This document shows positions 1 through 37,025 of a stretch of DNA of 37,025 nucleotides, one piece after another (position 1 is the stretch's first letter; every line of letters starts with the position of its first letter). Under the pieces are notes generated by a model. That model was not told the DNA's origin. It worked only from the letters and a program-made list of their open reading frames with translations, and ran no database searches. Position numbers and translations under genes: made by a program. The stretch spans positions 1 to 37,025 of IMG/VR virus record IMGVR_UViG_3300010413_000092; one strand, written 5' to 3'. This DNA comes from a virus.

Positions 1-1015
1 CATATTTTTTCAATTCCAGTTTAGCGACGATCAAAGCCGCGCATGTTGAACAACCTGTGCTAGTTATAGCATCAATGATTCGTTCAATTGATGACTCAAT
101 ATTTTCGGTTGCACTTGGAGTTTTGCGAGGAATTATCAAACTGTTTTCCATGCCTGAAATAATCCGATCGGTTTCTTGCATTTGCGGACTGGATGGCATG
201 AAATCGATTCCGGCTTGTTCCCATTCTTCATCAGTTCTCAGCGGTATCTCATCTTCTGATAAAAAAGATTCTCTTTTAATACTAATTCCAGTTTCTTTTT
301 CAACGATCATTTTTTTGCGTTCCTGGCGAGCTCCTTCATCTTTCGCTTTATCCTGAGCCTCAGCGATTTCATCCTGCTTAATTTGATTCTGCAAATCGGC
401 AATTTGCTGATCAATTGAGACGATTTCTGCTTGAATTTCAGCGATGCTTCCTGGAGGCAATTCAAGCCGATTTTTAGAATTGGTCAAACGTTGGATTGTT
501 GATTCAGCGCCTGAAATTTTGTTATTGATATTTTTGATTTCTGCTTTTGCTTTCTCAATCTCCAAATCGATATTTTCAAGATCAGGATTCGGATAGAGAT
601 CAAAAAGCGTATCGATCTTTTTTGCCTCCGATTGCTTCGTAAAATCGGAAATATCAGCAATTTTGGGATTTCCGGCTGCGCCAAGAGCAATCTGAAAGTT
701 GTCGGCAGAAGCTAGTTTTCCGTTTAGCTGACAAGCCGGTTTTTTCTTACCTTTTTTGAATTTCTTGCCAAGTTCAGTATCCCCGATTTTAATCGCTACT
801 CCAAATTCATCACCCGGAGAATAAGAATCAACGATTTTATTAATATCCTTGCCTGAATTCTCCCAGGGAATATGATTAAGCAATGTCAATGCAATCGCGC
901 CAGCCCGCGCAGATTTGCCGGCGGTATTTGGACCGGTGTAAATCACCTTGTAGGGGATATCTTCGTCGATATCAAACCCCTTGAATCCTTTTGTTCTTAA
1001 ATGTGTGATAATCAT
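1..1015 (-). CDS. SbcC/Rad50-like ATPase, N-terminal part (runs off the left edge)
   Basis: A frame open from ATG at 1015 to the window edge gives 338 residues without a stop. A P-loop GPNTAGKS lies at residues 28-35 after a short beta-rich start. It is followed by a region ending near residue 140 that resembles the one preceding the coiled coil in SbcC/Rad50 ATPases, then by heptad-rich helix (about 148-240). A CxxC pair sits at 322/325 close to the cut edge and could be a zinc hook, although the stretch before it (245-310) is not coiled coil. Family knowledge suggests an ATP-driven DNA end-processing or recombination protein working with a nuclease, which is not visible here. It is last in a minus-strand run after the 103-aa and 402-aa genes. 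The ATPase class is fairly secure; the exact role is inferred. Confidence 0.75.
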   Translation of the reverse strand, partial: MIITHLRTKGFKGFDIDEDIPYKVIYTGPNTAGKSARAGAIALTLLNHIPWENSGKDINKIVDSYSPGDEFGVAIKIGDTELGKKFKKGKKKPACQLNGKLASADNFQIALGAAGNPKIADISDFTKQSEAKKIDTLFDLYPNPDLENIDLEIEKAKAEIKNINNKISGAESTIQRLTNSKNRLELPPGSIAEIQAEIVSIDQQIADLQNQIKQDEIAEAQDKAKDEGARQERKKMIVEKETGISIKRESFLSEDEIPLRTDEEWEQAGIDFMPSSPQMQETDRIISGMENSLIIPRKTPSATENIESSIERIIDAITSTGCSTCAALIVAKLELKKY

Positions 1016-1029
1016 AGTTTTTGCCCTTT

Positions 1030-1341
1030 TTATAAGGTACATAATTCTGAAAGAATAAGAGCACAAATTGCCTCTTTTTCTTCGTGTTGAGGCTCAAAAG
1101 AACCCATGAACGCTTTAAGATAAGGAACAGCTTTTTTTATAAACTCTTCACTGGCGCTTGCCTTGAAATTTAGTTTTCCGCCTTTAAAAAACAATTCTGA
1201 AAAGAGCCTATTGTATGGAGTATTCCCATTATAGAAACCCTTTTCTTTTGCCAGTTCCAAGAGAAAATCATCTGTTTTTATGCTTGGAAACGCCAAATCA
1301 AGATCGGTAATCTCTGGAAAATTATAATCTTGTAAATTCAT
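1030..1341 (-). CDS. Hypothetical protein, 103 aa
   Basis: The protein is soluble, with no membrane segment or signal peptide and no motif I recognise. Its start is decided by a strong AGGAGG seven bases upstream of the ATG. It lies between the 402-aa gene (9 bp upstream) and the SbcC-like ATPase (14 bp downstream), so the three are probably one transcript and may act in the same DNA-metabolism step. The N-terminal half is acidic and aromatic, and the C-terminal half is predicted helical. I cannot assign a function. Confidence 0.65.
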   Translation of the reverse strand: MNLQDYNFPEITDLDLAFPSIKTDDFLLELAKEKGFYNGNTPYNRLFSELFFKGGKLNFKASASEEFIKKAVPYLKAFMGSFEPQHEEKEAICALILSELCTL

Positions 1342-1350
1342 GCATCCTCC

Positions 1351-2559
1351 TTAATTCTGAGCGTCAACGAGTTCGGAAACCTTCTCATAGAATTTGACCG
1401 CTGTTTGATCATCATAATGCTCAGGTGTCGGAAATTTTTTATCATCTATGCCAAGTTCTTTTACGGCATTTACTGAAAGCTCAGGAAATTTTTTGTAGAT
1501 ATAAATAGCATTTTTGACATCTTTGGAAATTTCCGTTTTTTCTTCCTGTTTTGGTTCTGTCGATTCCGTGCTTTTAGGGGGTTCTTGAGAATCTTCGGGA
1601 TCAACTTCAGCCTCAAGAGCATCAATATTTTCATCTTCAGAGGTGCGCTCAATTCCTTGTTTCAATTCGATTTGATTCTTGAATTCGTCTGAATTTCCCT
1701 CAATCATTCCTGCAACACGGGTCTGCAGATTGGCATATTGGGTCGCATCCCATTTGACAATATTATTGCCGGTTGGTCTCCATGCCAGAACAGTAATTCG
1801 CCATTGATTTGCCGGAGCCTTTTGAATGCCTGACAAATGCTTCAGAGCATTCCGTTTTGCAAATGTCTGAGCGAAATCCATAGCCTTTTTTTCTCTGTTG
1901 AGAATCTGAGACAACCAGGTAATAACCTCGTCATGGCTCGTATTAATCCAAAGATTCATTGACTCGTCAAACGGATAATGAGCCCATGTTTCCTTCTCGC
2001 CCTGGTCAGGCTCCATCCCTTTTGGAAGAACCTTAAAAGCCTGTGGAAACTTTTTCGCCTTGGCTAAAAGATCAATCATTCTGTAGCTGGGAGTATCAAA
2101 GATTGTTGTCCAGTCTGATACCTGTGGAATTCCCATGGATGAATAACGAAATGCAATTGCGCGCGCATGGACCGCCAAGATTCTGCGGTTTTGTTCGTCT
2201 CTTTCTGCATATGGGTTTGGTTTCCATTCGTTACCGACAAGTACTTCTTTTGGAAAGATCACTGAAGTGCCTGTGCCTTCTGCCCAAACCTCATAACCCT
2301 GAGCGGAAACAACAAAAGGACCGTTTGGCGTCGGCTGAATCAGTGTTCCATCCTGTGCTGATAGCATAAGTGCTTTTTTAAACGCTTTAATCTGACCATT
2401 ATTATCAGTCAAAACAAATGCTTCATCGACTCCAAGAACAGCGATATTTTTCTGTTTGATCGCTTTTACATATTCAATGATCGCTTTTGATTCTGGCGTA
2501 TTCTGTTGTTCGAGAATGGCCAGGGCGTCCTGCGGTGTTACTGCCAATTCATTACTCAT
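1351..2559 (-). CDS. Conserved phage-like protein, 402 aa, probably DNA metabolism
   Basis: The N-terminal 280 residues look like a folded domain rich in Trp and aromatic residues, ending in a helix near 220-245 (LNREKKAMDFAQTFAKRNAL) and a strand region around 250-270. Residues 300-345 are a low-complexity acidic linker of Glu, Ser, Thr, Pro and Lys. The last 60 residues form a second small domain. This layout, and its place upstream of an SbcC-like ATPase, would suit a single-strand annealing or recombination-mediator protein, but I do not recognise a RecT, Bet or Rad52 signature, so that is inference only. It heads the leftward early transcript, with a GGAGAAAAACC leader before the ATG and a perfect hairpin 27 bp upstream of the start. 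Confidence 0.6.
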   Translation of the reverse strand: MSNELAVTPQDALAILEQQNTPESKAIIEYVKAIKQKNIAVLGVDEAFVLTDNNGQIKAFKKALMLSAQDGTLIQPTPNGPFVVSAQGYEVWAEGTGTSVIFPKEVLVGNEWKPNPYAERDEQNRRILAVHARAIAFRYSSMGIPQVSDWTTIFDTPSYRMIDLLAKAKKFPQAFKVLPKGMEPDQGEKETWAHYPFDESMNLWINTSHDEVITWLSQILNREKKAMDFAQTFAKRNALKHLSGIQKAPANQWRITVLAWRPTGNNIVKWDATQYANLQTRVAGMIEGNSDEFKNQIELKQGIERTSEDENIDALEAEVDPEDSQEPPKSTESTEPKQEEKTEISKDVKNAIYIYKKFPELSVNAVKELGIDDKKFPTPEHYDDQTAVKFYEKVSELVDAQN

Positions 2560-2585
2560 GGTTTTTCTCCTATCAGTTGGAATTA

Positions 2586-2604
2586 GCCGAAAGTAATTTT
2601 CGGC
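2586..2604 (-). promoter_or_regulatory. Perfect hairpin in the 5' leader of the 402-aa gene
   Basis: GCCGAAA at 2586-2592 and TTTCGGC at 2598-2604 form a 7-bp perfect stem with a 5-base loop. In the leftward mRNA it sits between the divergent promoter region and the ribosome binding site. No T-run follows in either direction, so it is not a typical terminator. It could be a protein-binding RNA or DNA operator or a stability element. Confidence 0.4.
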
Positions 2605-2648
2605 AATTTAGAAAAATATAGATAAAAGGTGTCTTATTTTTTATTCGC

Positions 2649-2706
2649 TGTCAAGTTATTTTTTTTACTCGTTACGCAAACATTTTTATTTGACAACGTA
2701 TATAAT
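2649..2706. promoter_or_regulatory. Divergent control region with inverted TGTCAA/TTGACA elements
   Basis: The 186 bp between the divergent 402-aa gene and the XRE gene is very AT-rich. It holds TGTCAA at 2649-2654 and TTGACA at 2690-2695, an inverted pair about 41 bp apart, and TATAAT at 2701-2706. The TTGACA and TATAAT are only 5 bp apart, so they cannot be one sigma-70 promoter. One may be part of an operator for the adjacent XRE protein. The 10-mer TATTTGACAA here (2687-2696) recurs on the minus strand at 31984-31993 at the head-gene promoter. Confidence 0.35.
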
Positions 2707-2745
2707 ATTCTGCCATAAGTGAATAAAACAATCAAAGGAGGTATT

Positions 2746-3018
2746 ATGTTAAACCATGCTTTAAGAATAATTAGGAAAAGTCATGATATAAAAGCGAAAT
2801 ACATCGCAATAAATCTTGGTGTTTCTCCTGGCTATATTTCTGAAATTGAAACCGGTAAAAAAACACCAAATATCCAATTCTTGCGAAAATTTGCGAAAAC
2901 TTTAGGGATTAAACTTTCAACTATTTTTTTGGTTGAAGAATTACTAGAGGCGAACAAGTATAAAAACAAATTAAGCATAAATCTTATCAGAGAAATACAT
3001 TCTTTAATGTCGGAATGA
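2746..3018 (+). CDS. XRE/Cro-family helix-turn-helix transcriptional regulator
   Basis: The 90-aa protein is almost entirely one HTH_3 (XRE/Cro/CI) domain. The helix-turn-helix is about residues 17-37 and includes AINLGVSPGYISEIETGKKT, the family hallmark (VSxGYISxIExGxxxP). An AGGAGG four bases before ATG 2746 decides the start. An earlier in-frame ATG at 2719 lacks a site. There is no C-terminal peptidase domain, so it is Cro-like or a short repressor rather than a LexA/CI-type self-cleaving repressor. It stands first in the rightward block at a divergent promoter region, the usual place for a phage switch or early-gene regulator. Its operators are probably the TTGACA/TGTCAA elements upstream. 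Confidence 0.85.
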   Translation: MLNHALRIIRKSHDIKAKYIAINLGVSPGYISEIETGKKTPNIQFLRKFAKTLGIKLSTIFLVEELLEANKYKNKLSINLIREIHSLMSE

Positions 3019-3041
3019 TAAATAATTTCAGGAGATATAAG

Positions 3042-3449
3042 ATGAAAGTCATTGGGTATCAGATCGTAAATCAATTGATTGACGCATTGGAAGAACAAAA
3101 TGATAAGGCTTTGGCTGTTTTCATACATGGAGGAAAATATAAAGCTGTAGAAATAAATCAAAAAAAATCTGCCATAAACACAACGTTTATGAAAGAACAT
3201 AGTCGAAAAGAATTTTATATAACTGATAAAGTTGAGGTAGATAGCCGTATTTATACAGAATGGAAACGAATCAGGAGATCAAAAATAGGAGCCTTTGAAA
3301 ACTGCGAACTTCTGAGCATTGAAACTATAAAATATTGTTATGTAGAAAAACTTACTTCTTGCCCAAATTGCAAAAAACCACGCGGAGAGGATGGAATGGG
3401 AGTACTCGTAACCCCTCGTCCTCATTGTGGCGATGAAGTTCCTTTTTAA
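3042..3449 (+). CDS. Hypothetical protein with a C-terminal Cys-rich segment, 135 aa
   Basis: ATG 3042 follows AGGAGATATAAG at good spacing and is preferred over the upstream in-frame start at 3015, which overlaps the regulator's end. The N-terminal 100 residues are mixed alpha/beta with many basic residues. The C-terminus carries CPNCKKPRG and then HCGDEVPF, which could bind one zinc ion through Cys, Cys, His and Cys. No catalytic motif is recognised. It is second in the rightward early operon. Zinc binding is inferred from the residue pattern only. Confidence 0.6.
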   Translation: MKVIGYQIVNQLIDALEEQNDKALAVFIHGGKYKAVEINQKKSAINTTFMKEHSRKEFYITDKVEVDSRIYTEWKRIRRSKIGAFENCELLSIETIKYCYVEKLTSCPNCKKPRGEDGMGVLVTPRPHCGDEVPF

Positions 3450-3458
3450 TGAGGCAAA

Positions 3459-3665
3459 ATGACTGACAACTTCAAAAATTCACAATGGTGTTATGAAAAT
3501 CAGGAACCGGAGGAAGAGCCCCCAGTTGTTTTTGACATATTCGGGAATCGATATAAAGTGGTTTCCTGGTCAGAATATGAAGGAATTATTTTGAAAAACA
3601 TCAAAACTGGAATTTCACACACCGTTTCGGAAGATGACTTTTTTGAAAATTATGAGGCTGAATGA
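3459..3665 (+). CDS. Small acidic hypothetical protein, 68 aa
   Basis: A TGAGG five bases before the ATG supports the start, and the stop overlaps the start of the nuclease gene by 4 bp (ATGA). The protein is strongly acidic, with a central beta-rich stretch that reads like a small SH3- or KOW-like barrel (FDIFGNRYKVVSWSEYEGII). Similar small proteins are common in early phage operons, but no family can be named. Translational coupling to the nuclease suggests linked expression, not necessarily linked function. Confidence 0.55.
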   Translation: MTDNFKNSQWCYENQEPEEEPPVVFDIFGNRYKVVSWSEYEGIILKNIKTGISHTVSEDDFFENYEAE

Positions 3666-4576
3666 TAGAAAACTGGAAGCACGACGATTTGTTGCAAGAT
3701 CTTAAAAGTACCATCGAAAAAACAGGAATCAATGGATCAAGGATGGTGTGGGTTGATATCCCTATGGGATCATCCGGAAGTCAAAGACCGGACTTATTTT
3801 CGCTTGAAAAAAGCTTTTCTAAGCCAAACCCAACCGCATATGAAATTAAAGTATCTAGGTCAGATTTTCTTGCTGATGTGACGGCGGGAAAATGGACCGG
3901 GTATCTTCGCTTTGCAAGCAGAGTGATATTTTGTGTTCCTAAAGATTTGATTAAAAAAACTGAGGTTCCAGACAAGGCTGGTTTAATGATACGTGGTGCA
4001 AACAGTTGGAGGACTGCAAAAAAAGCTATTGTATCGGGTCAAAAGCTTGGGTTTGAACAAATGCTTAAACTGCTCATGTATACAGACGATTTGTATAGGG
4101 ACCGTGCGCGTCAAAGTGATTTCAATTTTTTCAAGATCGAAAAAAAGATTAAAAAGCTGCATGGTGAAGAGATATCTCAGATTATATCAGATGTGACCAT
4201 GGCAAAATATAAAATCAAAGAGGCAGAAGACCGCGCCGAAAGAATCGTGAGCAGAGCTAAATCATTGGAAAATGATTCAACTAGGCGCATCGAAGAAGAG
4301 CGAGAAAGACACATGTTTGAATATAATGCGGCAATTAACCAAGTAAAAGAAGCTCTTGGATTGAAAGCTGATTCCGGACGCTGGGAAACAATTTCTGCTA
4401 TCAAACGAATTGCGGACGCTCTGAACGGCATTAATCACGAAAAACAAAATATTCTTAGGCAATTGATGAGACAATCATCCCAAATGACGGCAAGCCTTGA
4501 AAGAGCTATTGATCAACTTGAATCTATTGAGAAAAAAGCCTTGAATGATATTAATCAAAGAGGAAAATGTGGATAA
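3662..4576 (+). CDS. PD-(D/E)XK nuclease-like protein (MmcB type) with coiled-coil tail
   Basis: The N-terminal 120 residues match the MmcB/VRR-like PD-(D/E)XK pattern: R42-P43-D44 followed by YEIKVSRSDFLADV, where E61 and K63 complete the catalytic triad. The conserved GKWTGYLRFASRVIFCVPKDLI follows, then a GL(M/I)R strand. Residues 150-230 and 255-300 are long charged helices, probably coiled coil, which is an unusual addition to the roughly 140-residue core. Family members are putative DNA repair nucleases common in phages. It is coupled by ATGA to the upstream gene and overlaps the methyltransferase stub downstream by 8 bp. Nuclease fold is confident; substrate is unknown. Confidence 0.75.
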   Translation: MIENWKHDDLLQDLKSTIEKTGINGSRMVWVDIPMGSSGSQRPDLFSLEKSFSKPNPTAYEIKVSRSDFLADVTAGKWTGYLRFASRVIFCVPKDLIKKTEVPDKAGLMIRGANSWRTAKKAIVSGQKLGFEQMLKLLMYTDDLYRDRARQSDFNFFKIEKKIKKLHGEEISQIISDVTMAKYKIKEAEDRAERIVSRAKSLENDSTRRIEEERERHMFEYNAAINQVKEALGLKADSGRWETISAIKRIADALNGINHEKQNILRQLMRQSSQMTASLERAIDQLESIEKKALNDINQRGKCG

Positions 4577-4658
4577 TACCAAAAAATCACCCACAATTCT
4601 CTCGCTTTGTTCTGGTTACCTTGGAATCGAGCGAGATAATGAAGCTGATCTTATATGA
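4569..4658 (+). pseudogene. Remnant of a DNA cytosine-5 methyltransferase (N-terminal 29 codons)
   Basis: A GTG start at 4569, five bases after GAGG, reads 29 codons that include PTILSLCSGYLGIER before a TGA. This matches the N-terminus and AdoMet-binding motif I of phage C5-cytosine methyltransferases, where the typical sequence is LSLCSGxGGxExG. The rest of such a gene (about 250-400 codons) is absent, because the next gene starts 24 bp later. It overlaps the nuclease stop by 8 bp, as an intact operon gene would. It therefore looks like a deletion scar. The stub could still be translated as a short peptide. Confidence 0.55.
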
Positions 4659-4681
4659 TAACGAACATAAGGAGGTAACCG

Positions 4682-5053
4682 ATGAAATTTAGATTTTGGG
4701 ATTCATTCAATGAATGTTTTGAGTTTTCAGCAGATTTTAAAACTGCACATGATGTTAGATCATCAGATTTCTGGGAACATTATTTGAGCGCAGAAAAGAG
4801 CGGAAATGATCCCAAACTTGATATCCAAATCGATGGAGCAGATTATTTTACCAACGATATATTAACGATTGACGGCGAAATGGGAAATGCAATTCCAGGA
4901 TTTTTTGGAATTGTCACTTATTGCAAATCTGGAATTATGGTTGTTGATCACTCTAAAAAACTGGCGTTTCCATTGTCGCAATATTTCTTTAACTGGAGAT
5001 TGATCGGCAATGCACATCAATTGACAAGTATTCAAAAACCAGTGATTAATTGA
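4682..5053 (+). CDS. Hypothetical protein, 123 aa
   Basis: An AGGAGG six bases before the ATG is one of the best ribosome binding sites in the window. The protein is acidic, aromatic-rich and probably beta-rich, with no membrane segment, Cys cluster or known motif. It is the last rightward gene of the early block and sits directly after the methyltransferase deletion scar. It faces the leftward lysis genes across a 126-bp gap. I cannot name a function. Confidence 0.6.
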   Translation: MKFRFWDSFNECFEFSADFKTAHDVRSSDFWEHYLSAEKSGNDPKLDIQIDGADYFTNDILTIDGEMGNAIPGFFGIVTYCKSGIMVVDHSKKLAFPLSQYFFNWRLIGNAHQLTSIQKPVIN

Positions 5054-5179
5054 TCTTAAAATGAAAATAGCATCTAAAACGCCCTTAAATCGATTTTAAT
5101 ATTACCGGACGTAATAGAGGCCGTTAAAAATATCGTTTTTCAATCCTGCCCGCCATTTTGGCAGCAAGGTTTCAAGATT
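5054..5179. other. Convergent gap with only weak hairpins
   Basis: The 126 bp between the converging rightward early block and the leftward lysis block contains CTGCC...GGCAG and a nested GCCA-TTT-TGGC hairpin around 5144-5164. Neither is followed by a clear T-run, so a terminator here is possible but not demonstrable. No open reading frame longer than about a dozen codons is present. Confidence 0.3.
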
Positions 5180-5479
5180 TTACTTACTGAAATCGTCAGT
5201 TTTCAGCCCTTCGATAAAACCGCTCAGCCAACTTATTCCAAGAGCGTTGATCGTATCGATTAAAACCGGCTCGATCACGCCGTTCCAAAATTTCGGTAAT
5301 TTTTTGTTGAAAAACACAGTGATCGCAATACCTTGAGCTTTTCCGACCTTTTTCGCCCATATCGAAAATTTGTCAGTAGGGATCTTTTTCAAGATCCAGC
5401 CAATGATCAAAACAGAAATGGTACTTCCAGCAGTCATCAGGCCATAATTTATTGCCCAAGTAGTTAAAAGTTGAATCAT
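5180..5479 (-). CDS. Small membrane protein, holin candidate, 99 aa
   Basis: One clear hydrophobic helix (about residues 8-30, ending before KK) is followed by a basic amphipathic stretch and a second moderately hydrophobic segment near 62-88. Size, topology and position three genes downstream of an M15-type peptidase, next to a spanin-like gene, suggest a holin controlling lysis. There is no sequence motif that proves this, and a superinfection or membrane-modifying role is possible. It is the last gene of the leftward lysis/host-interface block. Confidence 0.5.
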   Translation of the reverse strand: MIQLLTTWAINYGLMTAGSTISVLIIGWILKKIPTDKFSIWAKKVGKAQGIAITVFFNKKLPKFWNGVIEPVLIDTINALGISWLSGFIEGLKTDDFSK

Positions 5480-5500
5480 TTTTTATCCTATCAAGTTAGG

Positions 5501-5797
5501 TTATTCCGGTTGCTCATCATTTTTAATTGATGATTTTTCGATCAATTTTGCCTCGAGTTCATTAATAATTCTGCGGCTGTCTTCGAGTTCGCTTTTTGCT
5601 TCTGATAATTCTTTTTTTGCAGCATTGTATAAGTCCATCATTTCAGACCAGCACTCTTTACCACCTGTCACATATTCAGAATTCGTCAATTTCCGCCATA
5701 GCAAAAAGAAAATCAACACAATGGAAATAGCTATCGCAATTGGATTTTCCCATTTCGCTATTAACTTCAACAATTCTGCGATATCACCGATGGACAT
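5501..5797 (-). CDS. i-spanin (Rz-like) candidate
   Basis: The 98-aa product has a short N-terminus, one transmembrane helix at about residues 18-38, and a C-terminal charged coiled coil (about 50-95, rich in Glu, Lys and Leu heptads). This is the topology of inner-membrane spanins and tail-anchored lysis accessory proteins. ATG 5797 overlaps the end of the upstream membrane protein, so the two are translated together. A partner o-spanin lipoprotein with a lipobox cysteine was looked for in and around the gene and not seen, so the Rz assignment rests on topology and context. Confidence 0.5.
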   Translation of the reverse strand: MSIGDIAELLKLIAKWENPIAIAISIVLIFFLLWRKLTNSEYVTGGKECWSEMMDLYNAAKKELSEAKSELEDSRRIINELEAKLIEKSSIKNDEQPE

Positions 5798-6131
5798 GTA
5801 TGACAAAATTTGATTTTCGTTTGAAAATAAGGATCAAAAAATATGCTGCCAAGATGAACGGGATTTTAAATTTTGGAATAGCATCAACTGTTGCGACTTC
5901 CAGCCCTAAAAATGACCAGAACAAAAAATGCAAATCGATGATGGCATATGATAAAATCAGTGCTATTCTGCCAAATGTGAAATACAAACTCAGCAACGGT
6001 ATGGCTAAAAAAGACCAAAACAACGGATTTTTGGCGCAGATAACACAAAGAGCAACAACCAAAATAATCAATATTGAACTGACTATTAAACCAACAACCA
6101 GCGATAATGACGGCCTAATTTTTTCTTGCAT
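5784..6131 (-). CDS. Polytopic membrane protein, 115 aa
   Basis: Most of the chain is hydrophobic. Helices are expected near residues 8-33, 36-53, 55-77 and 90-103, ending in a basic tail. No catalytic or transport motif is visible. Its start lies inside the end of the larger membrane protein gene (17-bp overlap) and its end overlaps the spanin-like gene (14 bp), so the three membrane genes form one compressed unit. Possible roles are lysis timing or blocking superinfection; the sequence does not decide. Confidence 0.6.
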   Translation of the reverse strand: MQEKIRPSLSLVVGLIVSSILIILVVALCVICAKNPLFWSFLAIPLLSLYFTFGRIALILSYAIIDLHFLFWSFLGLEVATVDAIPKFKIPFILAAYFLILIFKRKSNFVIHVHR

Positions 6132-6825
6132 ATTTCTCCAGCGAGTTGCAGTTGAATTTCATCAAATCAAATTTTCTCCCAACAAGACTGTTTATGCCTG
6201 GGACTATCGGTATTCTTTCAAGTGTGATCTCTCCATTTTTCAGCTTATTATCAATCCATGCATGCCCGATATCAATCTCCAATAAGGATTTCGTTTTGCG
6301 CTTAAACTTATAGATCTTTCCTTTTTGATAGATCGCTACATGACCGCGCAAATTGATCAAATGGTTGAGAATTCCAAATATATTTTTGGGCTGAAACTTG
6401 ACAAGATATGCGCTATCTATTTCAAATTCATCTGATTTTCTATTCCGAACGATCCGGCTTAAGATCCATAAGATACAGACTAAAAAACCTATGCATGCTG
6501 CCATGATTTCGCTTCTGTTAAACACCTGGAAACGAAAAAATTTATCAAAGACATGGATCAAGAAGCTTAACGATTCAGCAGATAGCATCCACAGGAAGAT
6601 TATCTTTATTTTGTAATGTGATATGGGACAGATTAAGAATAAATACCAAGCATAAACGGCTATCAAAAACATACTGCCGGATGTGGTCCAGCAGTAGTAA
6701 GAATAAAATTCGGCGGGAACCTTTGAGACATCAAATCCTTTAAGTCCGGCCATGAAGACCGGAACATAATAGGATGCTGTGGATATAATCGCGAGAAAAA
6801 GACCTTTTTTAATCTGATTTTCCAT
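6115..6825 (-). CDS. Membrane protein with C-terminal LRAT/permuted NlpC-P60-like domain
   Basis: The 236-aa protein starts at ATG 6825, just after the upstream stop. Four hydrophobic helices occupy about residues 5-125. The soluble C-terminal third has LVKF..., then GHVAIYQKGKIYKFKRKT, and near the end KFDLMKFNCNSLEKYARK. A His in a GHVAIY strand followed by an Asn-Cys before a helix is the circularly permuted NlpC/P60 (LRAT/YiiX) arrangement, with His and Cys as presumed catalytic residues. Such enzymes cleave or transfer acyl or amide bonds, often on lipids or peptidoglycan. It lies in the lysis/host-interface block. The membrane part is certain; the enzyme assignment is moderate. Confidence 0.6.
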   Translation of the reverse strand: MENQIKKGLFLAIISTASYYVPVFMAGLKGFDVSKVPAEFYSYYCWTTSGSMFLIAVYAWYLFLICPISHYKIKIIFLWMLSAESLSFLIHVFDKFFRFQVFNRSEIMAACIGFLVCILWILSRIVRNRKSDEFEIDSAYLVKFQPKNIFGILNHLINLRGHVAIYQKGKIYKFKRKTKSLLEIDIGHAWIDNKLKNGEITLERIPIVPGINSLVGRKFDLMKFNCNSLEKYARKN

Positions 6826-6826
6826 G

Positions 6827-7066
6827 TTAGCCGCCGGCACCTTTCCTGACGACATTCATTTGCAATTCAACCCCCAGGTCTTTGATCATATTGTTGACTT
6901 GCAAAAACCCAATTTTATCACTCGGGGTTCTCCTGATGATTTCAATTTCATCTCCTTCGCATGTGTTGAATTTCACGCTTATTGTTTTGATTCCGCGTGT
7001 TCCTTCCGTTTTTTCCAATATCTTTTCTTTATCACTAACCATGCGCATTTCATCATTTTCCGACAT
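6827..7066 (-). CDS. Hypothetical protein, 79 aa
   Basis: A near-perfect AGGAGG lies six bases before the ATG, so expression is probably strong. The small, charged protein has no membrane segment. The middle reads like a beta-hairpin region (GIKTISVKFNTCEGDEIEII), followed by an amphipathic helix and a Gly-rich end. It lies between the M15-type peptidase and the LRAT-like membrane protein, one base upstream of the latter's start. No family is recognised. Confidence 0.6.
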   Translation of the reverse strand: MSENDEMRMVSDKEKILEKTEGTRGIKTISVKFNTCEGDEIEIIRRTPSDKIGFLQVNNMIKDLGVELQMNVVRKGAGG

Positions 7067-7067
7067 A

Positions 7068-7397
7068 TTATCCTCCTATAAATTTAGTGTTTTTGTGAAC
7101 TTGTAAGTGCAGATGCAAATCGGCACCTTCACCATGTAGAAAACAACATTTTTTCCATGGTCGCTCAGAATCGTATTCCCAAAACTTATTAATCCAAGTT
7201 TCGATTGCAATTCCGACTTCCAAAGATCTACAACGCAAATCACTCGCCCTGGTCGGATCTGTTCCATGAACGCCATCATCTCCAATTCTGCGCGAGCTTG
7301 TCTCAACGAATTGAAAACCGGTTGAGTCTTCGAGCCATTTAATAAGCTGTCTTATCTTGATATCTCTGAACTCTTGTTGTTCATAGTCTGCAAGCAT
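7068..7397 (-). CDS. Peptidase M15-like protein, endolysin candidate
   Basis: ATG 7397, with AGAGG upstream, gives 109 aa. A longer frame from 7499 would run into the preceding gene. GVHGTDPTRASDLRCR (H44, D53) and GADLHLHLQVH (H95, H97) reproduce the His/Asp/His zinc pattern of M15 (VanY/L-alanyl-D-glutamate endopeptidase-like) phage proteins, with the usual N(K)FWEYD...RP stretch between. These enzymes cut peptidoglycan crosslinks. The His-to-Asp spacing (8 residues) is wider than in classical VanY, as in the small phage branch of the family. No signal peptide is present, so export would depend on a holin. Position beside holin- and spanin-like genes supports a lysis role. Confidence 0.6.
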   Translation of the reverse strand: MLADYEQQEFRDIKIRQLIKWLEDSTGFQFVETSSRRIGDDGVHGTDPTRASDLRCRSLEVGIAIETWINKFWEYDSERPWKKCCFLHGEGADLHLHLQVHKNTKFIGG

Positions 7398-7410
7398 GAT
7401 TACCTCTTTG

Positions 7411-8406
7411 TTATTCCATGGATGCCATTGGCACCTGTGAAAGATCGATAATAGGGCGGCCATTGACAAGAATCTCGCCTTTAAATGGATATTCATCAAT
7501 TCCGGTTATAGCGGGGTCGTTTGGTAATAGTTTATACACATAGACAATATAATCACTTGCGTTGCTAGTGGGAGAGGTCCAAGTATAATTCCAACACCGA
7601 CCATTTCCGGCATATTGAGCATTGTGCATATGGTATTGAATATTTTCCTGGTTATAATATTCATCCGGAGAATATGAAATAAAACTTTTATAATGGTCAT
7701 AAGTGATTTGCATCACTTGTGAATTTTTTGAATAATAATATAATTCACCGTTTACGTCAGAAATGGCTCCCTCAAGTAAAGGCAAACCCATTTTCGATCC
7801 TTCAGCAATACTGGCTATAATATATATATCCCCGCCGCAATTCGGCTGATCAAAAAAAACCCTTTGATTCATAGGGTTTAACGTGCCGTCGGTGCGTATT
7901 TTTACAGCTTTAAATCCATTGATATTGACTGTAACACAAGATATTTTCTTTGGGTTGTTATAATATGGATCAGGCCCACAAAGATCCATATTCTCAAATT
8001 CATAATTAACTGTACCGATATATTTGCCGCCTATAGTCAATGGGACAACATCTGACGACTCCATGACATCAGCTGTCGGCAATGCAGAAATTTGCTGATT
8101 CAATGCAGTTATCCTTTGATCAAATCCATCTATTTTTTGATTGGTCTTTGTCGTATCTTGCCATATTTTCACAATTTCGGCAGTATTATCCGTTGCCTTT
8201 GAATCAATTGCATAAACTCTGGTATCCAGTTCCCCTATCATTTTTTTGACCCCATGGACATCTTTATCTAATTTTTCAATCTTTTGATCGGACTTGTCAG
8301 CCGCAATCGGGGATTTTCGAGGCCAAAAGAAACCGGATAACGACCATGCAAAACAGGTTTGAGAAACAGCGCAAATAATCAGGCATAAAAAAAATAATTT
8401 TTTCAT
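7411..8406 (-). CDS. Secreted coiled-coil/beta protein downstream of the tail fibre region
   Basis: The start is ATG 8406, preceded by GAGGAGAATCGA, giving 331 aa. Residues 1-20 (MKKLFFLCLIICAVSQTCFA) form a clear Sec signal peptide with cleavage predicted after CFA. No lipobox is seen. Residues 35-105 are a coiled coil with IeKLDKDV and Iaa-type heptads. Residues 115-331 are a beta-rich domain with four Cys and many Tyr, Asn and Gly. A signal peptide on a gene beside fibre genes is unusual for virion parts. It may be a host-surface or periplasmic protein made during infection or lysogeny, or a lysis accessory. The function is unknown. Confidence 0.6.
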   Translation of the reverse strand: MKKLFFLCLIICAVSQTCFAWSLSGFFWPRKSPIAADKSDQKIEKLDKDVHGVKKMIGELDTRVYAIDSKATDNTAEIVKIWQDTTKTNQKIDGFDQRITALNQQISALPTADVMESSDVVPLTIGGKYIGTVNYEFENMDLCGPDPYYNNPKKISCVTVNINGFKAVKIRTDGTLNPMNQRVFFDQPNCGGDIYIIASIAEGSKMGLPLLEGAISDVNGELYYYSKNSQVMQITYDHYKSFISYSPDEYYNQENIQYHMHNAQYAGNGRCWNYTWTSPTSNASDYIVYVYKLLPNDPAITGIDEYPFKGEILVNGRPIIDLSQVPMASME

Positions 8407-8438
8407 TCGATTCTCCTCAAGCAAATTATTAAAATATT

Positions 8439-9422
8439 TTAATCTTTAAATTTCTTTTCAAGTGCAATCATCTCAGTCTTGTAAAAATCCTGAGATATTT
8501 TCAAGGCATCCGGATTGCCTTCTATCTCCAATTCCATCCTTTTTATTGCTGATTCGCGAAGAATTTCCCTAATCTTCTGTTCTTTTTCATGAGCTTTCTG
8601 ATCAGTATCCAATGATTGAATTCTGATTTCCTCTTTTGAATCATCGTCAAGTTCATGTTGTTCGAACGCAATATCATGGAATTCGGAAGGGATAAGATCA
8701 TCTTTTCTCTCTCCAAGTTTTGCATCTTTTGATTTATGCCATTTTCCGGATTGGTCCTTCCAAAAGAATTGCTTGCCACGCATGTCATTAATTAATCGAG
8801 GACTCCCTTTTATCTTTCTAACAATATCTCTGATTTCAGGTTGATTCTCATCTGCTTCCACAACTATCGACTCGATCTCATCAAATTCAATTGCTATTTG
8901 CTCGCAAGGTCCCTTGTTATTAAACACAGATGAGATCTCTTCGAATTCATCATTGGTAAGGGCAATTTCATTTTTGTGCAGGAAAGCATAAACGGTATTT
9001 TCTTTAAGTATTTCGGCCCTCTTTTTATCCAATATTTTATGGAATTCAAGTATCTTCCCTTCAAATTCTTTGATCTTGGCATCGAAGATACCTTTATTTT
9101 TCTTCTCATCACTAATCAATGATTTTGATCGTTGAATTTGTATATTCAAATTAGTCTTTTCAAATTCGATTTTAGTTCTTTCCAGCAGCGATTCTGCTGC
9201 AGCTTGAATTTTTTGCGACGATAATATCCTTGCCTCCGCCATCACAGATTTTTCGCGATATGAACGACTAAATGAAATTAAATTATTGATTTCTTTTACT
9301 TCAGATAATTTATTTATAATTTTATTTGCGACGCGCTGTGTTCTGACCGGATCAATCGGCAATTCATCGAATCGTTCGATAATTTTGAATCCATTCTCTT
9401 CTTTAAATCGTATTGTTTTCAT
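8439..9422 (-). CDS. Long charged coiled-coil protein after the tail fibre
   Basis: The 327-aa product starts at ATG 9422, which overlaps the fibre stop as TAATG, so translation is coupled to the fibre gene. Most of the chain is charged helix: about residues 30-175 and 255-325 look like coiled coil. A short non-helical stretch near 205-245 (GKQFFWKDQSGKWHKSKDAK) reads as a small beta module. No fibre-assembly family is recognised. Candidate roles are fibre chaperone, fibre-associated rod or an internal virion protein. Coupling to the fibre gene is the only evidence for a tail link. Confidence 0.5.
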   Translation of the reverse strand: MKTIRFKEENGFKIIERFDELPIDPVRTQRVANKIINKLSEVKEINNLISFSRSYREKSVMAEARILSSQKIQAAAESLLERTKIEFEKTNLNIQIQRSKSLISDEKKNKGIFDAKIKEFEGKILEFHKILDKKRAEILKENTVYAFLHKNEIALTNDEFEEISSVFNNKGPCEQIAIEFDEIESIVVEADENQPEIRDIVRKIKGSPRLINDMRGKQFFWKDQSGKWHKSKDAKLGERKDDLIPSEFHDIAFEQHELDDDSKEEIRIQSLDTDQKAHEKEQKIREILRESAIKRMELEIEGNPDALKISQDFYKTEMIALEKKFKD

Positions 9423-10342
9423 TAGTATACTATCCCCCATTTATAATAAAAATTGGTTGCCCACGTTGGCATTGAATTTAGAGCGATATCGCCACTCGCA
9501 GCATAATAACCTGTTGTTGCAGATGGATGATTCCAATCTATTAATCCGCCACCTCCGGCTTGTGTTGCAGCTTGTATACTATTGGCACCATCAGCAAATC
9601 CAGCTACTGCTTGTCTAGTTCCTGTCTGTGTGCTAATTGCGCTTATAGTAGCTGTATATGATGTTCTTGGAGTTGATGGGACCAACCCTCTAATATTAAA
9701 CCTTAATCTTGGTACATTATTGATCGTTAAGTAAGGTATTCCTTTTGCATTATCTGTTGTCCAACTCACACCGGTAACAGTCAGCGTATATTCCCTTAAA
9801 AATGTTGGTCTTGGCTGAGGAGGTAATTTCAAATATGGTCCAGCTATATTTGGAATCGTTCCTGCTGGATCACTTGAACGATAAAAATATCCTCCATTAT
9901 TAAAAACAGTTGTATTGTTTGCATCACCAACATAACAAGCTGCATCCAATGCCGGATAATCTGTGATTAAAACCGTTTGTGCAGCGAGCAATAATACTCT
10001 ATCGCCATTGGGCGCAACATAATCTCCCCCACCCCATAAAACATATCTACCTGGGCCAATTCCATGCGCTTTCTGGAGTGCTTGTAAAATTTGGCTTTGG
10101 CCAACCACTTCCAGAAATCCATTTGGATCACCAACCGATCCTGTAGGGATATTTGTTTTTTGCGTCAGACCACTATTGAATGCATAATGCATAATCGCCT
10201 GCGAAACTCCTTCCCATCCATCATTGATATTGTCAGCAAGATATGGCGATCCATCAGTCAGACCTGGCCCGCTTGTATTTATAGCCAACCAATTTGGATA
10301 TGTTCCGCTTCCGATTGGGTATTTATCTTCTTGTCTCTTCAT
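9422..10342 (-). CDS. Tail fibre / tail-collar-like protein
   Basis: The 306-aa protein is rich in Gly, Asn, Thr, Ala and aromatic residues, as in short phage tail fibres. Residues about 115-165 (VLLLAAQTVLITDYPALDAACYVGDAN...GGYFYRSSDPAGTIPN) resemble the tail-collar pattern where a short strand precedes FxRxxDxxG. The C-terminal 100 residues are beta-rich with a Gly-rich loop. A good AGGAAAAAC site precedes ATG 10342. The gene follows the gp48-like gene, which is where Mu-like phages place the fibre. It would act in receptor binding at the baseplate rim. Host receptor is not predictable. Confidence 0.65.
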   Translation of the reverse strand: MKRQEDKYPIGSGTYPNWLAINTSGPGLTDGSPYLADNINDGWEGVSQAIMHYAFNSGLTQKTNIPTGSVGDPNGFLEVVGQSQILQALQKAHGIGPGRYVLWGGGDYVAPNGDRVLLLAAQTVLITDYPALDAACYVGDANNTTVFNNGGYFYRSSDPAGTIPNIAGPYLKLPPQPRPTFLREYTLTVTGVSWTTDNAKGIPYLTINNVPRLRFNIRGLVPSTPRTSYTATISAISTQTGTRQAVAGFADGANSIQAATQAGGGGLIDWNHPSATTGYYAASGDIALNSMPTWATNFYYKWGIVY

Positions 10343-10354
10343 GTTTTTCCTATT

Positions 10355-11095
10355 TTAAACATAATTTACAATCAATACGCACCAAATACCAAGGGATTTA
10401 GCTCGCAGAATAGTCTCATCCAATTCAACTTGCCGGTTTGAATCAACGTCTGCAAATGCGATTGAAGTCAATTCCCCTGATGGATTTCTCGTTGCTGTTC
10501 CTCCTACAAAAAAGATCATCGGCCAATATTTGGGATCAGTCGGGAGAAAATATTGGAGGAATCTATCAATATAATATTCAAAATAACCAGCACATGAGAA
10601 ATACCCTCCTCCTTCATTATACCCGGCATAAGCAACACTTGCTCCCGCTTGCATTGTAGTTGCTTGCAATTGAATCCTGATAGGAGTATTGACCAATATC
10701 TTTGCGGGAGGAGTATAGAAAAGAGCGGGATCAACAGGGGGATCGTTTTGATGCACAAGAACATTAAAGCCGGCAGATGTCAAATCATTCTGCAAATCCT
10801 GCACCGCATTTACTCGATCCTTTTTATAAATTCTCGTTGCCAGTCTTTTCTGGCGGATATCAAGATCAATGTCATCATTTGGGAGAAAGCCGAAATTCCG
10901 TTCCAGATCTGTGAAAACAGGTGTTTTATAAGGATTTCTGATATGTTCGAGACTATCAATTGTTGATTTTACATCTTCGATAGTATCAGAGATGCCATCG
11001 AGTTGTTGATCAAAACTTTCTCCATCTTCAGGGTTCCATAGTTCGCCTGGAGGAAATAATGCATCAAGAGCTGCGCGAATAATTGAACTGCTCAT
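10355..11095 (-). CDS. Baseplate/tail protein gp48-like (Mu gp48 / YmfQ, DUF2313)
   Basis: A 246-aa protein with the family's opening: a first helix, then LFPPGELWN, a helical region, and DLERNFGFLPNDD...RQKRLATRI near residues 60-90. This is typical of gp48/YmfQ baseplate proteins, which join the wedge to the fibre in Mu. The C-terminal half has an unusual Gly/Tyr-rich insert around residues 150-175 (AYAGYNEGGGYFSCAGYF). It overlaps the upstream gp47-like gene by ATGA, and the fibre gene follows 12 bp downstream. Confidence 0.75.
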   Translation of the reverse strand: MSSSIIRAALDALFPPGELWNPEDGESFDQQLDGISDTIEDVKSTIDSLEHIRNPYKTPVFTDLERNFGFLPNDDIDLDIRQKRLATRIYKKDRVNAVQDLQNDLTSAGFNVLVHQNDPPVDPALFYTPPAKILVNTPIRIQLQATTMQAGASVAYAGYNEGGGYFSCAGYFEYYIDRFLQYFLPTDPKYWPMIFFVGGTATRNPSGELTSIAFADVDSNRQVELDETILRAKSLGIWCVLIVNYV

Positions 11096-12294
11096 GGTAG
11101 ATATGTTATCCCCCCTGAATCTGCAAGCTTGACGAATTCTCCAGCGACCGGAGTATAAAGTGGGAATGGCGCCCCGCCTTCAGAAAATTCAGCGTCATCA
11201 AATGTCCCGCCGGCTGCTTTTACAATATCATTGATTGCTGAAAATAGATTAGGGACTGTTACAATATCGTTTTTATCTCCGATGAAATCAAGCCCAAGAA
11301 TGAACGGCCTGATTGCTCTGAAAAAGACCTTCACGTTTTTTTCAATATCGATCTTCACTTGCGGCTCAATATCAATGGGAACATCAAGCCCATAAATTGT
11401 CACATAAAATGTTGTATTGAAAATCGATTCAACATAAAGGGTTGAGTTCGCGTCATTCCCAAGTGTGAGTCTTGAAAGACCTGTCTCTGGATCAAATCTG
11501 ATATAATCCCTAACTTCGTCCAGCAATTCAGGAGGCGCCACATTATCCGGATCAATCGTTGAATCTGCTGCCACAAAAACAGTTTTCTCACTCGGAAGAT
11601 TCTCTCCGATCTCTGTTTGAAGATAAGTCGGATTCCCAGAATAAGGAAATGTGCGTAAAACACCCGGTGTTTCCTCAGACCATTTCCTGATGTCAAAACT
11701 ATCTGATCCACCGCCAATACCACGTTCATCATCAAGCAAGCGCTGTCTATATGCTTCAGTATTTTCTTGATTAGTTCCGAGCGTAACAACTGCGCTGACA
11801 ACAGCATCAATATTTGCTCCGGAAACCTGCCGATCAGCTTTTAATCCATCATCAATCTGTAAATTTCCGATTGTTCCAAATGTCAGAGCTGTGACAGTCA
11901 AGGTGATGATTCCAGAGGGGCCAGCGATCACAGCAAAATCAGGACGATATCTGACGCCATTTGAATTACCGATATATACAACTGTTGTATCAATAGTCGT
12001 TCCCTCAACGGCAACAACATCAATTTCGAGAACAGCGGGCCTTTGCTGTTTGATCGGAATATTGCGACCTTCTCCGATTATTAAAAGTCCTCTCAATGAA
12101 GCTGAAAGTGTGATCGCTTCTTTTGCCTTGTCAGATGCCAATTTTAAAAGCTGGCCATACATTAATGACATAACGCCGGACAAAACAGCATTATACGCCT
12201 GATCAGATTCCGGCGTTGTCTGGCTCAGTCTCGCATTGAAATATGCAATCGCATTATCAAAAATCTGTTGTATCGTGCTGGTTATGAAAGCCAT
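11092..12294 (-). CDS. Baseplate J/gp47-like wedge protein
   Basis: ATG 12294, with AGGAG eight bases upstream, is preferred to the GTG three codons earlier, which would sit on the ribosome site itself. The 400-aa protein follows the Baseplate_J layout: an N-terminal helix (IQQIFDNAIAYFNARL), an all-beta domain, then the RLLDDERGIGGGSDSFDIRKWSEETPGV region at about 183-210, a strong family mark. A C-terminal domain with IEPQVKIDIEKNVKVFFRAIRP follows. It builds the baseplate wedge with the gp46- and gp48-like proteins. In Mu, gp46 is the direct neighbour. Here a 2.8-kb plus-strand cassette separates the two. Confidence 0.85.
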   Translation of the reverse strand: MAFITSTIQQIFDNAIAYFNARLSQTTPESDQAYNAVLSGVMSLMYGQLLKLASDKAKEAITLSASLRGLLIIGEGRNIPIKQQRPAVLEIDVVAVEGTTIDTTVVYIGNSNGVRYRPDFAVIAGPSGIITLTVTALTFGTIGNLQIDDGLKADRQVSGANIDAVVSAVVTLGTNQENTEAYRQRLLDDERGIGGGSDSFDIRKWSEETPGVLRTFPYSGNPTYLQTEIGENLPSEKTVFVAADSTIDPDNVAPPELLDEVRDYIRFDPETGLSRLTLGNDANSTLYVESIFNTTFYVTIYGLDVPIDIEPQVKIDIEKNVKVFFRAIRPFILGLDFIGDKNDIVTVPNLFSAINDIVKAAGGTFDDAEFSEGGAPFPLYTPVAGEFVKLADSGGITYLP

Positions 12295-12365
12295 CGTTAT
12301 CACTCCTGCATATATTTTAAAGTTAATTTGTCACATTGGCGAATGTTTTGCAATAGACTGAATAA

Positions 12366-12392
12366 TTGACAGAGTATTTTTTTTTGTATACT
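12366..12392 (+). promoter_or_regulatory. Sigma-70-like promoter for the inserted plus-strand cassette
   Basis: TTGACA at 12366-12371 and TATACT at 12387-12392 are separated by 15 bp, slightly short for a sigma-70 promoter, with a T-rich spacer. It lies 50 bp before the first cassette gene and points away from the leftward baseplate J gene, which supports the cassette being transcribed independently. Confidence 0.5.
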
Positions 12393-12441
12393 TTTTGTAA
12401 AAAATCAATGTTACTTTCGATAATTTTCAAAATGGTCAGTC

Positions 12442-12678
12442 ATGAAATTTATATCCGATGAAATAAAAACATTCTTGCACACACCTGCAGGGCGTAAAGC
12501 TTTGCGGCTAATAACTCCGGATATGCAAAAACAAATTCGTTTAGCTATCAAAAATAATCTCATCAATCCGCCTGAAAAATTTCAAAGACTATTTGATATC
12601 AAAATAGAGATCGAGCGTCTTTATGCAGTATATAAAGAAGCAGAGAAGAAAAAAGGAAAGAGTAAAAAAAATTGTTGA
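12442..12678 (+). CDS. Small basic helical protein, 78 aa
   Basis: The product is predicted all-helical and basic, ending in a Lys-rich tail (EKKKGKSKKNC). The first 60 residues resemble small phage helical proteins but match no family I can name. The ribosome site is poor. It is the first gene of the cassette, downstream of a sigma-70-like promoter, and its 3' end overlaps the next promoter. The basic tail could bind nucleic acid; this is inference. Confidence 0.5.
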   Translation: MKFISDEIKTFLHTPAGRKALRLITPDMQKQIRLAIKNNLINPPEKFQRLFDIKIEIERLYAVYKEAEKKKGKSKKNC

Positions 12679-12702
12679 CTATTTTATTGAGATAATTATA
12701 TT
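12675..12702 (+). promoter_or_regulatory. Sigma-70-like promoter inside the cassette
   Basis: TTGACT at 12675-12680 and TATATT at 12697-12702 are separated by 16 bp, close to consensus. It overlaps the last codons of the 78-aa gene and lies 42 bp before the Cys-rich gene at 12744. It would drive the run of small genes to the right. Confidence 0.5.
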
Positions 12703-12743
12703 GGATTTGTATTAATGCAGTATAAAGCTCAAATGGAGATAAT

Positions 12744-12950
12744 ATGAAATTGAGCTGTACAAGCCTTTATTGTGATAGTGAATCCCCTGTCGATTATTGC
12801 AAAGAATGCAGTCACGCACTATGGCATGTTAAAGGTAAAACAACATTCAATCCTCATTTTGGATTCAGTTCAGTTTATTATTATAAATTTTATGATGCCT
12901 GGTTGAAAAGTTTTAATAATGTAAACATTAAAGATTGCAGTTTCATTTAA
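12744..12950 (+). CDS. Small Cys-rich protein, likely zinc-binding, 68 aa
   Basis: GGAG six bases before the ATG supports the start. CTSLYCDSES at residues 5-10 and CKECSHALWH at residues 19-28 give four Cys plus a His in 24 residues, suggesting one zinc site. The second half is aromatic (FGFSSVYYYKFYDAW) and ends with another Cys. No family name can be given. It follows a promoter and precedes the first copy of the TAAACCATTGGAG repeat. Confidence 0.5.
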   Translation: MKLSCTSLYCDSESPVDYCKECSHALWHVKGKTTFNPHFGFSSVYYYKFYDAWLKSFNNVNIKDCSFI

Positions 12951-12975
12951 ACAATAAACCATTGGAGGATATAAG

Positions 12976-13131
12976 ATGGAAGAAAAAATTTTAAAAGAAC
13001 TTGGTTTTGAGGATGAGCAAGAATTTTTCAAACTCGTTTCGTCCGTAGATTTATCGACACAAGAAAAACGTGAAGCGTTTAAAAAGTGGCAAGAAGAGGA
13101 TGGCACAAAAGAGGGTTTGATAAAACTCTAA
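12976..13131 (+). CDS. Very small acidic helical protein, 51 aa
   Basis: An open frame of 51 codons starts at ATG 12976 after GGAGGATATAAG, a strong site formed partly by the repeated 13-mer. The product is highly charged (Glu/Lys-rich), predicted as two or three helices, with no Cys. Its stop codon is the TAA of the next 13-mer copy. Position between two 13-mers in a uniformly oriented run argues that it is a real gene despite its size. Function unknown. Confidence 0.5.
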   Translation: MEEKILKELGFEDEQEFFKLVSSVDLSTQEKREAFKKWQEEDGTKEGLIKL

Positions 13132-13137
13132 ACCATT

Positions 13138-13152
13138 GGAGCACATTGCTCC
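13138..13152 (+). other. Perfect short hairpin between cassette genes
   Basis: GGAGCA and TGCTCC pair perfectly around a 3-base loop, just after the stop of the 51-aa gene, and are followed by TTATTT. The GGAG of the second 13-mer copy is locked in the stem, so this copy cannot serve as a ribosome site unless the hairpin opens. It may be a weak terminator or an attenuator. Confidence 0.4.
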
Positions 13153-13187
13153 TTATTTCATCAAACGATCTAATTAAGGATTAAACC

Positions 13188-13541
13188 ATGAAAACCTATC
13201 AAAGAAGTATTGGAAAAGAAAAGGCTATTGAATTAGCTGAATCAGGCTGGTGGAAAGAAAAATCAGCAAGAGAAATTGCACATTTTCAATTATTTATGGC
13301 TGAACTGTGCATGCCTTTCAGTGAGTTTCATAAGGCAGTTGAAAAAAGTCTCGGGCGATCAGTTTTGACGCATGAATTCGGCATGAATTATGACGGTATA
13401 TGTTCAGAATTTCTTGGAGAAAAGGAACCTCCGACAATGGAAGAAATCATCAACATGATTCCTGAAGAAAAACGAATCATTATCAATATCAACTCTGACT
13501 CTAATTTAGACGATGAGAATGAGTATTCGGATCTGGATTAA
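13188..13541 (+). CDS. Conserved phage hypothetical protein, 117 aa (DUF7736-like)
   Basis: Residues 10-80 contain AIELAESGWWKEKSAREIAHFQLFMAELCMPFSEFHKAVEKSLGRSVLTHEFG in spaced form, a pattern I recognise from small phage proteins of unknown function (the ...ELCMPFxxFHxAVExxLGRxVxTHEF type). The C-terminus is acidic and disordered. No ligand or enzyme motif is evident. It is preceded by AAGGATTAAACC and ends in the third 13-mer copy. Such proteins are usually accessory genes of temperate and lytic phages. Confidence 0.65.
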   Translation: MKTYQRSIGKEKAIELAESGWWKEKSAREIAHFQLFMAELCMPFSEFHKAVEKSLGRSVLTHEFGMNYDGICSEFLGEKEPPTMEEIINMIPEEKRIIININSDSNLDDENEYSDLD

Positions 13542-13557
13542 ACCATTGGAGTGGTAA

Positions 13558-14034
13558 GTGATTTTACTAAATAAACATTCAAATAAGACTATGGAACCGT
13601 TAATAACAGAAAAGCTTTTTCCAGAATGGAAAACAGCTAGAATAATGCTTACAACTCTTTGCAATGAGATTGTTTGGGGGTATATTAGATTTAATAGAAT
13701 AACAAATAGTTGTAATGTAGGTTTCGGTATCCCTGAGTCTGTTCTTTCATTCCCTCCAGAAGATCGTCCAAAAGTTCTCGATATAATTTTTAAAGTAACG
13801 AATGATTACATTCCCGACGGTTTAAAACGAATGCTAAACCAGCCAATGAGCGAAGAAACAAGGGAAAAGATAAGGTCAATGTTAATGGATAATGAACAAC
13901 GGATCAGGTCTAAAACAGGAAGAACAGCGATTGAAGAGTTGAAATATCAATTTGGATTGCTCTCGCCAAATATTCATCAACTATGGATAATTAAGGAGAA
14001 AAATCATGAGTATGATACAAATGAAAGATGGTAG
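13558..14034 (+). CDS. Hypothetical protein, 158 aa, GTG start
   Basis: GTG 13558 lies six bases after the GGAG of the third 13-mer copy, whereas the first in-frame ATG (13591) has no ribosome site, so the GTG is chosen. The product is mixed alpha/beta, with no Cys cluster or membrane segment. A basic helical region covers about residues 95-135. It overlaps the next gene by 29 bp. Function unknown. Confidence 0.55.
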   Translation: MILLNKHSNKTMEPLITEKLFPEWKTARIMLTTLCNEIVWGYIRFNRITNSCNVGFGIPESVLSFPPEDRPKVLDIIFKVTNDYIPDGLKRMLNQPMSEETREKIRSMLMDNEQRIRSKTGRTAIEELKYQFGLLSPNIHQLWIIKEKNHEYDTNERW

Positions 14035-14323
14035 CTTCGGACCTTTTGAAACCATTGAAGACGGTATGAAGCATTTTCAGGGAATGATTGAAAGGGCTGA
14101 TTACCCAAAAGCATTACACATTGGAACTAAAGTAGAATTGGATGAAATCAGAAGCCAATCTTTGCAAGAATACAGACCAGATCAGGAGGAGAAAGCCATA
14201 AAACAACGATTGGCAGACCTAGAAGCGAAAGTGTCTTCAATGGAACAGCCAAAATCAAGTTTGATTCATTTGCCAACGCAGCAAGAAATTATGCAGATCG
14301 TAAAGGATGATTTAAAGCGCTAA
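14006..14323 (+). CDS. Hypothetical coiled-coil protein, 105 aa
   Basis: AAGGAG seven bases before the ATG supports the start. The first 45 residues are a small mixed domain (MKDGSFGPFETIEDGMKHFQ). Residues 60-85 form a short coiled coil (EEKAIKQRLADLEAKVSSME), and the last 20 are helical. The N-terminus overlaps the preceding gene by 29 bp, indicating coupling. No known family. It is followed by a 178-bp stretch containing a candidate structured RNA. Confidence 0.55.
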   Translation: MSMIQMKDGSFGPFETIEDGMKHFQGMIERADYPKALHIGTKVELDEIRSQSLQEYRPDQEEKAIKQRLADLEAKVSSMEQPKSSLIHLPTQQEIMQIVKDDLKR

Positions 14324-14352
14324 CCTTCATTTTTTGGAGTGGTTTAGTCCAT

Positions 14353-14464
14353 GTGGGCGACCTGCGGACGAAACTGGTCGATAAAAAATTGTCGCGATCT
14401 TTGGTGATGTTAAAAGTGAAAAAACGCTAGACCTGACTGGCTAGCATTTCGAAAAGTCGCCCAT
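14353..14464 (+). ncRNA. Candidate structured RNA in a 178-bp intergenic region
   Basis: GGGCGAC at 14355-14361 and GTCGCCC at 14456-14462 are perfectly complementary, and flanking bases add a U-A and a G-U pair, closing a domain of about 110 nt. Inside, GCTAG at 14426-14430 pairs with CTAGC at 14441-14445, with two more CC/GG pairs beyond a bulged A. CGACC at 14358-14362 can instead pair with GGTCG at 14376-14380, so two exclusive folds exist. The strand is taken from the flanking genes. An 18-codon frame starting within it ends early and looks incidental. Confidence 0.45.
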
Positions 14465-14501
14465 TAAATATTTACATTTTATATTTGGAAAGGAGAATGA
14501 A

Positions 14502-14870
14502 ATGAGAATAGCCCTAAAAATCATCATTATCGCCATCATAATCACAGGCGATTTAAGCGCAAAGCATTTGCACTATGAAAAATGGTATCAGCAAAAGTGG
14601 TGTACTGAACATCAAGGAGAGATCGAAATAGTTTTGCCAGATCTAACAAGAGCTGATTGCATAACAAAAACTCATGCAATTGAATTTGATTTCGGCGAGA
14701 ATTGGGCGGAATCGATTGGACAATCTCTCAATTATTCACTGCAGACAGGAAAGCGGGCCGGGATTGTTCTGATACTCGAACAGCAATCAGATTATAGATA
14801 CTGGCTAAGATTGAATTCCATCATTGATCATTTTGGGTTACCAATAGATGTTTGGAAGATGGAGAATTAA
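14502..14870 (+). CDS. Exported PD-(D/E)XK-like nuclease-family protein
   Basis: A strong AAAGGAGAATGAA site precedes the ATG. Residues 1-20 are a hydrophobic Sec-type signal peptide ending LSA. The mature part contains LPDLTRADCITKTHAIEFDFGENWAE and then IGQSLNYSLQTGKRAGIVLILE. I recognise this as a small family with an endonuclease-like core, in which D52 and E61-x-D63 take the place of the usual D and ExK. The expected catalytic Lys is not where the standard motif puts it. Predicted location is periplasmic, where it might act on incoming DNA; that role is inference. Confidence 0.6.
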   Translation: MRIALKIIIIAIIITGDLSAKHLHYEKWYQQKWCTEHQGEIEIVLPDLTRADCITKTHAIEFDFGENWAESIGQSLNYSLQTGKRAGIVLILEQQSDYRYWLRLNSIIDHFGLPIDVWKMEN

Positions 14871-14900
14871 ATTAAAAAAAGCAATCGTTTTTAAAAAAGT

Positions 14901-15128
14901 ATGGATAAAAAATCTTTATATCAATGGGGAATTAGACACGAAATAGAATCTTTGGTTTGTCCTGAATGTAAAAAATCATCTCCTATTGATAAATGGAAAG
15001 AAACTGAAGTTGGTTGTCCAGATTGTGATGGGCATGATGCTATTGAATGCCCATCATGTAATGAGAGATTTGATAATGTTTGGGATACCGATGATATCAA
15101 AAAAGCTAATATTAAACCTTTGCATTAG
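14901..15128 (+). CDS. Small multi-Cys zinc-ribbon protein, 75 aa
   Basis: Three CPxC pairs (CPEC, CPDC, CPSC) at about residues 20-23, 39-42 and 50-53 make a compact zinc-ribbon-like protein with acidic surroundings. It is the last plus-strand gene of the cassette and runs 17 bp into the 3' end of the convergent gp46-like gene. No clear ribosome site is visible. Such ribbons usually mediate protein or nucleic-acid contacts; the partner is unknown. Confidence 0.6.
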   Translation: MDKKSLYQWGIRHEIESLVCPECKKSSPIDKWKETEVGCPDCDGHDAIECPSCNERFDNVWDTDDIKKANIKPLH

Positions 15129-15570
15129 CAGGATCAGAAGCCTGGAATATCCAAAGTTGACCGAATTCGGTTCTGAACTTTGTAATTCCCTGGGGAGCTT
15201 TAACGACAATATTATTCACAGTTTTGTTGGTTTCCGGATTAATGACAGTGGTTTCGATATCTCCCAAAACACGGCATTTTAACGCCTTTCTTGTTGCCTC
15301 CTCTCGCGTAGCTAAACCAGCCAGAGTGATCGGCTGGTTTTCAAAAGTATCCTGGTAATCAGTTCCATAACGCTTTTCCAGGTCATCAATCAAATAATTA
15401 CCAATCCAGCCGTTTTGATGCGATTCTTTCCCTCTTGTTTTTGTCCCCAGTTTGATTGAGATTGTATTTTCAACCCCTTGATCCATAACTGGCTGACCGT
15501 CGATATAATGAAATCGCGATCCATTCGGGCCTAAGATTATTTTGGGATCTCCTTCGAATCGATTTGTCAT
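15112..15570 (-). CDS. Baseplate wedge gp46-like protein (Mu gp46)
   Basis: The 152-aa protein has the Mu gp46 pattern: a short beta start, TISIKLGTKTRGKESHQNGWIGNYLIDDLEKRYG near residues 36-70, then a helix and strand pair and a C-terminal beta region. It pairs with gp47/J-like proteins to build the baseplate wedge. The start overlaps the upstream 66-aa gene by ATGA. In Mu the gp47 gene would come next. Here the next leftward gene is that protein, but only after the opposing cassette, and the last 17 bp overlap the cassette's final gene. Confidence 0.75.
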   Translation of the reverse strand: MTNRFEGDPKIILGPNGSRFHYIDGQPVMDQGVENTISIKLGTKTRGKESHQNGWIGNYLIDDLEKRYGTDYQDTFENQPITLAGLATREEATRKALKCRVLGDIETTVINPETNKTVNNIVVKAPQGITKFRTEFGQLWIFQASDPANAKV

Positions 15571-15767
15571 GTCATGCTCCCGGTGCCGGTCGAAGTGTTG
15601 ACTTGAACAACTCCCTGTTTCATCATCGCGATCAAGGCATCAATAACTTTTGTGGCTTTTTGTATGGAGCATTCCCTTTTCTTGCAAGGATCCGTTATTG
15701 TCTCTGCATAATCATCTGCAGCAACGATTGCATTAATTGCTTCCTGTCTGGCTGTGTCTAAACTCAT
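15567..15767 (-). CDS. Small baseplate-region protein, 66 aa
   Basis: The gene is locked between the gp45-like and gp46-like genes by ATGA overlaps at both ends, so it is clearly part of the baseplate operon. The product is helical over residues 1-50, with two Cys at about 28 and 33, and a short Thr/Gly-rich tail. No known counterpart is named in Mu at this position. It may be a small structural adaptor. Confidence 0.6.
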   Translation of the reverse strand: MSLDTARQEAINAIVAADDYAETITDPCKKRECSIQKATKVIDALIAMMKQGVVQVNTSTGTGSMT

Positions 15768-16285
15768 AATTTTATATTCCCTAAAGCCTGTTGTGCTGTT
15801 TCAAGTGCCTGGATATAAGGGGTTAATAAAGCGCCATTTGTTGGCGGACCTGTTGGTCCTCCCGAGTTTGTGAATGTTATCGTATCGCGCAAATATTTCA
15901 ATGAATTTATCAGATTAACGAAATTTTCATTGATAATATTCAGAAGTTCATCTTCACCGTTGCCGATCTGAATCTTACCGTTTTTATCCAGATAAACAAA
16001 AGCCAAGATTTCTGAGCCATTATTCGAATAGATCTTTTTTTCGCCTTCGCTGACGGCTTCAATGATCTGGCTCTTCGTCCCAAGTGTGACTTTATAGCCA
16101 CCACCAATATTGAAAACAACAACTCTATCGCCTGTCGCTGGCGCAGTATCCTCGCCCGAAACATTGATAAATTCGACTGTTTCCGGATTGGGACCGAGTA
16201 ATTGCACTTGCAATAATCTGACAGCGGGAGATCCCCTATAACTCTCGATTGTTTGTCCCTTGACTATGCCTGTTGTTATTCCCAT
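15764..16285 (-). CDS. Baseplate spike protein gp45-like (Mu gp45 / P2 gpV type)
   Basis: The first 115 residues read as an OB-fold followed by a beta-prism stretch (VRLLQVQLLGPNPETVEFINVSGEDTAPATGDRVVVFNIGG...). This matches Mu gp45/gpV membrane-piercing spikes in position and character. The 173-aa size is close to the family norm. The C-terminal part is helical with a Gly/Pro/Thr-rich linker and lacks the His-x-His iron-binding tip motif, so the piercing tip may be supplied differently. It lies between the gpP-like hub and gp46-like wedge, as in Mu. Confidence 0.7.
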   Translation of the reverse strand: MGITTGIVKGQTIESYRGSPAVRLLQVQLLGPNPETVEFINVSGEDTAPATGDRVVVFNIGGGYKVTLGTKSQIIEAVSEGEKKIYSNNGSEILAFVYLDKNGKIQIGNGEDELLNIINENFVNLINSLKYLRDTITFTNSGGPTGPPTNGALLTPYIQALETAQQALGNIKL

Positions 16286-16296
16286 ATTTGTTTTTG

Positions 16297-17328
16297 TTAA
16301 GGAATTTCTATCTCATCGCCTGTGAATAAAGAAGGAGGAGCAAGATTCAAAACTGCCCATTCTCCCCTCGAATCCAGATTATATTCTACTGATACGATCA
16401 AAAAAGTATACCCATCAGGAATAAATAATGTCTGTGATACCAGACTGATTAATTCACCCTCGCGATAAAGTTGATTTTTCTTTGAATACCAACTATTCAC
16501 TTCGATTGGCATCATCATTGCTTGAACCAAAGCCTGGTTTCTAGCAAAATCAACCGCTTTTTGCGCTGCGCCCTCGATTAGAGAGTTCATCACAATCGTT
16601 TTGAAACTCGGAATCCTTATTCGAGTATCTTTTGACACTCCTTCCGGATCGCTCAAGATAAAAGCAAACGGGGAATCATTGACCGCTAAATAGTTTTGAA
16701 ACACCTTTGTATCATCAAAACTCGCGCTATATTTATCAGTTTTTGGAATAGAACTTCCCTGCCCTTCGATTATTGATCCGATCGGTTTCTGATTAATATT
16801 GGGTCTTAAATAAAGTAAATTCCCGTAAATATCAGAACTTGTTAATATGGCACGTTGCCTTGCAAGATCCTGTAAAAAACTAAATATTGTGGATTGAGCG
16901 CTGATTTTAACGTCATCAAATTTTTCATCGAGTTCAGCTTCAACATTCTGACTTCTTACTGAGATCCCAAAAATATCACAATATTCTTTTGAGATCTCGC
17001 GCAATGATGAATTAAGATGTTCCCTTTGGGTTTTCGGATTTGACATGATAAGCGGATATGTTTTTGAATAACCGCCCAGCTGCACGCTATTTCCCCCGGT
17101 TGTTAAACCTGGAGACGTTCGATATTTGTATCCAGTGAATATCCTCTCATCATCAATCGAAATAGTAACATCCGCAAGCGAGCCATATTTGACTAATTCA
17201 TCAAATTCTCTATCGATTCCCGGGCGCCATTCAACAAGACAATTGAATTCATCAGCCCCGGTATTCAAAGTGCGCAATACCGATGCTGATATAAGTTTCG
17301 GTGTTTTCTTTCCAATTGTGAGTTTCAT
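16297..17328 (-). CDS. Baseplate hub protein gpP-like (Mu gp44 / P2 gpD type)
   Basis: The 343-aa protein has the hub layout: an N-terminal beta domain with FNCLVEWRPG and SLADVTISIDDERIFTGYKYR, a middle helical part (SLREISKEYCDIFGISV...), and a C-terminal domain with the W-Y pattern near residues 285-330. Mu gpP and P2 gpD form the central hub that holds the spike. It overlaps the LysM protein gene upstream by ATGA and is followed by the gp45-like spike gene, the Mu order. Confidence 0.75.
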   Translation of the reverse strand: MKLTIGKKTPKLISASVLRTLNTGADEFNCLVEWRPGIDREFDELVKYGSLADVTISIDDERIFTGYKYRTSPGLTTGGNSVQLGGYSKTYPLIMSNPKTQREHLNSSLREISKEYCDIFGISVRSQNVEAELDEKFDDVKISAQSTIFSFLQDLARQRAILTSSDIYGNLLYLRPNINQKPIGSIIEGQGSSIPKTDKYSASFDDTKVFQNYLAVNDSPFAFILSDPEGVSKDTRIRIPSFKTIVMNSLIEGAAQKAVDFARNQALVQAMMMPIEVNSWYSKKNQLYREGELISLVSQTLFIPDGYTFLIVSVEYNLDSRGEWAVLNLAPPSLFTGDEIEIP

Positions 17329-17531
17329 TGTTTGATTTCAATCAGATCAGGATCATTGGGAATAAAGATCGTTTCTCCCTCCAAAATTCCTGAAGGATTT
17401 TTCAATTGGAGTTGATTTGCATTTTGGATCAATACCCATTTGTCCTCAATCCCATAGCATCTTTTTGCGATCAAACGAAATGTCTCTCCGCGTTGCGGTT
17501 TATAAAAAGTGCCTGGTATGGGTCTGGCCAT
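17325..17531 (-). CDS. LysM-domain tail protein (gpX-like)
   Basis: The 68-aa product is a single LysM-type module: GETFRLIAKRCYG, then WVLIQNANQLQLKNPSGILEGETIFIPND. This is the tail protein X/gp53-like pattern found at this place in contractile tails, where the LysM fold bridges tail tube and hub rather than binding the cell wall. It overlaps the hub gene by ATGA and follows the gpN-like gene, so role and position agree. Confidence 0.8.
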   Translation of the reverse strand: MARPIPGTFYKPQRGETFRLIAKRCYGIEDKWVLIQNANQLQLKNPSGILEGETIFIPNDPDLIEIKQ

Positions 17532-17571
17532 TAAAAATACCTGGTTGATTTTCTATTGCTCTTTGATATTA

Positions 17572-18861
17572 TTATACGAAAACTCTGACCCTAGTTTCTG
17601 CTGGCAACAAAATCAAATCATCACCATGGAGATCGTTCCATAAGCAAAAATTTTGATAATTCTCATCAATTAAAATTCCATCAGCTTCAATGATATCTCC
17701 CGGCCCCCCCAGTTCAGTCCATGCGATTTCGATTGTTGCTCGGGGAATTGCAGTGAAAAAAATCTTTTCGATTTTGAGATCTAAAGCGGACTTCAATAAA
17801 TAACGAATTGCTGTTTTATTCGCGATGAGTTGGTCACCAAGACTTCCTGACTGGGCAATATATTGCAGCTCGATTGGTGTCGTATAAAAAAGCTCTTGAA
17901 TCGATTCTAATCGTCCGATCATCGAATCAAAATAATCATTGATGGAATTTGCGATTTCAACAGCTTGTAATCTTGTTCCGATGCCCCCCAGGAGAGCCGC
18001 CTTTGATATTTCAGCATTGATTAAAGATAACGACAATTCGAGCATTGCCGCTTCATTGCGTCCGTTTTCTGTGTTATCGCTCGCAGTAATATCAAGAGAA
18101 TTGGCATGATTTATGAAATTGCTTACTGCGCTTGAGGAATCTGGTTGTGATAATCCTATTGCCTCATATATCCCGGCGAATTGAGCGACTAAAGAAGCTG
18201 TATCTAATGGAAATGAGCTGAGCGTATCATTTGCACCTCGGATAAGCGATTCAACACGCGGATCGATCAGTTGAAGATTTTTGATTTTGATTAAATTCTT
18301 TCTGATAGCATTCAAAACCTTTTGCGCTGCGCCGACAATTGCATTGAACTGGTTTAGATTGTCCGTCTTAATATTGTTTTCGAACTGTTCACCGGCAGAA
18401 ATATTGGCATTGTTAGCATCCGAATTCAAAGTTTGCTCAAGCTCAGCAATTGAAATTTCGGTACCATCCGGAAGGCCTTCTATCCATGAAGTTGCAAAAA
18501 CAGTAAACCCTAAAGATGAGACATATTCATTTTCCCAGGTTGCGCTGGCAAAATCCAGGTCAAGTCGACCGCGTTGCGGGTGAAATACAGCCCACTTTCC
18601 ATTGGCATCAAGCGATTCCCAAAACTTGCCTGATGTTAAATCATGGTCTTCATCATCAAAATAAATAGAGATATCGTATAGATCGCTTTTGACTTCGAGT
18701 CGCTGGACAATAGTGCCTTTGATTTTAGGGGCATCAAACAATCCGAGTTTATTTTCCTTTCGGATAGGATTTCCGATCCATTTCGCAATGTACTCCTGGT
18801 TACCATCAGAATCGGGACTGATCAATCTTATTTCGGGTTGTATTCTGTCTTGCAGAGCCAT
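17572..18861 (-). CDS. DNA circularisation/tail protein gpN-like (Mu gpN)
   Basis: The 429-aa protein opens with a beta-rich domain (residues about 20-130) with VKSDLYDISIYFDDEDHDLTSGKFWESLD and FHPQRGRLDL. This is the N-terminal domain of the Mu gpN/DNA-circularisation family, a baseplate or tail-tip component. The middle (150-360) is long helix, and the C-terminal 60 residues are again beta, ending with a gpN-like DLILLPAETRVRVFV. Position between the tape measure and LysM genes is as in Mu. No good ribosome site is visible before the ATG. Confidence 0.7.
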   Translation of the reverse strand: MALQDRIQPEIRLISPDSDGNQEYIAKWIGNPIRKENKLGLFDAPKIKGTIVQRLEVKSDLYDISIYFDDEDHDLTSGKFWESLDANGKWAVFHPQRGRLDLDFASATWENEYVSSLGFTVFATSWIEGLPDGTEISIAELEQTLNSDANNANISAGEQFENNIKTDNLNQFNAIVGAAQKVLNAIRKNLIKIKNLQLIDPRVESLIRGANDTLSSFPLDTASLVAQFAGIYEAIGLSQPDSSSAVSNFINHANSLDITASDNTENGRNEAAMLELSLSLINAEISKAALLGGIGTRLQAVEIANSINDYFDSMIGRLESIQELFYTTPIELQYIAQSGSLGDQLIANKTAIRYLLKSALDLKIEKIFFTAIPRATIEIAWTELGGPGDIIEADGILIDENYQNFCLWNDLHGDDLILLPAETRVRVFV

Positions 18862-18865
18862 ATTT

Positions 18866-20626
18866 TTAAAAGAAAAGATTAATTCCAGCTGCTCCCTGAG
18901 TTCCAGGAGCAGTCACTGTTGTGTCGACTTCAACATTTTTTGCATTGACTTGATTTGTAACGTTTACATTGACATCCGGAGACCAAGATGGAGGAATAAG
19001 CGCCTTTGCCCTCTCTTCCTTCGCTTTTCTTTCAGCTTCAGCCTCTTCTTGTCTCGCTAACATACTGAGACGATTTGAACGCTCAATTGCGGCACGTCTT
19101 TCAGCTGCGATCTTATTTGCCAGTAATTCTTTTTTGGCTTTTTCTGCTTCTGCTTGTTTTTTGGGATCAAGATCTAAAACCCTTTTCAATGCGTCTTTTC
19201 TCAATTCCTCTTCACTCGCAAACCCAAATCCTTTTTTGACTTTGTTTGCAGTTTCAACAAATGATTTTACTTCATTAAAAAAGTCTTTTGCTTCTATGAA
19301 GAACGCTCTTATATCGGCTATGATTTCATTTATTTTTTTGTGAACATCCTCAACCGTTATGTTCTTTGTTAATTCCTTGAAATAGGAAATAGCCTCTTTA
19401 ATAGCATTTACCAAAGGTTTCGGATCAGCCCTGAAGAATTCAGTTAATGTATCAATCATTCCTTTGATATCATCTTCAAGCGGAGCAAGTATTTTAAATC
19501 CAAATTCGATCAATGATGATCCAAGGGTTAATATACGATTTCCAAGTGATTGCTGAATAACATTTGCAGTTCTTTCTGCAGTTCCGCCAGCTTTTCCAAG
19601 CATCTCTCTAAAGCTTTCCACATTATTGATATTTTGTTGGAGATTTTTGGCGCCGGCAATAGCTCTCTTTCCAAAAATAGCATCCATTACGGCCGCTTGC
19701 TGTATTGGATCAAGTCCCTTGAATGCCATTTTTTCATTCAGTTCTTTCAATACATCAGTTAATGATCGAACTCCACCCTTGCCATCGCTTAGTTTTGTAT
19801 TGAAAGCTTTTAAAACGTCTGCTCCAGCTCCAACCGGTGCAGCAAGATTCAAGTAAGCATTTTTCAAAGCTGTCATGGCGTTCGTTTCCTTGATTCCGGA
19901 ATTTCCCAATATAGCTGTTTGGGCTGCCACTTCTTCTAATGAGACATTCAATATTCCTGCTGCAATCGGTCCAATGTCTTTCATGGTCTCAAACATATCT
20001 TCGACGGTGACATTCGCTGAATTCGCTGTTTTGACAAGAACATCATTTAAGCGTGTTAAATTCTTGATTTTCTGAATAGGGTCATCAGCTGCTAGTCCAA
20101 ATGCCCCCAACAAATCGCTGGACATATCAGCAACCCTTGCAAAATCCTCTCCAGTTGCAATTGACAAGTTAATCATTGTTCGCAAGCTTCCCATCGCTTC
20201 TCTCGACGTAAAGCCAGCTCTGGCAAGAAAATCTAACGCTTGGGCAGATTGAGTCGCGCTTTTTACAGTTGTTGCTCCGGCATCCCTTGCAGATTTTTTA
20301 AGTATATCAAGTTGTTCTTTGAAATTTGAAGCTTCAGGACCAATATCTTTGAAACGAACTGCAGCTGCTGTGATAGCATCATCAAAACTGACAAATTCAG
20401 ATGCAACATTGGAGACACCTCCAGCCAGAGCTCCGAATCCTTTTTGTATAACAGAGGCGGTAAGAATTGATTTTGTTATTTCTTTGAAGCCTAAAGCTGA
20501 TTTACTTGATTCACGAAAACCGCGTTTCATATTCTGATTCATGCGACGAACGTTTTCATCGATTCGTCGCGCTATCGAGCTGACATCTTCATCGGCTGTA
20601 AACCGTGTTTTGACTTTCATCGTCAT
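18866..20626 (-). CDS. Tail tape measure protein
   Basis: The 586-aa protein has the phage TMP core: ITKSILTASVIQKGFGALAGGVSNV and FDDAITAAAVRFKDIG near residues 50-100, AGATTVKSATQSAQALDFLARAGFTSREAM near 115-145, and AGILNVSLEEVAAQTAILGNSGIKETNAMTALKNAYLNLA around 215-255. Glu/Lys-rich coiled coil runs to the end. It sets tail length and leaves the tail ahead of DNA. At this size the tail should be short compared with many myoviruses. A GGAG six bases before ATG 20626 supports the start. It follows the frameshifted chaperone gene, as expected. Confidence 0.85.
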   Translation of the reverse strand: MTMKVKTRFTADEDVSSIARRIDENVRRMNQNMKRGFRESSKSALGFKEITKSILTASVIQKGFGALAGGVSNVASEFVSFDDAITAAAVRFKDIGPEASNFKEQLDILKKSARDAGATTVKSATQSAQALDFLARAGFTSREAMGSLRTMINLSIATGEDFARVADMSSDLLGAFGLAADDPIQKIKNLTRLNDVLVKTANSANVTVEDMFETMKDIGPIAAGILNVSLEEVAAQTAILGNSGIKETNAMTALKNAYLNLAAPVGAGADVLKAFNTKLSDGKGGVRSLTDVLKELNEKMAFKGLDPIQQAAVMDAIFGKRAIAGAKNLQQNINNVESFREMLGKAGGTAERTANVIQQSLGNRILTLGSSLIEFGFKILAPLEDDIKGMIDTLTEFFRADPKPLVNAIKEAISYFKELTKNITVEDVHKKINEIIADIRAFFIEAKDFFNEVKSFVETANKVKKGFGFASEEELRKDALKRVLDLDPKKQAEAEKAKKELLANKIAAERRAAIERSNRLSMLARQEEAEAERKAKEERAKALIPPSWSPDVNVNVTNQVNAKNVEVDTTVTAPGTQGAAGINLFF

Positions 20627-20641
20627 TATCAGCTCCGTATA

Positions 20642-21261
20642 TCAGCTTTTTGGTTTATTGGCGGGATTATATCTACTGCATGAATACCAGAATTTCATTT
20701 GTGAATAGTTCAATCGCATTATCTCAGAAATCGATTGATCCTGGTATAGTGCCGACATCATTTTGAGACAACGCTCTCTTAACCCTGGTTTGCGGCTATT
20801 ACCAGAGCCTACTGCATTAAAAAAAGCACGGCCAAGCATTCGGCAATTTTGAGATCCTTCGGAGCAAAATTCTTTTTGTTTGTGATAAAATCGACTCCTT
20901 TTCCGCAAAGGGAGCCCAATAAGCGATAATATGTTTCGGCAACAGATCTTCCCTTGTCGGCCTCCATATTCGCTGTGGCATTATATTCATTATAAGTGAT
21001 AACAACACCGCGTGAAGTTGTCTGAATAATCTGAAGACCTTCCTCGATTTTATCGCTCATTTGAGTTTGCAAATCACCTCTTTGAATAGCTCGCACTATT
21101 TTCTTCTGAAGTTGTTCGGCTGCATTTTGGCCACGTTCCGAGATGATATCGCTAAAAGCAATGTCATAATATTCGAGAAATTCGTTGAAGATAGCTTTTG
21201 CAGATTCATCAGATAGCTTGAAATCTTTTGAAACAATCTCAACTTGTGTTTGTTCTTCCAT
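20642..21261 (-). CDS. Tail assembly chaperone long form made by -1 frameshifting (gpG-T-like)
   Basis: A -1 slip at TTTTTTA (20818-20824) near the end of the short chaperone frame leads into the frame ending at 20642. The fusion is 148 residues of the short form plus 58 new ones, 206 aa in all. The second frame has no plausible start of its own and would otherwise lie unexplained between the chaperone and the tape measure gene. Contractile- and long-tailed phages conserve this two-product design, the long form recruiting the tail tube and binding the tape measure. An H-type pseudoknot can form 8 nt after the slippery site. Confidence 0.75.
20783..20824 (-). promoter_or_regulatory. Programmed -1 frameshift signal: slippery UUUUUUA and H-type pseudoknot
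   Basis: In the short-form frame the heptamer reads T TTT TTA at 20818-20824. Eight bases later GGCT (20806-20809) can pair with AGCC (20794-20797), and the loop CTGGT (20801-20805) can pair with ACCAG (20785-20789) just beyond, giving an H-type pseudoknot. A G-U and a G-C pair could extend the second stem. The spacing matches known -1 stimulators. Confidence 0.65.
20809..21261 (-). CDS. Tail assembly chaperone, short form
   Basis: The 150-aa product is soluble and mixed alpha/beta, made before the stop at 20809. It lies between tail tube and tape measure, where tail chaperones sit in lambda, P2 and Mu-like phages. It ends ...LAVLFLMQ, the last codons forming the slippery site. It is probably made in excess over the fusion. 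The family is recognised by position and frameshift rather than by sequence. Confidence 0.75.
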   Translation of the reverse strand: MEEQTQVEIVSKDFKLSDESAKAIFNEFLEYYDIAFSDIISERGQNAAEQLQKKIVRAIQRGDLQTQMSDKIEEGLQIIQTTSRGVVITYNEYNATANMEADKGRSVAETYYRLLGSLCGKGVDFITNKKNFAPKDLKIAECLAVLFLMQ

Positions 21262-21268
21262 CTTTGCC

Positions 21269-21628
21269 TTATGCTATCGTCCAGCCATTCAAAGGAATAG
21301 CCGTGACAGTGATTAGGTTTTCGTCGGTCGTTCGTCCTTCATGCACGATGCGCCCTTTTGCCGTAAAAGTAAAACCATCATCATCGACATAAAACATATC
21401 GGCAATAACCCTGTTTTTGATGGCATTATTGATGATATCAAATTCAAGCGCATTTACAATCAAAGGCATGCCAGTCACATTTTCAACCTTTTTTGTGTTT
21501 TTAAATATTGTCTGTCCACTCGTCGCCATGCCTTCAATAGTTGCAGGAGCTTCGTGTGTCGCTGATCCGCTGGCTTGAACAAGATAAGTTGTTCCATCAA
21601 AGCCGAATTTTTGAATACTTCCAGACAT
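21269..21628 (-). CDS. Tail tube protein
   Basis: The 119-aa, beta-rich protein follows the sheath gene by 8 bp, with AAGGAG before its ATG. Size and position fit the contractile-tail tube of Mu (gpM)-like phages. The strand pattern (FDGTTYLVQASG..., FDIINNAIKNRVIADMFYVDDDGFTFTAKG) also fits. The tube forms the inner channel within the sheath. No unusual features. Assignment rests on order, size and beta character. Confidence 0.7.
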   Translation of the reverse strand: MSGSIQKFGFDGTTYLVQASGSATHEAPATIEGMATSGQTIFKNTKKVENVTGMPLIVNALEFDIINNAIKNRVIADMFYVDDDGFTFTAKGRIVHEGRTTDENLITVTAIPLNGWTIA

Positions 21629-21636
21629 ATGACTCC

Positions 21637-23172
21637 TTATGCTAAGACGGCTGTGGATACATCAGCCTGAATTTCGTTATCGTTGATTTTATTCAAACCG
21701 GACAGGATTGCTTTTATGATGCTGTTAAATCCGTCAGTTCCTTCTCTTAATGCTATTTCAAGGTTAGCTTTCGCGAAATCAGTTTCGAATAGCCATGCTT
21801 CATCCTGCCATGCATCAATCAATGCGTAAAGAATTGCTCTCACAATATCAATGTCAATGACCTTCTGTCTTGCGACGATACTGGCAACACGATTTGCATC
21901 TTGAACAATGATTGCTCCATTGAATGTATCAGTTTCAAAAGTCGTTCGCAAAGACGCCAGCATATTTTGGATTTTGCAAATATTCACGATTTCACTGTAA
22001 ATATTTGATGTATCTGGAATGCTGTCGGGATGATATGTTGTGATGGTATCCTTGATGTAAACAGTCTGTTTTTTGACCAGAGAACTGGATATTCCATGCT
22101 GAACTGCGAGCGTTCTATTATCGCGATTGCTTGTCCAACGATCTGCCAAATCTCCCGGATCGATCCTGATTAAAGGAATATTTGTATATCCCTCAGCCGG
22201 TCTTACCCGTGCAATTCGCTCCTGATGTCCGGCAATTTGTGCTGCTATTTCTGCTGGATGCGATTTTGAGCCCGGTACCGGGAAAATCTCGGTGGTTCGA
22301 TCATTTGCTCTCAGATCTCCGAGATCGGTAAGATCATTCAATCCAATATCTCCTCCGACAACATCTCCGACGACTGAGTAAAAAGGCCTGGCAACTTCTT
22401 TTTTGTATAGCCCGATGAATTGATCGCCCTGGCCAACATAGTCGGCAATGGCATCAAGCGTTGTTGAGTCCTGTCCATAGCCATGAATCAAGACAGTTGC
22501 TCCGCCTTCATTTGCTGCATCTCCGACACCCATCGCATCCAAAGCGTCTTGAATATCCGGCAATCCAACGCCTCCCGTTGGCTGTGTAAACGCAATAATG
22601 ATACCATCTGGAGTTTCTTGTCCTGGTTCACGGTTTAGACTCAACTTATTGTAATTACCCCAATCACCAAGCGTCTTTGATGTGATTGTGACTTCAAACG
22701 TGACTGGAACTTTTGCCGCTGTTATATTGAGATCACGATTTCCATTGATAGCAGCAACAACAGCATCTGCAATCTGTTCGATGGTCATATCTTTTACAAT
22801 AGAAACGCGGATCAAATCAAACCCACAATATAAATAGAGCGTTCCAGCCTGAACACCAGTTGATCCAGTAAAATCTATTTCGCCGACAGCTGCTGCAGAT
22901 CCTCCCGCTTCAGGCTGGGGAATATTCCAGTATTCAATTGATCCTCCAGAACCTCTTTCTGCTTGCAAATGCAACCGATGCAGTATTGATCCGAATCCAT
23001 ATAATGCACCAGTTGATACTGAGTTCAATGATCTCACTGGAACATTATCAACGATGGTTTTCCCGGCTTCATAAGTTCCGACTGCATAAATGATGCGCGG
23101 AATATTTTCTGCTCTCGGCTTTAAAACCACATTTCGTATTCCTTGCAGTACGCCTGCCGCTTCTTTTGCCAT
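21637..23172 (-). CDS. Contractile tail sheath protein
   Basis: The 511-aa protein, with AGGAG before ATG 23172, has sheath features. The N-terminal region includes RIIYAVGTYEAGKTIVDNVPVRSLNSV. The middle insert at about 85-190 includes TGVQAGTLYLYCGFDLIRVSIVKDMTIEQIADAVVAAIN. The core reads GYGQDSTTLDAIADYVGQGDQFIGLYK, and the C-terminal part has RTTFETDTFNGAIIVQDANRVASIVARQKVIDID. The layout is that of Mu gpL-type sheaths. It makes the phage a myovirus. The tube gene lies 8 bp downstream. Confidence 0.85.
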   Translation of the reverse strand: MAKEAAGVLQGIRNVVLKPRAENIPRIIYAVGTYEAGKTIVDNVPVRSLNSVSTGALYGFGSILHRLHLQAERGSGGSIEYWNIPQPEAGGSAAAVGEIDFTGSTGVQAGTLYLYCGFDLIRVSIVKDMTIEQIADAVVAAINGNRDLNITAAKVPVTFEVTITSKTLGDWGNYNKLSLNREPGQETPDGIIIAFTQPTGGVGLPDIQDALDAMGVGDAANEGGATVLIHGYGQDSTTLDAIADYVGQGDQFIGLYKKEVARPFYSVVGDVVGGDIGLNDLTDLGDLRANDRTTEIFPVPGSKSHPAEIAAQIAGHQERIARVRPAEGYTNIPLIRIDPGDLADRWTSNRDNRTLAVQHGISSSLVKKQTVYIKDTITTYHPDSIPDTSNIYSEIVNICKIQNMLASLRTTFETDTFNGAIIVQDANRVASIVARQKVIDIDIVRAILYALIDAWQDEAWLFETDFAKANLEIALREGTDGFNSIIKAILSGLNKINDNEIQADVSTAVLA

Positions 23173-23181
23173 GTATAACTC

Positions 23182-23844
23182 CTATGGAATTGGGGGGTTC
23201 TCAACTAGAACTCCAGCTTTTGAAATATCGTCAACAATTTCATCGATTCCAGCGCCTTTCAAAACGATATCATTAATCACTTGTATCGGTTGATTGCCAA
23301 GATCTCCGAGCTGTTCTTCTTTTATCCTGAAGGATAGAATGCTCGAAGCAGTCAAAACACCAAGAGCACCCCGAGGCAGTGGCTCATCAAGCGCAAAATC
23401 AGAATAAGATTTATCGGAAATCGAATTATCCGGAAGTCCGAAATAAATATTCCGCGCATCATCCAAAATTTCAAATACAGCGCTCCAAGCCGAATATATT
23501 TTAAAAGCTGCTTGCTGTGCTGGATTCAAGAGATCTTGTAATGCCTGTGATCGTTGCAATGCAGTTGAATTAGGATTTTGCAATGTCGCAATATCGAGCA
23601 TTCCCGGTTGTGCAACTGTGAATAATATTTTGATTGAGCAATCGTGAATCTTTGCCCCGTTCCGAGAACGACGATTATCGTCAACAGAAGCTCTGTCTAT
23701 AATACATTGCACAAGCGCATTATCGTTTATTGTGCCAGTATCTTTTTTTTGCAATTGATACCCAATGACATTGAATCGCCCGGCAGATTGAGCACCGAGC
23801 AAAGAAACAACGGTATAAAAGACATTGACAACTGCTAATGTCAT
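23182..23844 (-). CDS. Head-tail/tail-terminator region protein, 220 aa
   Basis: The gene lies between the gpFII-like joining protein and the sheath, which is where tail terminator or tail completion proteins sit. The product is mixed alpha/beta without a membrane segment. An N-terminal strand (FYTVVSLLGAQSAGRFNVIGYQLQK) and a helix-rich middle (ALQRSQALQDLLNPAQQAAFKIYSAWSAVFEILDDARNIYFG) are visible. It overlaps the upstream gene by ATGA. I do not recognise a named family, so the role is inferred from order alone. Confidence 0.55.
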   Translation of the reverse strand: MTLAVVNVFYTVVSLLGAQSAGRFNVIGYQLQKKDTGTINDNALVQCIIDRASVDDNRRSRNGAKIHDCSIKILFTVAQPGMLDIATLQNPNSTALQRSQALQDLLNPAQQAAFKIYSAWSAVFEILDDARNIYFGLPDNSISDKSYSDFALDEPLPRGALGVLTASSILSFRIKEEQLGDLGNQPIQVINDIVLKGAGIDEIVDDISKAGVLVENPPIP

Positions 23845-24230
23845 GATTGTTTAACCTCAGATAGATATAGCCTGATAACTCCGAGTGATCGGCCCCCCTC
23901 AATTGCTTTTGAATTGTCTACGGTCAAGATCGTTTTTATATCCGGGAGATCAGGATCCAGAGGAGCTTCTATTGCCCATTTTTCACCCGATTGCGGTATA
24001 ACTGGCAACAAAGTTCTGTGAAAAGTAGCAACAGGGCGAAACACAACGCCCTCTTCTCCCGTATCCGGCGTGATCGTTGTCCGTCCGCTTAAAAATTCAC
24101 AAACGAGCGGGTTGCCTTCAGTATCTTTATCATAAACGGTGCCATCCGGAGCATACAATTTAACAATTGTATTCTGCAGTTTGATAGCATGTTTAGCGAT
24201 ATTAGACGCCATCTGGCGAAACAGAGACAT
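23841..24230 (-). CDS. Head-tail joining protein candidate (gpFII-like position)
   Basis: AAGG upstream of ATG 24230 supports this start, which overlaps the previous gene by 29 bp. The 129-aa protein has a helical N-terminus (FRQMASNIAKHAIKL) and a beta-rich body with VKLYAPDGTVYDKDTEGNPLVCEFLSGR. This is in keeping with small head-completion and neck proteins that bridge portal and tail. It lies between the capsid module and the sheath. The exact family is uncertain. Confidence 0.5.
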   Translation of the reverse strand: MSLFRQMASNIAKHAIKLQNTIVKLYAPDGTVYDKDTEGNPLVCEFLSGRTTITPDTGEEGVVFRPVATFHRTLLPVIPQSGEKWAIEAPLDPDLPDIKTILTVDNSKAIEGGRSLGVIRLYLSEVKQS

Positions 24231-24486
24231 CTTTTTTTACCTTTTTATCAGGCAAGGATGATGAAACTGAGGATGATTGATTCTTTTTTTGCGTTGACCC
24301 AGTTTCATCTGATCCTTGTTTCTGTTCATATTTTTCACGGAAATGTTTTACAGCCGCTTTTCCTTCTTCCGGCATGATTCCTGATTCGTTTGCTTTCCCG
24401 ATCTCTTTTTCGATTAGAATATCGGGAATCTCTGAAGTGTAGCGCTTCTTTTTGATTTCAACAGATACACTTGGTTTCAATTTCAT
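24202..24486 (-). CDS. Small Lys-rich protein after the capsid gene, 94 aa
   Basis: The start overlaps the upstream coiled-coil gene by ATGA. The N-terminal 50 residues are a short beta-helix segment (VEIKKKRYTSEIPDILIEKEIGKANE). The C-terminal 45 are low complexity, rich in Ser, Lys, Gln and Thr, and probably disordered. No known family. Its place between capsid and neck genes suggests a minor virion or completion role. Confidence 0.5.
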   Translation of the reverse strand: MKLKPSVSVEIKKKRYTSEIPDILIEKEIGKANESGIMPEEGKAAVKHFREKYEQKQGSDETGSTQKKNQSSSVSSSLPDKKVKKDVSVSPDGV

Positions 24487-24971
24487 TGATCGCCCCCACG
24501 TTGCCTTTCATTTTTTCCGGAAAAACCAGCGTCATTCAATTTTTTGATGAGATTGTCTTTTGTCTCACGGCTCAATGAATTCTCACCCAGGGCTTCCACC
24601 ACTTCTGAAATTATCACTGCATTTTTTTCATGCGTGACAATTACTGCATTGAGTTCTTCCGTCAGTTTGGCAATCTGTTGCTGATGAAACTTATTCTCTT
24701 TTCCGACATTAGAAAGCCTCAGAATTTGTTCTTCCAGGGATTTGATTTTTTTCTGAAGAGCAACATTCTGAGCATCCAGGCTGACAATCTGCTTTTTCTG
24801 TTCGGCACTCGCGTCTTTTACTTCCTCATATCCACATGTACCATCCTTTAGCCATTTTGGCAGCCTTTTGTCAGTATAAAAACCATCCGGCAATGGATCG
24901 CCTTTTTTGACTTGCGTCTTGCCAAACCCAAGTGGATGAGGGGAATACCAATAAATAGGTTTTTTTTCCAT
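24483..24971 (-). CDS. Coiled-coil protein next to the capsid gene, 162 aa
   Basis: ATG 24971 sits one base after the capsid stop and is preferred over a TTG three codons earlier that lies inside the capsid gene. Residues 1-50 are an aromatic, basic, possibly capsid-binding domain (KPIYWYSPHPLGFGKTQVKKGDPLP). Residues 60-135 form a strong coiled coil with Leu/Ile heptads. Possible roles are capsid-associated spacer or head completion. No family is recognised. Confidence 0.55.
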   Translation of the reverse strand: MEKKPIYWYSPHPLGFGKTQVKKGDPLPDGFYTDKRLPKWLKDGTCGYEEVKDASAEQKKQIVSLDAQNVALQKKIKSLEEQILRLSNVGKENKFHQQQIAKLTEELNAVIVTHEKNAVIISEVVEALGENSLSRETKDNLIKKLNDAGFSGKNERQRGGDQ

Positions 24972-24972
24972 T

Positions 24973-26190
24973 TTACACAACCCCCGTCAAGAGTGAAAAG
25001 CAATCGGTTGCAGCTGGAACAAAAACAGGCCCAGTAACCATTCTTGCGCTGATAGCTGTATTGTCTTCATTCACATTACCATCAATATGAAACATGCGCG
25101 GATCAAACACTCCTGGATTTTCCAGATTCATCGGCATTGGAGCTGTTGCAAAATCAAACCCAAGCAAAGCATTCATGGCTTGATCGTGAAACATGTTATT
25201 CGGAAATGTAATCCTTGGTCCGAAAAACCGGTCACATCTCGCCTCGGAATAACCAGCGAGAACTTGATCAACTGGCATTATTTTTTGCCAATCGCCAGCG
25301 TCATCCTGATATTCTTTATTGTAAGTGAATATCGGAAGCTTTCTCCCTTGGAATGTCTGAACCCATCCAACATAATTGAATCCGGCTGCAACCATCCAGC
25401 TCAAATTTGCATCTAGTGCCGGCAAGATCATCTGATCACCTGCTCTGATGAACATGAATCCAATATTATCAGCAACGGTTTGTATCTTCAATTGCAATAC
25501 CATTGCTGCAAACGCTGCTTCGCCTGGAAGCAAAAAATTCGGCGGAACTTTCCCGTTTCGTTGTGGAACCTGGCACAAATTATCAATTTGCTCAATGATA
25601 TTTGCATTTGCATCAGTCCAGACGGTGGGTGCTGCAATAGTATTGTTCGTTGAGCGGTCAAAATCATAAAAGCCGCCATCATCCAGAGTCTGTTTTCCCG
25701 TTCTGATTGCTTCAGAACAGGCAACTTCAAAACGGCGCATGTGCCGCTTAATCACATTTCTGATCTGCTTTGCGAATCTCAGCCGCAGACGGGTTGTCAA
25801 AACCATGTCATCTGTAGGATTCGAGATAAAAGGCTCTTCACCCGGAACACGATCAAACAAATCATCGAATGCAACGTGCATCGCTTCTCTTTGGATTGGA
25901 AAGACACGACCTTTATTCGTGAATCTTTCGCCTTTGGTCGACTTCGTGTCCGGTCCAAGATCATAACTACCACCGGTTTGGCGAGTTAGCATTTTTGAAA
26001 TGGTGCTATCGCCACGCTCAACGTCATAATTAAATTGCAGAGCATTGTTCACAAAAACAGTCGCCCCCATTCCGCGCCCGAAAAATGATTGGAATCCGAC
26101 AGGAACATCTGGCAAATCCAGATCACTGTACATCTCATGCATAAAGAGCGTCACAGCCCCAACGTTTTGCGGTTGAACATTGATAGTCAT
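24973..26190 (-). CDS. Major capsid protein, lambda gpE-like
   Basis: The 405-aa protein has the gpE family pattern. A short N-terminal strand is followed by FGRGMGATVFVNNALQFNYDVERGDSTISKMLTRQ..., then FPIQREAMHVAFDDLFDRVPGEEPF, and a helix-rich middle with LRLRFAKQIRNVIKRHMRRFEVACSEAIRTG. FGPRITFPNN and the DGNVNEDNTAISARMVTGPVFVPAATDCFSLLTGV ending follow. It is larger than lambda gpE (341 aa). AGGAG before the ATG supports strong expression. The decoration and protease genes are directly upstream. Confidence 0.85.
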   Translation of the reverse strand: MTINVQPQNVGAVTLFMHEMYSDLDLPDVPVGFQSFFGRGMGATVFVNNALQFNYDVERGDSTISKMLTRQTGGSYDLGPDTKSTKGERFTNKGRVFPIQREAMHVAFDDLFDRVPGEEPFISNPTDDMVLTTRLRLRFAKQIRNVIKRHMRRFEVACSEAIRTGKQTLDDGGFYDFDRSTNNTIAAPTVWTDANANIIEQIDNLCQVPQRNGKVPPNFLLPGEAAFAAMVLQLKIQTVADNIGFMFIRAGDQMILPALDANLSWMVAAGFNYVGWVQTFQGRKLPIFTYNKEYQDDAGDWQKIMPVDQVLAGYSEARCDRFFGPRITFPNNMFHDQAMNALLGFDFATAPMPMNLENPGVFDPRMFHIDGNVNEDNTAISARMVTGPVFVPAATDCFSLLTGVV

Positions 26191-26200
26191 TGTTAAGCTC

Positions 26201-27010
26201 CTATGCTATGGGTTGATATTGCTGAAAATACCGCGTTGCTTTCGCGTAAATGCCGATCTCGGCCAAATGCGCCCGAATGGTTTTTCCTGTTGAAGAAACG
26301 ACATCATCAAGCGTCAAACCATTTTCCAGAATGATTTTGTCTTCATCGATTTCAACGGTTTTCCCTTTGACGATATTTTGCGCGGTCACATCGCCAGCCT
26401 GGATATCTGCTTCTGGAATATCCTGACCGATATAAAATCCGGCTGGAATATCTTCATTGTTTCCTCCGGTTGCAGCTGTCACGACTCCGGCAACTCCATT
26501 CAGAAAACCAGCTCCGGAGATATCAGTTCCAGCACCGCCAACGACAGGTGAAAGAACAGTAATGCTTGATTTTGGCAAGCCTTGAGAAGCTGAGAAGAAT
26601 GTGAAATAATCTCCTCCAGTATTATAGATCACTGATCCGATTCCATTCAACGCCAGATTGATGATCTCTTCGATTTCTTTCAGAGCAGTAATTGCAGTGA
26701 AATCAAGCCCGATCAAATCGATCTCCTGTCCATCGATAGTGATTGAAAACTCTCCATCGGCAATAGCCTGCCAAGCAGCTAAAAGAGCACCATTAGCGCC
26801 ACAAACAAGTTTCGCCGCTGTCAGTATTGGATTAACATCAGTCAAGGGAACCCATTTCAGGCTTGATGCCTGCTGTGCCATGACCGTCAAGAGAAGCAGA
26901 TTTCCGACACGCCCGGCATCCTGCAAAATCGTTTGACCGCTCCAATGAACCATCTGTCCACGGATCAACCACCCGCTTGTATCAATTTGTAAATTAGCTG
27001 ATTCTAACAT
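26201..27010 (-). CDS. Head decoration protein gpD-like with an inserted beta domain
   Basis: The C-terminal part (about residues 185-255: IPAGFYIGQDIPEADIQAGDVT...IDEDKIILENGLTLDDVV...GKTIRAHLAEIGI) matches lambda gpD-type decoration proteins. The N-terminal 65 residues (ALQ-type start to SSLKWVPLTDV) are the usual first half. Between them, residues about 80-175 form an extra domain (DGEFSITIDGQEIDLIGLDFTAITALKEIEEIINLAL...). This resembles the DUF3383-like beta domain also present within sheath proteins. At 269 aa it is about twice the usual size. It would bind the three-fold sites of the shell. The ATG follows GGAG. Confidence 0.75.
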   Translation of the reverse strand: MLESANLQIDTSGWLIRGQMVHWSGQTILQDAGRVGNLLLLTVMAQQASSLKWVPLTDVNPILTAAKLVCGANGALLAAWQAIADGEFSITIDGQEIDLIGLDFTAITALKEIEEIINLALNGIGSVIYNTGGDYFTFFSASQGLPKSSITVLSPVVGGAGTDISGAGFLNGVAGVVTAATGGNNEDIPAGFYIGQDIPEADIQAGDVTAQNIVKGKTVEIDEDKIILENGLTLDDVVSSTGKTIRAHLAEIGIYAKATRYFQQYQPIA

Positions 27011-27022
27011 TTGATTCTCCGT

Positions 27023-27424
27023 TTAGATTTGATTCTTCAGTTCGGCAACGAGTTCCTTCATGTCCGTTGCATTCTTGGGAGATTGAGTGTTGGCCGGTTG
27101 TGTTGGAGGTGTATCTGCTGGAACTTCTCCATCAGCATCCTGTGATTTTTTGGCTTCGATTTGTCTTGCTTCATATTCTGCCAGGGCAATGAAAGTATTG
27201 AAATCCGTTTTACCCATCAGCGCATCAAAACCAGCTTGGCGCAATGCTAGACTGCATTCTTTTGCCTGCATCAATGGTGTCATCCTCTCGATATTTGCTT
27301 TAAACTGCGCCTCAGTTTCTTTTTTGCCGTCTTCTTTTGCAATCGCGAGAAACTTATCATACTCTATTCTGGCATGAATATTTTGCGCTAAAAAATCATT
27401 CAATGTTAAAATCTTATCGGACAT
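27023..27424 (-). CDS. Nested scaffold protein (Nu3-like), in-frame within the protease gene
   Basis: An in-frame ATG at 27424 within the protease gene has GGAG eight bases upstream, and the product, 133 aa, is a helical, charged and finally Pro/Gln/Ala-rich protein typical of phage scaffolds. In lambda the scaffold Nu3 is translated from the same frame at the 3' end of protease gene C. The same design is seen here. The scaffold would shape the procapsid and then be removed by the protease. Confidence 0.6.
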   Translation of the reverse strand: MSDKILTLNDFLAQNIHARIEYDKFLAIAKEDGKKETEAQFKANIERMTPLMQAKECSLALRQAGFDALMGKTDFNTFIALAEYEARQIEAKKSQDADGEVPADTPPTQPANTQSPKNATDMKELVAELKNQI

Positions 27425-28477
27425 TTTGTCATCTCCGTCTAAGTTTTGTGAATTAGCGCTTAAGCGCTGGTTGGAAAGATCTTGTTGTTCTTCATCAAAC
27501 TTTTCTATTTTTTTGAGATATTTGTCAATATGTGATTGCACAGCCGGTTTTTCATCAGAAGGAATATTGACACCGCCTCTTGCTCCTGACATTGCTCCGT
27601 TTGCTGCAAAAACACCGCGCCTTATCGCATAAACAGTGTTATCGATTACATCAACAAAAGGCAATTTATAAGAGCCAAAATTTTCAGGAGCATTTTGATC
27701 ATACCAGAAAAAGCCGTTTTTATAACTTGAGCTCGGTTCTTCGGTTGATCCCGATTTCTCTCTCCAGCGCCCAACTGCTGCAGCTGAATCCCATTCTTTT
27801 TCATAGATTGGATAGTCTTTGAAAGTCGTTGCACTTGCGAATATCTTAGGCCTTCCTTGTGCTTTGAAACCAGAGAATAAAGCGGCAATCTTTTCAAAAT
27901 TCTCAGGTCTTTGGTTGATTTTGTTTACAACACCTTGTGATCTGATTTTTGCGTTTTGTATAATGCTATCGCGATCATTTTGATCGAACTCAATTTCCTC
28001 GATTTCATCGACAAGACCGGCATCAAGCATTTCGCGACCAAGGAAATGCGTTTCAGCTTTCATCAACGATCTAATTTCCTCCAGAGATTTTCCTGTTTTT
28101 TTGGCATAAATTTCAGCTAAAAAATTGCTATAACGGCCAAGTAGATCAGCTTTTGCATTATGATCAGCCTCATTGCCATAAGTCAGCGTAATTGCATCAT
28201 GAATAATCATTACGACATTTGATTTTGCAATCACTTTATTTGCCGCCAGCGGAATATAAGACGACATCGATCCTGCCATGCCGATTATTTTTGCTGTCGT
28301 TTTTCCTGGATAATCATAGATGAGATTGAAAATTGGAATACCTTCAGAAATATAGCCACCATCTGAATTGAATAATATCTCAACATCTTCTCCAGCTGCC
28401 TGTTTCAATTCCCAATTGATCATATCTGGCCAAACATCCCAGCCGATGATTCCGAAAATCTCTATTGTTTTTGTCAT
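27023..28477 (-). CDS. ClpP-like (S14) prohead protease with middle and scaffold domains
   Basis: The N-terminal 180 residues are a ClpP fold: NSDGGYISEGI (37-47), GMAGSMSSY with nucleophile Ser70, and MIIHDA with His93. AETHFLGREMLDAGLVDEI (141-159) lies where the third catalytic residue and loop fall. Residues 220-330 form a second domain (WDSAAAVGRWREKSG... and GAMSGARGGVNIPSDEKPAVQSHIDKYLKKI) known from other prohead proteases. The last 133 residues are the scaffold segment, also made on its own. The enzyme cleaves scaffold and head proteins during maturation. It sits between the propeller gene and the decoration gene. Confidence 0.8.
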   Translation of the reverse strand: MTKTIEIFGIIGWDVWPDMINWELKQAAGEDVEILFNSDGGYISEGIPIFNLIYDYPGKTTAKIIGMAGSMSSYIPLAANKVIAKSNVVMIIHDAITLTYGNEADHNAKADLLGRYSNFLAEIYAKKTGKSLEEIRSLMKAETHFLGREMLDAGLVDEIEEIEFDQNDRDSIIQNAKIRSQGVVNKINQRPENFEKIAALFSGFKAQGRPKIFASATTFKDYPIYEKEWDSAAAVGRWREKSGSTEEPSSSYKNGFFWYDQNAPENFGSYKLPFVDVIDNTVYAIRRGVFAANGAMSGARGGVNIPSDEKPAVQSHIDKYLKKIEKFDEEQQDLSNQRLSANSQNLDGDDKMSDKILTLNDFLAQNIHARIEYDKFLAIAKEDGKKETEAQFKANIERMTPLMQAKECSLALRQAGFDALMGKTDFNTFIALAEYEARQIEAKKSQDADGEVPADTPPTQPANTQSPKNATDMKELVAELKNQI

Positions 28478-28489
28478 TTTCTCAACCGG

Positions 28490-29674
28490 TTATTTAGCTA
28501 AAATCAAAGAGCGATAAATGTCGCCGTCACCAACATTTTTTGCTGAACCCATAAGCAATAATCCATCACCACAATAGGCAAATGAGCGAATCTGGATAGC
28601 CGGGTTATTATATATCAGATCCCAGCTTATTCCATAATCGAATGATCTATACATTTTTCCATTGTCGGTCCCGAGGAAAATAATGCCACTTCCAATATAG
28701 CTAAAAATATGGGCAAAGGTTAGTCCACCGACATCAACAGTGATTTGTTCCCATGTGATTCCATAATCGATACTGCGAAAGACACGGCCAACATTTGGGG
28801 GCTCACCGGTGCATGCCAAAACAACTCCATTGCCCAAATATGCTAAATCATTAACATTTGTCAAACCGGGAAAGATAGAAAAACTTGCCCAATTTACACC
28901 GAAATCGGTTGTCCTAAAAATAACCCCCTCTCCCAAAACTGCTCCTTGCGTTCCGCATATCGCAATTCCTCGCCCGAGATAAGTCAGCCCGAGGATATAT
29001 TCATAATTACCGCCTAATTCTATTTTGACAAAATTTTGTCCATAATCGGTCGATCGGTAAACATCTCCATCACCGGGAGATGCAGACGCCCCAGCAAGCA
29101 CAATGCCATTGCCGAGATAAACAAGTGATGAAATATTTTCGAGAGTTGCACCCATTTCGACTAATGTCCAGTTCAAGCCATAATCTGTCGAGCGATAAAC
29201 ATCTCCCGTTCCGACAATACTTCCGGTACCAGCAAGCACAATACCGTTTCCTAAATAGCACAATGCAGTAATAATTTTGAGGGCTCCGCTTAATACTATT
29301 GGGGACCAATTCACTCCAAAGTCGGTTGATCGGTAGATTTTTCCATCGCCTGCATTTAATCCACCAGATCCGGCCAATACAATTCCTTTTCCAATGTAAA
29401 TCATTGAAATAAACGAACGGATAGAAATACCCATTTCAATCATTACCCAGTTCCGCCCGATATCGTTTTTCAAACCTTCGTCAAATAGACCGGTCTCAAT
29501 GAAAGTATTTCTTGAACTTTGCGTGACAATATCTTCGCGTTCGCTCGTGAGAGGATTGATATAAGTAAGGCGCCCATAATTTTTGGTTTCAAGAGGAACA
29601 CCACTTCCGCCGCCACCTCCACTTCCAGGAGGAATATCTCCTATGAATTCTATGTCTTTTTGACTTGTTAACAT
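28490..29674 (-). CDS. Asp-box beta-propeller protein in the head operon
   Basis: The start is ATG 29674, which overlaps the upstream stop as TAATG; the earlier in-frame ATG lies inside that gene. The 394-aa protein has an N-terminal segment with a Gly linker (GSGGGGGSG at about 22-30), then six Asp-boxes of the form (Y/F)RS(T/I/F)D(Y/F)GxxW at about 45-residue spacing. The C-terminal IYRS and the N-terminal IGRNWVMIEMG appear to close a seventh blade. Asp-box propellers occur in sialidases, BNR proteins and sortilin. No sialidase Arg triad is evident. The position between neck-like and protease genes suggests a head-attached binding protein; function is not known. Confidence 0.7.
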   Translation of the reverse strand: MLTSQKDIEFIGDIPPGSGGGGGSGVPLETKNYGRLTYINPLTSEREDIVTQSSRNTFIETGLFDEGLKNDIGRNWVMIEMGISIRSFISMIYIGKGIVLAGSGGLNAGDGKIYRSTDFGVNWSPIVLSGALKIITALCYLGNGIVLAGTGSIVGTGDVYRSTDYGLNWTLVEMGATLENISSLVYLGNGIVLAGASASPGDGDVYRSTDYGQNFVKIELGGNYEYILGLTYLGRGIAICGTQGAVLGEGVIFRTTDFGVNWASFSIFPGLTNVNDLAYLGNGVVLACTGEPPNVGRVFRSIDYGITWEQITVDVGGLTFAHIFSYIGSGIIFLGTDNGKMYRSFDYGISWDLIYNNPAIQIRSFAYCGDGLLLMGSAKNVGDGDIYRSLILAK

Positions 29675-29961
29675 TATGGCCCTTGAGTGATTTGGACTTT
29701 TCCGGATTTGCCATTCTTGCATGCTATCCAGATATATACCGGAATAGTTGAATTTAAAAAGACAACATCATCTTTAGTGAATATTCGCTCTGCTGTATCT
29801 GGAAATATACCATCAACAGGAACATCGCCTACATTATCAAAAATCAGCGAAAAATAATCGGCAGATGAATCTTTTCTTTTAATTCTTGCTGTCGTTTTTT
29901 CGTTCACCACCTTTACCCACTGATTGGCAGGAATATTGATAATTGTTCGCATGTCTGACAT
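29674..29961 (-). CDS. Small beta-rich head-region protein, 95 aa
   Basis: ATG 29961 has GGAG six bases upstream and starts just after the portal stop; the longer frame would run inside the portal gene. The product is beta-rich with an Asn/Asp-containing loop region (IFDNVGDVPVDGIFPDTAERIF). It looks like a small capsid-associated or stopper-type module. It is coupled by TAATG to the propeller gene. It could be an attachment base for the propeller, which is inference from coupling. Confidence 0.55.
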   Translation of the reverse strand: MSDMRTIINIPANQWVKVVNEKTTARIKRKDSSADYFSLIFDNVGDVPVDGIFPDTAERIFTKDDVVFLNSTIPVYIWIACKNGKSGKVQITQGP

Positions 29962-29962
29962 A

Positions 29963-31672
29963 TTAATCTCCGTCCGTTCTATCGTTATTGCTGCTGCCCT
30001 GTCCAGTTTTTGGAATCTCGGCTGCTTCCGGTTCATCTTCCCATGGAACTGTCGGTGTTAACTTGAACATTTTTGCGTTTTGTGTTGCGTTGGCTTTTGC
30101 GCTTGAGCCGTTCAATTGTCTGGCTTCCCTGTCTTGTGTTGTCAATGAGTATTTGAGTTTATCTCCGATGGACGCAAGATCATCACGCGGAGAAATACTC
30201 GGAAGCGCAGGCCCTTGCAATCTATATCTTGACCAAGCCATACGTAAAACAGGATCTTGCCAGCCTGCCGCTTTAACGCGCCCCGAAGCTATATCCTCGC
30301 TTAAATGCATCAGATACCATGCATCCATCAAATCGGCTTTGACATCATCCTGCATGATTATTCCATTTCGCTGTGCCTGGAGCAATGCTGCTCGCGATGC
30401 AGAATAATTCGCATTAAATTTCATCAAAACTGTTTCAATCGGGTCACCGCTTGCTGCAGACAGATAAGTGAACATCGATGTAAGATACATGTCGAATTGG
30501 GCGACAGGCGCGGTATCTTCGAGAAATTTTATTTTCTCCTTTTCTCGTAGATTCGCGATAAAATCACTGCCGGGGACACGTGTTGCGTATTCCGGGCGCA
30601 GCAATTGAAATTCGCCATCTTCTTCATTGTCGACAATTGCAAAATCTTTTGATACCTGGGGGCCTGAATCCATCAAATCTTCAAACGGATTCGAGGATGG
30701 ATTGTCTCCAGGCTCGATGAATCCGATCATATCGGATTGCTTGATTGCCTTCGCAAGATGAGCCGCTTTATAATCTGTGATTTGCTGCAGGTCCTGAATC
30801 GCGAAATGAAATCTTGAATATCCCCGACCCTGACCAGCATATTCAGGCTCGAAGCCATGGATCATGAAAATACGCCCTGATCTTGCCCCTTTTGCTGGGA
30901 TCTCCACATTTTTCCAACGCCATTGCCCATTTTCTCTTATTTTGACACGAACATTATACGCTATTTCCTCACCGCGTTCATTGCGCTTGATTCCATCTCT
31001 CCAGATCATCCCGCCGAAATTCGAACTGATGACATTTGTTGATGGATATTGGAGATCCTGCATCCCGATTGTGTCAGTGTATGAATTGCCTAGAATTTGT
31101 GTTGGATCAATGAATTCAAGTTGAACTGGATTCATTAATGATGCATCACGATTATAGAAAAAGCGGGCAAATTGATCGTTATCGCGTCCGTCGAACATCC
31201 CCCATAATCGCTGCATTTGATATCCAGTCATCAGGCCGGCGCGATGGCATTGTTTCGACTGCATGTAGATATCAAACCGTTCTTCTCGTTCTGTTATCCA
31301 TGCGTCTTTAAAACCTTCATCTTTAATTCCGAGTATATCCCAGGCTGGCATCGGCTCGACTTTCAAGCCGCGATCTATAGCGATATCTCTGCGCCGAGTG
31401 ATCAATGCTCTGAGTTCCACAGATTCGTGAAATGTTCGCCTGACATTTTGAAGAGTTATTCCAGAATCAATAATTGTTGGCGCACTTGATCCGGATATAC
31501 CGCGCGGCCATTTTTGACCACTGTTTAGTTTTGCAAGCGCCCAAATTTGGACGGGAGATAAGGCAGTCTCTTTTCTTCGGTTGTATGAGGGTTCTTTGGC
31601 AGGTTGGGCGCTTGCTGCGGGAAACATTGCCGAAATCATATTTTTGAATCGCGTTGCAATATTAGTTCGCAT
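29963..31672 (-). CDS. Portal protein, lambda gpB-like
   Basis: The frame extends to a TTG at 31693, but ATG 31672 is chosen as the most likely of three starts because the earlier ones lie deeper in the upstream gene; the ribosome site is weak for all. The 569-aa protein has the lambda-type portal layout: ENVRRTFHESVELRALITRRRDIAID-like segment near 80-105, LEFIDPTQILGNSY, IRVKIRENGQWRWKN, GRIFMIHGFEPEYAGQGRGYSRFHFAIQDLQQITDYKAAHL near 265-305, and TYLSAASGDPIETVLMKFNANYSASRAALLQ near 410-440. It forms the dodecameric DNA gateway. Its mRNA starts near the promoter at 31963-31990. Confidence 0.85.
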   Translation of the reverse strand: MRTNIATRFKNMISAMFPAASAQPAKEPSYNRRKETALSPVQIWALAKLNSGQKWPRGISGSSAPTIIDSGITLQNVRRTFHESVELRALITRRRDIAIDRGLKVEPMPAWDILGIKDEGFKDAWITEREERFDIYMQSKQCHRAGLMTGYQMQRLWGMFDGRDNDQFARFFYNRDASLMNPVQLEFIDPTQILGNSYTDTIGMQDLQYPSTNVISSNFGGMIWRDGIKRNERGEEIAYNVRVKIRENGQWRWKNVEIPAKGARSGRIFMIHGFEPEYAGQGRGYSRFHFAIQDLQQITDYKAAHLAKAIKQSDMIGFIEPGDNPSSNPFEDLMDSGPQVSKDFAIVDNEEDGEFQLLRPEYATRVPGSDFIANLREKEKIKFLEDTAPVAQFDMYLTSMFTYLSAASGDPIETVLMKFNANYSASRAALLQAQRNGIIMQDDVKADLMDAWYLMHLSEDIASGRVKAAGWQDPVLRMAWSRYRLQGPALPSISPRDDLASIGDKLKYSLTTQDREARQLNGSSAKANATQNAKMFKLTPTVPWEDEPEAAEIPKTGQGSSNNDRTDGD

Positions 31673-31955
31673 GGCATGTACCATGTCTAGCAAGGCGCAT
31701 TCTCACGATTCCAGTTTGGTTTAATTTTCCACGGTACCAATCAATTTGAGATTCGAGATAGGAGATGAGTTTTTGCAGCTGTTCTGGAGTTGAGTATTTT
31801 GCCCAGGTATTTGCTTCACCTGAGTCGAATTTCATTGATTCTATTCCGTCATTTGACAACAGTTTTTCAAGCACGTTTTCCGCATTCTGCAAACGTGATT
31901 CAAGTTTTATTATTTTTTGTTCATATCGTGCTTTTCTATCTGATGTCAGTGTCAT
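31662..31955 (-). CDS. Head-tail connector-like small protein (gpW-like), 97 aa
   Basis: The protein is helical, with KIIKLESRLQNAENVLEKLL, then MKFDSGEANTWAKYSTPEQLQKLISYLESQIDWYRGKLN, the pattern of lambda gpW-like completion proteins and the related small head-tail joiners. No ribosome site precedes the ATG, and a strong promoter lies so close that the mRNA could be leaderless. Its end overlaps the portal gene start. Confidence 0.65.
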   Translation of the reverse strand: MTLTSDRKARYEQKIIKLESRLQNAENVLEKLLSNDGIESMKFDSGEANTWAKYSTPEQLQKLISYLESQIDWYRGKLNQTGIVRMRLARHGTCHAN

Positions 31956-32172
31956 GCTGACAATTATGTCATTTTTGAAAATTTTGTCAAATATTGTTTT
32001 GAAGAAAATAAAATTGAGTCTGATGATTTTGAATACATCTGCTGTGGATTAGGAATAAATGTTGAAAATATGGGGCAACGGTAAGTTAAATATACCATCC
32101 TGTCAAAATCGTTATCGATAGGATGAGGTGCGAAGAATGCATAAAAATGGCTATTTATGCGAAAAATAACTA
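31956..32172. other. 217-bp gap between terminase and connector genes
   Basis: Besides the promoter at 31963-31990 it holds an inverted repeat, CATCCTGTC (32096-32104) with GATAGGATG (32117-32125), and a second, GCATAAA/TTTATGC, spanning 32139-32160 just after the terminase stop. Neither has the T-run of a terminator in the leftward sense. No gene is visible. Confidence 0.45.
31963..31990 (-). promoter_or_regulatory. Strong promoter for the head genes, possibly leaderless
   Basis: On the minus strand TTGACA (31985-31990) and CATAAT (31963-31968) are 16 bp apart. Only 7 bases separate the -10 box from the ATG at 31955, so transcription would start at or next to the ATG. An inverted TGACA-TAAT-TGTCA overlaps the -10 box and may be an operator. 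Confidence 0.55.
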
Positions 32173-34587
32173 TTAAGCTGCAGATCTCGTGATCAAAAAC
32201 CGCTCGTCAATCTTCATCTTTTTGGCGAGCATGGTAATGACAAAGCGCTGATTGATTCCCCTGATTTGCATGTCATTCAATTTCTTTTCCGTTTTATAAT
32301 AATGGCGGAACCGCTCTACTTCATGATCGAGATAGATATCTGCAGCGCATGAAGCCAGAACCCGGCAATCGGTTGGTTCATTATATCGCCCGCGATTGTC
32401 ATATTCACCATTTTTAAGCTTTTCTTCTGCTGTCAATCCCTCAAAATATCTCGAAGTATAATCTCGTGGGAAATCCTGAAAACCTGGTGACTGTATATCT
32501 CCGTCTATTCTTGGTATTGATAACAATCCGTACATGCTTTTCTTATACAGCTTCGTTGAGATCGTATAAAGTGTAGTCGTGTCTCCTTCTCCAACTCTGC
32601 TTTTTCGATATCTTATGAAGTTTTGTTGCTGCAGATCGATATTCCTGGCATCTTTAGGCGGAGCAATAATTCGTTCGCCTTTTGACGGATAAGTTTTTCC
32701 CCATCGATGACAAAAGCGGTAAACCATTGGGGCATTATGCCCGGAATCAATCAAACTGAAAACAATCGGAAAAAACATACCATCGGATTCCCGCAAAAAG
32801 CCGAATCCTCCGTTTTTTTGCGTTATTTCGACAGCATAATTATTGAGCTTCTCAAAAGCTTCCGTGAATGCATTATCAGTATGACCATAGAATATTTGGT
32901 AATCAATTGACCAGCCACGATAAGACGGGCCACTGCCGAATATTTCAATTTCGATTCTAGGAAATTTCTTTTCATGAACACTGCCATCTTTTTTTGCTTT
33001 TTCGATCTCTATTTCAAGTTCTTCGCTGCTATATTCTTTCCAGCGTTCAGCCCCTCCCTGGACATCGCCACCGAGCGTTAAGAAGAGAACTCCGTCGGGA
33101 ACCGTCTGAGACGGATATTCTCCTCTGTTCTTCATAACTGTTGCAGAATCAAGTCCGGTTCCCCTTTGTTTATGTGGTTGCCCGGCTTGAAAATTGTCGT
33201 AAGACTTTTTTGCAATTGGATCATCGAGGCCTCTTTCATAAGCTGTTGCAATTTCAAGCCACGACTCAAACATCGAATTAAGAGCATGCAGCGTCATGCT
33301 GTACGTATAAGCGTTTATCGGGTGAGCATCGTTTGGCTTTCTCCACTCACCATCCTGCTGAATCTGAAACTTGCTTTTTTCTTTGAAAGAACGAGCGCAA
33401 TCCTCGCAAACATACACTATTGATGATTCTATGATTCGCCCCCGTTTTGTTCGCCAGTCTAGTCCATAGCCATCCTTATTTCTCACATCCAAAATTTGCA
33501 TATGCCCACAAATTGGACATGGCACAAACCACTGTTCCTGGGTACCCTCAAGAAATTTCTTGAAAACGAGACATGTTTCTTCATCCGTTGGCGTTGATGG
33601 GATCAGACATTTTTTTTCTTCGAGATATGTTTTCAGCCGGGTCCACCCCTGATCAAAAGGACCTCCCTGATTTCCGGTTTCTGTTTTCCATTGGCCTGCC
33701 TCGTCGGCAATAAACAATCGTTTTGATTCCTGCGCCATTCCGGCAGTTGATCGATAAGTCACACCATCCAGGTTGCCGCCTGGAAATTCTTTTGAATATG
33801 TGACATCACCTGTCCTTTGCCCGGCCCTACTTTGAGTTGCTGAAATAAATTCGACACCTAAATCCATTAACATTGGGGTTAATCTTCGCTCAAATGTCTT
33901 TCTAACGCTTTCCTTGTCAGCACCCGCCCATAATATTTCAGTTGGAAGGATTTTTGTATAAAAACAAGTGACGATTTGAGCAAGAAACGACTTCATTGAT
34001 TGCGTTGGCCACATCAAAGTAAGTAATTGACACTTATGATCCGGACCCATCAATTGCAAAGGACGGCGAGCATAAGGGGCATTTCTCAAATCAAGTTTTT
34101 GGCCTTTGTATCTTCCGGCAGGAACTTTAACTGTTTCGGCGAATTGTAATATTGGGCTTAAACATCGGCGGGTAATACGCTTTTCAAGCAGATCCGCGAG
34201 GCGTTCATAATCAGATATCTCGGGTTCAATATCTTTTATTGATCGAACTTCAGGTAGGTGAATATCATCTTTTTGTAAAGGAGCCCACTGAATTTTTGAT
34301 GGTGTATTGATCGATGAAAGGATATGCATATCGATCAATATTTCAATGATCGGGCGATCTCCTGCTATTGTTTGTTGTATTTCTCCAGGTTTTTGGCTTG
34401 ATCGTTGTTCCCAGTAATCGAAGAAATTTTGCAGATATCCGACGCTTTGTAAGATCTTTAAAATAGTATCTGGACTCTTCTTTTCAATGGCGTTCTTGAT
34501 AAGATTTATTTTTTCAAGTTCTTTCGCAGCCGCATTTTTTGAGATGTCAGAAAGTTCCTTGATCGTTTTATTGATTAAATTTATCAT
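32173..34587 (-). CDS. Terminase large subunit, lambda GpA-like
   Basis: The 804-aa protein has the GpA pattern. Its ATPase has a deviant P-loop WPTQSMKS (193-200) and Walker B LFIADE (291-296). A zinc site is formed by CPIC (357-360) and CEDC (394-397). An RNase H-like nuclease follows, beginning GGDVQ with D508, with later ...DSGHNA and DCRVLA segments. GpA of lambda is 641 aa; here about 120 extra residues precede the ATPase domain. It pumps DNA into the procapsid and cuts it, in complex with the small subunit encoded upstream. A weak ribosome site precedes the ATG. Confidence 0.9.
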   Translation of the reverse strand: MINLINKTIKELSDISKNAAAKELEKINLIKNAIEKKSPDTILKILQSVGYLQNFFDYWEQRSSQKPGEIQQTIAGDRPIIEILIDMHILSSINTPSKIQWAPLQKDDIHLPEVRSIKDIEPEISDYERLADLLEKRITRRCLSPILQFAETVKVPAGRYKGQKLDLRNAPYARRPLQLMGPDHKCQLLTLMWPTQSMKSFLAQIVTCFYTKILPTEILWAGADKESVRKTFERRLTPMLMDLGVEFISATQSRAGQRTGDVTYSKEFPGGNLDGVTYRSTAGMAQESKRLFIADEAGQWKTETGNQGGPFDQGWTRLKTYLEEKKCLIPSTPTDEETCLVFKKFLEGTQEQWFVPCPICGHMQILDVRNKDGYGLDWRTKRGRIIESSIVYVCEDCARSFKEKSKFQIQQDGEWRKPNDAHPINAYTYSMTLHALNSMFESWLEIATAYERGLDDPIAKKSYDNFQAGQPHKQRGTGLDSATVMKNRGEYPSQTVPDGVLFLTLGGDVQGGAERWKEYSSEELEIEIEKAKKDGSVHEKKFPRIEIEIFGSGPSYRGWSIDYQIFYGHTDNAFTEAFEKLNNYAVEITQKNGGFGFLRESDGMFFPIVFSLIDSGHNAPMVYRFCHRWGKTYPSKGERIIAPPKDARNIDLQQQNFIRYRKSRVGEGDTTTLYTISTKLYKKSMYGLLSIPRIDGDIQSPGFQDFPRDYTSRYFEGLTAEEKLKNGEYDNRGRYNEPTDCRVLASCAADIYLDHEVERFRHYYKTEKKLNDMQIRGINQRFVITMLAKKMKIDERFLITRSAA

Positions 34588-34597
34588 TTAATAAATC

Positions 34598-34852
34598 TTA
34601 AGAATTCTTTTTGAAATCGCTCCAAGAAACCAACTGGTCATTTATTTTAATTTCATCTTTTTCCGTATAATCACACCAGCGTTGAATAATTACCTGGCAG
34701 TATTTTTCGTCTATCTCCATTCCAAAGCATTTACGGTTTGTTTTTTCGCATGCGATTAGGGTTGTTCCTGAGCCTAAAAACGGATCATAAATTAAATCAT
34801 CTTTTAGGCTGTGATTTGCAATGCCATAAACTAACATTTCTAACGGCTTCAT
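34598..34852 (-). CDS. C-terminal part of the ParB/DNA methyltransferase, separated by a frameshift
   Basis: The 84 residues begin MKPLEMLVYG and contain DPFLGSGTT (23-31), the AdoMet-binding motif I of beta-class N4/N6 methyltransferases, followed by ACEKTNRKCFGMEIDEKYC. These complete the protein that starts at 35889. Its ATG overlaps the premature stop of the upstream part as ATGA, so restart by termination-reinitiation could make a separate AdoMet-binding subunit. The halves would have to assemble for activity. If the 17-bp duplication is removed the two frames fuse into one 424-residue enzyme. Confidence 0.75.
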   Translation of the reverse strand: MKPLEMLVYGIANHSLKDDLIYDPFLGSGTTLIACEKTNRKCFGMEIDEKYCQVIIQRWCDYTEKDEIKINDQLVSWSDFKKNS

Positions 34853-35889
34853 TGTTGGGTGTTCTCTGCTCGCTTTTGGTCTGTCAAAATCCCAAACTGT
34901 TGTTTTTTTTCTGTCGTTGTTTTTTTTCTGTCGTTGTTTTTAATTCTATCCCCTGGTTTCCATCCAAATAAAATTGGTTCATGTTTGTAATGGTATTCCG
35001 AATGGCCGAGAACCATTGAGTCTTTATTCCAAACCATTATTTGCCTCAACCACCCCCTATTAAACCAGTCCTGTGCAAATATCAAATGCAACGGTACCGC
35101 CGGGACCGTTGCCAGTAAATAAGCACCGTCACGGCAAGCCAAATCAACATTGTCAAACCATTTTTTATTTATCAAGCACAGTTCTTCGCGAGAAAGATTA
35201 TCCGATTCAATTTTTAAAGCGTCTTTTGTTTTTCCAACGTAAGAAACACCATAAGGAGGGTCTGTAAAAACCATATCCGCTTTCTGACCATTCATCAAAT
35301 AGGCAACATGCTTCTTATCCGCCGAATCACCACAAAGCAACCGATGATTTCCAAGTTCTATGAGATCTCCTTTTTTAATAACAATATGTTTTGGTTCTTC
35401 TGGTAATTTATTTAAATCCTTTCCTTTTCCGTTGTTTTGATTTAGATCTGGCCAATCAAAATCAGGTATCTCGATCATAGATCTAGCGTCCTCGATATCG
35501 AACTGGATATCGCTGAGATAGTCCTCTATCGCGCTGACATCGATCCAGCTGTTCGACGACTCTTTAAGCAAGAGGAGTTTTTTAGCCTCTTTGATGTTTT
35601 CAGCAAGGCACCTGGTAGCAGGCAAATCTGGTATCTCCCATCCTTCTGCTTCGAGTTGAGCAAAGGCCATCTTGCGGTGGTGAGCGTCAAAGCAATAGAT
35701 ATCGTCGCCATCTATCCAGACTTGTAAGTTATTTACAATTCCGTATTCCGAGATTGACAGAGCAAGCTTGTTGATCTTATCCGGGCTTGTTTTCTTCAGG
35801 CTTTTTCCAGACTCAGTCAACTGCAAGTCTTTCAACACTCGATAGTCGACCTGGATCTCGCCAGTGCACATCACTTTGATTCGTTTCAT
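34849..35889 (-). CDS. ParB-like domain fused to N-terminal half of a DNA methyltransferase
   Basis: Residues 15-115 form a ParB/Srx-type domain (KINKLALSISEYGIVNNLQVWIDGDDIYCFDAHHRKMAFAQL...). Residues 165-310 start a DNA methyltransferase: GDLIELGNHRLLCGDS and then FTDPPYG with DPPY at 210-213, the motif IV of N4-cytosine/N6-adenine enzymes. After residue 325 the frame is lost and a run of out-of-frame codons ends at TGA 34849. A 17-bp tandem duplication at 34903-34936 causes it. AAGGAATC precedes ATG 35889. ParB-methyltransferase fusions are widespread in phages as DNA modification enzymes. Confidence 0.8.
   Translation of the reverse strand: MKRIKVMCTGEIQVDYRVLKDLQLTESGKSLKKTSPDKINKLALSISEYGIVNNLQVWIDGDDIYCFDAHHRKMAFAQLEAEGWEIPDLPATRCLAENIKEAKKLLLLKESSNSWIDVSAIEDYLSDIQFDIEDARSMIEIPDFDWPDLNQNNGKGKDLNKLPEEPKHIVIKKGDLIELGNHRLLCGDSADKKHVAYLMNGQKADMVFTDPPYGVSYVGKTKDALKIESDNLSREELCLINKKWFDNVDLACRDGAYLLATVPAVPLHLIFAQDWFNRGWLRQIMVWNKDSMVLGHSEYHYKHEPILFGWKPGDRIKNNDRKKTTTEKKQQFGILTDQKRAENTQQ
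34903..34936 (-). repeat. 17-bp perfect tandem duplication within the methyltransferase gene
   Basis: The 17-mer TTTTTTTTCTGTCGTTG (plus strand) occurs twice in direct succession. Removing one copy restores the frame and gives VWDFDRPKASREHPTMKPLE, the standard sequence before motif I in this enzyme family. Because 17 is not a multiple of 3, each gain or loss changes the frame. Confidence 0.85.
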
Positions 35890-36004
35890 GATTCCTTCTG
35901 ATAATCTTTTTTAATTGCTTCAATCTGGTGCGGGGGAGGAATAATACTTCCGACCTCGTTGGCCAGACGCGCTCTTTCTGAGCTACCCGCACCATTTATT
36001 TCAT
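35886..36004 (-). pseudogene. Small protein gene with a likely one-base frame loss (39 codons if repaired)
   Basis: The frame ending at TGA 35886, which overlaps the ParB start as ATGA, reads INGAGSSERARLANEVGSIIPPPHQIEAIKKDYQKES but lacks a start codon. Directly upstream an ATG at 36004, overlapping the zinc-ribbon stop as TGATG, is in the wrong frame by one base. One more A in the AAA at 35999-36001 would join them into a clean 39-codon gene. This is either a real deletion or a homopolymer sequencing error. The peptide matches no family I can name. Confidence 0.45.
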
Positions 36005-36236
36005 CAGCTGCACCCTTGACTTGATCCGCAAACGATACAAACAAAACAGGTTCCTGTCCTCTGAAATTCTATGCTTCCGCATTGAATACATGGAGGATGA
36101 TCGGATGATTTGACAGGCGATGGCTTTTCAACATGATTTGATGCTCTTTCATATGCTCGTTGTATTCTATCCCTCGCCTCAGCCGCTCATTTTTCAAAAG
36201 ATCAGCAATGTTGTGCTCATTGATATCATAAATCAT
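36004..36236 (-). pseudogene. NrdJ-type zinc-ribbon protein gene with a one-base frame loss
   Basis: ATG 36236 follows AGGAG and starts MIYDINEHNIADLLKNE, then the frame runs to an early stop at 36069. In the -1 frame a second part ends at TGA 36004 and contains CIQCGSIEFQRTGTCFVC and CGSSQGCS, which closely match the C-terminal zinc ribbon of vitamin B12-dependent ribonucleotide reductase and its stand-alone phage relatives. One extra G near 36187 would fuse them into a 77-aa protein. No slippery heptamer lies at the junction, so programmed frameshifting is unlikely. Error or recent mutation are the main options. Confidence 0.55.
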
Positions 36237-36244
36237 TGAATCTC

Positions 36245-36847
36245 CTATTTTTGAGATTGTTTTTTTGCTATCTCTCGCAGCTGATCGCAGGCAGCAATTT
36301 TTGCAATATGTGCACGTTCTCTTAACCAGTCAACAAACTCCTGTTTGATTTTTATTCGTTCTTTGTTCCCAGTTGTCAAGTCGCGCTCAATTTCATCAAA
36401 CTTTGCTGCAAATCCTCTTTCATTTTCGCTAAGCCAGCGATCAAGAAATACCATGATCATTTTGTTAACAGATTCAAATGAGACATACTCGCCACGCTGC
36501 TTGCAAATCTTCCATTCTAAAAGGAGATGCTGATCTTCTTTGAGCTTGCGATCAACATCGAGTCTCTTTTTCTGAGCGTCCTGAACTTTCGTTATGGCAT
36601 TGGTAATCGCTTTGCTTTGCTTGACGGGTTGCCCTGATGGAACACCAGATTTAACGGCTTGCAAGCGTTGATCGGATGGGTTCTTTAAATAAGCTTGCGC
36701 TATTGCTGAGTCAGCATCTATTTTCCCCGTCTCTGCATATGTTTCCAGCCTCGCAGATCCATTTTTATCTGGCCTCAGCGCTTTTGTTATTGCTGGCTTA
36801 GAGACACCGGCCATTCTGGCAAATTTCGCTTTGCTTACTAAGTTCAT
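36245..36847 (-). CDS. Terminase small subunit-like (Nu1-type) protein
   Basis: The 200-aa protein opens with an HTH-like segment (NLVSKAKFARMAGVSKPAITKAL) and AETGKIDADSAIAQAYL, followed by a long charged helical region with EDQHLLLEWKICKQRGEYVSFESVNKMIMVFLDRWLSENERGFAAKFDEIERDLT, as in Nu1/small terminase DNA-binding proteins. It would recognise the packaging site and load the GpA motor. It is first in this leftward block; three small or broken genes separate it from the large subunit, unlike lambda. No ribosome site is obvious before the ATG. Confidence 0.65.
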   Translation of the reverse strand: MNLVSKAKFARMAGVSKPAITKALRPDKNGSARLETYAETGKIDADSAIAQAYLKNPSDQRLQAVKSGVPSGQPVKQSKAITNAITKVQDAQKKRLDVDRKLKEDQHLLLEWKICKQRGEYVSFESVNKMIMVFLDRWLSENERGFAAKFDEIERDLTTGNKERIKIKQEFVDWLRERAHIAKIAACDQLREIAKKQSQK

Positions 36848-37025
36848 TTTTTAATCAATAAATTTAGATGCGATACATATCAACAACATGTAGCTATGAA
36901 TCCGTAATTGATGCTGTGTCATAGCGACACATCCAAGTGTTAACCAAAATACTCACCAAGGTGAACCAAAATTAACCACCACGAAAAGAGGGGTAGTGTA
37001 AAAATGGCGCGCTCGCGATTTGATG
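36848..37025. other. 178-bp region upstream of the small terminase gene with repeats
   Basis: It holds a perfect inverted repeat TGTGTC-ATAGC-GACACA (36915-36931) and two AACCAAAAT copies 22 bp apart (36942-36950, 36964-36972), each associated with TTAACC (36940-36945, 36972-36977). Repeats this close to a small terminase gene are candidates for the packaging site or an operator. An ATG at 37004 (plus) after GAGGGG may start a gene beyond the edge; only 7 codons are visible. Confidence 0.4.

Follow-up and report, generated by a model that had tools for sequence, protein, structure and literature searches.

Is a phage DNA methyltransferase gene that has been cut into two reading frames by a short tandem duplication a genetic switch, an enzyme made of two subunits, or simply a damaged gene? 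The gene is found in the 37,025-base IMG/VR virus record IMGVR_UViG_3300010413_000092, which was analyzed in its entirety (the window). On the minus strand, the window codes for the proteins of a tailed phage (large terminase, portal, head protease, major head protein, tail sheath, and tape measure), and the methyltransferase gene sits between a small-terminase-like gene (36245-36847) and the large terminase (32173-34587). The N6_N4 methylase profile (N6_N4_Mtase, PF01555) was matched in both halves of the gene, by ORF1 with 2.3e-9 and by the 101-residue C-terminal piece with 1.2e-19, and ORF1 also matched the DNA methyltransferase phrog_498 (5.8e-48) and, weakly, the ParB-like phrog_8071 (8.3e-7). 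Judged from its sequence, the product is a solitary ParB-like/beta-class N6_N4 DNA methyltransferase of the phage. The order of DPPY before FxGxG is kept, but a frame break separates the two motifs, which the relatives carry in one uninterrupted protein. The final ca. 24 residues of ORF1 lie outside the family frame, and the family frame of the second part is open from 34939, following a TAA at 34942-34940 (Table 1). With a probability of roughly 0.6, we read this locus as a recent slippage duplication that disabled the methyltransferase, perhaps leaving it leaky and revertible, that is, as an accident and not as a dedicated switch.

Table 1. Features of the interrupted methyltransferase gene (positions in the window)
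Feature	Position	Strand	Description
ORF1, 5' part of the methyltransferase gene	34849..35889	-	346 aa; ParB-like N-terminal region, DPPY catalytic motif
ORF2, 3' part of the methyltransferase gene	34598..34852	-	84 aa, starting at the Met of HPTMKP; DPFLGSGTT (AdoMet-binding motif)
ATGA overlap, 4 bases	34849..34852	-	ORF1 stop and ORF2 start; Met codon of HPTMKP followed by the A that opens the Lys codon
17-bp tandem array, 2.5 units	34899..34941	.	TRF score 86, 100% match, 43 bp; unit not a multiple of 3
Slippery heptamer A_AAA_AAA, first unit	34921..34927	-	-1 slip gives an uninterrupted 430-residue protein
Slippery heptamer A_AAA_AAA, second unit	34903..34909	-	-1 slip gives an uninterrupted 430-residue protein

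The sequence-only reading had described a perfect 17-bp duplication that splits the gene and a 4-bp overlap between the stop of ORF1 and the ATG of ORF2, and both stand: the duplication is present (the interval given for it, 34903-34936, comprises two units in another register), and the two frames run from 35889 to 34849 and from 34852 to 34598. The description was real but incomplete, as it missed the A8 run in each unit and the origin of the ATG in the motif HPTMKP. The 26-bp exact self-match of the array is the only one of at least 14 bp in the window (periods of 4 to 100), and the longest self-match among 100 first-order simulated sequences was 13 bp. Deleting one copy does give, as had been claimed, a protein of 424 residues with the family-typical sequence; the one-unit translation contains VWDFDRPKASREHPTMKPLE, with DPPY in the portion covered by ORF1 and DPFLGSGTT in that covered by ORF2. 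The units of the array are flanked by a 9-bp homology, AAAAACAAC (minus strand), which is present twice in the one-unit sequence, 17 bp apart, so that 17 + 9 makes up the 26-bp self-match. We infer that replication slippage or template switching between these two direct repeats generated the duplication, and this single recent event would have disrupted the gene and left it largely nonfunctional. Tandem duplication via slippage between short direct repeats is a process reviewed in PMC13207564. Among the work cited there are the microhomology-mediated tandem duplications of fission yeast (Dan et al. 2021), which are likewise short, bounded by direct repeats, frame-breaking, and in principle revertible; as described there they are fungal, whereas reversion of the phage array is only potential.

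The related phages, with which the sequence-only reading had proposed to compare the locus, point to one unit as the ancestral state. We used 160 IMG/VR viral relatives, comprising the 80 loci closest to the gene of the window plus another 80 found using a prophage relative. None of the 160 has a frame shift in the methyltransferase gene, a count obtained with a ranking by alignment score that is biased against recovering broken genes. The 17-bp repeat is likewise missing from relatives. Of 120 relatives, 111 have a stretch of 28 or 29 residues from the HEPILFG strand to HPT. The one-unit reading gives 28 residues, the same as in L002 (60% identity) and L003 (47%), which are the closest relatives, while two units plus a slip would give 34. 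Since none of the viral relatives is frame-shifted and the one-unit loop fits the length of the family, the sequence comparison shows the two-unit state to be derived. Conservation does not drop past the break, with an amino acid identity to L002 of 63% downstream versus 59% upstream, and on both sides the differences from L002 cluster at third codon positions. Therefore, either the break is young or translation still covers the downstream part.

A single in-frame stop was seen in 3 of the 160 viral relatives (L038, L109, and L169). In L109 (53-1228) and L169 (301-1449), this lone stop stands a few residues past DPPY (DPPYNVAY*GKT and DPPYNVGF*SAS, respectively), for which a nonsense mutation and a reassigned stop codon are possible readings.

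The same lack of frame shifts among all relatives would be expected if the break were a sequence error, with the sequenced phage carrying one unit (or the two-unit form being a minor variant) and the gene being intact. The location of the gene less than 2.5 kb from the contig end fits with this, as does the adjacent small gene (36236-36071, minus strand), which also seems to be frame-broken, and because there are two breaks near the contig end we keep sequence error as an unlikely explanation that still carries some weight. Against it, the window's large structural genes have uninterrupted, full-length frames, and a clean 17-bp duplication with 9-bp flanking homology is the typical product of slippage. 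Moreover, the 43-bp array is shorter than an ordinary read, so an assembler should resolve it.

If the duplication is real, as in the reading that we favor, can the broken gene still provide an enzyme? The sequence-only reading had proposed that the ATGA acts as a restart and that the two parts are made as two subunits by reinitiation. However, the ATG of ORF2 is the Met of the conserved family motif HPTMKP, in which Met-Lys is encoded by ATG-AAR, and the ATGA is found at the junction because ATG-AAR always holds a TGA in the frame entered by ORF1. The Met of HPTMKP is present in 26 of 47 distinct relatives (the 26 were counted by hand from the table of the 47), and in 14 of the 26 the same TGA would be the first stop after such an insertion. 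The ATGA is thus a by-product of the HPTMKP codons rather than an independent feature, and it was rejected as evidence of translational coupling. More generally, finding ATGA where a broken gene is interrupted is not in itself a sign of reinitiation, as a Met-Lys motif creates it.

The tripeptide HPT bears directly on the two-subunit proposal. In an alignment of 26 relatives, its His and Thr are invariant and its Pro nearly so. It is missing from both products: ORF1 reads through the HPT codons in a shifted frame, and ORF2 begins downstream of them, with no ATG, GTG, or TTG in the second frame that would allow an earlier start. In addition, the Shine-Dalgarno match of ORF2 is weak, at -2.9 kcal/mol, where many of the window's genes reach -6 to -7. 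A working split enzyme appears unlikely because the conserved HPT is absent from both products. The ATGA overlap of both frames could still be taken as a sign that ORF2 is translated by reinitiation and pairs with ORF1 to form an active methyltransferase, and there are precedents among the C5 enzymes, as M.AquI and M.EcoHK31I are similarly one methyltransferase made as two polypeptides and fragments of other C5 enzymes complement one another (PMC3404938). Nevertheless, these known cases have a different motif order, and the subunits of M.AquI and M.EcoHK31I jointly keep the conserved motifs (PMC3404938), whereas the phage pair loses HPT. With the overlap expected from ATG-AAR alone, the proposal is weakened to the point that we regard such an assembly as extremely unlikely.

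Two other loci were considered as split-gene relatives and rejected, as AcaML1 has two adjacent methylase genes instead and the Providencia locus carries an insertion. In the Providencia rettgeri plasmid (L091, 1301-2163), an interruption of ca. 860 bases is located directly after HEP, at the strand preceding the loop studied here, with both methyltransferase parts in the same frame number.

Slippage on two in-frame A_AAA_AAA sites would be a better route to full-length protein than a split enzyme. Each 17-bp unit contains an A8 run, and both runs hold this heptamer in the frame of ORF1 (Table 1). Transcripts with one A too many in either run likewise encode 430 residues, as 17 + 1 = 18 restores the frame. 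If ribosomes slip by -1 at these runs, or if the mRNA gains an A there, the disabled gene could possibly yield a small amount of full-length enzyme, which would carry six extra codons in a variable loop. In the AlphaFold model of the L002 protein (mean pLDDT of 75.8), the insertion site corresponds to the loop between predicted strands 235-242 and 258-260. Three relatives (L063, L126, and L147) have much longer insertions in the same loop, which suggests that longer in-frame expansions may be tolerated there. Tolerance of the six extra codons is plausible, given that the site is a predicted loop and that these three relatives hold far larger insertions. Loop insertions of ca. 30 or more residues, some of them repeating a TT-V/I motif, are found in L063, L126, L147, and L165.

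The expected yield can be approached through known cases. Frameshifting on A_AAA_AAA or poly-A in Escherichia coli reporters amounts to 10% with 7 A, 40% with 9 A, and 63% with 11 A (PMC3711429), and selection against A/T runs in bacterial genomes acts mostly from 9 upward (PMC1088944). The tssM1 gene of Citrobacter rodentium (PMC4256274) shares with the phage gene a premature interruption and an upstream poly-A run, and there an extra-A transcript restores the full length; it differs in that transcript slippage takes place on an 11-A run with ca. 20% efficiency, with function shown and no tandem duplication, whereas the phage gene has 8 A twice and its rescue is predicted. The A tracts of the array, with 8 residues, are below the length of at least 9 for which transcript slippage in bacteria is mostly documented (PMC1088944). 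By analogy with the reporter, tssM1, and genome-run figures, a full-length yield of a few per cent is a reasonable guess, and leaky rescue of the methyltransferase is plausible. A frame-broken gene with A8 runs should therefore be checked for slippage before it is labeled a null pseudogene.

Slippage at these runs could also be more than leakage, with the two-unit state being kept and -1 slippage setting the ratio of short to full-length protein. What is expected of programmed -1 frameshifting, a slippery heptamer together with an open frame that completes the protein, was found at two sites, both A8 runs are correctly framed for a slip into the uninterrupted protein, and tssM1 operates via a poly-A run in like manner (PMC4256274). 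The A_AAA_AAA frameshift genes of the GeneTack magnesium chelatase cluster (PMC3711429) share the -1 frame, the A-only heptamer, and the completing downstream frame, but they are conserved across genera, whereas the phage arrangement is present in a single record and in none of the 160 viral relatives. The tract length is 8, not 9 to 11, and no stimulatory RNA structure beyond chance was found downstream of the slippery sites (z = -0.03 and 0.24). As a specific signal, A_AAA_AAA was rejected, since six other copies are present in the main ORFs of the window, including the large terminase. We consider programmed frameshifting highly improbable here. Pure poly-A slippage needs no downstream RNA structure.

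The array raises, finally, the question of phase variation, in which slippage of the array from two 17-bp units to one and back, or the gain of one A in an A8 run, would toggle the methyltransferase in the phage population. It has what is expected of such a locus, a repeat in a coding region with a unit that is not a multiple of 3; the 26-bp exact tandem repeat and the two A8 runs are slip-prone, every such change shifts the frame, and the repeat could in principle slip back to one unit. Phase-variable methyltransferase genes are well known (PMC3711429), and type III mod genes are likewise methyltransferase genes that carry a slip-prone repeat within their coding sequence. However, the classic phase-variable loci have many short units, and mod genes many short units or long homopolymers, whereas the phage gene has one 17-bp duplication of only 2.5 units in a single record. 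Searches with exact patterns over and beside the duplication and with the terminase turned up neither another record of the phage nor a variant of the locus. Among the prophage relatives, the ParB-methyltransferase frame is broken just before DPPY at a G7 run in Vescimonas fastidiosa (L090, ca. position 1256) and at a G9 run in a Roseomonas marmotae plasmid (L089, ca. position 1340). These poly-G breaks may be true switches, but they could also be homopolymer sequencing errors, so they are only a hint. Phase variation of the phage gene seems quite improbable to us. A double control, with the reversible duplication as the "off" state and the A8 runs partly restoring the enzyme, so that full, low, and no methylation states coexist in the population, is very improbable. 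Should the duplication flip or leak, the phage could vary its own DNA methylation and hence its sensitivity to host restriction.

In the region 36236-36004 (minus strand) next to the methyltransferase gene, the small gene has a start with a good Shine-Dalgarno sequence (MIYDINEHNIADLL...) and an early stop at 36071. A zinc ribbon (CIQCGS...CFVCIVCGSSQGCS; CIQCGSIEFQRTGTCFVCIVCGSSQGCS), with its first Cys at 36090, is located in the frame neighboring that of the small gene, and this conserved frame contains no ATG, GTG, or TTG start. This is a possible second frame break. At 36109-36095 there is a 7-bp repeat with 8-bp spacing, one of a kind of near-tandem run of which the window has 17.
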